This document shows positions 1 through 42,541 of a DNA stretch of 42,541 nt, in pieces (the stretch's first letter is position 1; each line of letters begins with the position of its first letter). The DNA is from Candidatus Zixiibacteriota bacterium (GTDB lineage: Bacteria; Zixibacteria; MSB-5A5; UBA10806), in the NCBI GenBank assembly GCA_024641335.1, contig JAHEDG010000023.1:1-42541 (forward strand), in the 5' to 3' direction. The notes beneath the pieces were generated by a model. The model was not told the DNA's origin. It ran no database searches and saw only the letters and a program-made list of their open reading frames with translations. The translations under genes and the position numbers were made by a program.

Positions 1-681
1 TTCTTGATTCTTTCAGTATTTGTAATCGGAAGTATAAACTGGAAAAAAATCCTCCATGTGTTTCAGGATCCAGCTTCTCACAGATTATTAATTACGATTG
101 GGTTGTTGATACTGCCATATCTTGCCTTACCAGTCGAAACGTCATATTTGATCTCCGCTATTCCATTTGTTTATTTAGTTGCAGTTCATTGGCTTTCAAA
201 ACGCTGGCTTCGAGTATTTGTCGTTTTGGCGATACTTAATGGAGTCGTATCATTCGGAATTATTGACACTTTAATGTACCGCGAACATAAAACAATTGAA
301 TTCCACGCTGTTTCTACGGGGTTGATAATTCGCGATTACCAGCAACGCAACCGACAGCTGATTCGGGCAAAGCAGCTTGCTGAGCTAAATTACCCGGATA
401 GTTCATTTATTTATGTTGATGCTCTCCCAATGGCAATTGTAGCGGCAAATCCATCTATTTGGGAATTAAATGGCTTTAGTCAAGCATGTGACACTATGAA
501 AATGATTACTTTATCCGGTGGGTTGTCCAGGGATAATATTAAGATAGCCAGGGCAAACGGATTGTCTGTTTATTATTTATCCAATAGAGGTTTAAAATAC
601 CAACTTGAGCGGATATATGGTTACAAAACTGATTCTTTAGACGTAAAGGAAATTGAAATCGGCAACAATCCAGTCAAATAG
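1..681 (+). CDS. Membrane protein, C-terminal part, possibly a GT39/ArnT-like lipid-linked sugar transferase
   Basis: The reading frame is open to the left edge, so only the C-terminal ~226 residues are visible. A TTG at 4 is in frame but is probably not the true start. Two or three hydrophobic helices (about residues 25-65 and 68-90) come first, with a PVETSYLISAIPF motif between helices. They are followed by a soluble tail of about 130 residues. A Pro/Glu/Tyr-rich segment near the end of the membrane part is seen in C-terminal regions of polytopic glycosyltransferases of the GT39/ArnT type, but the diagnostic N-terminal loop lies outside the window. It is visibly AT-richer than the genes that follow, so it may belong to a different gene block. 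The function is tentative; O-antigen polymerase or another polytopic EPS protein is also possible. Confidence 0.6.
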   Translation, partial: FLILSVFVIGSINWKKILHVFQDPASHRLLITIGLLILPYLALPVETSYLISAIPFVYLVAVHWLSKRWLRVFVVLAILNGVVSFGIIDTLMYREHKTIEFHAVSTGLIIRDYQQRNRQLIRAKQLAELNYPDSSFIYVDALPMAIVAANPSIWELNGFSQACDTMKMITLSGGLSRDNIKIARANGLSVYYLSNRGLKYQLERIYGYKTDSLDVKEIEIGNNPVK

Positions 682-757
682 GGCTTATGAGTTCGTGCAA
701 ATTAAATAAATACAGATTTAGAGATGATTATTACTCGAATATCAGAGGACGTAAATC

Positions 758-2017
758 ATGAAAATCCTCATCGCCAATAAATATCTCTACCCTCGCGGGG
801 GCGATTGCCTTTACACCCTTCGCCTGATGGATCTCTTGAAATCGCGTGGGCACGAGGTGATACCGTTTACCATGAACCACCCGGAGAATATAAAAACAGG
901 ATTCGAGGAATATTTCGTCGATCATATCGATTTTCGGGAGGAGCTGGAGAATTTTAATTTAAGCGGGGCTGTCAAAGTAACCGCCCGCTCTATCATCAAC
1001 AAACAGGCCGCAGAGCGGATGGATCGAATATTAGAAGATCATAAACCGGATATCGTGCATCTTAACAACATCCACCATCAGCTTACCCCATCGATATTAG
1101 AGCCGGCGGCCCGGCGGAATACTCCTATAATATGGACACTGCACGATTATATCCTTACCTGTCCCGATCATAATCATTTACGCGATGGTTCGGTTTGCGT
1201 GAAATGCGCCGATGGGAATAATTCTCACGCTGTTATTAATCGATGCAAGAAGGGTTCGTTTGGGGCGAGTTTGTTAGCGGCCCTCGAATGTACTTATTTC
1301 AAAAGAGAGAAACTTTGGGCGATGATCAATAAATTTATCTGTCCCAGCCGATTTATGGCTGACTTTCTAATAAGTAAGGGATTTCCGCCGGGCAGAGTTA
1401 CAAATATCTCCAATTTCCTGCCGTCGGTGCAAACCGATTCGCGCGGCCAGGATTATTTCCTCTATTTCGGACGACTGTCACAGGAAAAAGGTGTTGATGT
1501 CCTTTTGCAGGCTATGTCGATTTTGAAAAAGGGAAGGCTGGTAATCGCTGGTGACGGCCCCGACGAGGATATGCTAAGAACGAAAACTTTGGATATGGGG
1601 CTGGAGAATATCGAATTCGTTGGAAGGAAAACGCCTTCAGCGATTATGAAGCTGCTTTCCGGTTGTCTGGCCGCGATCGTACCCTCGATTTGGCTGGAAA
1701 ACTTCCCTTATTCGGTAATGGAAAGTATGTCGTCGGGCAAACCGATAATCGGTTCGCGGATCGGCGGAATTCCGGAGTTGGTCGAGAATGGGCAAACCGG
1801 TCTGTTGTTCGAGCCGGGCAACGCTATTCAGTTGGCGGAGCGGATGGAGCGAATTATCGGAAATCCCGAAGAGGCCGCGCGAATGGGCTTGGCGGGAAGA
1901 GAGAAGGCGCTTGGTCTTTATACTTCTGATAAGCATTATAGCGCGATCATGGATCTTTATTCTGAGGTCCTTCCCAAAAAAATATCCGAAAAATCGATTC
2001 TTATCGGTAACTTATAA
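758..2017 (+). CDS. Glycosyltransferase family 4 with Cys-rich insert
   Basis: This 419-residue GT-B fold sugar transferase probably adds one sugar to a lipid-linked glycan at the cytoplasmic face of the membrane. The N-terminal acceptor domain starts with MKILIANKYLYPRGG. An insert with C135, C147, C150 and C163 follows the LHDY motif; such a Cys cluster is a recurring, possibly metal-binding variant in GT4 enzymes. The C-terminal donor domain has YFGRLSQEKG, VIAGDGPD and the EX7E-type segment ENFPYSVMESMSSGKPII, then GGIPELV. The ATG at 758 has AGAGGA (744-749) eight bases upstream. It is the first gene of a run with the SDR, GT4 and methyltransferase genes. Donor and acceptor sugars cannot be read from sequence. 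Confidence 0.9.
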   Translation: MKILIANKYLYPRGGDCLYTLRLMDLLKSRGHEVIPFTMNHPENIKTGFEEYFVDHIDFREELENFNLSGAVKVTARSIINKQAAERMDRILEDHKPDIVHLNNIHHQLTPSILEPAARRNTPIIWTLHDYILTCPDHNHLRDGSVCVKCADGNNSHAVINRCKKGSFGASLLAALECTYFKREKLWAMINKFICPSRFMADFLISKGFPPGRVTNISNFLPSVQTDSRGQDYFLYFGRLSQEKGVDVLLQAMSILKKGRLVIAGDGPDEDMLRTKTLDMGLENIEFVGRKTPSAIMKLLSGCLAAIVPSIWLENFPYSVMESMSSGKPIIGSRIGGIPELVENGQTGLLFEPGNAIQLAERMERIIGNPEEAARMGLAGREKALGLYTSDKHYSAIMDLYSEVLPKKISEKSILIGNL

Positions 2018-2065
2018 ACGTTTCATTCCGATACAATTGATATAGCATCAGAGGGGAGCGATGAG

Positions 2066-3022
2066 ATGACGATTAACAACTGCGCAAGAGTTTTCATCAC
2101 AGGGTGCGGCGGAATGCTTGGCCCGGCGGTATACCGCGGATTTTCAGAGAGTTACGAGGTTTTAGCCAGCGATATAGACCTGAACGAACCCTGGCTCGAG
2201 TATGGCGATGTCAGGGATTTTGCCGCTATTGAAAAGCTGGCGAAGAAGTTCGAGCCGGATCTGATAATAAACCTGGCCGCTCTGACCAATCTGGAATACT
2301 GCGAAAAGAATCCGGATGACGCCTGGAAAACCAACGCCTTAGGCGCGGAGAATATGGCCTTGATTTGCCGGCGGCTGGATATTCCTTTGGTTTACATCAG
2401 CACGGCCGGGATTTTCGACGGCCGGCAGGAATACTACAACGATTTCGATCAGCCCAATCCGTTGAGCATCTATGCCAAAGCCAAATATCACGGTGAACTG
2501 GCGGCTCAGCGGATGCTCGATAAATATTATGTTTTCAGAGCCGGCTGGATGATGGGCGGCGGGCCAGCCAAAGACAAGAAATTTATCAATAAGATATTCA
2601 AACAGATCGCCGCCGGAGAAAAAATTCTGCGGGTAGTCGACGACAAGCTCGGCACCCCTACTTACACCGAGAATTTCGCCGAGAGTATGCTGCGGATAGT
2701 CCAGACCGATCTTTACGGCCTTTACAATATGGTCTGCGGCGGCAGCTGTTCCCGTTACGATGCAGCCGTTGAATTCATCAGGCTTCTGGGGATGGAGAAG
2801 GAAGTCAGAATCGAAATAGTGGATTCGGACTACTTCAAGAATGAATATTTCGCTCCGCGCCCGTCATCGGAAAAGCTGGTTAATCTCAAGCTCGATTCGC
2901 GTGGTATAAATTTCATGAGGGATTGGCGGGAATGTCTGGCCGAATACGCCGAAGAATTCAAAGCCGAACTGAAGCCCAAACGGGGCAAGCTGATCCTGAA
3001 AGAGGAAGCCGCGACACTTTGA
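2066..3022 (+). CDS. RmlD-like NAD(P)-dependent sugar-nucleotide reductase (SDR superfamily)
   Basis: This 318-residue extended short-chain dehydrogenase has an N-terminal Rossmann motif GCGGMLG (residues 12-18) and an NLAALTNLEYCE segment typical of RmlD. It also has STAGIFDG and the YAKAK catalytic Tyr/Lys motif. RmlD enzymes reduce dTDP-4-keto-rhamnose; this protein is a relative but is not part of the complete rml operon at 17780-20925. It may therefore act on another 4-keto nucleotide sugar. GAGGGGA at 2051-2057 precedes the ATG at 2066; the ATG at 2061 is followed directly by a stop in its own frame. It is followed without a gap by the DUF1972 glycosyltransferase, suggesting coupled expression. 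The family call is firm, the substrate is not. Confidence 0.85.
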   Translation: MTINNCARVFITGCGGMLGPAVYRGFSESYEVLASDIDLNEPWLEYGDVRDFAAIEKLAKKFEPDLIINLAALTNLEYCEKNPDDAWKTNALGAENMALICRRLDIPLVYISTAGIFDGRQEYYNDFDQPNPLSIYAKAKYHGELAAQRMLDKYYVFRAGWMMGGGPAKDKKFINKIFKQIAAGEKILRVVDDKLGTPTYTENFAESMLRIVQTDLYGLYNMVCGGSCSRYDAAVEFIRLLGMEKEVRIEIVDSDYFKNEYFAPRPSSEKLVNLKLDSRGINFMRDWRECLAEYAEEFKAELKPKRGKLILKEEAATL

Positions 3023-4182
3023 AAATAGCCATTACCGGTATCAGGGGTATCCCGGCCAATTACGGCGGGTTTGAGACTTGCGCCGAGGAAACGGCGACTC
3101 GTTTCGCCGTCAGCCACGACGTAACCGTTTTCTGCCGCAAGCATAATTCCACTTATCCGGAAAAAGTCTACCGGGGCGTGACGCTGGTCAGGTTGCCATC
3201 CATAAACAACAAGCATTTGGATACCCTGTCCCATACATTTCTTTCGATTTTGAGGATAATATCGGACCCGAAGATCCGGGTGGTGCATCTTTATAACGCC
3301 GCCAACTCCATTTATATCCCGCTGATGAAGATATTCGGCAAGAAGGTGGTCGTTTCGGTGGACGGTTTGGAGTGGAAACGCGAAAAATGGGGATTGGCGG
3401 CCAGAATGTTTCATCGTATTTCCGAACGGATCTGTGTTTTGGCGGCCGATAAGATAATCGCCGATTCTAGAGTCGTCAGGGATTATTATGTGCGAAAATA
3501 CAATGTCGAGCCGGAGTATATCCCTTACGGCCCCCAGGTCGATCAGTATTCCGATCCGGCTTTGCTCGAGAAGTACGGGCTGAAGTCTCGCGGATATTTC
3601 CTTTTCGTGGGGCGGCTGGTGCCGGAGAAAGGCGTCCACAATCTAATCGCCGGCTATAACAAGGCGAATATAAACATCCCCCTGGTTATAGTCGGTGACG
3701 ACAGCAGCCAAAAGGAATATATAAAATCGCTGCGGAAAATAGCTGACGATCGGGTCAGGTTCTTAGGATTCGTTTACGGGCGCGATTATCAGGCCATAAA
3801 CAGGTTTCCCTACGTTTATGTAACCTCGTCCATGCTCGAGGGCACCTCACCGGCGCTGATCTCGGCTATGGGAGCGGGAAACTGCGTTCTGGTCAACGGT
3901 ATCGAGGAGAACAGGGCTGCCATCGGCGACGCCGGGTTTTGGTATAGCGAAAACAGCGTCGATGAACTATCCGGAAGACTGAAGACGCTCGCTGATAATC
4001 CCGGTCTGGTCGAGGAATACAGACAGAGGGCTCTTCTGCATGTTAAAAGCAATTATAACTGGGACAATATAGCCGATCAATATATCTCTATCTTCAGCGA
4101 GCTGATCGGCATATCAAAGCCGTCCGACGATCCGGTAATAGGCATTCCTGAAAGCGAGCGTGAGCTTGAGCCGGTTGGCTGA
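3019..4182 (+). CDS. GT4 glycosyltransferase with DUF1972 N-terminal domain (WchF/Cps2T-like rhamnosyltransferase)
   Basis: This protein of about 387 residues begins KIAITGIRGIPANYGGFET, the hallmark of the DUF1972 family, whose characterised members include rhamnosyltransferases such as Cps2T/WchF of pneumococcal capsule. The donor domain has FVGRLVPEKG, VIVGDD and the SSMLEGTSPALISAMGAGN motif of GT4 enzymes. The frame stays open back to an ATG at 2923, but that would overlap the previous gene by 100 bases. The homologous N-terminus begins at a TTG at 3019 that overlaps the preceding TGA (TTGA), with AGAGGA at 3001-3006, so TTG is chosen. A rhamnosyl role would match the dTDP-rhamnose operon in this window; this is inference. 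Confidence 0.88.
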   Translation: MKIAITGIRGIPANYGGFETCAEETATRFAVSHDVTVFCRKHNSTYPEKVYRGVTLVRLPSINNKHLDTLSHTFLSILRIISDPKIRVVHLYNAANSIYIPLMKIFGKKVVVSVDGLEWKREKWGLAARMFHRISERICVLAADKIIADSRVVRDYYVRKYNVEPEYIPYGPQVDQYSDPALLEKYGLKSRGYFLFVGRLVPEKGVHNLIAGYNKANINIPLVIVGDDSSQKEYIKSLRKIADDRVRFLGFVYGRDYQAINRFPYVYVTSSMLEGTSPALISAMGAGNCVLVNGIEENRAAIGDAGFWYSENSVDELSGRLKTLADNPGLVEEYRQRALLHVKSNYNWDNIADQYISIFSELIGISKPSDDPVIGIPESERELEPVG

Positions 4183-5062
4183 AAAAAGAACCCTGATCGC
4201 AAAAGCGCGAGGGTATCGGGATTTGTTTCGATACCACCTGGGGCAAACCCGCGATTTCGCCAGACACGATTTTCAAACGTTTTCAGGCATAAACAATAAT
4301 ATCGGTAAATTTATCGACACTGAAAAAGGGAGCCTTAAGGTGCTCGATGTAGGCTGCGGGCAACGTTACCCGAACACCCTGCTGTATTCCAATCGCCCCA
4401 ATATAGAAGCGGTAGGTATCGATACCGATATAGTCGGGCCGGGAATCGGCAAGTATGCCAGGATGATAGCGAAAAACGGCCTGGAACGCGCCATGAGAAG
4501 CGCGATCAGAGAGACCTTGTTCGATCCCGTTTATTTCTCAACGCTGGGAAAAGAATCGGGCGGACAATTGAAAAAGAGGAAACCAAGGATCATCAACGTC
4601 GACGCGTCGAGCCTCCCGTTCGATGACAATCACTTCGATCTGGTTGTCTCCAATGCCGTATTCGAGCATATCGACGATATCCCGGGAGTACTCGATGAAC
4701 TCAACCGCGTGTCCAAACCGACCGCCGTTTATCATATTCTCATTCATCTTTACCCGTCGCTTTCCGGAGGACACAATCTCAAATGGGCTTTCCCTGAACG
4801 GGCGGTCCCGGATGATGTCCCGCCCTGGGATCATCTGCGGGACAACATGTTTCCTACTCATATTTACCTGAATAATCTCAAGGAAAAAGACTATCTCGCC
4901 ATTTTTGAAAAACATACCGAGATCCTCGAATGGATCGACGGCCCCTTTGAGGGCGAAAAATTGCTGACCGACGAGATCCGCCGGGAACTGCCCGGTTATT
5001 CCGACGAGGAACTTCTCAAGCGATATGTAACCGTAGTATGCCGTCCGGGCAAAATCCGCTGA
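4160..5062 (+). CDS. Class I SAM-dependent methyltransferase
   Basis: This 300-residue methyltransferase has motif I LKVLDVGCGQRYPN for SAM binding and an acidic motif II region around AVGIDTD. It also has VDASSLPFDDNHFDLVVSN, typical of the Methyltransf_11 fold, followed by AVFEHIDD. The insert between motifs II and III is longer than usual. The GTG start at 4160 overlaps the upstream glycosyltransferase by 23 bases, pointing to translational coupling; no strong ribosome site is visible. By context it probably methylates a sugar or the lipid-linked glycan made by the three genes before it, but a small-molecule substrate is possible. It converges on the minus-strand methyltransferase at 5143-6099. 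Confidence 0.85.
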   Translation: MSLSRLAEKRTLIAKARGYRDLFRYHLGQTRDFARHDFQTFSGINNNIGKFIDTEKGSLKVLDVGCGQRYPNTLLYSNRPNIEAVGIDTDIVGPGIGKYARMIAKNGLERAMRSAIRETLFDPVYFSTLGKESGGQLKKRKPRIINVDASSLPFDDNHFDLVVSNAVFEHIDDIPGVLDELNRVSKPTAVYHILIHLYPSLSGGHNLKWAFPERAVPDDVPPWDHLRDNMFPTHIYLNNLKEKDYLAIFEKHTEILEWIDGPFEGEKLLTDEIRRELPGYSDEELLKRYVTVVCRPGKIR

Positions 5063-5142
5063 TTTATTCCGCCGCAAAAATCCGAAAAGAAACCGCTATA
5101 TTTTTTATCCGGGTCGGCTTGCGCCTATAATGATGACAGATT

Positions 5143-6099
5143 TTATTTGCCGGCCAGTATAGCCATGTTATTATACCGGCTGTCGTATTTCTCCAGAGGA
5201 ATCTCCCGCGGAACGCTTATACCGAGTGTTTTGACAGGAGCGGCAATAGTCAGCGATATTTTTTTCAACGCCTTATTGCCAAACAACCTGAATTTATCGC
5301 TTATCTGGTTAGAATTCCGCAGCATGGAGATAGTCTCCATCCTTTTTCTGTAATTTTTCGGTATGGTTGAGTATTTATGTCCGGTAATAAAGCTATCTTT
5401 AAAACCCGCTTCAATCAATATCCTTCTGAATTCAGAGCCGTTGAAGAAGAACAGATAGGTTGCCGGGGCCATCGAGGCCATTTTCGGGCTGGCCAGCTCA
5501 AAATCCTGGCTGGGGATATCGATATACAGGCAGCCGCCGATATCGAGAAGATTGTCGTAGATATGACGCAATATTTCTACGGGATTTTCAACATGCTCCA
5601 ACACGTGCGACATAATAACCAGATCGAATTTCCTGTCGAACACAGTTTCCTCGATATAGGCATTGATAACATTAAGATCCGGTATCTGGCGTAAACCGCG
5701 ACAGAGATCTTTGCCCGGCTCGACAGAAAAAAGCTCTATATCGGAATGTTTCTTCCTGATCAATTTCAAAAGCGCCCCGTCTCCCGAGCCGATCTCGAGA
5801 ATACTCGATATTCTCTTAAAACCGATATTTTTTTCTATAAAATCATAATGATGACGAGCGAACATGCGTGCTTCGAAAAATGTCGGCATGGCGATCTTCT
5901 CCGAATAACTTCGGGCGATGCCATTATCGGGGGATGTCCTGAAAGCGTGGAAGCACTTCAGGCAGCGATCTATCCGAGGATAGTGACAAATCGTTTCCAG
6001 GCTATGATCACCGCATAGCGGGCAAACGGGACCGCGATGGAGATCAGACACTTCCTCTTCGATAATTTCAATTTTCTGTTTTTCGACTACGTCCGGCAT
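5143..6099 (-). CDS. Class I SAM methyltransferase with N-terminal zinc ribbon
   Basis: About 318 residues. A zinc-ribbon knuckle (C26, C29, C46, C49; CPLCG and CLKC) comes first, then motif I LEIGSGDGALL and MSHVLEHVENPVE in the SAM fold. This zinc-ribbon plus Methyltransf_23 architecture is common among sugar C-methyltransferase-like proteins of surface-glycan loci. The frame extends upstream to 6168, but the ATG at 6099 has AGGAG five bases ahead (6110-6105 region) and gives the expected N-terminus just before the zinc ribbon. It lies 126 bases downstream of the ABC exporter pair on the same strand and could be its last operon gene. The substrate is unknown; C- or O-methylation of a nucleotide sugar is an inference. 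Confidence 0.83.
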   Translation of the reverse strand: MPDVVEKQKIEIIEEEVSDLHRGPVCPLCGDHSLETICHYPRIDRCLKCFHAFRTSPDNGIARSYSEKIAMPTFFEARMFARHHYDFIEKNIGFKRISSILEIGSGDGALLKLIRKKHSDIELFSVEPGKDLCRGLRQIPDLNVINAYIEETVFDRKFDLVIMSHVLEHVENPVEILRHIYDNLLDIGGCLYIDIPSQDFELASPKMASMAPATYLFFFNGSEFRRILIEAGFKDSFITGHKYSTIPKNYRKRMETISMLRNSNQISDKFRLFGNKALKKISLTIAAPVKTLGISVPREIPLEKYDSRYNNMAILAGK

Positions 6100-6225
6100 A
6101 TGCTCTCCTGAATATCTTCCATAATTATATCGGAAGATCGGCTGAAAAGCTGAATCACCGGAAAACAAATCATGATGATAGCGGGAGAGCCAAAAAATCG
6201 CTTTCCGGCCTCACGGGGATTGTCC

Positions 6226-8028
6226 CTACGAAGCCGAGTTGAGCTGTTGTTCGAGCATATACCGTTTATACAGCCGGGCGTAATGGCCGTCGGCCGTCAT
6301 CAGCTCGAAATGGCTGCCCATTTCGATTATCCGGCCCTCATCAAGGACTATTATTCGGTCGGCCTTTTCGAGAACGTCAGGACGATGGGTGATTAGAATA
6401 ATGGTCATACCGGGCATAACCCCGCCAAGGCTGTCCCATAACCGCTTTTCGGTGCGCGAGTCCAAAGCCGACGTGCAATCGTCGAGAATGAGGATTTTCG
6501 GTTTCCCGGCCAGGGCTCTGGCCAGAGCCAGTCTCTGTTTTTGTCCGCCGGAGATGGACATTCCCCGAGTGCCTATCTGGGTCTCTCGCCGTTTCGGAAA
6601 GGTCTCGATCTCCGCTTGAAGTTGAGAGATATCGATTGCCCGATCGACATCGGATTCGGTTATGTCACCTCGGCCGAAGAGAACGTTGCTTTTTACAGTA
6701 TCGGAAAACAGGACCGGTTCCTGAGGCACGAATCCTATCGCGTTACGAAGATCCTCGAGCCTGTACTCAGACAGATCGCGGCCGTCGAGACGGATGCTTC
6801 CCCGCGTTGGATCGACCAGCCGGGCGATCATGGCGGCTAACCAGCTCTTGCCCGAACCGACCCTGCCGACCAGGGCCGCGGTCTGACCCGGCAGAATCTC
6901 GAATGAGACATCGTCGATTATCTTCCGCTCGCTTTCGGGAAAACTGAATTCCACATTGGAGAAAACCAGATGTCCCCTGATATCGCCGTTATTGGGTATT
7001 GTGCCGGCATCCGCGACCATCGGCGGGACTTTTTCGAATTCGACCAGCCTATCGATGGATACCGCCGATTGACGTGATTTTACCAAAAACTGTCCGATAT
7101 CAAACATCGGGAATACGAGGTAAACTACATAGTATATAAACGCCACTAACTTGCCTAATGAGAGATCGGACTTGATCACCATGTAGCCGCCGGCCAGCAA
7201 AACGATTATAATCCCCACCTGCCAGATATACATATAAAGCGAATCTACGATGGCGACCGCTTTGATTGTGGATATCTCGGCGTCGCGCCTATCGGCTGCC
7301 GCCTCATGGAATTTCCGTTTCTGGGCGCTCTCCTGGACATAAGCCTTAACAACCCTTATCCCCGAAAAGCATGATTCCATTACGGCGTTGAACCTGGATA
7401 TCCGGGTTTGCAGATAGTCGTAACGTTTATCCAGAGCCGCCGAGCTTTTGAAAAATATGAAAATCAATATCGGCAGAGGGCCGGCGGTCCAGAGTGTCAA
7501 TACCGGATCGATCGAGATCATCATGGCGATAGTGAATCCGGCGAGCATTAAGGCCTCATAAAACCGGAAAATTCCCGAACAGGCAAACCATGAGAGCTTC
7601 TCGGCCACGTCATCGGTGAGCCGGGTAATAATATCCCCGTTCCTGAATTTGTTAAAGAAATCGGGGCCTTTTTCGGTAATCCCGCAAAACGCCTTTTGCC
7701 TGAAATCCCATTCAAGCCTCGTATTCATCCAGGCCCTGTGCGATTGGATAAAAGAGTATATCAAAGTCGCCACCGCTCCGAATATCACCAGAGCCAGGGC
7801 GAATGAGGCGGCGCCGGTAAGGCCCCATCCGGTTCCTGTTTTGTAAATCCACTGAGCCACGCGGTTGGGGGATACCTGTCCTGTCTTCACCAGATCGATT
7901 GTGAACTCGGCCAGACGAGGTATAAAAACATGGAGGAAGGTCTGAACCGGAGTTAATATCAGAAGAACAAGAAGGATATAGGGATATTCTCTGTAATATC
8001 GCCAGATCCATTTTATCTTATCTATCAT
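6226..8028 (-). CDS. ABC exporter half-transporter with degenerate Walker B (TM287-like subunit)
   Basis: This 600-residue protein has about six membrane helices (residues 15-325) followed by an ATPase domain. Walker A is GRVGSGKS (388-395), the Q-loop is GFVPQEP, the signature is ISGGQ (492-496) and Walker B is ILILDD (512-517). The usual catalytic glutamate is Asp517. In heterodimeric exporters such as TM287/288 and BmrCD, one subunit carries exactly this substitution at the non-hydrolytic site. Its ATG overlaps the stop of the partner gene (ATGA, 8025-8028), so the two are co-translated. The exported molecule could be a lipid, a peptide or a drug; polysaccharide export is not implied by the family. 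Confidence 0.93.
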   Translation of the reverse strand: MIDKIKWIWRYYREYPYILLVLLILTPVQTFLHVFIPRLAEFTIDLVKTGQVSPNRVAQWIYKTGTGWGLTGAASFALALVIFGAVATLIYSFIQSHRAWMNTRLEWDFRQKAFCGITEKGPDFFNKFRNGDIITRLTDDVAEKLSWFACSGIFRFYEALMLAGFTIAMMISIDPVLTLWTAGPLPILIFIFFKSSAALDKRYDYLQTRISRFNAVMESCFSGIRVVKAYVQESAQKRKFHEAAADRRDAEISTIKAVAIVDSLYMYIWQVGIIIVLLAGGYMVIKSDLSLGKLVAFIYYVVYLVFPMFDIGQFLVKSRQSAVSIDRLVEFEKVPPMVADAGTIPNNGDIRGHLVFSNVEFSFPESERKIIDDVSFEILPGQTAALVGRVGSGKSWLAAMIARLVDPTRGSIRLDGRDLSEYRLEDLRNAIGFVPQEPVLFSDTVKSNVLFGRGDITESDVDRAIDISQLQAEIETFPKRRETQIGTRGMSISGGQKQRLALARALAGKPKILILDDCTSALDSRTEKRLWDSLGGVMPGMTIILITHRPDVLEKADRIIVLDEGRIIEMGSHFELMTADGHYARLYKRYMLEQQLNSAS

Positions 8029-9824
8029 GTGGCTGTCACCCCATTCTTGTATTGCAGATGGAAAAGCCGGGAATAGTACCCGTTATTCAGAATCAGCTCC
8101 GTATGAGTTCCCCTCTCGATAATCTCACCTCGCTTAATTACCAGGATCTCATCCGATTCCAGAATAGTGGAAAGACGGTGCGCTATCACCATCGACGTTC
8201 TGCCGGCCATCAGCTTCTTCATCGATTCTTGTATTGTTCTTTCGGTTTCGGGATCGACCGAACTGGTGGCCTCGTCGAGAATCAACAGGTCGGGATCGTT
8301 GACCAAAGCGCGGGCGAACGATAAGAGCTGACGTTCTCCTCGGCTGAAATTGGCTCCTTTTTCGGAAACCTCTGTTCGGTATCCATCGGGCAGTCTGCTG
8401 ATAAAGCGATGAGCATCGACCGTACGCGAAGCCGTCAGGATTTTCTCCTCGGTTATGCCGTCGGAATCGAGAGCGATATTGTAATTAATATCACCGGGGA
8501 AAAGCACGATATCCTGAAGCACCAGCGAGAATTTCCGGCGAAGGTCTTCCCGGGCGATATCTCTGATATCTATCCCGTCCACGGTAATCCTCCCCTTCTG
8601 CGGATCGTAGAGACGGTACAGCAGGGAAATAACTGTTGTTTTTCCGCCGCCTGTCGCTCCGGCCAAGGCCAGCTGTTTTCCCTTTCGGATTTCAAAGGTG
8701 GCGTCCTTCAAGGCGTAATTCTGATCGCCGTCATAGGAGAACCAGACATTCTCGAATCTGATACCCTGTTCGAGACCTTTCCAGGCTACCGGCTTGAGCG
8801 GATCGGAAATGATCTGTTTTTCCGAGAGGAGCGCGAAAATCCGTTTGGCTCCCGCCAGCGATTTCTGAATGACCGTAATCTGCTCGGAAGCGCGGTGGAT
8901 CGGCTCGTAGGAGCGCCAGATAAGAATGATAAACATGCTGATAGTTCCCACTGTCATATCGCCCGACTCTATCCAAAGGGCGCCGAGATACAAGACCAGG
9001 CCGATCATCAGATATTCGAGAAAAAAGACGACATTGGAAAACAAAGTTCCTGCGATGTGAACAAAAGACTCGTCTTTGAATTTCATTCTGTTGGCCGTAT
9101 CGAACTTCTGTCTGGCATATTCCTGCCTGTGAAATATTTGAATAATCGACATCCCATGCAGAAACTCGGTCAGAGCGGCGGTAATCTCAGCCATCTTCTT
9201 TCGCACGCTTAAGAACCTGGCGCTGGTCATTTTGTGGAATATATATACCAGGGTCCCTACCAACGGCACGATCCAGAAGAGGATCGCGGCCAGTTTCCAG
9301 CTGTAGTAAAACATAACCCCGAAGATTCCGGCCACGAGGATCATATCCCCGATCAACATGATCACGGTATTGGTAAAGAGCATCCTTAATGAATCGGTAT
9401 CCGATTCCACGCGCGCCATCAGTCTTCCCGTGGGATTTTTATCGAAAAAAGATACGCTGGATGAGAGTATATGGTTGAACAGTGTCTCCCTCAGATCGAT
9501 CAATATATCCTGCCCGATTATCTCCAGCCTGACTCTCTGAATATACTGGAGGATCAGATTGGCTCCCTGCATGAGGGCGATAAAAAAGACAGTCACCAGC
9601 AGACCGCGGTAGTCTCCGGCGGCGATAGAGTTATCAATCCCCATTTTGAGCAGTATCGGCCAGGAAACCGAAAGCGCGGTGGCCCCGGCCAAAAGCAAAA
9701 GGCATATGAATAAACCGATCTTGAACGGTTTTAGGAGAGGCAGAAGCCGGTTGAGGGCTTCCCGGGCACTAAGATCCCGTTCTTTATCTATTGTTTTCTC
9801 ATTTTCGTAAAAAGCGCTTATCAT
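8025..9824 (-). CDS. ABC exporter half-transporter with catalytic Walker B and atypical signature (TM288-like subunit)
   Basis: This 599-residue half-transporter has six helices in residues 30-320, then Walker A GATGGGKT (389-396). The signature motif is FSRGE (493-497) instead of LSGGQ. Walker B is LLILDE with Glu518, and the H-loop His is at 549. An altered signature in the subunit that keeps the catalytic Glu is what heterodimeric exporters show: this subunit supplies Walker A/B to the active site and the weak signature to the degenerate site. AGGGAAAG precedes the ATG at 9824. Upstream lie a terminator and a leader ORF with alternative base pairing (9868-10103), suggesting regulation by attenuation. 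Confidence 0.93.
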   Translation of the reverse strand: MISAFYENEKTIDKERDLSAREALNRLLPLLKPFKIGLFICLLLLAGATALSVSWPILLKMGIDNSIAAGDYRGLLVTVFFIALMQGANLILQYIQRVRLEIIGQDILIDLRETLFNHILSSSVSFFDKNPTGRLMARVESDTDSLRMLFTNTVIMLIGDMILVAGIFGVMFYYSWKLAAILFWIVPLVGTLVYIFHKMTSARFLSVRKKMAEITAALTEFLHGMSIIQIFHRQEYARQKFDTANRMKFKDESFVHIAGTLFSNVVFFLEYLMIGLVLYLGALWIESGDMTVGTISMFIILIWRSYEPIHRASEQITVIQKSLAGAKRIFALLSEKQIISDPLKPVAWKGLEQGIRFENVWFSYDGDQNYALKDATFEIRKGKQLALAGATGGGKTTVISLLYRLYDPQKGRITVDGIDIRDIAREDLRRKFSLVLQDIVLFPGDINYNIALDSDGITEEKILTASRTVDAHRFISRLPDGYRTEVSEKGANFSRGERQLLSFARALVNDPDLLILDEATSSVDPETERTIQESMKKLMAGRTSMVIAHRLSTILESDEILVIKRGEIIERGTHTELILNNGYYSRLFHLQYKNGVTAT

Positions 9825-9867
9825 GGTCTTTCCCTGTTTTCATTTTCCAATTAACGCGGGAAATAAA

Positions 9868-9898
9868 AACCCGCCGAACATCTGGTGCGCGGCGGGTT
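9868..9898 (-). terminator. Intrinsic terminator / attenuator hairpin before the ABC exporter
   Basis: On the minus strand a 9-bp GC-rich stem, AACCCGCCG (9898-9890) with CGGCGGGTT (9876-9868), encloses a 13-base loop. It runs straight into a T-rich tract (TTTATTT), the form of a Rho-independent terminator. It lies 43 bases before the exporter ATG rather than after a large gene, so it would stop transcripts before they enter the exporter genes. Confidence 0.75.
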
Positions 9899-9950
9899 AA
9901 AAATACTATCTTCTGAAATCTTAGTTCATAGATACACTTCTCCCGCCGCG
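9888..9950 (-). promoter_or_regulatory. Putative antiterminator pairing competing with the terminator
   Basis: The segment CGCGGCGGG at 9950-9942 (codons 16-19 of the leader ORF) is a perfect complement of CCCGCCGCG at 9896-9888, which includes most of the terminator's 5' arm. The two pairings cannot coexist, so the RNA has two states: leader segment paired with the terminator arm (read-through), or terminator formed (stop). This is the layout of ribosome- or ligand-controlled attenuation. The complementarity is seen directly; the switching is inference. Confidence 0.5.
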
Positions 9951-9997
9951 TGCACACCCGGAAGCAGAACAGTTTTATTTTCCAGGTAGTTAATCAT
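9926..9997 (-). CDS. Putative 23-residue leader peptide of the ABC exporter attenuator
   Basis: The ATG at 9997 opens a short frame, MINYLENKTVLLPG then VHAAGEVYL, ending in TGA at 9926. GGAGG at 10014-10010 lies 12 bases upstream, a little far but usable, and an in-frame TAG directly before the ATG fixes the start. The codons for H16-A17-A18-G19 form one arm of the putative antiterminator. A leader peptide in front of a heterodimeric ABC exporter recalls bmrB before bmrCD of Bacillus subtilis, though no sequence similarity is claimed. No protein family was recognised, and it may be a chance ORF. Confidence 0.35.
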   Translation of the reverse strand: MINYLENKTVLLPGVHAAGEVYL

Positions 9998-10073
9998 CTA
10001 AGTATCGATCCTCCGCGACGGTTAAAACTTTAATTTTTCTTCTACCTACGAACTCTTTATTTATTTGTTTCGA

Positions 10074-10103
10074 AAAATACTAATATTTTATCGGCCAGGT
10101 CAA
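10074..10103 (-). promoter_or_regulatory. Sigma70-like promoter of the ABC exporter leader
   Basis: On the minus strand TTGACC (10103-10098) is followed after 18 bases by TATTTT (10079-10074). Transcription would begin near 10067, giving a leader of about 200 bases to the end of the terminator. It lies directly after the stop of the RNase gene, making the exporter leader an independent transcript. Confidence 0.4.
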
Positions 10104-10132
10104 GGAAAATTTGGTTTAATTCGGCCGGTTTT

Positions 10133-11527
10133 CTAAAATTTTAATTTGAAGCTCTGCCCATATTCCGGAATAACCACGTCCCATCCGAAATGCTGCCTGA
10201 TTTTCTCCGCCAGGGAGACGGCCGCCTGGGGCTCTCCATGGACCAGAAAGGTTTTTTCCGGAGGATGATTGAAAGCCATGAGCCAGGCTAAAATCTCATT
10301 GTAATCGGCATGGGCCGAGAAACCGGTGATCATCTCAATTTTGGCCTTTACAGGAACCTGCCGGCCGTGAATTTTGATATATTCGCTGCCATCCAAAATC
10401 GCTCTCCCGCGGGTACCTTCGGCCTGATACCCTATAAACAAAACAGTATTCTCTTTATGGGGCAAACGGTTCTGCAGATGATGAAGTATCCGTCCGCCGG
10501 TAACCATACCACTGGCCGAAACTATAATAGCGGGATTTTTTACCTGGTTAATCGCTTTCGAATCATCCCTCGATTTGCAAAGATGAAGCTCCCGAGGCTG
10601 AAATATCTTTTTCCCTGTCAGGGTCAGCGCCCGCCCGGTCATATTCTGATCGACGATACGCCTTTTGAATATCTCCATAGCGTCAATGGCCATAGGCGAA
10701 TCGACATAAACCGGCAGTGACGGTATCTTCCCCTTCTCCTCCAGTTCCCTGATCATATACAAAAGCGCCTGGGTTCGTCCCACGGCGAAAGAAGGTATAA
10801 CCAGGACTCCTTTTCTTTCCACGCTTTCGTTGATCACTCTCGCCAATTCCAAATCAACCGGCCGGTCGTCGTGGAGACGTTGTCCGTAGGTCGATTCCAG
10901 CACCAGGTAATCGACATCGTAAACCTGTGCCGGGTCTCTTAAAAGCAGGCTGTTGGGCCGTCCCAGGTCTCCGCTGAAAACTATCTTTCTCGAATCGGCG
11001 CCGTTGACTGTTTTGATATCGACTATCGACGATCCCAGAATATGTCCGGCATCCTTGAATTTCAGGCGCAGATCATCGCCAACATAGGAATCTTCCCCGT
11101 AATGCAGAGGCGAAAAATATGTCAACGCCTTTTCGGCGTCGGCGGTGTCGTACAGAGGCTTGGCCGGTTTATGTTTTGAAAATCCCTTTTTATTGGCCCA
11201 GCGGGCATCCTCCTCCTGGAGATAAGCGCTGTCTTTCAGCATTATTTCGCAAAGATCATAGGTAGCGTCGGTACAGGCGATTATCCCTTGAAAACCGTCG
11301 GCGCAAAAACGGGGCAGATACCCGGAATGGTCTATATGGGCGTGGGTCAAAAGAACCATATCGATATCCGCCGGGGAAACCGGAAACGGATCCCAGTTTT
11401 TTAAACGAAGTTCCTTCGGCCCCTGAAAAAGCCCGCAATCGATCAGAAATTTCCGGTCCTGGATCTCCAGAAGAAATCTTGAACCGGTTACTGTTCCGGT
11501 GGCGCCATAAAATGATATTCTGTCCAT
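10133..11527 (-). CDS. MBL-fold/beta-CASP RNA-processing hydrolase (YSH1/CPSF family)
   Basis: This 464-residue protein has the metal-binding motif HAHIDH (62-67), the further motifs SGDLGRP and ESTYGQR, and the beta-CASP motifs AVGRTQALLY, SASGMVTGGR, SAHADY and LVHGE. This complete set belongs to the COG1236 branch of metallo-beta-lactamase RNases and exonucleases. It probably cleaves RNA in the cytoplasm using two zinc ions. The ATG start at 11527 has AAGGGATG upstream, and a TTGAGA-17-TATATT promoter lies at 11613-11585. It has no obvious link to glycan synthesis; it is likely a housekeeping gene inside the region. Confidence 0.93.
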   Translation of the reverse strand: MDRISFYGATGTVTGSRFLLEIQDRKFLIDCGLFQGPKELRLKNWDPFPVSPADIDMVLLTHAHIDHSGYLPRFCADGFQGIIACTDATYDLCEIMLKDSAYLQEEDARWANKKGFSKHKPAKPLYDTADAEKALTYFSPLHYGEDSYVGDDLRLKFKDAGHILGSSIVDIKTVNGADSRKIVFSGDLGRPNSLLLRDPAQVYDVDYLVLESTYGQRLHDDRPVDLELARVINESVERKGVLVIPSFAVGRTQALLYMIRELEEKGKIPSLPVYVDSPMAIDAMEIFKRRIVDQNMTGRALTLTGKKIFQPRELHLCKSRDDSKAINQVKNPAIIVSASGMVTGGRILHHLQNRLPHKENTVLFIGYQAEGTRGRAILDGSEYIKIHGRQVPVKAKIEMITGFSAHADYNEILAWLMAFNHPPEKTFLVHGEPQAAVSLAEKIRQHFGWDVVIPEYGQSFKLKF

Positions 11528-11584
11528 GGATTAACATCCCTTGTTTTGTTCCTCGTCCCGAATCGCCTCTCGTAAAACCAGGGA

Positions 11585-11613
11585 AATATACTATTTTATC
11601 ATGAAATTCTCAA
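11585..11613 (-). promoter_or_regulatory. Sigma70-like promoter of the beta-CASP RNase gene
   Basis: On the minus strand TTGAGA (11613-11608) and TATATT (11590-11585) are separated by exactly 17 bases. Transcription would start near 11578, about 50 bases before the ATG at 11527. Confidence 0.5.
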
Positions 11614-11877
11614 TATTTCAGATCGAATTCCTGGTATTCAAGGGTTTTAGTGATGATATTCAGGGTCCCGGTCTTTTCTCCGACACCGAATATGGGGCAA
11701 TGCCCATGTTTTTCGTTCACCTAAAATCGGCGGTAGAATCGGGTGTTTCCCGATGGATCCGGAAAAATCCGATATGTTTGAAGCAACTCTCGGTTTTTCA
11801 GGCGATTCGGCCGTTAAGCTGACAAGATTTCAAATCTATTCTTCTGAAATGATGACATCAATTTCGGACTGTTTTAC

Positions 11878-11906
11878 TTGACAATTTATCGTTTATTTAT
11901 TATCAT
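11878..11906 (+). promoter_or_regulatory. Strong sigma70-like promoter of the PAS-LuxR gene
   Basis: A perfect TTGACA (11878-11883), a 17-base spacer and TATCAT (11901-11906) sit in an AT-rich stretch. Transcription would start around 11913, leaving about 168 untranslated bases before the ATG at 12081. Confidence 0.6.
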
Positions 11907-12080
11907 ATTATACCGATACCTTAATGTGGGGTAACAGCTTTTTGTTTAACGTTATGTTATCAGGACATTATGGATTTTTCAGAATTATATTACCGGGGAA
12001 CAGATTTAACAGATCGACCGAGGAATACCGCGGGACGACTTCGAGAATGACTCCGGATTATCGCATATAGGGGGTTAACA

Positions 12081-12968
12081 ATGTTATTTTCTTCACTTGA
12101 AATGATCTGGGGCATAATCGCTGTCATAGCTATTCTGCTCGTATTGGCGGGAAGTATCCTGACCTCTATCATTGTTCACAGCCGGAAAATCCGGGAATCG
12201 GAAATAAAGTTCGAGTTATTATTTAACAGCGTTTTTGATATTCTGATCCTTATAGACGGCGAAGGAAAGGTAATCAGGGTCAACGATTCCGCCTGTAATC
12301 TTCTGGGGTACAACAGAAAAGAACTCTTGAGCGTTAATTTCAACGATCTGTTCCCAGAAAAGATCAGAACCGATCTCAATTCGGGTTTCAGGGATGTAAT
12401 TCTATCCGGTGATGAGTACTTAGGCGAAGCAGAGCTTTTGAGTAAGAATGGTCAAATGATAGTCGCTGAGGTCGGCGGAGTCCGAATCAATATCGGCGGA
12501 GATTTTTATGTTCTCGGAAGTTTCAGGGATATTACGGAACGTCGAAAGGCCCAGGAGAAGATAAAGGAAAAGAATATAGCCTTAAAGGAGCTTCTGGCGG
12601 CGGTGGAACAGGAGAAGATGAAGCTGAAAAACCAGATTGCCAGCACGGTCGATCAGATTCTCCTTCCCGCTCTGAATAAGATGATTATGGATGATGGAAC
12701 GTACAACAAGGTTTATTACGATCTTTTGAAAAATAATCTCCAGGAGCTGCCCGCCTCCTCCGGGGGAAATCTGCGCGTTTACTCCAAGCTCACCCCCCGG
12801 GAAGTGGAGATCTGCAATTTGATAAAAAACGGCGCTACATCCAAGGATATCGCCAATACCATAAATATCTCGATCGTCACAGTCAATAAACATCGGGAGA
12901 GAATCAGAAAGAAACTGGTTTTATCCAATAAAGATATTAATCTGGCGTCGTTTCTAAACAATATCTGA
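12081..12968 (+). CDS. Membrane-anchored PAS domain regulator with LuxR-type HTH
   Basis: This 295-residue protein has one N-terminal membrane helix (about 8-32), a PAS domain (about 45-155, with NDSACNLLGYNRKELL and GSFRDITERRKAQ) and a coiled coil (155-190). A C-terminal LuxR helix-turn-helix follows (about 232-285: LTPREVEICNLIKNGATSKD, then TVNKHRERIRKKL). It would sense a ligand or redox state through the PAS domain and bind DNA while tethered to the inner membrane. It is not a histidine kinase and has no receiver domain. AGGGGGT lies six bases before the ATG. It is a candidate regulator of neighbouring pilin or glycan genes, an inference from position only. Confidence 0.9.
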   Translation: MLFSSLEMIWGIIAVIAILLVLAGSILTSIIVHSRKIRESEIKFELLFNSVFDILILIDGEGKVIRVNDSACNLLGYNRKELLSVNFNDLFPEKIRTDLNSGFRDVILSGDEYLGEAELLSKNGQMIVAEVGGVRINIGGDFYVLGSFRDITERRKAQEKIKEKNIALKELLAAVEQEKMKLKNQIASTVDQILLPALNKMIMDDGTYNKVYYDLLKNNLQELPASSGGNLRVYSKLTPREVEICNLIKNGATSKDIANTINISIVTVNKHRERIRKKLVLSNKDINLASFLNNI

Positions 12969-13310
12969 TCCTTTCGGATGAATCCAATTCCATAAATTGC
13001 GTTCAGAAATTTAGTTTCCATCCGCCAAACGCGGTTATTGCTATCCACAATTCGAGCCCGACCACTCCTTTCAGGATTATGTCCTATATATGGAATTTCT
13101 GACCAATCCAGGGAAAATGCTCTATTATTCTTAAAGCTCGCGGGCAATCGTCTAAGAATGCAACGTCTGATCGGTTTCAAATCCTTTTTCATGGCGGTTT
13201 TCGACATAAAAGGCAGCCATTTCCCGATAAACTCATAGAGGGGACAACACGATTATCGTTCTTTCGTCTTTTATGTTCGAAGAACTTCGAAAAACAAGGA
13301 GTCAGCAGAA
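12969..13310. other. Intergenic region before the pilin gene, with a 16-base palindrome
   Basis: These 342 bases carry no convincing gene. Frames on both strands here are short and match no family I recognise. Near its end lies an inverted repeat (13276-13291) and the AAGGAG ribosome site (about 13296) of the pilin gene. Confidence 0.5.
13276..13291. promoter_or_regulatory. Perfect inverted repeat just upstream of the pilin ribosome site
   Basis: TTCGAAG (13276-13282) and CTTCGAA (13285-13291) are perfect complements separated by AA. The element ends a few bases before AAGGAG and 20 bases before the pilin ATG. It could be a repressor operator or an RNA hairpin near the ribosome site; sequence alone does not decide. 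Confidence 0.4.
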
Positions 13311-14120
13311 ATGTATTTTAGGAACGGCCGCGGATTTACAATTCTGGAGCTTCTGATAGCGCTTCTCATGGCCGGTATCGTAACCTCTGCCGCCATGTCA
13401 CTGTATATTACTCAGCACAAACAGCTGCTTGTACAGGAAGATATTACCGATATTCAATCAAGCGCCCGGGCGGCCGCGGAATTATTAGCCAACAAAATCA
13501 GGCAGGCCGGAATCAATATTCCGCAAAGCCTTGATCCGATCAAAACCTACAACACCGATCCGGACACTATTATTCTTTATTTTGACGCCAACCCGGTTCA
13601 GGGGGTTCAAATTGAATTCGATATGCCGTTACCGTCGGCAGAATTGAGATGCGACGGCCATGACGTGAGCGCAATTCTGAACAACGATTGGATATATCTT
13701 TATGATCCATCGGTAAACTTCGGAGAATATATCCAGATTACGCATTCCCAGACTGACGCCTCTCATCTGCAGCATAACACCATGCCCCTCTCCAGGGCTT
13801 ATCGAAGAGGAAGCAAGGTCATCAAGGTCGACTATATCAAATATTACATCGATCAAACCGATCCGGACCACCCCAACCTGATGATTCAACACGGCGTCGC
13901 AACACCCCAGGTATATGCCGAAAACATAGTCAATCTCGATTTCAGATATTTCCTGACATACGGCGCTGTGGTGACCGAAACCAATACTCCACATTTGATC
14001 AGAATGGTGGAGATCGATGTCACCGCGCGATCAGACAAACCGGATCCCGATTTTATCGACGGTTACAGAACCAGGAATTTTTCCCTGCGCGTTAAGGTGA
14101 GAAATCTCGGCATCAGCTGA
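13311..14120 (+). CDS. PilW-like prepilin / type IV pilus or secretion minor pilin
   Basis: This 269-residue protein starts with a short basic leader ending in G8, followed by FTILELLIALLMAGIVTSAA. That is a class III prepilin peptidase site with the essential Glu at +5 of the mature protein, then the hydrophobic N-terminal helix. The remainder resembles PilW-type minor pilins, with SARAAAELLANKIRQAG and an extended C-terminal beta domain. It would be inserted in the inner membrane, cleaved by PilD and assembled into a pilus or pseudopilus. AAGGAG precedes the ATG. No other pilus gene is nearby, so it is an orphan here; partners must be elsewhere. Confidence 0.85.
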   Translation: MYFRNGRGFTILELLIALLMAGIVTSAAMSLYITQHKQLLVQEDITDIQSSARAAAELLANKIRQAGINIPQSLDPIKTYNTDPDTIILYFDANPVQGVQIEFDMPLPSAELRCDGHDVSAILNNDWIYLYDPSVNFGEYIQITHSQTDASHLQHNTMPLSRAYRRGSKVIKVDYIKYYIDQTDPDHPNLMIQHGVATPQVYAENIVNLDFRYFLTYGAVVTETNTPHLIRMVEIDVTARSDKPDPDFIDGYRTRNFSLRVKVRNLGIS

Positions 14121-14184
14121 TAGTCGCTATTATCATTTATATATTTTATATTACTAAAATTATATATTTCTCCTCAATTTGCTT

Positions 14185-14213
14185 TTGACATTATTTGCGG
14201 CCAGCATTATTTT
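14185..14213 (+). promoter_or_regulatory. Sigma70-like promoter of the UbiA-family gene
   Basis: TTGACA (14185-14190), a 17-base spacer and TATTTT (14208-14213) lie in the AT-rich gap after the pilin gene. The start would be near 14220, followed by a GGAGAGGAG ribosome site and the ATG at 14241. Confidence 0.5.
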
Positions 14214-14240
14214 GCTTTACTTTTAAGGAGAGGAGATGGA

Positions 14241-15140
14241 ATGAGTTTCAAGAATCTGTTTTTGGAGACCAGGCCGCAATTTTTGTTGCTTTCACCCATA
14301 TTGGTATTCCTTGGTTTTTCTATCGCGCTATATCACGGGAACTATAATGGTCTGTATTTCGCCTTATGTCTGATCGGCCTTTCGCTTCTGCACACCAGCG
14401 TAAATACGCTCAACGATTACAGTGATTTTGTTACGGGAATAGATTTAAAATCCAAACGCACACCGTTTTCGGGCGGCTCCGGCTTGTTACCGTCCGGGCG
14501 GCTGAAACCATCCGCGGCGCTGGCCCTGGGATTGACATCTTTTATATTGGCAATCCCCATAGGCGTGTATTTTCTATTAAAATTAGGTCCTGATATTCTG
14601 CCTTTATTTTTAATCGGGGCCTTTTTCGTTTTACTTTATACCACCTTCATCACCAGGCTGGGGTTCGCCTTGGGAGAAATTTCCGCCGGCCTGGGATTGG
14701 GGACCCTGCCGGTTATCGGCGTATACTTTATCATGATGGGGAATTTCTCTTACGACGCTCTTTATGCTTCTATACCGTCCGGTTTTCTCGTTTTCAATCT
14801 GCTTTTGTTAAATGAGTTTCCCGACAGTGAAGCCGACCTGGAGGGGAGAAGAAAAACTCTGCCTATCGTACTGGGACATAAAAGGGCCGCGATGATTTAT
14901 TCGACTTTGGTATTGCTGACTTACTTGTGGATCATTATAGGGGTCCTGATAAGATTAATGCCTTTCTGGACACTGTTAGCTATTCTGACCATGCCGATCG
15001 GCCTCAAGGCTATCAGGGGTTCGCTGACCTTCAAATCGCTCGAGGATTTAATCCCGGCTCAGGGGGCCAACGTCGCCATTGTACTATTGATTCAGCTTTT
15101 CATGGGAATCGGATATACCGTAGCGTATTTCGTGAAATAG
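14241..15140 (+). CDS. UbiA-family prenyltransferase (MenA-like)
   Basis: This 299-residue integral membrane protein has about eight to nine helices. It carries both Asp-rich motifs of the family: N55-x2-ND-x2-D-x3-GID (55-68) and NEFPDSEAD (191-199), which bind the Mg-diphosphate of the prenyl donor. The NDYSDFVTGID form and overall length fit the MenA side of the family (1,4-dihydroxy-2-naphthoate octaprenyltransferase), the step that makes demethylmenaquinone. Other acceptors cannot be excluded. A GGAGAGGAG ribosome site precedes the ATG and a promoter lies at 14185-14213. It appears to be monocistronic, ending in a hairpin shared with the convergent gene. Confidence 0.88.
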   Translation: MSFKNLFLETRPQFLLLSPILVFLGFSIALYHGNYNGLYFALCLIGLSLLHTSVNTLNDYSDFVTGIDLKSKRTPFSGGSGLLPSGRLKPSAALALGLTSFILAIPIGVYFLLKLGPDILPLFLIGAFFVLLYTTFITRLGFALGEISAGLGLGTLPVIGVYFIMMGNFSYDALYASIPSGFLVFNLLLLNEFPDSEADLEGRRKTLPIVLGHKRAAMIYSTLVLLTYLWIIIGVLIRLMPFWTLLAILTMPIGLKAIRGSLTFKSLEDLIPAQGANVAIVLLIQLFMGIGYTVAYFVK

Positions 15141-15143
15141 AAA

Positions 15144-15164
15144 CGGCCGGCGATAAGCCGGCCG
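15144..15164. terminator. Bidirectional hairpin between convergent genes
   Basis: CGGCCGGC (15144-15151) and GCCGGCCG (15157-15164) form an 8-bp GC stem with a GATAA loop in the 53-base gap between convergent genes. U-tracts are weak on both sides, so it may be a Rho-independent terminator of modest strength. Confidence 0.55.
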
Positions 15165-15193
15165 CGTCATGGTTTTGAATCTCGAAAAAGCTC

Positions 15194-16147
15194 TTATTTC
15201 AGGAACATCATTTTGCATGTCCGCGAGGCCGAACCGGCCTGTATCCTGTAAAAGTATACTCCCGTAGGCAGAGAACCGGCATCCCAGAGTACCTGATGCT
15301 CCCCGGCCCCCTGCTTTTCATTGAGCAGGCCCGCTACTTTGTCGCCGAGCAGATCGTAAATATCGACCGCCACGTTGGAGTCTGATGTCAATCTATAACG
15401 GATAGCTGTTTGGCTGTTGAACGGGTTGGGGTAATTTCCGAGTATCTCGAAATGAGCCGGGATTGCGGAAATATTTTTCTCATCGATATCGACCATATAC
15501 AAAAGCCATTCCATTACCTGTCGGACGAATTCCGCGCGGCTATCACGGCCGCTATCGGTCAACGACGAGATCCCGAACGAGCAGATCATTGCCCTGTAAG
15601 GAGTCTCCTTATAAACAGCCTTAGCCGGACAATCATCGGGGTTTTCGAACGCGATTCTCTCCCCGCTCATTCCTGGCGCGCTCATAGAGACAGTCGACAT
15701 CGAGAGATCGAGTGGACCGACATCGACAGAGTAAAGCACTTCAAACGGATAATTGATACAGGTGGTAATATCAAAACCGAAAATCGTATCTCGATAATAA
15801 TCATGAAAGAGCGCCGAATGAACTCCTTCCCAGTATATCGAACCGCCATTCGCGACGTAATTAGAGATATCATTTTTAATCTCCTCAAGCAAGTTCCATG
15901 GAATGGCCCGGCCATGAGGATCGTCAAAAACGAAGAGTGTGGAGTAAAGATCGAGATTGTCGATAAAAGAGCGGATATCGTCGGTAACTGTTCCGCTGTA
16001 GTCGGCGTCCAGCAGAAGGCTGTTGAGGATTTCGGCTGACGGGGATTCGCAGGCGTCCCAGATCAGATAATCTTCGGCCGTCGCCGATGATGCCGGCAGA
16101 CTCACTATAAAACATACAATAACCGGGGAAAATACGTTTTTAATCAT
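15194..16147 (-). CDS. Secreted protein with YPNPFN-type C-terminal sorting domain
   Basis: About 317 residues. A signal peptide (KNVFSPVIVCFIVSLPASSATA) is followed by a globular region of about 210 residues that I do not recognise. The last ~80 residues are a sorting domain: GNYPNPFNSQTAIRYRL, VDIYDLLG, GVYFYRIQAG and a final Lys. This domain targets proteins to type IX-like secretion in Bacteroidetes and is widespread in FCB candidate phyla. The frame reaches a TTG at 16153, but AGGAGG (16159-16154) is placed six bases before the ATG at 16147, which is chosen. The N-terminal part (WDACESPSAEILNSLL, GGSIYWEG) suggests a domain related to glutamine-amidotransferase-like folds, but this is weak. 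Confidence 0.85.
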   Translation of the reverse strand: MIKNVFSPVIVCFIVSLPASSATAEDYLIWDACESPSAEILNSLLLDADYSGTVTDDIRSFIDNLDLYSTLFVFDDPHGRAIPWNLLEEIKNDISNYVANGGSIYWEGVHSALFHDYYRDTIFGFDITTCINYPFEVLYSVDVGPLDLSMSTVSMSAPGMSGERIAFENPDDCPAKAVYKETPYRAMICSFGISSLTDSGRDSRAEFVRQVMEWLLYMVDIDEKNISAIPAHFEILGNYPNPFNSQTAIRYRLTSDSNVAVDIYDLLGDKVAGLLNEKQGAGEHQVLWDAGSLPTGVYFYRIQAGSASRTCKMMFLK

Positions 16148-16215
16148 AATCAACCTCCTAATAATATTCCCTGTAATATCACATCATATAAGCAAAACCG
16201 CCGCTGCGCATAGAT

Positions 16216-16244
16216 AAAATAGGGAAATTTAAAATCGCCGTCAA
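16216..16244 (-). promoter_or_regulatory. Sigma70-like promoter of the secreted sorting-domain protein gene
   Basis: On the minus strand TTGACG (16244-16239), a 17-base spacer and TATTTT (16221-16216) occupy the gap between the papain-fold gene and this gene. Transcription would start near 16209, with a leader of about 60 bases before the ATG at 16147. Confidence 0.45.
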
Positions 16245-16257
16245 GAAAATATTTCAG

Positions 16258-17739
16258 TCACTTTCCGCTCGCCGCCAGCCGGGTCAGCTTTACGAGTTCC
16301 CAGTAGGGCGGCTTATATCCGTGATTTTTTTCGAACTCTCCAGCCAGGCATAAAAGTTCACCTTTGATACTCTCATGTTTTGTCGAAAAACGATCATTGC
16401 GCAGAGCCGCCGCCGCAGGCATACCTTCAGGAATCGGCCCGACTGCGCCGAAAACATTCAATATTACGCTGTAAACTTTCAAAATTCGGGCTATAGGGAG
16501 CTTATACCAGTCGTATTCCAGTTGATCCCCTTTCTCTGCCCCCTCCAGCATGACGTCGATAACCGCGTTATCCAGATGGTCTTTATACAAGGTTTCCGGG
16601 TCTCGCCATTCGGCAACCACCGTTAACTGAGGATCATACTCGAGATCCGACGGTTCCTGAGTTTCGAAATATTTAACCCCGAAAGCCGACAACCATGACC
16701 TGACACCGATCGAGGAAATGTTGGATATTCCCATCCAGAGATCAACTCCCAGGTTATGATAGGGCGACGAGGCCACTTCCGAGCAAAAAAGGCCGGTGTT
16801 ATCGTTGAAGTTCATATCGAAATCGTACGGTATATGCTCGGAATTCGCTCTTTCGAAAGCCTGTCGGGCGGCCTCATGCGGAAGCATCGGGTTATCGGCC
16901 AGGGCCGGATGATCAGATCTGAGCCTTAGAACCATTACCCGAAGTTTGGTATCTTTTAAATATTTATCGATCGAAGATATCGTTACGCCGAGCTCTATGT
17001 GGGCTTCCACAATTGACACTTGTCCGGTTTGATCATTGATATATACCAGGGCGACATGCGAGAAATTACCCGGATAATCGTTGCCCCTGGCGATCAGGGC
17101 CGATGTCGGCGCTCCGCCCCGCGATACCAGGATATCGCCGCTATGGATTTTTACCCCCAATATCTCCGAAGATGGTGTTGATGATTCTTCATCATCGCCG
17201 TTGATCAGGTCCGGGACTATCTCCCTGTCGGCCTGGAGCATTATCTCCTCGATCGCGGCCCGCCCGCCGTAAATCAGACGGTATATCCGGTTTCGAACTA
17301 TTGACGAATTCATATCCCAGTGACCGGACTGCTCTTTTATCAGGTAACGCATCCGTCCGAACAGCCTGATATACACCGGTAACCGATCCGGACAGGCCGC
17401 TAAGTCGGCGGCGACATAGAACATCCTCTCCTCCAGATCATTCAGAATCGGGGAATCCGGCCCGACATTTTCCGACGCAAGCCTGCTCAGGAGGTCCCGA
17501 ATGTATTCGAATCCTTTCTCAATCTCGGAATCGAGCCCGGCGAGGTCATTCCGACGGCCTTCCTCGAATCGGTTCTGAAGCTCTGTCCAGAAACTGTCCT
17601 GATTCCAGAGGAACGGTTCTTTCCTTCCCAATTCCGGGACAGGAATACCCGGCCCTGGAATCAACAAGATCAGATATATGATTATAATTCCCGCGATCAG
17701 GCCGATTAGCGATTTTCTTGAAAAATCAGGTTTTATCAA
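16258..17739 (-). CDS. Membrane-anchored YiiX/YebB-like permuted papain-fold (NlpC/P60 superfamily) protein
   Basis: This 493-residue protein has one N-terminal membrane helix (about 10-28) and a helical stretch of about 160 residues. A C-terminal YiiX-like domain follows, with HSGDILVSRGG (199-209), FSHVALVY with His228, Glu245 in VEAH, and FCSEVA with Cys319. The Gly-Asp-hydrophobic start, SHV and CSE motifs are those of the DUF830/YiiX group of circularly permuted papain-like enzymes, which act as amidases, peptidases or acyltransferases. The catalytic Cys and His are both present. The TTG start at 17739 is not backed by a strong ribosome site. It probably acts in the periplasm; the substrate is unknown. 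Confidence 0.78.
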   Translation of the reverse strand: MIKPDFSRKSLIGLIAGIIIIYLILLIPGPGIPVPELGRKEPFLWNQDSFWTELQNRFEEGRRNDLAGLDSEIEKGFEYIRDLLSRLASENVGPDSPILNDLEERMFYVAADLAACPDRLPVYIRLFGRMRYLIKEQSGHWDMNSSIVRNRIYRLIYGGRAAIEEIMLQADREIVPDLINGDDEESSTPSSEILGVKIHSGDILVSRGGAPTSALIARGNDYPGNFSHVALVYINDQTGQVSIVEAHIELGVTISSIDKYLKDTKLRVMVLRLRSDHPALADNPMLPHEAARQAFERANSEHIPYDFDMNFNDNTGLFCSEVASSPYHNLGVDLWMGISNISSIGVRSWLSAFGVKYFETQEPSDLEYDPQLTVVAEWRDPETLYKDHLDNAVIDVMLEGAEKGDQLEYDWYKLPIARILKVYSVILNVFGAVGPIPEGMPAAAALRNDRFSTKHESIKGELLCLAGEFEKNHGYKPPYWELVKLTRLAASGK

Positions 17740-17779
17740 GATCGGTTTTCTCTGATTATTTCCGAAGAACCCGTGGCCT

Positions 17780-18655
17780 TCAATAGTTTCCCATAAGTCT
17801 TAGACCGTCATCGATTCCCAAGAACCTGGTCTTCAGCAATCGTTCGGCCTTATCTATTTTCAGCCCGTTTTTAAGCGGACGATCCGCGGTCTGACCCAAC
17901 TCGGCGGTGCTGACAGGGGTTATCAGGCTTGTATCCAGATGGAAATACTCGGCTGTTTTGAGCGCCAGATCATACCTGGAGAGATATTCGGAGCCTCCTA
18001 TATGGAGAGTGCCGCTGATATCACATTCGACAGCCTCGACAGCGGCCTCGGCCAGATTCGAGACGTGTATCGGATTGTTGTATTGGTCGGTTACTATTTT
18101 CAGTTTCTGCCCACCGCGAAGACTATCGATAAGCCAGGTCACGAAATTCGGGCGGACATTCGACGCTGTCCCATACAAAACATTGGATCGGATCACCAGG
18201 TATTTTCCGGCCGAATTCTGAAGAATATATTCCGATTTTAATTTGGTTATTCCGTAGTAACAGATCGGATTGACCCGGTCGGTTTCGGCGTATGGCCCAT
18301 TCTTGCCATCGAAAACGTAATCCGACGAAAACTGAACTATTTTGCCTCTGGAAATAGTCAAAAGCTCTTCCAGAAGATCGACATTGAGAGCGTCGGCCAG
18401 ATCATGGTTTCTCTCGCAGCCGTCGACATCGGTATAGGCGGCGCAGTTAAATATGAATTCAGGCTTGAACTTCTCGAGTCTGGGGCCGTATTTTTCAAAA
18501 TTCGTCAGATCGGCATTATAATATTCGATATTCTCCGATTGTCCGAAGGGGTTCGAGGCGATATCAACCGCTAAAACCGAGTATCGATCTTTCAGACGGT
18601 CGACGAGGCTCCGGCCCAGAAGCCCCGCCGCTCCCGTCACCAGGACTTTTCTCAT
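17780..18655 (-). CDS. rmlD: dTDP-4-dehydrorhamnose reductase
   Basis: This 291-residue SDR performs the last step of dTDP-L-rhamnose synthesis, reducing the 4-keto group with NAD(P)H. It has the Rossmann motif GAAGLLG, the FNCAAYTDVDGCE motif typical of RmlD, SSDYVFDG and YGITK with catalytic Tyr/Lys. Its ATG overlaps the rmlB stop (ATGA, 18652-18655) and it is the last gene of the rmlA-rmlC-rmlB-rmlD operon. Length and order leave little doubt. Confidence 0.93.
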   Translation of the reverse strand: MRKVLVTGAAGLLGRSLVDRLKDRYSVLAVDIASNPFGQSENIEYYNADLTNFEKYGPRLEKFKPEFIFNCAAYTDVDGCERNHDLADALNVDLLEELLTISRGKIVQFSSDYVFDGKNGPYAETDRVNPICYYGITKLKSEYILQNSAGKYLVIRSNVLYGTASNVRPNFVTWLIDSLRGGQKLKIVTDQYNNPIHVSNLAEAAVEAVECDISGTLHIGGSEYLSRYDLALKTAEYFHLDTSLITPVSTAELGQTADRPLKNGLKIDKAERLLKTRFLGIDDGLRLMGNY

Positions 18656-19680
18656 AACCTTTCCCGATTATTGTCTTCTTCCCGGTAATGTTTTTCGTAA
18701 AATTCCAGATACGCTCCGTCCAGAATATCCCGCCACCATTTCTCGTTGGCCAGATACCATTTGGCCGTACGAACCAGACCGTCGGCAAAATCGGTTCTCG
18801 GCTCCCAACCCAACTCCATTTTGATTTTGGAACAATCCAGGGCGTAACGGCGGTCGTGGCCGGGACGGTCTTTAACGGGCGTTATAAGACTTTTGGGTTT
18901 TCCCAGTATTTCGAGTATTCTATTGGTTATCTCTATATTAGTCATCTCGTTTCCGCCGCCTATATTGTAAAATCCGCCGTCTGTTCCGCCCTCCAATACA
19001 GTCAGCAGACCATCGCAATGATCCTCTACGTAAAGCCAGTCTCGGACATTCAGACCGTCTCCGTAAAGCGGCAGGGATTCATCCCTGATCGCTTTGGTAA
19101 CGAAAAACGGAATCAGCTTTTCGGGAAACTGATACGGTCCGTAATTATTGCCGGCCCTGGTTACTATCACCGGAAACCCGTAGGTTTTGTGATACGCCCC
19201 GCAGATAAGATCGGCCGACGCTTTACTGGCGGCGTATGGAGAACTGGGAGCCAGCGGCGATTCTTCGCTGAAGTAACCATCGGAACCGAGAGAACCGTAA
19301 ACCTCATCGGTGGAAACATGAAGAAACCGCCTTACTCCGCTTTTTTTCGCTTGCTCCAGAAGAATCTGCGTACCGACAACATTAGTCTTGAAAAACAGTC
19401 CGGGGTCATAAAGAGATCTGTCGACATGAGATTCCGCGGCAAAATTAACCGCGTAGTCGAAACCAGAGGCGAATACCTGTTCGACTTCGTCGACATTAGA
19501 TATATCTCCTTTGACAAACCGATAATCGGGGTTATCGTCAGCCGCAGTCAGGTTGGCCGGGTTTCCGGCATAGGTCAGAGCGTCGAAATTGACAATCTTC
19601 CAGCCCGGCCTCTGTTTCATCAGATAATGAATGAAATTGGAGCCGATGAAGCCGGCCCCGCCTGTAACAAGCAGTTTCAT
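18652..19680 (-). CDS. rmlB: dTDP-glucose 4,6-dehydratase
   Basis: This 342-residue extended SDR converts dTDP-glucose to dTDP-4-keto-6-deoxyglucose using bound NAD+. It begins MKLLVTGGAGFIGSNFIHYL. It carries FDALTYAGN, FAAESHVDRSL, STDEVYGSLG, the catalytic YAASKAS motif and RAGNNYGPYQFPEKLIP, all hallmarks of RmlB. It is the third gene of the operon, 18 bases after rmlC, and overlaps rmlD by four bases. Confidence 0.95.
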   Translation of the reverse strand: MKLLVTGGAGFIGSNFIHYLMKQRPGWKIVNFDALTYAGNPANLTAADDNPDYRFVKGDISNVDEVEQVFASGFDYAVNFAAESHVDRSLYDPGLFFKTNVVGTQILLEQAKKSGVRRFLHVSTDEVYGSLGSDGYFSEESPLAPSSPYAASKASADLICGAYHKTYGFPVIVTRAGNNYGPYQFPEKLIPFFVTKAIRDESLPLYGDGLNVRDWLYVEDHCDGLLTVLEGGTDGGFYNIGGGNEMTNIEITNRILEILGKPKSLITPVKDRPGHDRRYALDCSKIKMELGWEPRTDFADGLVRTAKWYLANEKWWRDILDGAYLEFYEKHYREEDNNRERL

Positions 19681-19698
19681 AGCAAATACACCTGTTTG

Positions 19699-20160
19699 TC
19701 AGGAGTCGTTGCGGTTCCAGTCGTAGGGAATCTCGTCGGTATCGGCGTCGAGACGGTACTCATCCGGTTTTTCATAATTATATAATTCCGTCGGGACATT
19801 TATCATCATCGATTCTTCGGTGGAGATAGCCTTGAAGCCATGATATACGAGAGGCGGTATCACCACCAACAGAGGATTATGTTCTCCTATGAAGAATTCG
19901 TTGATTTTCCCAAACGTGGGGGAATCCTCCCTGGAATCATACAGAACCAGTTTGGTCATCCCTTTTAGGCAGAAAAAATGATCGGTCTGCAGTTTGTGGT
20001 AATGCCATCCCTTGACAACTCCGGGATAAGCGGTAGTAAAATAAACCTGCCCGAATTTTTTGAATATATCCCAGTCGGAACGGAGAATTTCCGCCAAACG
20101 GCCCCTCTCGTCGGTAATTATTTTCGTCTGTCTGACGTTGACTCCCTTTATAAGCTCCAT
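19699..20160 (-). CDS. rmlC: dTDP-4-dehydrorhamnose 3,5-epimerase-like cupin (short form)
   Basis: This 153-residue RmlC-like cupin contains TDERGRLAEILRSDW, VKGWHYHKLQTDHFFCLKG (active-site His region) and VVIPPLVYHGFKA. LYNYEKPDEYRL carries the Tyr expected in the family. It is about 30 residues shorter than classical RmlC and belongs to the WHYHK variant. Its place between rmlA and rmlB makes the epimerase role very likely. It starts four bases after the rmlA stop. Confidence 0.88.
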   Translation of the reverse strand: MELIKGVNVRQTKIITDERGRLAEILRSDWDIFKKFGQVYFTTAYPGVVKGWHYHKLQTDHFFCLKGMTKLVLYDSREDSPTFGKINEFFIGEHNPLLVVIPPLVYHGFKAISTEESMMINVPTELYNYEKPDEYRLDADTDEIPYDWNRNDS

Positions 20161-20163
20161 TAT

Positions 20164-20925
20164 CTACCCGCCGCCGTTGAATTTCCCGAATGACTGTCTA
20201 CTGTTTTTTCTGTATTTACGAACAAAATTTATCGTATCGTTGTAAGCGTCGATGGATTCGCCGGCATCCGCCCAGCGCCCCTTGAGAATCGAATATGACA
20301 TCGATCCCGCGCCGATATAGGCGTTATTGACATCGGTAATCTCCAATTCTCCCCGCTTCGAGGGTTTCAAAGTTCTGACTATCTCGAAGACCCTGTTATC
20401 ATACATATAGACCCCGATAACCGCCAGATCGCTTTTGGGCTTTTTCGGTTTCTCGATTATATTTACGACCTTTCCGCTTTTCACTTCGGCTATTCCATAT
20501 TCGCCCGGATTATTAACCTTCTTCAAAAAAATCATGGCTCCGTCTTTTTGTTTTTTGAACCTGGCCACGTCGTCTTTTATACTCTTTTCCAGGATATTAT
20601 CTCCCAGAATAATAACCACTTTCTGACCCTCGGAAAAATATTCACAAAGTCCCACCGCCTCGGCTATACCCCCCTCCGACGATTGATAGGTGAAATTCAG
20701 ATGCTTTAATCCGAATTCGGAACCATTGCCCAGGAGTTTCAGAAAGTCTCCGGCGTTGTTTCCTCCGGTAACTATCATTATTTCCCTGATACCGGCGTCG
20801 ACCAGAGTTTGAATAGGATAATAGATCATCGGCTTATCGTATACCGGTAATAAGTGCTTATTAGTGATTTTAGTCAGGGGAAAGAGTCGGGTGCCCAGTC
20901 CCCCGGCGAGCACGATACCTTTCAT
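20164..20925 (-). CDS. rmlA: Glucose-1-phosphate thymidylyltransferase
   Basis: This 253-residue nucleotidyltransferase activates glucose-1-phosphate with dTTP, the first step to dTDP-rhamnose. It shows MKGIVLAGGLGTRLFPLT, the nucleotide-binding signature, with KHLLPVYDKPMIYYP, LGDNI, the sugar-binding EKPKKPKSD region and GRWADAGE. It is the shorter RmlA form (usual long form ~290 residues). It is the first gene of the rml operon, preceded by TGGAGA and a TTGACA-17-TATATT promoter. Confidence 0.93.
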   Translation of the reverse strand: MKGIVLAGGLGTRLFPLTKITNKHLLPVYDKPMIYYPIQTLVDAGIREIMIVTGGNNAGDFLKLLGNGSEFGLKHLNFTYQSSEGGIAEAVGLCEYFSEGQKVVIILGDNILEKSIKDDVARFKKQKDGAMIFLKKVNNPGEYGIAEVKSGKVVNIIEKPKKPKSDLAVIGVYMYDNRVFEIVRTLKPSKRGELEITDVNNAYIGAGSMSYSILKGRWADAGESIDAYNDTINFVRKYRKNSRQSFGKFNGGG

Positions 20926-20945
20926 CTTGTCTCCATCTGGGGAAA

Positions 20946-20974
20946 AATATAAAGACAGGCTAAATTCGTGTCAA
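20946..20974 (-). promoter_or_regulatory. Sigma70-like promoter of the dTDP-rhamnose operon
   Basis: On the minus strand a perfect TTGACA (20974-20969), a 17-base spacer and TATATT (20951-20946) lie between epsI and rmlA. Transcription would start near 20939, 14 bases before the rmlA ATG. The rml genes can thus be expressed independently of the exosortase genes upstream. Confidence 0.6.
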
Positions 20975-21003
20975 TCCTTTTTAACCTGTTTCCACCTGAT
21001 GCC

Positions 21004-21633
21004 TTATTTCCAGAACGGCAACCGGACATAGATTTCGTCTACGAACTGTTTTTCAAATTGATTCAAGGCTTCCAGGCTGACAGGATCGTTGTCGCAGACA
21101 ATCCGGATAAAAGCCATATCATTCGGCTGAAAGGTCAGCGAACTTACCATACTGTCGAATTTGAATCTGTAATCGTTAGCCGTTTCCCCCCGGCGGCTGA
21201 CATACCAGAAATCCATCACCCGAGTCGATTCCTTGAGCTGAAGAAAGAACCGGCCGGCTTTAATCGATCCCCGGTTAAGTTCTATCTCTCTTTCTTCCGA
21301 TCCGGAGATCAGCCAACCCGAGCCGGGAAGGCAGTTACGAGGCGAGTGAGGGCCACCTATATTGTTCAAAGACGAAAAATAATCGAAGAACAGCTGAACC
21401 TTGATACCGTCGGCGTTGACATAAGCGGCCGAGAAAATGACTGTCGGGTTGAGCATCTGTATTATCCCCGGAGTCAGGTTATCGACCTGTCCTGTCCATT
21501 CCCCTTTTTGCAGAGGGAAATCGTTAATATCGACTGTCGCCGTTACCGACGGCTTATAATTCTTAACCGCCAGACCGAACAGGAACGTAGCCATCAATAA
21601 AATGAGTATGATTACGAAGCTCTTTTTGGCCAT
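21004..21633 (-). CDS. epsI: Exosortase-associated EpsI family protein
   Basis: This 209-residue protein has an N-terminal membrane helix (5-23) and a periplasmic domain with the family signature GGPHSPRNCLPGSGW (His96, Cys101). EpsI proteins occur next to, or fused to, exosortases in PEP-CTERM/exopolysaccharide systems; their biochemical function is not settled. The ATG lies inside the end of the exosortase gene (22-base overlap), preceded by a G-rich ribosome site, so the two are translationally coupled. The end is 30 bases before the rml promoter. Confidence 0.9.
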   Translation of the reverse strand: MAKKSFVIILILLMATFLFGLAVKNYKPSVTATVDINDFPLQKGEWTGQVDNLTPGIIQMLNPTVIFSAAYVNADGIKVQLFFDYFSSLNNIGGPHSPRNCLPGSGWLISGSEEREIELNRGSIKAGRFFLQLKESTRVMDFWYVSRRGETANDYRFKFDSMVSSLTFQPNDMAFIRIVCDNDPVSLEALNQFEKQFVDEIYVRLPFWK

Positions 21634-22493
21634 CGCAATAATGCCCCCAGGATGAAGATGAGAATCAGCGCGGTAACAAATACCAGCAGGCCGGAGACTT
21701 CATGCAGGAATCCTTCGGCTAATTCGGCGCTGACCGCGTAAGCCCCGATCCCGGTAATATAGAGCCGAACTATATTGGTGATTATGGCTATGGGGATAGA
21801 AGCGGCGAAAAGTATTATCGGCCTGGCTCTTCCCGGAAGGGTCAGATAGGCGTATAGAGCGCTCAGGGCCATCAACGTTACCAGGCTGCGAAGCCCGCTG
21901 CAGGCCTCGGCCACCTCGAGAGCGTAACCCGGAAAATAGATAATATTCCCTTCCAGCGCGGTTTGCGCGCCGCTGGCCCGAAGCAGAAGATCGGTCACCC
22001 CGCTCGAGAAGAGCTGCATCGGCAATGTGGCCGAATAATAAATCACCGCCGGAATCGGGACCATGAAAAATAAGAATACGAACGCGAACCAGACCTTCTT
22101 GAAATTGATAACGCCCAGATAGTAAAGGGATATGCCTGTGATTACCGCGATAAACGATACCCTGGTGGTAAAAAACTCGCTGGCGGCCGTACCGAAGACC
22201 AAACCGAAACAGCCGAGCGCCAAGATAACCAGCCCCATTCCGCAGTTCTTCGATGGAAAAACCAGTTCTTTCCTCCGCCGCAAAAACAGGTAAACCGATA
22301 CGGGGATAATTAAAAAGCCGTGCGAATAATTGCTGTCGCTGTACCAGTCGGCCAGAAGATCCCTGAATATTCCGAGATTAAAAACTACAACCGTTCCCAA
22401 CAGAATATACCCGTATTTATGTTTTTTCAAATGCCCGGCTAACAGGCTTGAAGAAAGGGCCAATTGTCTCTCCTTTGAATACCGCGGCTTCAT
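21612..22493 (-). CDS. Exosortase (XrtA/EpsH family transpeptidase)
   Basis: A protein of about 293 residues with roughly eight membrane helices. The exosortase triad is present: Cys198 in EACSGLRSL, Arg243 in NIVRLY and His264 in FLHEVSG. Exosortases cut proteins with a C-terminal PEP-CTERM-type signal and are thought to transfer them to another surface molecule. The frame is open up to a TTG at 22520, but neither start has a clear ribosome site; the ATG at 22493 (MKPRYSKERQ) is preferred. EpsI follows directly. No PEP-CTERM protein is encoded in this window, so the substrates are elsewhere. Confidence 0.92.
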   Translation of the reverse strand: MKPRYSKERQLALSSSLLAGHLKKHKYGYILLGTVVVFNLGIFRDLLADWYSDSNYSHGFLIIPVSVYLFLRRRKELVFPSKNCGMGLVILALGCFGLVFGTAASEFFTTRVSFIAVITGISLYYLGVINFKKVWFAFVFLFFMVPIPAVIYYSATLPMQLFSSGVTDLLLRASGAQTALEGNIIYFPGYALEVAEACSGLRSLVTLMALSALYAYLTLPGRARPIILFAASIPIAIITNIVRLYITGIGAYAVSAELAEGFLHEVSGLLVFVTALILIFILGALLRWPKRAS

Positions 22494-22562
22494 AATACTA
22501 TCTCGCGGGTCAAATATCAACCTGACAGACTAAAATTCAGCTCAAAAATAGATGCTTTTATA

Positions 22563-22591
22563 TTGAAAGGCGATTGATTACCGGGTATAAT
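22563..22591 (+). promoter_or_regulatory. Sigma70-like promoter of the degenerate SGNH gene
   Basis: TTGAAA (22563-22568), a 17-base spacer and a perfect TATAAT (22586-22591) precede the ATG at 22611. The expected start near 22598 leaves only about 13 leader bases, just enough for the GGGAGGA ribosome site (22599-22605). Confidence 0.6.
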
Positions 22592-22610
22592 CTCTCTCGG
22601 GAGGAATGTT

Positions 22611-23375
22611 ATGAACCGTTTCTGGCGGTCTGTGCTGATCGTATCTCTTTTCGGAAACCTGTTTACCGTTTACGTCGGATTCAAGGCTTTAGAATATAGA
22701 AACCATATTAATTATTTTCTCTATAAATATCTGAACGTGGCCGAGGAATTCGGCAATCGCAAAGTATTCGAATCCGAGAACGAGAAATTTATATCAGCGC
22801 TCCCTGTCCATGACCGAGTAGTATTTTTCGGTACTCAATTAACGGCGAACTGGCAACTTGATAAGTACTTCCCCGATTATGAAGCTATCAATCGAGGCAT
22901 AGAGGGCCAAAGGGTCTCCGGCTATCTATTGCGATTTGTGCCTGATGTTGCGGAGCTGGCCCCGGAGGCCGTAGTTATGGAGATAAGCTCTTATAATTTC
23001 AGACCATACAACTCCGGCAAGGAAATAAGAGATTACACAGAGGCCATGATCGGCCTGGCCCGGGCCAATAACATAAGACCGATAATGACGACAGTTCTGC
23101 CGGTCCCGCGGGATATCGAGGTTCCGGATATCGGTGATTATTCGATATTCGACAGCCTGGCCTCATACAACCGCTGGCTTGTCTCGTACTGCCTGGAATA
23201 TAGTATTGATTTGGTCGATTTTAACGCTCTTCTTCGGGACGATGACGGCTATTTCCGTCAGAATCTATCGGCCGGGCCAATAACCCCCAATGAAAAAGGG
23301 TACGAGATGATCTCGTCGGCCCTTAGCCAAACACTCCTGCAATCGCCAAAGACCGCCGCAACGGATGATGAATAA
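22611..23375 (+). CDS. SGNH-fold protein lacking the catalytic residues (probable pseudoenzyme)
   Basis: This 254-residue protein has an N-terminal membrane anchor (8-26) and an SGNH/GDSL-hydrolase fold recognisable from RVVFFG (69-74), INRGIEGQ, AVVMEISSYN and PNEKGYEMI. The nucleophile block that should read G-D/A-S is G74-T75-Q76, so the serine is missing. The terminal D-x-x-H is G222-P-I-T225, so the catalytic Asp and His are missing too. Its paralogue at 28758-29513 keeps all three. It is divergently transcribed from the exosortase and preceded by a strong promoter, suggesting a retained, probably binding or structural, role in glycan modification. Confidence 0.8.
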   Translation: MNRFWRSVLIVSLFGNLFTVYVGFKALEYRNHINYFLYKYLNVAEEFGNRKVFESENEKFISALPVHDRVVFFGTQLTANWQLDKYFPDYEAINRGIEGQRVSGYLLRFVPDVAELAPEAVVMEISSYNFRPYNSGKEIRDYTEAMIGLARANNIRPIMTTVLPVPRDIEVPDIGDYSIFDSLASYNRWLVSYCLEYSIDLVDFNALLRDDDGYFRQNLSAGPITPNEKGYEMISSALSQTLLQSPKTAATDDE

Positions 23376-23400
23376 TTATTGCCTAAGAGGTATTTCTGTA

Positions 23401-24411
23401 TCAACCGCGGGAAATCAGACGGCGCAGCATGGCCAGACCCTTGACCAATGGACCGGGGAAATAGGCCAATATTTTAATCGGCAGCGAAACCGAGTCGGCT
23501 GATTTCAGTTCGAGTCGGGCTTCTTTTGTTCGGCCCACAGCGACCAATCCTCGAATTTTCAATAGCCGCTGTTCATTCATTGTTCTTGAGTATATAGAGC
23601 CATGCTGTTCAAGGAACGCCGGATCGTTTCCCCAGACCCGCTCCATTAAGATCATCCGAGTTCCGGCGCTGGTGGCTATATCGGCGTCGGTCAGCCTGGA
23701 GCCGCCGTGAGAATTCTGCCAGGCCGTTTCCAGATCAAGATAAGCCCCCTTCCCTTTTCGCGCCAGACGGCCGAAACATTCCCAGTCTTCATAAGTGGGC
23801 AGACCTTCGCCGAAATGCAGAGAATTGCCGGCCTCTTTTCTTCTGACCATCAGGGTACCGGTGAAAATAAAATTGGAGACCAACTCCAGCGGATAGAGAT
23901 CTCCGATATAAAATCTAAAATCCGAAATACCGTCCGGGAGCGCGTCGGCTGACGAATATAAAACTCCAGGGCCGATTATCTCGTCCCATTCCCTAAGATC
24001 ATTGTGCCAATTAATCAAGTAGTTATGCTTCTCTTCGCCCGTCCGGGACCGTACAGCGAAATTGCTGAAGCAAAACAGGATATCCGGCCGGGAGACCATC
24101 AGATTGCGCTGTATTTCGAGTTTCCCCGGCATCCATTCATCATCGGAATCGAGAAACGCGACCAATTCGTTTTTGGCCTCGGCCACCCCGCGATTTCTGG
24201 CCTTTCCGGCTCCTGAATTGGGGATTTTCAGGTATTTTATTTTATCTTTGTATGAGCGAAGGATATCCGACGTGTTATCCGTGGAACCGTCATCGACAAC
24301 AATAACCTCATCCCCCGAAACGCATTGCGAAAGTACGGAGGAAACGGCTCTTTCTATCAGGGCGGCGCGGTTGAAGGTAGGAATAATAACTGAGACATTA
24401 ATACTGTTTAT
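23401..24411 (-). CDS. Glycosyltransferase family 2, probable ATA start codon
   Basis: A GT-A fold sugar transferase of about 336 residues. Its N-terminus is VSVIIPTFNR, followed by VIVVDDGSTDNT, GAGKARNRGV and the metal-binding FLDSDDEW (86-93), the order expected of GT2. No ATG, GTG or TTG exists in frame between the upstream stop (24447-24445) and the first family residues. A GTG at 24186 would delete the whole nucleotide-binding half. The best start is ATA at 24411-24409, which overlaps the stop of the upstream gene as ATAA and has AGGGGG (24423-24418) six bases before it. ATT at 24402 is the alternative. An automatic caller would truncate this gene by 75 residues. Confidence 0.82.
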   Translation of the reverse strand: MNSINVSVIIPTFNRAALIERAVSSVLSQCVSGDEVIVVDDGSTDNTSDILRSYKDKIKYLKIPNSGAGKARNRGVAEAKNELVAFLDSDDEWMPGKLEIQRNLMVSRPDILFCFSNFAVRSRTGEEKHNYLINWHNDLREWDEIIGPGVLYSSADALPDGISDFRFYIGDLYPLELVSNFIFTGTLMVRRKEAGNSLHFGEGLPTYEDWECFGRLARKGKGAYLDLETAWQNSHGGSRLTDADIATSAGTRMILMERVWGNDPAFLEQHGSIYSRTMNEQRLLKIRGLVAVGRTKEARLELKSADSVSLPIKILAYFPGPLVKGLAMLRRLISRG

Positions 24412-25598
24412 TTCGATCCCCCTCTTGCCAGTCCTTTTATTCGTTCATAAATCGGGCGAATTCCGGGTATCGAGCGAACGAGATTTCTGGTCAGTCTCGG
24501 CAGGTAGCCCAGAAACAGCGGAATTGGACGAAGAGGATAAACCCAGATATTATAATAATCGATTTTTTGCATTTTCCAGTTATCGTGCCAGCCCATGTCG
24601 GTCAGGCAGTTGATTTCATCGGTGTCGCCGGATTCGAACGCCCGCTCGACAACTCTTTCGAAAAGAAAATTACCAGGCGAATAAGTTGAATAGCGCTCGT
24701 CATATCCGATCTTTACGATCGTCAGCACCCTGTCTATCTTCACCGCGAACTGGGCCGCTATCGCCTTATCTCCCGATTGTAAAAAATGCCATTCCAGCCA
24801 GCCGAGTTCCGAAAATCTTCGGACCACTTTTTTATAAAAATCTCTGAGCAGTGGCGACATCAATATCGCCGAACCACCCAGGCTTTTCCAGCCGGACGCT
24901 TCCACCTGCATGAAAATCTCCAGACCCGAATCAAGAGCCTCACCTTTGGAGTAAAACACCGTCTGCAGATCTTTCAAGGTGCCCAGTTTGTTATTCGCTT
25001 TACGCAGATTTTTCCGGAAATTCGAGCTGAGGCCGGCCTGATATTTTTCGAAATCCCCTTTTATCCTCAATATAGAACCCAGGCCGTCAAACTCTCTCAC
25101 TACTGATCCGGCGATTCTGTTTTCGGTTAATACCGATAAAGTCGGGGAGTTTTCAGGGATACGGGTCATTTTCCAGAAAAATTCTCGCGGCTCCATGCCG
25201 CCAAGGCACGAAAGGAGAAAAGGGATGATCTCCGATTCCCGGCCCCGCGAGGCCAGGATGTCCACCGAATAGGCATGTTTGCTGTGGGGCGCGGACAATC
25301 TGGGATGATAGAAACTGTAAAGATCTCCCGGCTTGACAACCACCGGCAAAACACCCACCAGCTCGGAACCGTCAAACGCCAGCAATGTAAACCAGGAATC
25401 GGTGTAGTCGAGCATAATTTGGAAAAATGAGGATACCCAGGCGTATGATGTGAATGGTAGCTTTTGGGGGGATTCCATGGTCAATTTATCCCAGGCATCC
25501 GCATAAACTCCCAAAGCGTCCAGCGAATTTACCCGTTCTATTCGCAACCCGTGTCGAGATTTTATCTTACGCGATTTTGGCGATGGTGTTTCAATCAT
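24408..25598 (-). CDS. CelD/BcsL-like GNAT-fold acyltransferase
   Basis: This 396-residue protein of the COG5653 (CelD/BcsL, FemAB-like) group has a double GNAT fold with LPFTSYAWVSSFF, LVGVLPVVV, FRKNLRKANNKL and a late SPGNFLFERVVERAFE segment. Members of this group are found in cellulose and EPS loci and are thought to acylate, or add amino acids to, sugars or lipids. The ATG at 25598 has only a weak ribosome site. The 3' end overlaps the probable ATA start of the GT2 gene, so both are one transcription unit. It is a paralogue of the N-terminal half of the protein at 40564-42276. The substrate is unknown. Confidence 0.85.
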   Translation of the reverse strand: MIETPSPKSRKIKSRHGLRIERVNSLDALGVYADAWDKLTMESPQKLPFTSYAWVSSFFQIMLDYTDSWFTLLAFDGSELVGVLPVVVKPGDLYSFYHPRLSAPHSKHAYSVDILASRGRESEIIPFLLSCLGGMEPREFFWKMTRIPENSPTLSVLTENRIAGSVVREFDGLGSILRIKGDFEKYQAGLSSNFRKNLRKANNKLGTLKDLQTVFYSKGEALDSGLEIFMQVEASGWKSLGGSAILMSPLLRDFYKKVVRRFSELGWLEWHFLQSGDKAIAAQFAVKIDRVLTIVKIGYDERYSTYSPGNFLFERVVERAFESGDTDEINCLTDMGWHDNWKMQKIDYYNIWVYPLRPIPLFLGYLPRLTRNLVRSIPGIRPIYERIKGLARGGSK

Positions 25599-26046
25599 GG
25601 CAAATCTCTGTTTTATCCAGGGCTTTCTTCCGGCATTTCAACGCCGGCTGCCCGGTTTCGGCTCGATCGTAAAATAGAAAAAAACTTCGCCGGAGTTCCC
25701 CAAAAGAAATATCGGCCTAAAGTAGACTATATATTCGCGTAATTCTGTTTTTTGTCAAACAAAATTTCCCGGATAACCGCGGGTTCACGGTTTATTTTAC
25801 AATCATAGTTATTCGGATTACTGTCAACAGGCCTGTGATTATTGAGGATAACAGTGAATTGCCGATAGATCAGGCGACTTTTTTTAAGCAGTTTTCGACC
25901 AATATTCCGAACAAACCGTGAGTAAATACGGTTCTAATATAAAAGATCTTTCTAAATAAAGAATGATCACAAGCCGATTTACTTATTAGATAGAGAAAAT
26001 CCGCAATCCGCTAAGCAAGCAAGAGGGGCTGCCTTTTAAAGGTAGA
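25599..26046. other. AT-rich intergenic region between divergent genes
   Basis: These 448 bases carry no gene I can support. On the minus strand a perfect TTGACA at 25758-25753 is followed after 19 bases by TATATA, a possible but wide-spaced promoter for the CelD-like gene. On the plus strand I found no good promoter pair for the secreted protein gene at 26047, although the region is rich in A/T runs. Confidence 0.5.
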
Positions 26047-26895
26047 ATGGCGAAAGATATGAAAACGAGTATTCCGACGACTATTTTTTATTTTTTGTTC
26101 TTTTTAATTCCGGGCGCGGTTTTGGCCCAGGAGACTGTATTCCCGGCAGGTCATAATATCGACGCCGCCTACAGTTTATCCGCGTTCGATCTGAGCGTTG
26201 ACGATACTCTCCTGATAACCAGATCTATCGCCAACCATGAGAGCTTCAGCCTGCCTAATCTATATATGGCTGATAATCTCCCGCCGCAGTTTTCCATAAT
26301 CTCCTATTCGCTCGAGATCGACGGTGTTCCGGCGTCCCATTCGTATACCGGCTCTCTGGGAGGAGAGGTCATTCCGTCCTGCGATTCATACCGATGGATC
26401 ATAGACGAACCGTCCCCTTCAGATACATCCAACAGGCCTCTTTTACCGAATGAGACTCTCACTCTCGAGTATGCTGTTGTTTGCGCGGTCATCGGCAGTT
26501 ACACTCTCCCATATCACACTTTCTGCGCCTACGGGGATACCTCGGGGATTTTTTCGACGGCTGACAGCCTTTTCGTAACTTTTTCCCCGGGATCATCGGC
26601 AGATGACCGAAACCAGCCGGTACCGCCGAGGCCATTGGTAACCCTGGCCTATCCGAACCCGTTCAACAATGATCTCTTAATCGCTGTTCGGGGAATGGCG
26701 CCGGGAACATGGCCGGTGAATCTGGCTATCTACGATCTCACGGGAGCCATGATATACCAAGGCGCGCCGGTATTTTCGGGCGATAACGGACGGATCCGGT
26801 GGAGCCCCGGGAAAAACGTTGCCGCCGGCGTATATTTTTATAGATTGATAAGCGGGAGTTTCGAGTCGTCAGGCAAGATAACATTTTTAAAATAA
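26047..26895 (+). CDS. Secreted protein with YPNPFN-type C-terminal sorting domain
   Basis: A 282-residue protein with a signal peptide (TIFYFLFFLIPGAVLAQ). A beta-rich domain follows of the kind seen in DUF11/isopeptide-like repeat proteins (DDTLLITRSIAN, LPNETLTLEYAVV, about residues 45-180). The C-terminal sorting domain has LAYPNPFNNDLLIAV, LAIYDLTG, AAGVYFYRLISG and a terminal KITFLK. The start ATG at 26047 has AAAGGTAG ahead of it; an ATG four codons later is an alternative. It is followed 16 bases later by the secreted SGNH-like gene, probably in one operon. It is expected at the cell surface or outside; the specific role is unknown. Confidence 0.82.
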   Translation: MAKDMKTSIPTTIFYFLFFLIPGAVLAQETVFPAGHNIDAAYSLSAFDLSVDDTLLITRSIANHESFSLPNLYMADNLPPQFSIISYSLEIDGVPASHSYTGSLGGEVIPSCDSYRWIIDEPSPSDTSNRPLLPNETLTLEYAVVCAVIGSYTLPYHTFCAYGDTSGIFSTADSLFVTFSPGSSADDRNQPVPPRPLVTLAYPNPFNNDLLIAVRGMAPGTWPVNLAIYDLTGAMIYQGAPVFSGDNGRIRWSPGKNVAAGVYFYRLISGSFESSGKITFLK

Positions 26896-26911
26896 CGAAG
26901 AGGTCAGGACT

Positions 26912-27985
26912 TTGAAAAGAACGATAATAACTTTTGTCATAATCTGGTTGTCGATCATAACCGCAGGCTCAGCCGCGGAGATCGAGGTTTCCACCATGAT
27001 GGTCCATTACTCGGTCGGCACCCTGATCGTCTCCGGCAACCAGTATGGATGTCATCTCAGGGACATGCTCAATAATCCCCCAGTGGTAGTGGGAACCGAT
27101 ACCGCCAGAATAGTATTTAGAAGCTACAGGATGAACAACGATTTGGGAGGTTCGCCGTTAAGCGATACTGTCTCCAATGTCGATTGCTGGGATGAGAGAT
27201 TCAGCAACTTCAGGTACAGTCTGGTGGACCCGTGGCATAACCGTATGCGAATATGGAACAGCGACGGCGGGATGCAGGGAAACGCTTACGCAGGTCTTTT
27301 GAACGATCTTTTCAATATACCGGGCAAGGAGGATTCGAGCTTCTGGCGGATGTTCACCACTCATAACGTCCCGGGTTCGTCAGGCGATTCAGTTGTCGAG
27401 CATTATGATTTAGTCCTGGTTAAGAATCCTTACGCCTGCTGGTACTACATGACTCCCGAACAGGCCGACAGCGAGAGAGTACTTTTCGAGGCGGTTCGTG
27501 ATTCTCTGGTCAATCATCCTGACATCAATTTCGCTTTTCTTTTCGGCACGCCGGTCCGTTACGGGATCGCCGAGATTAACGACTCGACCCAACAGAAGAT
27601 CACCTATGATCTGGCTTCGTGGTTCGCCGGCGACAGTTTTTTTACCCACTCTAATTCCGGCCCATATAAAAATATCTGGAAATACGATCCTTACAGGTTA
27701 ATGTGCGAGATGAGTCCCGACAGCATAAACAGATATTTTCTCAAAAACTCGTACTGGCAGGGGCCGCCCGACGGTGGCTCTCATCTCAGCCCCATCGGTT
27801 CCGCCGTAGCCAAGGACAGCCTGGCCGCTTTTATCAGGCAGGCGGTCGAGGATATACTCTTGATCAGATCGGGAAATGTCACCAGACGGGATATCGATTT
27901 GAAGATCAAAGAATTCAAGGAAGGCTCGGCCACCGAAGAGGACGTTTTGAATCTAATCGAGATTTACAATAGTGGCGGAGGATGA
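26912..27985 (+). CDS. Secreted SGNH-like hydrolase with dockerin-like helical tail
   Basis: This 357-residue protein has a signal peptide (1-22) and a fold I read as SGNH-like. The putative nucleophile Ser34 lies in VHYSVG (like the HHSTG start of a GDSL-type group seen in FCB genomes). HYDLVLVKNPY (164-174) corresponds to the Asn block, and PDGGSHLSPIG (286-296) holds Asp287 and His291. After it come about 40 residues of alternating helices with VTRRDIDLKIKEFK and EDVLNLIEIYN, reminiscent of a dockerin-like or short docking domain without a calcium loop I can confirm. The TTG at 26912 is used; AGGA lies just before it. Hydrolase activity on a glycan or acyl ester is inference. Confidence 0.7.
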   Translation: MKRTIITFVIIWLSIITAGSAAEIEVSTMMVHYSVGTLIVSGNQYGCHLRDMLNNPPVVVGTDTARIVFRSYRMNNDLGGSPLSDTVSNVDCWDERFSNFRYSLVDPWHNRMRIWNSDGGMQGNAYAGLLNDLFNIPGKEDSSFWRMFTTHNVPGSSGDSVVEHYDLVLVKNPYACWYYMTPEQADSERVLFEAVRDSLVNHPDINFAFLFGTPVRYGIAEINDSTQQKITYDLASWFAGDSFFTHSNSGPYKNIWKYDPYRLMCEMSPDSINRYFLKNSYWQGPPDGGSHLSPIGSAVAKDSLAAFIRQAVEDILLIRSGNVTRRDIDLKIKEFKEGSATEEDVLNLIEIYNSGGG

Positions 27986-27991
27986 ACTTCA

Positions 27992-28017
27992 GCCGATAAT
28001 ACCGCGGCCTTATCGGC
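27992..28017 (+). terminator. Hairpin after the SGNH-like gene, possible terminator
   Basis: GCCGATAA (27992-27999) and TTATCGGC (28010-28017) form a perfect 8-bp stem with a 10-base loop that itself contains CCGCGG. It starts six bases after the stop codon. There is no immediate U-tract, so termination strength is doubtful. Confidence 0.4.
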
Positions 28018-28131
28018 GGTCCGTTAACCTCTTTTTCCGCTGATTCCATATTAATATCTTGAAATAATAACGCCCCGTGCCATATTATTAACCGTACCGG
28101 TGATAAGGAAGTTTGTGAAAGTGGAATTTTG

Positions 28132-28743
28132 ATGACATTAAGGTTGATAATCAAAAGGTCTCTCTTCCTGATCGGGATACTTATCGCTCTTCCCTTTATT
28201 ATTCTGACCCGGCTGGAGGAATTTTTGACACGAAAACGGGCCGGTATCATTTTCGGATGGTCTAAAGAGATACTCTCGTTATGCCCGACCATTCTGGGCG
28301 AGGTGATCCGTTTAGGATACTACTGGGGCGTTTGCAAAAACATTTCGCCCGATGTTTTATTCATGTTCGGCAGCATGCTCTCCCGGCAGGATACAGTAAT
28401 CGGTCCCCGGACAGTCATAGGGGCATACAGCATGATCGGTTACGCCAGGATCGGGGAAGGTGTTCTGATGGGAGCCAGAGTTTCTCTGCTCTCCGGCAAA
28501 TATATGCACGGCCACCCCGGGGAAAGAGCCGAAAATGGAACTGCAGACGGACGGTTTGAAATAATTTCCATCGGCGATAACAGTTGGATCGGACAGGATT
28601 CCACTCTACTGGCCAGCATCGGCGCCAACTGCACGGTCGGCGCGGGAAGCGTGGTATTCAAGGAGGTTCCGGACAATTCTACGGTCATGGGAAATCCCGC
28701 CCGCAAAGTAAATATCGATACGGCGGCCAATCCGGCTCAATAA
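28132..28743 (+). CDS. Left-handed beta-helix (hexapeptide) acyltransferase
   Basis: About 203 residues. An N-terminal hydrophobic helix (about 9-25) anchors it to the membrane. Hexapeptide repeats follow (VIGPRTVIGAYSMIGYARIG, GEGVLMGARVSLLSG), then the family's catalytic-loop His region (KYMHGHPG), more repeats (SIGDNSWIGQDSTLLASIG) and the closing VVFKEVPDNSTVMGNPARKV of the WbbJ/maltose O-acetyltransferase group. It would O-acetylate a sugar using acetyl-CoA. A TTG one codon earlier is also in frame; the ATG has AGTGGA seven bases before it. The SGNH esterase-like gene follows after 14 bases, a pairing that suggests an acetylation/deacetylation module. Confidence 0.88.
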   Translation: MTLRLIIKRSLFLIGILIALPFIILTRLEEFLTRKRAGIIFGWSKEILSLCPTILGEVIRLGYYWGVCKNISPDVLFMFGSMLSRQDTVIGPRTVIGAYSMIGYARIGEGVLMGARVSLLSGKYMHGHPGERAENGTADGRFEIISIGDNSWIGQDSTLLASIGANCTVGAGSVVFKEVPDNSTVMGNPARKVNIDTAANPAQ

Positions 28744-28757
28744 TGGGAGATTTTGTT

Positions 28758-29513
28758 ATGCAGTATTTCTGGAAGATCATCCTGGCGGTTTCCATAGTAA
28801 TCAACCTTGCGGCAATCTGGGGATTTTATCATTACGTACGTTACGGCGGCTCTCCCCTCGGTGAGCTGAAAAGACGTCTGACCGGAAACACCCGGCAATC
28901 CGCTCCTTTGGTTTCCAATGCGGACGATAACCTGAGAATAATTAAGGAGATCGAGGACGGAACCGCCGCTCCCGATCGGATAGTATTCTTCGGCGCCTCC
29001 ATAACCAGAAGATGGGATTTCGAAAAATACTTACCGGAATATAATATCATCAACAGGGGAGTCGGGGGCCAGCTGGCCCCGGCCATGATGTCCCGTTTCA
29101 AGAGGGACGCGCTCGATTTGAAACCCCGTGCCGTAATCATTAAATTCTGCTCTATTAATATCCGTCCCGAACTTCCCCTTTCCACACTGAAAGACTGTAT
29201 GACCATGATGGCTATGATGGCCCGAACCAGCGGGGTAGTGCCGGTGATCTCGACTATTATCCCGGCCGGCAAACCGGAATCGCATATCGGCGATTTCAGC
29301 GTGGTAGATTCGCTTAAAGCTTTCAACAGCTGGGCGCTGGATTTCGCCGCGGAAAATTCTTACCCTTTGATCGATTTCGCGGCGGCTATCGGCGACGATC
29401 AGGGCTTTCTTCCCAGGGAATGTTCGGCAGACCCCGTTCATGTCAATGAAAAGGGGTACGAGATCCTGTCTGAAGCCGTTCGTCCGGTTTTGCGGAAAGT
29501 ATTGGCACCCTGA
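28758..29513 (+). CDS. Membrane-anchored SGNH/GDSL-family hydrolase, catalytic residues intact
   Basis: This 251-residue protein has an N-terminal membrane helix (5-26) and an SGNH domain. Ser81 lies in RIVFFGASIT, INRGVGGQ forms block II, Asn134 is in KFCSINIRP, and Asp225 and His228 are in DPVHVNEKGYE. It is clearly paralogous to the degenerate protein at 22611-23375 (shared NRG-x-x-GQ, IGDFSVVDSLKAFN versus IGDYSIFDSLASYN). The frame continues upstream inside the acyltransferase gene, but GGGAGA places the start at the ATG at 28758. It is probably a periplasmic esterase or acyl-transferring partner of the preceding acetyltransferase; the substrate is unproven. Confidence 0.85.
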   Translation: MQYFWKIILAVSIVINLAAIWGFYHYVRYGGSPLGELKRRLTGNTRQSAPLVSNADDNLRIIKEIEDGTAAPDRIVFFGASITRRWDFEKYLPEYNIINRGVGGQLAPAMMSRFKRDALDLKPRAVIIKFCSINIRPELPLSTLKDCMTMMAMMARTSGVVPVISTIIPAGKPESHIGDFSVVDSLKAFNSWALDFAAENSYPLIDFAAAIGDDQGFLPRECSADPVHVNEKGYEILSEAVRPVLRKVLAP

Positions 29514-29674
29514 TGATTTCTCCTATTGATTCCATTCGTACAAGAAAAACCTATATCCGAGACGGTTTAGGTCCGGAACAGAGGGTCTGAAAATTTAAAC
29601 TCTTGCGGCCGGACTGATATTATCAGTAAATTCATCATGAATATAAATCGAAAAAACCAGTCGGGTATCAGACC

Positions 29675-31183
29675 ATGAACGATCCGAAAAGAATGCTGAT
29701 CAGAAATATCTTCTCCAACTGGATGGGGATGTTTGTAGGTTTGATCGTCACATTTTTCTTAAGCCCGTTCTTAGTGCACACACTGGGCAAGAGCGCCTAT
29801 GGAATCTGGGCGCTGGTTTTTTCGATTATTTACTATACCAACCTTTTGGACAGCGGGATGAAACAGAGCCTGGCCCGATACATACCCAAATATTACGCCG
29901 TCAAGGATTACGGCAAACTCAATGAAGTTATCAACTCCGGCACATTGGTTTACGCGTTCGCGGGATCATTGGTCATTTTGATGACCCTGGTTATTGCCTT
30001 CTGGTTTATAGCCGCTTTCAATGTCGAGCCGGAGATGATTACCGCCATGCGAATAACCTTAATAATCATCGGGCTTGATCAGGCTATCACATTTTTTGTC
30101 ATGGCGGCCACGGCCATCGGCTTGTTTCACAGGTATGATGTCAACAACATAATCGGAATCCCCTTTACTATCATCAGCGCTTTGACAACGGTATTCTTCT
30201 TAAAGCGCGGATACGGTCTTGTCTGCCTGGCTATAATAACGATCAGCGGAACGTTGGTCAGAAGCGCGATAAAGAGGATTTACCAACAGCATCTGGTCCC
30301 GCAAATAAGGTTTCATATAAAATATATAAAGAAAGAACGGATACGCGAGCTTTTGAGCTACGGTGTAGTCAGTTTCTTCATCGTGGTTTCGTGGATGATA
30401 GTATTCAACACCGATAACATAATCATAGGCGTCTTCCTCTCCACCACGGCTATTACCTATTACAGTATCGCCGGTTCGCTGATCGGTCATCTGCGGGGGC
30501 TGATGAACGCTCTGGGTATTCCTCTGGTGCCGACCGTGAGTCATTTCGACGCCCAGAACGATTCCGAGGAAATCACTGTTCTTTTTACCAAGGTGCCGGA
30601 ATACCTCTATTATTTTTCCTCGGCGATCTGTTTTCTAATCCTGATTTTCGGCGATAATTTTATCTATCAATGGATGGGGCCGGATTTTACCATGACCGTA
30701 AAAATACTGTATATTCTGATTATCCCGGCCTGCGTTTATCTTCCGCAGATCGCCTTTAATTCGGTTCTGCTGGGGATCGGCAAGCATAAGACCCTGTTCC
30801 ATATCTCGATAACCGAGGCGGTTATGAATCTCATATTAAGCCTCGCTTTGGTTAAGCCGCTGGGGGTAATAGGAGTCGCCCTGGGAACCGCCATCTCCCA
30901 GATTTCGATTTATACCTATTTCTTCCCGGTAATATTCCACAAGATAGTTAAAGGTGATTTGAGGTCTTTTTATAAATATACCGTAAAAGCGATAACCACC
31001 TGCGCCGCCGCCGCTGTCCCTCTCGGTCTTATTATCGATAAATATAATCCGTTGGAAGGCTGGGCAGGGCTGATACTAGGGTTATCATCGACCGGAGCGG
31101 TTATATTATGGGTGTTCTGGCGATGGATACTTTATCCCGAGGATAAATCCCGGATACTGGCAAAATTCATGAAGCGAAAATAG
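29675..31183 (+). CDS. wzx: Wzx-type polysaccharide flippase (MOP superfamily)
   Basis: This 502-residue protein has about 12-14 membrane helices. The start SNWMGMFVGLIVTFFLSPFL, then TLGKSAYGIWALVFSIIYYTNLLDSG and SLARY, is typical of the polysaccharide-synthesis branch of the MOP superfamily. It would move lipid-linked repeat units from the cytoplasmic to the periplasmic face of the inner membrane. The putative O-antigen ligase/polymerase gene starts three bases after its stop. It lacks a recognisable strong ribosome site. The family call is firm; the symbol wzx is used generically. Confidence 0.9.
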   Translation: MNDPKRMLIRNIFSNWMGMFVGLIVTFFLSPFLVHTLGKSAYGIWALVFSIIYYTNLLDSGMKQSLARYIPKYYAVKDYGKLNEVINSGTLVYAFAGSLVILMTLVIAFWFIAAFNVEPEMITAMRITLIIIGLDQAITFFVMAATAIGLFHRYDVNNIIGIPFTIISALTTVFFLKRGYGLVCLAIITISGTLVRSAIKRIYQQHLVPQIRFHIKYIKKERIRELLSYGVVSFFIVVSWMIVFNTDNIIIGVFLSTTAITYYSIAGSLIGHLRGLMNALGIPLVPTVSHFDAQNDSEEITVLFTKVPEYLYYFSSAICFLILIFGDNFIYQWMGPDFTMTVKILYILIIPACVYLPQIAFNSVLLGIGKHKTLFHISITEAVMNLILSLALVKPLGVIGVALGTAISQISIYTYFFPVIFHKIVKGDLRSFYKYTVKAITTCAAAAVPLGLIIDKYNPLEGWAGLILGLSSTGAVILWVFWRWILYPEDKSRILAKFMKRK

Positions 31184-31186
31184 GCT

Positions 31187-32608
31187 ATGAGCAACACAGG
31201 CACGTTCTACCAAACCGAAGGCCGAGCCAGGCCTCTGATCACTCGGCAGCATCTCTTTTACCTGCTGTTCATTATTATCCTGACAGCTTTTTCCCTGATG
31301 CTGATCCTGCCGACTCCATATGACTTCGCTCCGTTATTTATTGTCGCCGGATTATGCTTTGTTCTGATCGCTTTCAGATATCCGATGGTCGGGATTTTTG
31401 TCTATCTGCTCATTTTCTTCATCAAACCCAACGAGCTGTTTCAGATCAGCGTGCCGGTCCCTTACGAGCGGCTGGTAGCCCTGATCATTATTGTCCGCAT
31501 GCTTGTGGATATGGCATTCGTGGAAAAAAAGATACCGCTCTACCGGATGGATTTCGGGATTCTGGCGTTTTATGTGGCTGTTTTTCTATCCCTTCTGGGA
31601 GCTACCGATCTGGCCACCGCCAGAGCGTCATTCGATATATTTTCCAAAGTAATACTGGTCTATTTTCTCATCACTCGAATAGTCAACAGCCAGGCCAAGT
31701 TCAAATCAGTGATCTGGCTTTACGCGTTCTCGGTGGCTTTTCTGGGCGTGTATTCCTCCTGGAGCTATTATATCGGAGATTATGTGACCGCCCAGGGTAT
31801 CGCCAGGGCTTATCTTCCGGGGGGAGGTTCTTATGCCGATCCCAATTCCCTGGCTACCTCGCTGATTCTGGGAATCCCCTTCATGGCCTACCTGATATTC
31901 TACCACCGCAATATATTTCTGAAGATCGTTTTGGCGGCTATGATCGCCGCCTGCGTCTGGACAGTCGTTCTCACCGGTTCACGGGGAGGCATGCTGGGGG
32001 TCATCACCGTATTGCTGCTCATGGGGCTTTTCAGCAGACGGAAATTGGGAACTCTGGTTATTGCCATCGTTTCTCTGCTGGTTTTGGCAGCCGTTGCTCC
32101 AAAAGAATATATGGACCGATTCGCCACTATCGCCGCCTATGACCAGGACGACGAGAGCGGCGCTGGAAACTCCGCCAGAGGAAGAATCGAGGGACTGAAA
32201 TATGGAATTAAGTTCTTCCTGCAAAGACCGTTAACAGGGGTCGGAATGGGGAATTTCCCTTACCATTTTTATCAGGAGGGGAAAGGATGGTTCAACCCTC
32301 ATAATATGGTCGCCAAGCTAATCTCCGAACTGGGGATTCTGGGTATAATCGGCTTTACCGCTTTTATCTACTGGTTCGTCAGAATTCTGAGAGAAGCCAA
32401 AGCGTATTACCGCGAAAAAAAGAAAACCTCGCATTTCATTTACCAGATGAGCACCGCTATCCAGGTCGCTTTACTGATGCTATTTTTCCAGGGATTATTC
32501 GGGCATAATCTTTATCGGTTCAACTGGTATATATTCGCCAGTTTCGCCGCCATTATCTATAATCTGGTCAAATACGAAAAAGAATCGGAAACTCCGGCCG
32601 CTGTTTAG
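31187..32608 (+). CDS. O-antigen ligase / Wzy-like polymerase family membrane protein
   Basis: This 473-residue protein with about 11 membrane helices belongs to the Wzy_C (O-antigen ligase) family. The signature pieces are VVLTGSRGGMLGVITVLLLM and, in the long periplasmic loop, RIEGLKYGIKFFLQRPLTGVGMGNF and NPHNMVAKLISELGILGIIGF. The Arg-rich loop and PHN motif are typical. It would polymerise repeat units or ligate glycan to an acceptor at the periplasmic face. Proteins of this kind accompany exosortase EPS clusters as putative glycosylation ligases. It is tightly linked to wzx and ends four bases inside the convergent GT4 gene. Confidence 0.88.
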   Translation: MSNTGTFYQTEGRARPLITRQHLFYLLFIIILTAFSLMLILPTPYDFAPLFIVAGLCFVLIAFRYPMVGIFVYLLIFFIKPNELFQISVPVPYERLVALIIIVRMLVDMAFVEKKIPLYRMDFGILAFYVAVFLSLLGATDLATARASFDIFSKVILVYFLITRIVNSQAKFKSVIWLYAFSVAFLGVYSSWSYYIGDYVTAQGIARAYLPGGGSYADPNSLATSLILGIPFMAYLIFYHRNIFLKIVLAAMIAACVWTVVLTGSRGGMLGVITVLLLMGLFSRRKLGTLVIAIVSLLVLAAVAPKEYMDRFATIAAYDQDDESGAGNSARGRIEGLKYGIKFFLQRPLTGVGMGNFPYHFYQEGKGWFNPHNMVAKLISELGILGIIGFTAFIYWFVRILREAKAYYREKKKTSHFIYQMSTAIQVALLMLFFQGLFGHNLYRFNWYIFASFAAIIYNLVKYEKESETPAAV

Positions 32609-33747
32609 GCCCCGCTCGTAAGCTTCTCGAAAAGATCCGCCAGCCTTAAGGCGCTTTTCTCAACATCGAATCTTTCCGCCGCCTGATTCTTAAAACCGTC
32701 AAACGCTGTTTTCAACTCCGAATCAGCCATAGCCGCGATCATGGCATCGGCCAGGGCGGACGAATCACCGGACGGAATCCTGATCGCGGGAGTATCCTCA
32801 GTCGCCTCGCGCAGCCCGACACAATCGCTGGCTATCAGGGGAATCCCGGCGCACAGACTCTCGCAGGCCACCAGCCCCCAGGCTTCCCATTTCGACGGCA
32901 TCAGAATAGTATCGCACCCTTTCATGATCTCCGCCGGTTCGGGAGAAAAGGGCATAAACCTGAACCGTTTTTCCAAACCGCGTTTCCGTATCTCCTTTTT
33001 ATATTCCCTTTCATAATCCCCCGTGCCGACCGCCATCACCATAAAGCCGGTTTTTCCTCGACTGTTGATAATATCGGCCGCTTCTATTATATAGGCGAAT
33101 CCTTTTTCCGGCATGAATCTCCCGAAATACCCGAAAATAAAATCGCCGGCCTCGATTTCATGAGCGGATCGCAGTTTTGCCCCGGCCCGGGGCGAATCCG
33201 CGAGGAAAAGGGAAGCGGCGATCCCATGCTTGATTATCACCCATTCGGAATCAGCCTTCCCCAATTTGGGAAAAGCCCGCTTTAGATGATCGGAGATACC
33301 GTGGCTAACGCCGTGAAATATATCCACGTTTTTCATAGCCAGCGAAAATAAAAACCGTTTGATTCTGCCGGATTTCCCCTCGAAATATTTCTTTTCGAAA
33401 ACACCGTGAATTGTCATGACATGAGTGATCCTGAAAATCAGATTGGCGGCCGCGGCATGGAACGCCGAGATGAAACCCTGGCTGTGGATAAGATCGTAAT
33501 CGCCCTTAAATAGCTCCCGAAAAGCATAAAAGGCCAAGCTGTTCGCGCCCATAAAACCGGGCGCCCGAAGCACCCTGATTCCCAGAACGGCCATATCCTT
33601 TTCGAGGGAATCAAGTTCTATCGACGGCGAGGTCAGAACCGTGATTTCGAATTTATCACCAGAGAAATACCTGTAATTGTATTTCAGATAGGTTCTGATA
33701 CCCCCCACCGGCCAATTGCAGACCGTCAGAATCCTGATTTTGGACAT
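32605..33747 (-). CDS. Glycosyltransferase family 4
   Basis: This GT-B enzyme of about 380 residues has MSKIRILTVCNWPVGGIRTY at its N-terminus. GYFGRFMPEKGF, VMAVGTGDYE, MPSKWEAWGLVACESLCAGI (the EX7E-type donor motif) and LIASDCVGLREA lie in the donor half. The frame reaches a TTG at 33762, but GGAGGA (33757-33751) lies inside that extension, so the ATG at 33747 is chosen (33750 is also an ATG). It is the only minus-strand gene in the 26-42 kb block, standing alone between the ligase and the CapK-like gene. Donor and acceptor are unknown. Confidence 0.88.
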   Translation of the reverse strand: MSKIRILTVCNWPVGGIRTYLKYNYRYFSGDKFEITVLTSPSIELDSLEKDMAVLGIRVLRAPGFMGANSLAFYAFRELFKGDYDLIHSQGFISAFHAAAANLIFRITHVMTIHGVFEKKYFEGKSGRIKRFLFSLAMKNVDIFHGVSHGISDHLKRAFPKLGKADSEWVIIKHGIAASLFLADSPRAGAKLRSAHEIEAGDFIFGYFGRFMPEKGFAYIIEAADIINSRGKTGFMVMAVGTGDYEREYKKEIRKRGLEKRFRFMPFSPEPAEIMKGCDTILMPSKWEAWGLVACESLCAGIPLIASDCVGLREATEDTPAIRIPSGDSSALADAMIAAMADSELKTAFDGFKNQAAERFDVEKSALRLADLFEKLTSGA

Positions 33748-33985
33748 CATTCCTCCAAACAAAATCCGACTTCCAGAGACAAAATCATAATAGGGCGGTA
33801 TAAAACTAATGTAAATCGAAATATCATGAAGCGCTGTTTAATCATAGCGGTTGACACAACAGCGGGAGACGTCTATAATTCCATGAAATTATGACGATAT
33901 CTTCTTTAGATAGCATCAGTGGCGGGCTGCCGATATCCTTGTGGGACACGGCGTTAAACAAACGGAACATTAGCGGGTTTTGATA

Positions 33986-35341
33986 ATGAGCAAAATTTAT
34001 AACTACCTTCACAGCTTCTTTTACAGGTCTAAGGACGCGGTCAGGGGTTCCGGAATCTATTCGCTTCTGCGCCGGATAAAATCGGAACAGAGGCTGCCCC
34101 TGAACGAATTGCGGGAGCTTCAAAATGAAAGACTGCGCGAACTCCTCAAGCGGGCCGGCGAACATTCTCCCTATTACAGGGATCTCTTTAAGTCCGCTAA
34201 TATCATTATAAACGATCGATTCGGGATAGAGAATCTCAGGGAACTCCCTCTTTTAAGCCGTGAGAAACTACAAAACAATTACAAATCTATCATTTGCGAT
34301 AACGCGGGACAGGTATTTTCTAATTCATCCGGAGGCTCCACCGGGGCTCCGGTCAATTTTTATCATGACGAAAACTACCGGCGGTTTGCCGAAACAGCCA
34401 GCCTGCTATTCCTTGATTGGATGGGCATAAATTCCGGCGATAGAACCGCCGTTGTCTGGGGCGCCGATAGAGATTTCAAGGATTTATCGCGACGAGACAG
34501 GTTTTTTATCCGTTTCGATCGGGTCAAAGCTCTCAACGCGTTCTCCATGTCCGATGAGAAGATCGGACGGTTTATCAGCGATATTAACAGGTTCAGGCCG
34601 CTATATGTCTACGGGTACGCCTCGGCTCTCTACCTCGTGGCCCGTCAAATCAATATGAGTGAACCTTTGAAGTTCAAACCGAAGGCCGTCCGTTCCGCCG
34701 CCGAGATGCTCTATGATTTTCAGAGAAGAGAGATAGAAAAGGCGTTCGGCAGCGCAGTATATAATTTCTACGGATCGCGGGAGATAAATAACCTGGCCGC
34801 GGAGTGTTCGGCCCACTCCGGCCTGCATATTGTCTCGTCCGGGCGGATAGTCGAGATAGTCGATGAGGCGGGTAATCCGGTTCCCGACGGAGAGAGCGGG
34901 CAAATCGCGGTAACCGACCTGACCAATCTCTCTTTTCCGTTTATCCGTTATCTTAACGGCGACATGGGCGTGATGAGTACCAAGCCCTGCTCCTGCGGCA
35001 GAACATTCCCCTTGATCGAGAAGATCCAGGGCCGAACAAGCGACGTCATAATAGTCGACGGCCGGTATATTCACGGCGAATATTTCACCCATCTATTTTA
35101 CCACAAGCCCGAGATAGTCAGGTTTCAGCTTATTCAGGAAGAGGCCAAAAAGCTGAAACTGCTGATCGTAAGCAAAGAGAAGGATCCTGATCTGAATGAG
35201 GTCATTTCGGCTATCAGAAGCAAGGTCGGCGACGGTGTGGCTATAGAGATAGAGTTTACAGATCATATACCGGTCACCGCTTCCGGCAAATTCAGATTTA
35301 CCGTATCCAGGCTGGATCAATCGTCGAAGGAGAAGGTTTGA
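33986..35341 (+). CDS. CapK/PaaK-like adenylate-forming enzyme
   Basis: This 451-residue protein of the phenylacetate-CoA ligase/coenzyme F390 synthetase (COG1541) group is known in capsule loci as CapK. The phosphate-binding loop is SNSSGGSTGAPV (112-123). YGSREINNLAAEC, TDLTNLSFPFIRY and a Cys pair CSCGRTFP follow, then the hinge region GRTSDVIIVDG. Family members activate an acid with ATP, but the acid used by CapK-like proteins in capsule loci is not established. The ATG at 33986 is preferred over a TTG two codons earlier; the ribosome site is weak. A role in attaching an acyl or amino-acid group to the glycan is plausible inference. Confidence 0.85.
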   Translation: MSKIYNYLHSFFYRSKDAVRGSGIYSLLRRIKSEQRLPLNELRELQNERLRELLKRAGEHSPYYRDLFKSANIIINDRFGIENLRELPLLSREKLQNNYKSIICDNAGQVFSNSSGGSTGAPVNFYHDENYRRFAETASLLFLDWMGINSGDRTAVVWGADRDFKDLSRRDRFFIRFDRVKALNAFSMSDEKIGRFISDINRFRPLYVYGYASALYLVARQINMSEPLKFKPKAVRSAAEMLYDFQRREIEKAFGSAVYNFYGSREINNLAAECSAHSGLHIVSSGRIVEIVDEAGNPVPDGESGQIAVTDLTNLSFPFIRYLNGDMGVMSTKPCSCGRTFPLIEKIQGRTSDVIIVDGRYIHGEYFTHLFYHKPEIVRFQLIQEEAKKLKLLIVSKEKDPDLNEVISAIRSKVGDGVAIEIEFTDHIPVTASGKFRFTVSRLDQSSKEKV

Positions 35342-35400
35342 TCGATGGTATGGATGGCAGGGAGGATTTTAGTATGATCGGTTATTCGGGGCTCTAAGAA

Positions 35401-37191
35401 ATGTTTTTCCTGAAAGTCGAAAATACTCGCGGTTTGGTAGATCGCGATGGCAGACCTCACGCCGATAATCCGCGCGTTTTAGAAAACAGCAATGTGAGAA
35501 TCACGATCCAGACCGACGCTTTATACTCATTTTTCTTCAGCTATAAATCCTCGATCTGCCTGGGAGAATCGCTCTTTCCCCAGACAGAAAATACAGTCAG
35601 GACCCTCTGCGAGAGGTTATCGAATGAACCCGGCAAACTTATTCTGCCCGCGGAGATAGCCTCCCTGGCGGCTGTTAATATCGAAAATGGACAGACCACG
35701 ATCCTGAAAAATATCTCCTGCAACCGTCCGATTTATTTCCACGACCGCGAGGATCTGTTCGTTTGCGGGACCGATCCCCGGAAATTCGGGGAGTACGGAA
35801 TCAAGATCGAATTCGATGACGCTGTTCTGCCGGAATATCTGACCTACCGATTCGTGATGCCTCCCAGAACCATGTTTAAGGGGATCAACTCCCTTCCGGG
35901 TGGATGGTCTCTTTCCAGAGATTTGAGTGAAAATGATTCAAAACTGCTTAGCCGTTGGGATCCCGGAATCCCCGCTTTTCAGGGAGATCTCTCCGAGGCG
36001 GCTAATAAGGTAACCGAACGGCTGGGGAACGGAATGAAACAGCCGCTGCTGACTCCGGAAAATACGACACTTCTTCTTTCCGGCGGTCTGGATTCATCCA
36101 TATTAGGTTCGATATTCGAAAAATCGGGGCAAGGCAGATACAGTACATCGTCCGGATTTCACGGCATTACCGGCGATTTCGGCGAACGCGACTACGCTCT
36201 TAGCGCGGCCGAGAGTCTTGGTTTGAAGCATAATGTATTCGAGTTCGACGGCGAGATGTATCTCGATTCCCTGGTCGACAGTATCGATATGGCCCGCGAA
36301 CCGATTCATCATCTTCAGTCGGCGGTTTTGTATATGATGTTCTCTCAAGGGATGTCAGAAGCGACCAGGTACCTGGTTTGCGGGGAAGGAGCCGACTCGC
36401 TTTTCTGTAACACCATGCATTATCAGTATTGGAAATTCAGATCGATTTTGAATGTAATCGAAAAACCGATCGTAAGGACAGCCGCTTCCCCGATATTCAG
36501 CCTTTTATCCAGATTCGATCAGAGATTCGAATACTTTACAATGGATCATTCCGCCGATTACAGCGGCAACGATCATTTTATCTGGGGACTGGGGGCTTAT
36601 GGAGATAGCCGGAAAGTAATGAGCTGCCTGGGTATCGATTTTGATAAAATTATAGAGGGACGGCGACGAATGCTGGCCTTCCTGCCCGGATATTCGGTTC
36701 TCGATCATATTACCCTGCTCTCGTTTTTGGGAGAGGCGGACACGACCATGAGAATCTGGGGCCGGCTGGCTGAACAAGCCGGCATGACTGTCATCTACCC
36801 TTTCACCGATCCTGAGCTGATTCGTTTCTCTTTCGGTATACCGTGGGAGCTTAAGGCCAGGGAGCCGAAACATATACTAAGGTCGGCCGCCGCCCGATTG
36901 GGGATTCCCGAACTGATAATAAAACGTCCCAAACGCAGTTTCGGTTTTCCTATCGAATACTGGGCGTCGCCGGGCGCGCTGTTTCAGCCATTGGTTGATA
37001 TGGCCTCCGAGACATTCGATAAAACTATGCTAAACTCCATGCAGTCGCCGCGTGGATCGGAAGCCATGATCCTCTGGAGTATGCTTAGTTTGTACATCTT
37101 TAGAAAAATCGTCGAGAAAAATACCGATCCGGATGAGATCAAAATGGAAATCAGGGATCGCCGGAAATCGCTGAAGGGAACGGCACGATGA
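35401..37191 (+). CDS. Asparagine-synthase-like protein lacking the glutaminase cysteine
   Basis: This 596-residue AsnB-family protein has a C-terminal ATP-pyrophosphatase domain with SGGLDSS (227-233), CGEGADSLF and RPKRSFGFPIEYW. The N-terminal class II glutaminase half is present as a fold (about 1-190) but starts MFFLKV rather than Met-Cys-Gly, so the nucleophilic Cys2 is absent. It cannot hydrolyse glutamine in the usual way and may use ammonia, act as a beta-lactam-synthetase-like amide former, or have another role. Such AsnB-like proteins recur in EPS clusters. It overlaps the next GT4 by four bases (ATGA). Confidence 0.88.
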   Translation: MFFLKVENTRGLVDRDGRPHADNPRVLENSNVRITIQTDALYSFFFSYKSSICLGESLFPQTENTVRTLCERLSNEPGKLILPAEIASLAAVNIENGQTTILKNISCNRPIYFHDREDLFVCGTDPRKFGEYGIKIEFDDAVLPEYLTYRFVMPPRTMFKGINSLPGGWSLSRDLSENDSKLLSRWDPGIPAFQGDLSEAANKVTERLGNGMKQPLLTPENTTLLLSGGLDSSILGSIFEKSGQGRYSTSSGFHGITGDFGERDYALSAAESLGLKHNVFEFDGEMYLDSLVDSIDMAREPIHHLQSAVLYMMFSQGMSEATRYLVCGEGADSLFCNTMHYQYWKFRSILNVIEKPIVRTAASPIFSLLSRFDQRFEYFTMDHSADYSGNDHFIWGLGAYGDSRKVMSCLGIDFDKIIEGRRRMLAFLPGYSVLDHITLLSFLGEADTTMRIWGRLAEQAGMTVIYPFTDPELIRFSFGIPWELKAREPKHILRSAAARLGIPELIIKRPKRSFGFPIEYWASPGALFQPLVDMASETFDKTMLNSMQSPRGSEAMILWSMLSLYIFRKIVEKNTDPDEIKMEIRDRRKSLKGTAR

Positions 37192-38387
37192 AGATCCTGA
37201 TAATCGACGAGGAATTTCCGTTTCCTTTGAACTCCGGAAAACGAATCCGCAGTTTCAATCTCTCAAAGGCTCTGGCCCGATCGAACAGCGTATCGTATCT
37301 GGCGTACGGCCGGGATGATTCCCCGGGATTTGGCTTTATAAAGGAAAATGGTATAACTCCTCATGCCGTGAAGCCTCCAGACCGCCGAAAAAGCGGGATC
37401 AGGTTTTATCTCCGGCTGCTGGCTAATCTCTTTTCTCCATATCCGTATATAGTGACCAGCCATTTCACCTTTGCCTTCAAAGAAAAACTCGAACGGCTGT
37501 TGTCGGAATCGAATTACGATATTGTTATCTGCGAATGGACGCCGTACTCTATCTTCCTCAAGGATATTTTGTCGGTAAAGAAGATAATTGTGGCTCATAA
37601 TATCGAATCTCTGATATGGAAACGTTATGAGACCAACGAGAAAAACCCGTTTAAAAAATATTATATCGCCATTCAAAGAAAAAAGGTCGAGCGATTCGAG
37701 AGGAACTGTTTTGGCTGGGCTGACGGCGCTACCGCGGTAAGCAGTCGAGAGGCCGACCAGATAGCCGAATTCGGGGTCAGTTACCCGGTGGAGCTGATCG
37801 AAAACGGAGTGGATATAGAGTATTACACTCCCGGCGGCGATAAGGTTGATGAAAAAACGCTGGTTTTTACCGGCTCGATGGATTGGCGTCCCAACGGCGA
37901 CGCCGCCGTCTATTTTGCCGACAAGATATTGCCTCTGATAAAAATGAAAATCCCCGGGATTAAATTCTTTATAGTAGGCCGTTATCCATCGAAGAAAATA
38001 GTCGATCTCGGACGGATCGAGGGAGTCACCGTTACCGGGACAGTGGATGACGTGCGCTCATATATCGCCGGAGCGGCTGTTTATGTCGTGCCATTGAGGA
38101 TCGGCGGGGGATCGCGTCTGAAGATACTGGAAGCGCTGGCCATGAGAAAAGCGATCGTATCGACCTCGGTAGGCGCCGAAGGCCTTCTGGTCGAAAACGG
38201 CAACAACATAATTATCCAGGACGATCCCGATCGGTTTGCCGAGGCAGTCATCGAGCTTTTAGGCGATTCCGCCCTCCGGGATAAAATCGGAGCCAGCGGC
38301 CGCTCGCTGGTGGAGAATCATTACCGTTGGGAAAAATTGGGCGAAAGATACCAGGGCTATTTACAATCAGTGGCAGATCGAAAATGA
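37188..38387 (+). CDS. GT4 sugar transferase of the PEP-CTERM/EpsH1-associated (TIGR03087-like) type
   Basis: This 399-residue GT-B enzyme has MKILIIDEEFPFPLNSGKRI, AHNIESLIWKRY and VFTGSMDWRPNGDAAVYFAD. The C-terminal donor part is IGGGSRLKILEALAMRKAIV with VSTSVGAEGL. The sequence around GSMDWRPN is characteristic of the family described as sugar transferase, PEP-CTERM/EpsH1 system associated, which fits the exosortase in this window. It starts at the ATGA overlap with the AsnB-like gene and ends at an ATGA overlap with the next GT4, so the three are coupled. Its sugar specificity is unknown. Confidence 0.88.
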   Translation: MKILIIDEEFPFPLNSGKRIRSFNLSKALARSNSVSYLAYGRDDSPGFGFIKENGITPHAVKPPDRRKSGIRFYLRLLANLFSPYPYIVTSHFTFAFKEKLERLLSESNYDIVICEWTPYSIFLKDILSVKKIIVAHNIESLIWKRYETNEKNPFKKYYIAIQRKKVERFERNCFGWADGATAVSSREADQIAEFGVSYPVELIENGVDIEYYTPGGDKVDEKTLVFTGSMDWRPNGDAAVYFADKILPLIKMKIPGIKFFIVGRYPSKKIVDLGRIEGVTVTGTVDDVRSYIAGAAVYVVPLRIGGGSRLKILEALAMRKAIVSTSVGAEGLLVENGNNIIIQDDPDRFAEAVIELLGDSALRDKIGASGRSLVENHYRWEKLGERYQGYLQSVADRK

Positions 38388-39490
38388 AGATCCTGCACTT
38401 AAGAGCCTCGAATTTTTACGGCGGGCCTGAAAGGCAGCTTCATTTCCACTCCTTGAATACGCGCGGCTCCGAATTCGATATCACTATCGGCTCATTCAGC
38501 GAAAATGGCCGTACGCCGCAATTCCTCGATGTAATCGCCGCTGACGGGTTGGCCACTCATACTTTTCCTGTAAAAAGCGCTTACGATCCGGCGGCGATAA
38601 GCTCCCTTAGAAAATATCTGCGCGATAATATGATAAATATACTCTGCACCCACGATTATCGAACTCATCTGATAGGTTTTCTGGCCGCCAGAGGCTCGAA
38701 TGCCCGCTGGATAGTATTCTCCAGAGGGTGGACCGCCGAAAACCCCAAGATAAAAATGTTCAATCTGCTCGATAAGATAATCGTCAGGTTCGCCCGGCAT
38801 ATTGTGGCGGTCTCGGATTCCCAGGCGAAACGGCTCAATCGGATCTTTATCCCGCGAAATAAAATATCGGTGGTCCATAACGCCATAGACCCGGATAAAT
38901 TCAAGGATCATCCGCCGGTCGATCTGAAGGCGAGATTCGGTTTCCCGGCCGATTCTGTTATTTGTATCAGCGGCGGCAGATTCAGCCCGGAGAAAGGGCA
39001 AATATTTTTGGCCGAGGCCGCGGTTAGGGCTATTGGAGAAAACCGATCTCTTCGATTTATTATTTTCGGTGACGGTCCTCAACTCGAAATAATCAAAAAC
39101 GCTGTTGCCAGACTGGGACAATTGTCTCATATTTATTGTCCGGGCTTTGAATCGGATCTGATAGGTTGTCTGAAGGGGGCCGATATGCTGGTTAATCCTT
39201 CGTTATCCGAGGGTTTGCCTAATATCGTGCTCGAGGCTATGGCCTTGATGATACCGGTTGTGGCTACCGGGGTCGGGGGGGTTCCTGAGTTGATTACCGA
39301 TGGCCAAAACGGCTTGCTGATCTCTCCCGCCGATATAGAATCGTTAGCCGACGCCATTCTGAGAATGGCGGGTCAGCCGGATTTACGACATAAAATCAGA
39401 CTGGCCGCCCATCAAACTATAAACGAGCGATTCTCCTTCGAGATTCAGACCGATAAATTGAAAAAAATTTACCTGAAGACGGCGGGTTAG
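38384..39490 (+). CDS. Glycosyltransferase family 4
   Basis: This 368-residue GT-B enzyme has MKILHLRASNFYGGPERQL, RFSPEKGQIFLAEAA, FIIFGDGPQ and the donor motif NPSLSEGLPNIVLEAMALMI. VVATGVGGVPELITDGQNG follows. The frame is open 19 codons further upstream, but the ATG at 38384 overlaps the previous stop (ATGA) and begins at the conserved N-terminus, so it is chosen. It lies in the coupled run from the AsnB-like gene to the next GT4. It probably transfers one sugar of the repeat unit. Confidence 0.88.
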   Translation: MKILHLRASNFYGGPERQLHFHSLNTRGSEFDITIGSFSENGRTPQFLDVIAADGLATHTFPVKSAYDPAAISSLRKYLRDNMINILCTHDYRTHLIGFLAARGSNARWIVFSRGWTAENPKIKMFNLLDKIIVRFARHIVAVSDSQAKRLNRIFIPRNKISVVHNAIDPDKFKDHPPVDLKARFGFPADSVICISGGRFSPEKGQIFLAEAAVRAIGENRSLRFIIFGDGPQLEIIKNAVARLGQLSHIYCPGFESDLIGCLKGADMLVNPSLSEGLPNIVLEAMALMIPVVATGVGGVPELITDGQNGLLISPADIESLADAILRMAGQPDLRHKIRLAAHQTINERFSFEIQTDKLKKIYLKTAG

Positions 39491-39505
39491 GAACCGGAAA
39501 TAGTT

Positions 39506-40567
39506 ATGCTGGCGGGAATAATAGTAAAATCGATCTCCCTGTTTCTTTACTGGTCAGGTATCTGGATCCTGTTTCGAATTGTTAACAGGAAAAATCCTGC
39601 TGTTTTGATGTACCACGGTGTGACTGTCGATCGGATAGTAAACTGGACTCAGATCCCTCTCTCTGAATTCTCCTCGCAGATGAAATATATCGTCGGCAGC
39701 TGCCGCCCGGTTTCTATTGCCGAAACCGTGGAGATCCTTTCCGGGCGGAAAAAGTCTCCATCATATGCGGTAGCGGTTACCTTTGATGACGGTTTCAAAA
39801 ACAACTATACGACAGCCTACCCGGTTATGAAAAAATATAATATCCCGTCTACTGTCTACCTGACCACCTCATTCATCGATAAGAACCCCCGCTATTCAGG
39901 GCTTCTCTGGACAGACTATATTTATTCGATACTGCAATCGACCGCGAAAAAAACTCTCGATCTTTCAGAATACGGTCTGGGATGTTACAATCTGGGAAGC
40001 AGCCATGAGAGATATGTCGCCAAGGGGGAAATCTGCCGGGCGCTCAAGGAACTGGATTATGAAAACAAGAACTCGATAATCGACGGAATCGAAAAACAAC
40101 TGGAAAGCTCCGCCGCCCCGGCCGATATAGAAATATTCGGCGGACTCGATTGGGATGACATTAAAACGGCATGCGATGAGGGTCTGATGGAGTTCGGGGC
40201 GCACACGGTAAATCACGAAATTCTCACCATGCTTCCTCCCGAATTGATGAAGCGGGAAATTCTCGAATCCCGAAAAATCATCGAGGAAAAAATCGGCAAG
40301 CCGGTCAGGTCTTTCGCCTATCCCAACGGGACCTATAACCGATCGGTCAGGGAAACAGTCGCCGCTCATTTCGAATCGGCGCTGGCTGCCGCCGAAGGCT
40401 TGAACAAGATCGGCGGCCATGTCCATGAAATCAGGAGAATCAATATTTATAACGGCATGACGATGCGTGAATTCAAGCTGGCTATTTCCGGCGCCAGTCA
40501 CTTTATTAGCTTTCTGACAGGGATATTCAAAGGAAACCGATCCAACAGAGCCGGAAACGAATTATGA
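39506..40567 (+). CDS. Polysaccharide deacetylase (NodB domain, CE4)
   Basis: This 353-residue protein has an N-terminal hydrophobic stretch (3-24) and a NodB domain. VTFDDGF (91-97) supplies the catalytic Asp and metal-binding Asp. GAHTVNHE (231-238) supplies the two metal His in H-x3-H form (233, 237), and FAYPNG (270-275) is the conserved C-terminal motif. CE4 enzymes remove N- or O-acetyl groups from sugar chains using a metal ion. Deacetylases of this type accompany exosortase/EPS systems. It overlaps the double acetyltransferase gene by four bases (ATGA). Confidence 0.9.
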   Translation: MLAGIIVKSISLFLYWSGIWILFRIVNRKNPAVLMYHGVTVDRIVNWTQIPLSEFSSQMKYIVGSCRPVSIAETVEILSGRKKSPSYAVAVTFDDGFKNNYTTAYPVMKKYNIPSTVYLTTSFIDKNPRYSGLLWTDYIYSILQSTAKKTLDLSEYGLGCYNLGSSHERYVAKGEICRALKELDYENKNSIIDGIEKQLESSAAPADIEIFGGLDWDDIKTACDEGLMEFGAHTVNHEILTMLPPELMKREILESRKIIEEKIGKPVRSFAYPNGTYNRSVRETVAAHFESALAAAEGLNKIGGHVHEIRRINIYNGMTMREFKLAISGASHFISFLTGIFKGNRSNRAGNEL

Positions 40568-42276
40568 TCACGGTTGAAAAAATATCGACGGACGACGATT
40601 TCGCCGGCCTCAAGCCTGTCTGGGACGGCCTGCTGGCCCGAAGCGCTTTTAAGAATATATTTCTCACATTCGACTGGCTTTTTACCTGGTGGAAAGTATT
40701 CGGCGAGGATAAAGATCTATATATACTTGCCGTAAAACATGGCGGCGAAATTATCGGCCTTGCTCCTTTGGCGGCCGTTGCCGGCCCCGGACATGCGGTC
40801 AAGGGAAAAACGATTCGGTTTATCGGCTCCCCCAACGCCGATTACTCCGACGTCATCGGCCCGGATAAAGAAGCAATTATCGGCGCTGTCGTGGAATATC
40901 TCAACAAACATACCGCCGAGTGGTCAGTAATAGAGTTCGATCAGCTTTCCGAGCTTTCGCCGACAGTCGAGATGCTCGAAAAATATCTTTCCACAAACGG
41001 TCATCCGTTCGCGATCAGGGATATCGAGACCTGCCTGTCATATGTCTATGAGGGAGACGAATCAAAACGTCCCAGATTCAAAGTTAAAAGAACCCACAGT
41101 CTGAAAAGGGCGGCTAATCGTCTGGCCAGAGAAGGAGATATAGCTCTCGAGCGGGCGGATACTCTCGAAAAAGCCCATAGAGAATTGAATAACCTGTTTC
41201 AACTTCATATTACGCGTTGGGATCAGACGCTCACTCGGAGCAAGTTTCTGGATGAGAAACAATGTCAGTTTTATCACCAGCTGGTCGATTCCCTTTTCGC
41301 CGAAAACAAAATATGCCTGATGACTTTGAAAGTGGGAGATCTGCCGGCCGCCATATCATTCAGCTATGAATATGAAAATACCATTTATCATTATACTATC
41401 TCCTTCAATAAGCTGTTCGCTGATAATTCTCCCGGGAATCTTCTGGTGATTATGGAATCTGAGGATCTTGTCAGGAAGGGTTTCATTCTCGATTTCTCCA
41501 GGGGCGCCGCGGAATACAAGAAGGTTCTGACCAACAGATCTTATGTCAACCGCGGGATCACTGTTTACAAAAGCCGGTCCGCTTACCTGTTGGCGGAGGG
41601 TATCTGGAAATTCAAGAGTATCGGACCGGTCCGGGGACTTTTGAATAATCCCGGATTTCAGAGATTGAAGCTCAGAATATTCAAGCGGTTCAGCAGAGGG
41701 GGGTTGTCCGGCCTGATAAAGGCCGTTTTCGAGTATCTCCTCAGATCTGTATTTGACTACAGGGAATTTTATATTTTTCGCCATAACGGAAATATAGAAA
41801 ATGAGCCTCCCCCGGTAATTGATATAATCCTGCGAGATATGGGGGTTGGCGATATCGACCGTATCGCTACCTTTTACGGAGCCCCTAAAGGCCAGGAAAA
41901 ATACAAAACCATCGTCGATAGGTTCGAAAATGGAGCGCATTGTCTTGCCGCTCTATATGATGACAATATTATTTATGTCAGCTGGGGTCTTTTTCACGAG
42001 GATTATTCGCGCGATTACGGTATCAGTGTCAAGCCTGAAAAAGGGGAAGTTATATTCAGCGACGCGCTGGCTTCACCTCTGTACAGAGGATTGGGCCTGT
42101 ATTCGTATATTATGGCTTACAAACTTAACAGGTACAGCCGGGACGGCTATAAAACCCTGATGGCGGTAGCGAGATCAAACCCGCCAGCCTTAAAAGCCGT
42201 GGAAAAATACGGTTTGATAAAAATCCGCACTGAACGGCGTATCAAGCTATGCACTAAATGGCTAATCAAGATATGA
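40564..42276 (+). CDS. Fused CelD-like acyltransferase and C-terminal GNAT domain
   Basis: This 570-residue protein is larger than a typical CelD protein. Residues about 1-370 are CelD/BcsL-like: FLTFDWLFTWWKVF, EIIGLAPLAAV, ITRWDQTL and LDFSRGAAEYKK. Residues about 425-560 form a second GNAT-like domain with GEVIFSDALASPLYRGLGLY (acetyl-CoA loop region) and SNPPALKAVEKYGLIKIR, a classical GNAT end. The N-terminal part is paralogous to the CelD-like protein at 24408-25598. It overlaps both neighbours by four bases. Two acyl-transfer centres in one protein suggest sequential or alternative modification of a glycan; the substrate is unknown. Confidence 0.83.
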   Translation: MITVEKISTDDDFAGLKPVWDGLLARSAFKNIFLTFDWLFTWWKVFGEDKDLYILAVKHGGEIIGLAPLAAVAGPGHAVKGKTIRFIGSPNADYSDVIGPDKEAIIGAVVEYLNKHTAEWSVIEFDQLSELSPTVEMLEKYLSTNGHPFAIRDIETCLSYVYEGDESKRPRFKVKRTHSLKRAANRLAREGDIALERADTLEKAHRELNNLFQLHITRWDQTLTRSKFLDEKQCQFYHQLVDSLFAENKICLMTLKVGDLPAAISFSYEYENTIYHYTISFNKLFADNSPGNLLVIMESEDLVRKGFILDFSRGAAEYKKVLTNRSYVNRGITVYKSRSAYLLAEGIWKFKSIGPVRGLLNNPGFQRLKLRIFKRFSRGGLSGLIKAVFEYLLRSVFDYREFYIFRHNGNIENEPPPVIDIILRDMGVGDIDRIATFYGAPKGQEKYKTIVDRFENGAHCLAALYDDNIIYVSWGLFHEDYSRDYGISVKPEKGEVIFSDALASPLYRGLGLYSYIMAYKLNRYSRDGYKTLMAVARSNPPALKAVEKYGLIKIRTERRIKLCTKWLIKI

Positions 42277-42541
42277 TCAATATAGCGTTTGTGATCGATC
42301 TGATGTGGGGTCCCAACGGCGGCACCGAGGGGCAGCTTCTGATGCTTTTGAAAAATATCGACAAAACCAAATACAGGTGTCATCTGGTCTGCCTGCGAAA
42401 TACCGAGTGGCTGGGAGATATATATCCGGAGTTCTCGATAACCATGCTCAACGTGGGCAGCCTGTTTCATTTGGGTTATATTTTCAAGCTTTTGGAATTC
42501 AAGCGATTTTGTATCGATAACAGGATCGATATAGTCCAGAC
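42273..42541 (+). CDS. Glycosyltransferase family 4, N-terminal part (runs off the window)
   Basis: The ATG at 42273 overlaps the previous stop as ATGA and opens a frame with no stop to the end, about 89 residues. It reads MINIAFVIDLMWGPNGGTEG, then QLLMLLKNIDKTKY, HLVCLRNTEWL and NRIDIVQ, the usual N-terminal beginning of a GT-B family 4 enzyme. It continues the coupled chain of genes that starts at 35401. The donor domain lies outside the window, so the GT4 call is by N-terminal pattern and context. Confidence 0.75.
   Translation, partial: MINIAFVIDLMWGPNGGTEGQLLMLLKNIDKTKYRCHLVCLRNTEWLGDIYPEFSITMLNVGSLFHLGYIFKLLEFKRFCIDNRIDIVQ

Follow-up and report, generated by a model that had tools for sequence, protein, structure and literature searches.

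The described leaders closest to the locus examined here are bmrB and vmlR of Bacillus subtilis, together with cplR. Translation of the bmrB leader, which is 162 bp long, holds its terminator within the coding region, and is separated from bmrC by 119 bp, is required for lincomycin induction of the heterodimeric exporter bmrCD, and antibiotic-slowed ribosomes yield read-through (PMC4191407). At vmlR, lincomycin-stalled ribosomes on the codons AUG AUU AAC disrupt an anti-antiterminator, which leads to read-through (PMC9226507); the vmlR uORF (MIN) and cplR are precedents of tested function (PMC9226507, PMC10201436). The window that we analyzed, a stretch of 42,541 nucleotides, comes from Zixibacteria, where it forms contig 11 of a 2.86 Mb genome, and it carries a leader that is very probably a ribosome-mediated, trp/vmlR/bmrB-like transcription attenuator for an exporter operon. 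An earlier note on this DNA had likened the leader to bmrB. That likeness stands for the layout, with a leader ORF, anti-antiterminator, antiterminator, and terminator ahead of a heterodimeric ABC exporter, but not for the ORF itself: bmrB runs to ~54 codons and has the terminator inside it, whereas the ORF found here measures 20 to 31 codons across complete leaders and, in the leaders read, stops short of the terminator. We therefore consider that the leader would work like bmrB, without filing it as bmrB; the order of the exporter subunits is also reversed here, with the BmrD-like subunit first, the phylum is unrelated, and no peptide similarity is claimed.

All leader elements lie on the minus strand, and those that the earlier note had listed (a promoter-like pair, GGAGG, a 23-codon ORF, and a terminator) were all present at the coordinates it gave. 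The promoter-like pair (10074-10103) consists of TTGACC (10103-10098) and TATTTT (10079-10074) with a spacer of 18 and is followed, near the predicted transcription start, by a presumably functional GAAAC motif (10067-10071), which most orthologous leaders also have downstream of the -10 box. Region 1 (CCGTCGCG, 10014-10021), the predicted anti-antiterminator arm, pairs with region 2 over 8 bp and overlaps the first G of the leader Shine-Dalgarno sequence (GGAGG, 10010-10014). The leader ORF (MINYLENKTVLLPGVHAAGEVYL, 9926-9997; 23 codons, stop TGA) contains region 2 (CGCGGCGGG, 9942-9950), the 5' arm of the predicted antiterminator, whose partner is region 3 (CCCGCCGCG, 9888-9896), a segment common to antiterminator and terminator. 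We confirmed that 9950-9942 is a perfect 9-base complement of 9896-9888, inside the 5' arm of the terminator. The intrinsic terminator (AACCCGCCG ... CGGCGGGTT plus a T run; 9865-9898, hairpin 9898-9868) stands 43 bases before the exporter ATG. A possible outer helix joins a 5' arm (AGTTCGTAGGTA, 10043-10054), which contains a recurrent CGTA motif, to a 3' arm (9923-9934) covering the leader stop codon, a 12-bp pairing of 10054-10043 with 9934-9923 in the window. This helix and region 1 (10021-10014) had been overlooked previously. Simple promoter and terminator scans scored little above shuffles in the leader region of the window, and the single-sequence fold of the full-length leader was moderately better than shuffles (z -2.4), which is not decisive; it is the comparison of orthologous loci that places the predicted layout far beyond chance.

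The gene directly downstream of the leader encodes ABC exporter subunit A (8025-9824, minus strand, 599 aa), with a catalytic Walker B Glu (LLILDEA) and a degenerate signature (FSRGE), and subunit B (6226-8028, minus strand, 600 aa) follows it without a gap, with Asp at the position of the Walker B Glu (LILDDC) and a signature of the canonical form (SGGQ). The product of the downstream gene is an exporter of the ABC_membrane plus ABC_tran architecture. Such an asymmetric ATP-site pattern is typical of heterodimeric exporters. The nearest bacterial solved relatives are TmrA, TM0288, and BmrD/YheH for subunit A and BmrC/YheI, TmrB, and TM287 for subunit B, and together the two form an exporter of the heterodimeric TM287/288, TmrAB, and BmrCD type. 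Subunit B adjoined A in 59 of the 61 loci examined and was not found in the available DNA of the other two. The leader is accordingly placed ahead of, and predicted to control, a heterodimeric ABC exporter with asymmetric ATP sites, for which drug transport is putative.

Upstream of the leader lies a gene for an MBL-fold beta-CASP RNase-like protein (10133-11527, minus strand), which resembles the aCPSF1 and type VII CRISPR Cas14 models at scores below their curated cut-offs. Because this gene has the same orientation as the leader and ends at 10133, the hairpin could in principle be its plain terminator, accompanied by a fortuitous repeat; we give this reading almost no credence, as a promoter-like pair separates the gene from the leader, with TTGAC preceding 68 of the 69 Zixibacteria leaders, and it is contradicted by the covariation of regions 2 and 3 described below.

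For the comparison, orthologues of exporter A were drawn from GTDB genomes and the class, and the upstream DNA was examined. There were 94 non-redundant loci, and a complete leader (terminator, region 2, and ORF) was found in 82; those left out were mainly affected by masked N or contig ends or belonged to the distant families f5 and f17, in which no such leader was recognized. Approximately 85 non-redundant orthologous exporter loci carry the same leader, in Zixibacteria and in records titled Eisenbacteria (L019, L023, and L026), and it is also found in unclassified bacteria (L022 and L025). The order common to these leaders is the TTGAC promoter, region 1 (ACCG..), the Shine-Dalgarno sequence, the ORF with region 2, and the terminator. 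In the Zixibacteria leaders a GAAAC-like motif usually lies 28 to 33 nt past the start of TTGAC. Most leaders also have a CGTA(A) motif (10050-10047 in the window) ~20 to 25 nt past the GAAAC start motif.

Covariation of the arms in orthologous loci had been named beforehand as the test of the proposal, and the result was positive. In an alignment of 66 leaders, regions 2 and 3 were paired in 91.9% of cells, compared with at most 54.5% when the partners were slid, and 47 double-change cells were counted versus 16.7 in shuffles, none of 500 of which reached 47. The pairing score also fell when regions were swapped between loci (own-versus-foreign z 13); permutation tests of this kind remove shared ancestry only in part, and the same compensations recur in different families. 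Examples of compensation include L010 and L021 (GC[GA]ATGGGC with GCCCGTTGC), L017 (TAAGCGGG with CCCGCTTA), and L033 (ACGACGGG with CCCGTCGT). The terminator pairing, 3:4, was present in 93.9% of cells, with 34 double-change cells versus 8.6 and double changes at 5 of 9 pairs. The suggestion that antiterminator and terminator compete is thus borne out to the extent that 2:3 and 3:4 both covary across orthologues. For 1:2, the own-versus-foreign z was 6.6 (reversed control, 0.2; other control segments, 0.1 and -2.4), and some lineages have this pairing only weakly or not at all. When 69 leaders were folded, 2:3 was dominant before region 4 is made, and 1:2 together with 3:4 prevailed in the full transcript.

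Two further helices were considered. The outer helix, tested as the 5' segment against the linker that follows region 2, gave an own-versus-foreign z of 4.3 (reversed control, 1.3). Many leaders (L005, L011, L084, L094, L099, and others, the window not being among them) have a TGTGA-N6-TCACA palindrome at the leader stop codon. A CRP-like reading of this palindrome was rejected, as some leaders (e.g., L091) have unrelated complementary arms instead; given this replacement, the element behaves as an RNA hairpin, and its arms scored as such with z 4.8 (control, 1.5).

Conservation of the small ORF was then assessed with a start codon picked solely by Shine-Dalgarno sequence and position, that is, blind to frame. 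The predicted ORF stayed open across region 2 at 79 of the 80 loci, versus 39.5 expected from shuffles. The median distance from the leader AUG to the start of region 2 is 49 nt, the stop codon ends ~20 nt past region 2, and ~26 nt separate the end of the ORF from the terminator. The 12-base Shine-Dalgarno spacing in the window, which had been considered the weak point of the leader peptide, falls inside the 4-to-14 range of the orthologues, as obtained by a loose motif search. By its sequence the leader has the components of an attenuator of this general kind: a predicted terminator, an antiterminator exclusive with it, an anti-antiterminator (weak in some lineages), and an ORF over the switch.

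The peptide itself is unconserved, with 26 synonymous versus 135 non-synonymous codon differences spread evenly over codon positions. Together with changes of frame over region 2, these counts rule out peptide conservation as an explanation. In most leaders, region 2 translates as [RC][GD]G[RG], with Arg sometimes written CGG or CGA rather than AGA, and it might be supposed that a conserved peptide end, RGGR, stalls the ribosome on a signal; this nascent-peptide arrest would fit the varying Arg codons. We consider it quite unlikely, though: five leaders read region 2 in a different frame (HAAG, NAAG, YAAG, and FAAG), among them the window, which encodes HAAG where most relatives have RGG or CGG, and a stall at that point would cover region 2 and favor termination. 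The frame change in these five leaders indicates that the constraint at this point acts on the RNA and not on the peptide. Acidic residues are strongly depleted from codon 2 to region 2 in the leader ORFs of 69 loci, despite the unconserved sequence (2.1% versus about 12 to 14%); the N-terminal parts of the long ORFs at these loci, mostly exporter genes, contain 14.5% Asp plus Glu.

The three-hairpin logic of 1:2, 2:3, and 3:4, mutually exclusive and coupled to a leader ORF, is that of trp-type attenuators, and covariation of 1:2 and 2:3 would suit a classical trp/his-type device that senses one uncharged tRNA. Unlike trp-type leaders, however, these have no regulatory codon run, region 2 lies within the ORF, and the middle of the ORF is unconserved; the composition before region 2 differs between lineages, with changes that are mostly non-synonymous, and the controlled gene is an exporter rather than a biosynthetic gene. 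An amino-acid attenuator of this type is therefore very unlikely. No particular codon or amino acid was enriched along the leader that could name a signal.

Conservation was found instead at the start of the peptide, which follows the pattern M-I/N/T/L-N/K/R. At codon 2, 34 of the 82 leaders have Ile (background, 10%; 12% in 43 other genes bearing a Shine-Dalgarno sequence), and at codon 3, 53 of the 82 have Asn, Lys, or Arg (background, 17%; 21% in the same 43 genes), with synonymous codons used for these residues. The window leader begins AUG AUU AAC, and the start of the vmlR uORF, AUGAUUAAC, equals these first three codons, a resemblance and not shown homology; the M-I/K/R-N/K patterns of ABCF leader uORFs likewise recur in Zixibacteria leaders. 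As in the vmlR and cplR leaders, a ribosome stalled after initiation is proposed here to block the anti-antiterminator and permit the antiterminator. The uORFs of those leaders, in contrast, have 3 to 4 codons and precede genes for ABCF ribosome-protection proteins, whereas the present ORF continues through region 2 and precedes a membrane exporter. In mechanism, vmlR and other ABCF leaders may be as near a parallel as bmrB.

A leader that acts independently of translation, either as a ligand-binding riboswitch or by binding a protein, with the small ORF being incidental, was also weighed. The motifs GAAAC and CGTA recur upstream of the ORF, the outer helix covaries weakly, and a terminator/antiterminator pair would suit the platform of such a switch. 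Against this are the open ORF, its Shine-Dalgarno sequence, its set spacing from region 2, and the pattern conserved in its first three codons; moreover, no compact conserved aptamer core was seen, and no Rfam family matched the leader at the gathering threshold, with permissive thresholds returning chance-level matches only. We regard a translation-independent leader as improbable.

Many leaders have, in addition, a very short ATG ORF that ends between 35 and 14 nt upstream of the leader start (45 of 82 loci versus 17.4 ± 3.4 in shuffles). Carriers include L094, L125, L131, L162 to L168, and others, with peptides such as MR, MKR, MKH, and MS, and the end of this mini-ORF adjoins region 1; in family f18 it has 12 to 15 codons. 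The window is without one, and the mini-ORF is hence dispensable. Its role may be that of a second sensor or of a means to load ribosomes near region 1.

A covariance model of the leader was searched against 132 genomes (the phylum-level set being identical to the class here) and found a single copy in the genome of the window. Matches above 40 bits precede exporter A wherever the downstream gene is readable; three lie at contig ends, where the exporter gene breaks off just past its start, and two stand before truncated copies of exporter A. In one genome (G069, minus strand, ~6727-6818), a second full leader (L171) stands before a truncated exporter A of 320 aa, and the same genome has an intact copy. 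The top match outside the exporter (L178, 39 bits) was discarded as a false positive: it is a gene for an RRM-type RNA-binding protein, whose Gly-rich end is followed by a terminator. It sets the noise level of the model at ~39 bits. A plasmid search returned no match, and a search of the literature on attenuators and leader peptides together with Zixibacteria found no paper mentioning the phylum.

For the ribosome-mediated attenuator that we favor, we infer the promoter start and the following order of events. The RNA would begin near 10070 and by default end at the terminator, giving a transcript of ~200 nt. A freely running ribosome would cover region 2 and then sit at the stop codon, on the stretch that separates this region from region 3; with region 2 kept from region 3, 3:4 would form and transcription would end. 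A ribosome held on the first codons would mask the Shine-Dalgarno sequence and region 1 and leave region 2 free, in which case 2:3 would form before region 4 exists and polymerase would read into the exporter genes. When no ribosome is loaded, the 1:2 pairing would act as the anti-antiterminator and favor termination. In folding with a ribosome at the stop codon (15 nt either side), 2:3 was still allowed in the kinetic window, and the steric separation of the two regions is argued.

The unconserved middle of the ORF and its conserved start suggest that the sensed event occurs at or just after initiation. By analogy with the known leaders, the natural signal would be a ribosome that a drug-like compound has halted directly after initiation, and stalling by a drug that targets the PTC is the favored form of that signal. 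More tentative, and possible rather than probable, is a fuller reading in which the attenuator is phylum-wide and uses the M-I/N/T/L-N/K/R start, convergently with the vmlR MIN uORF, to sense ribosomes that are halted at initiation or directly afterwards. In many lineages it would be preceded by a second start-stop mini-ORF (e.g., MR, MKR, or MS) whose stop abuts region 1, such that two successive translation events would be read by one antiterminator.

With these results, a heterodimeric exporter of an uncultured phylum comes under predicted ribosome-sensing control, which has been kept through most of the phylum and in neighboring groups. If the drug-sensing reading is true, inducible efflux in response to ribosome-targeting compounds would be old and would reach beyond the Firmicutes. 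With its covariance model and its conserved start tripeptide, the leader offers a directly testable sensor, and the matched leader/exporter pairs may offer a route to learning which natural compounds uncultured Zixibacteria meet.
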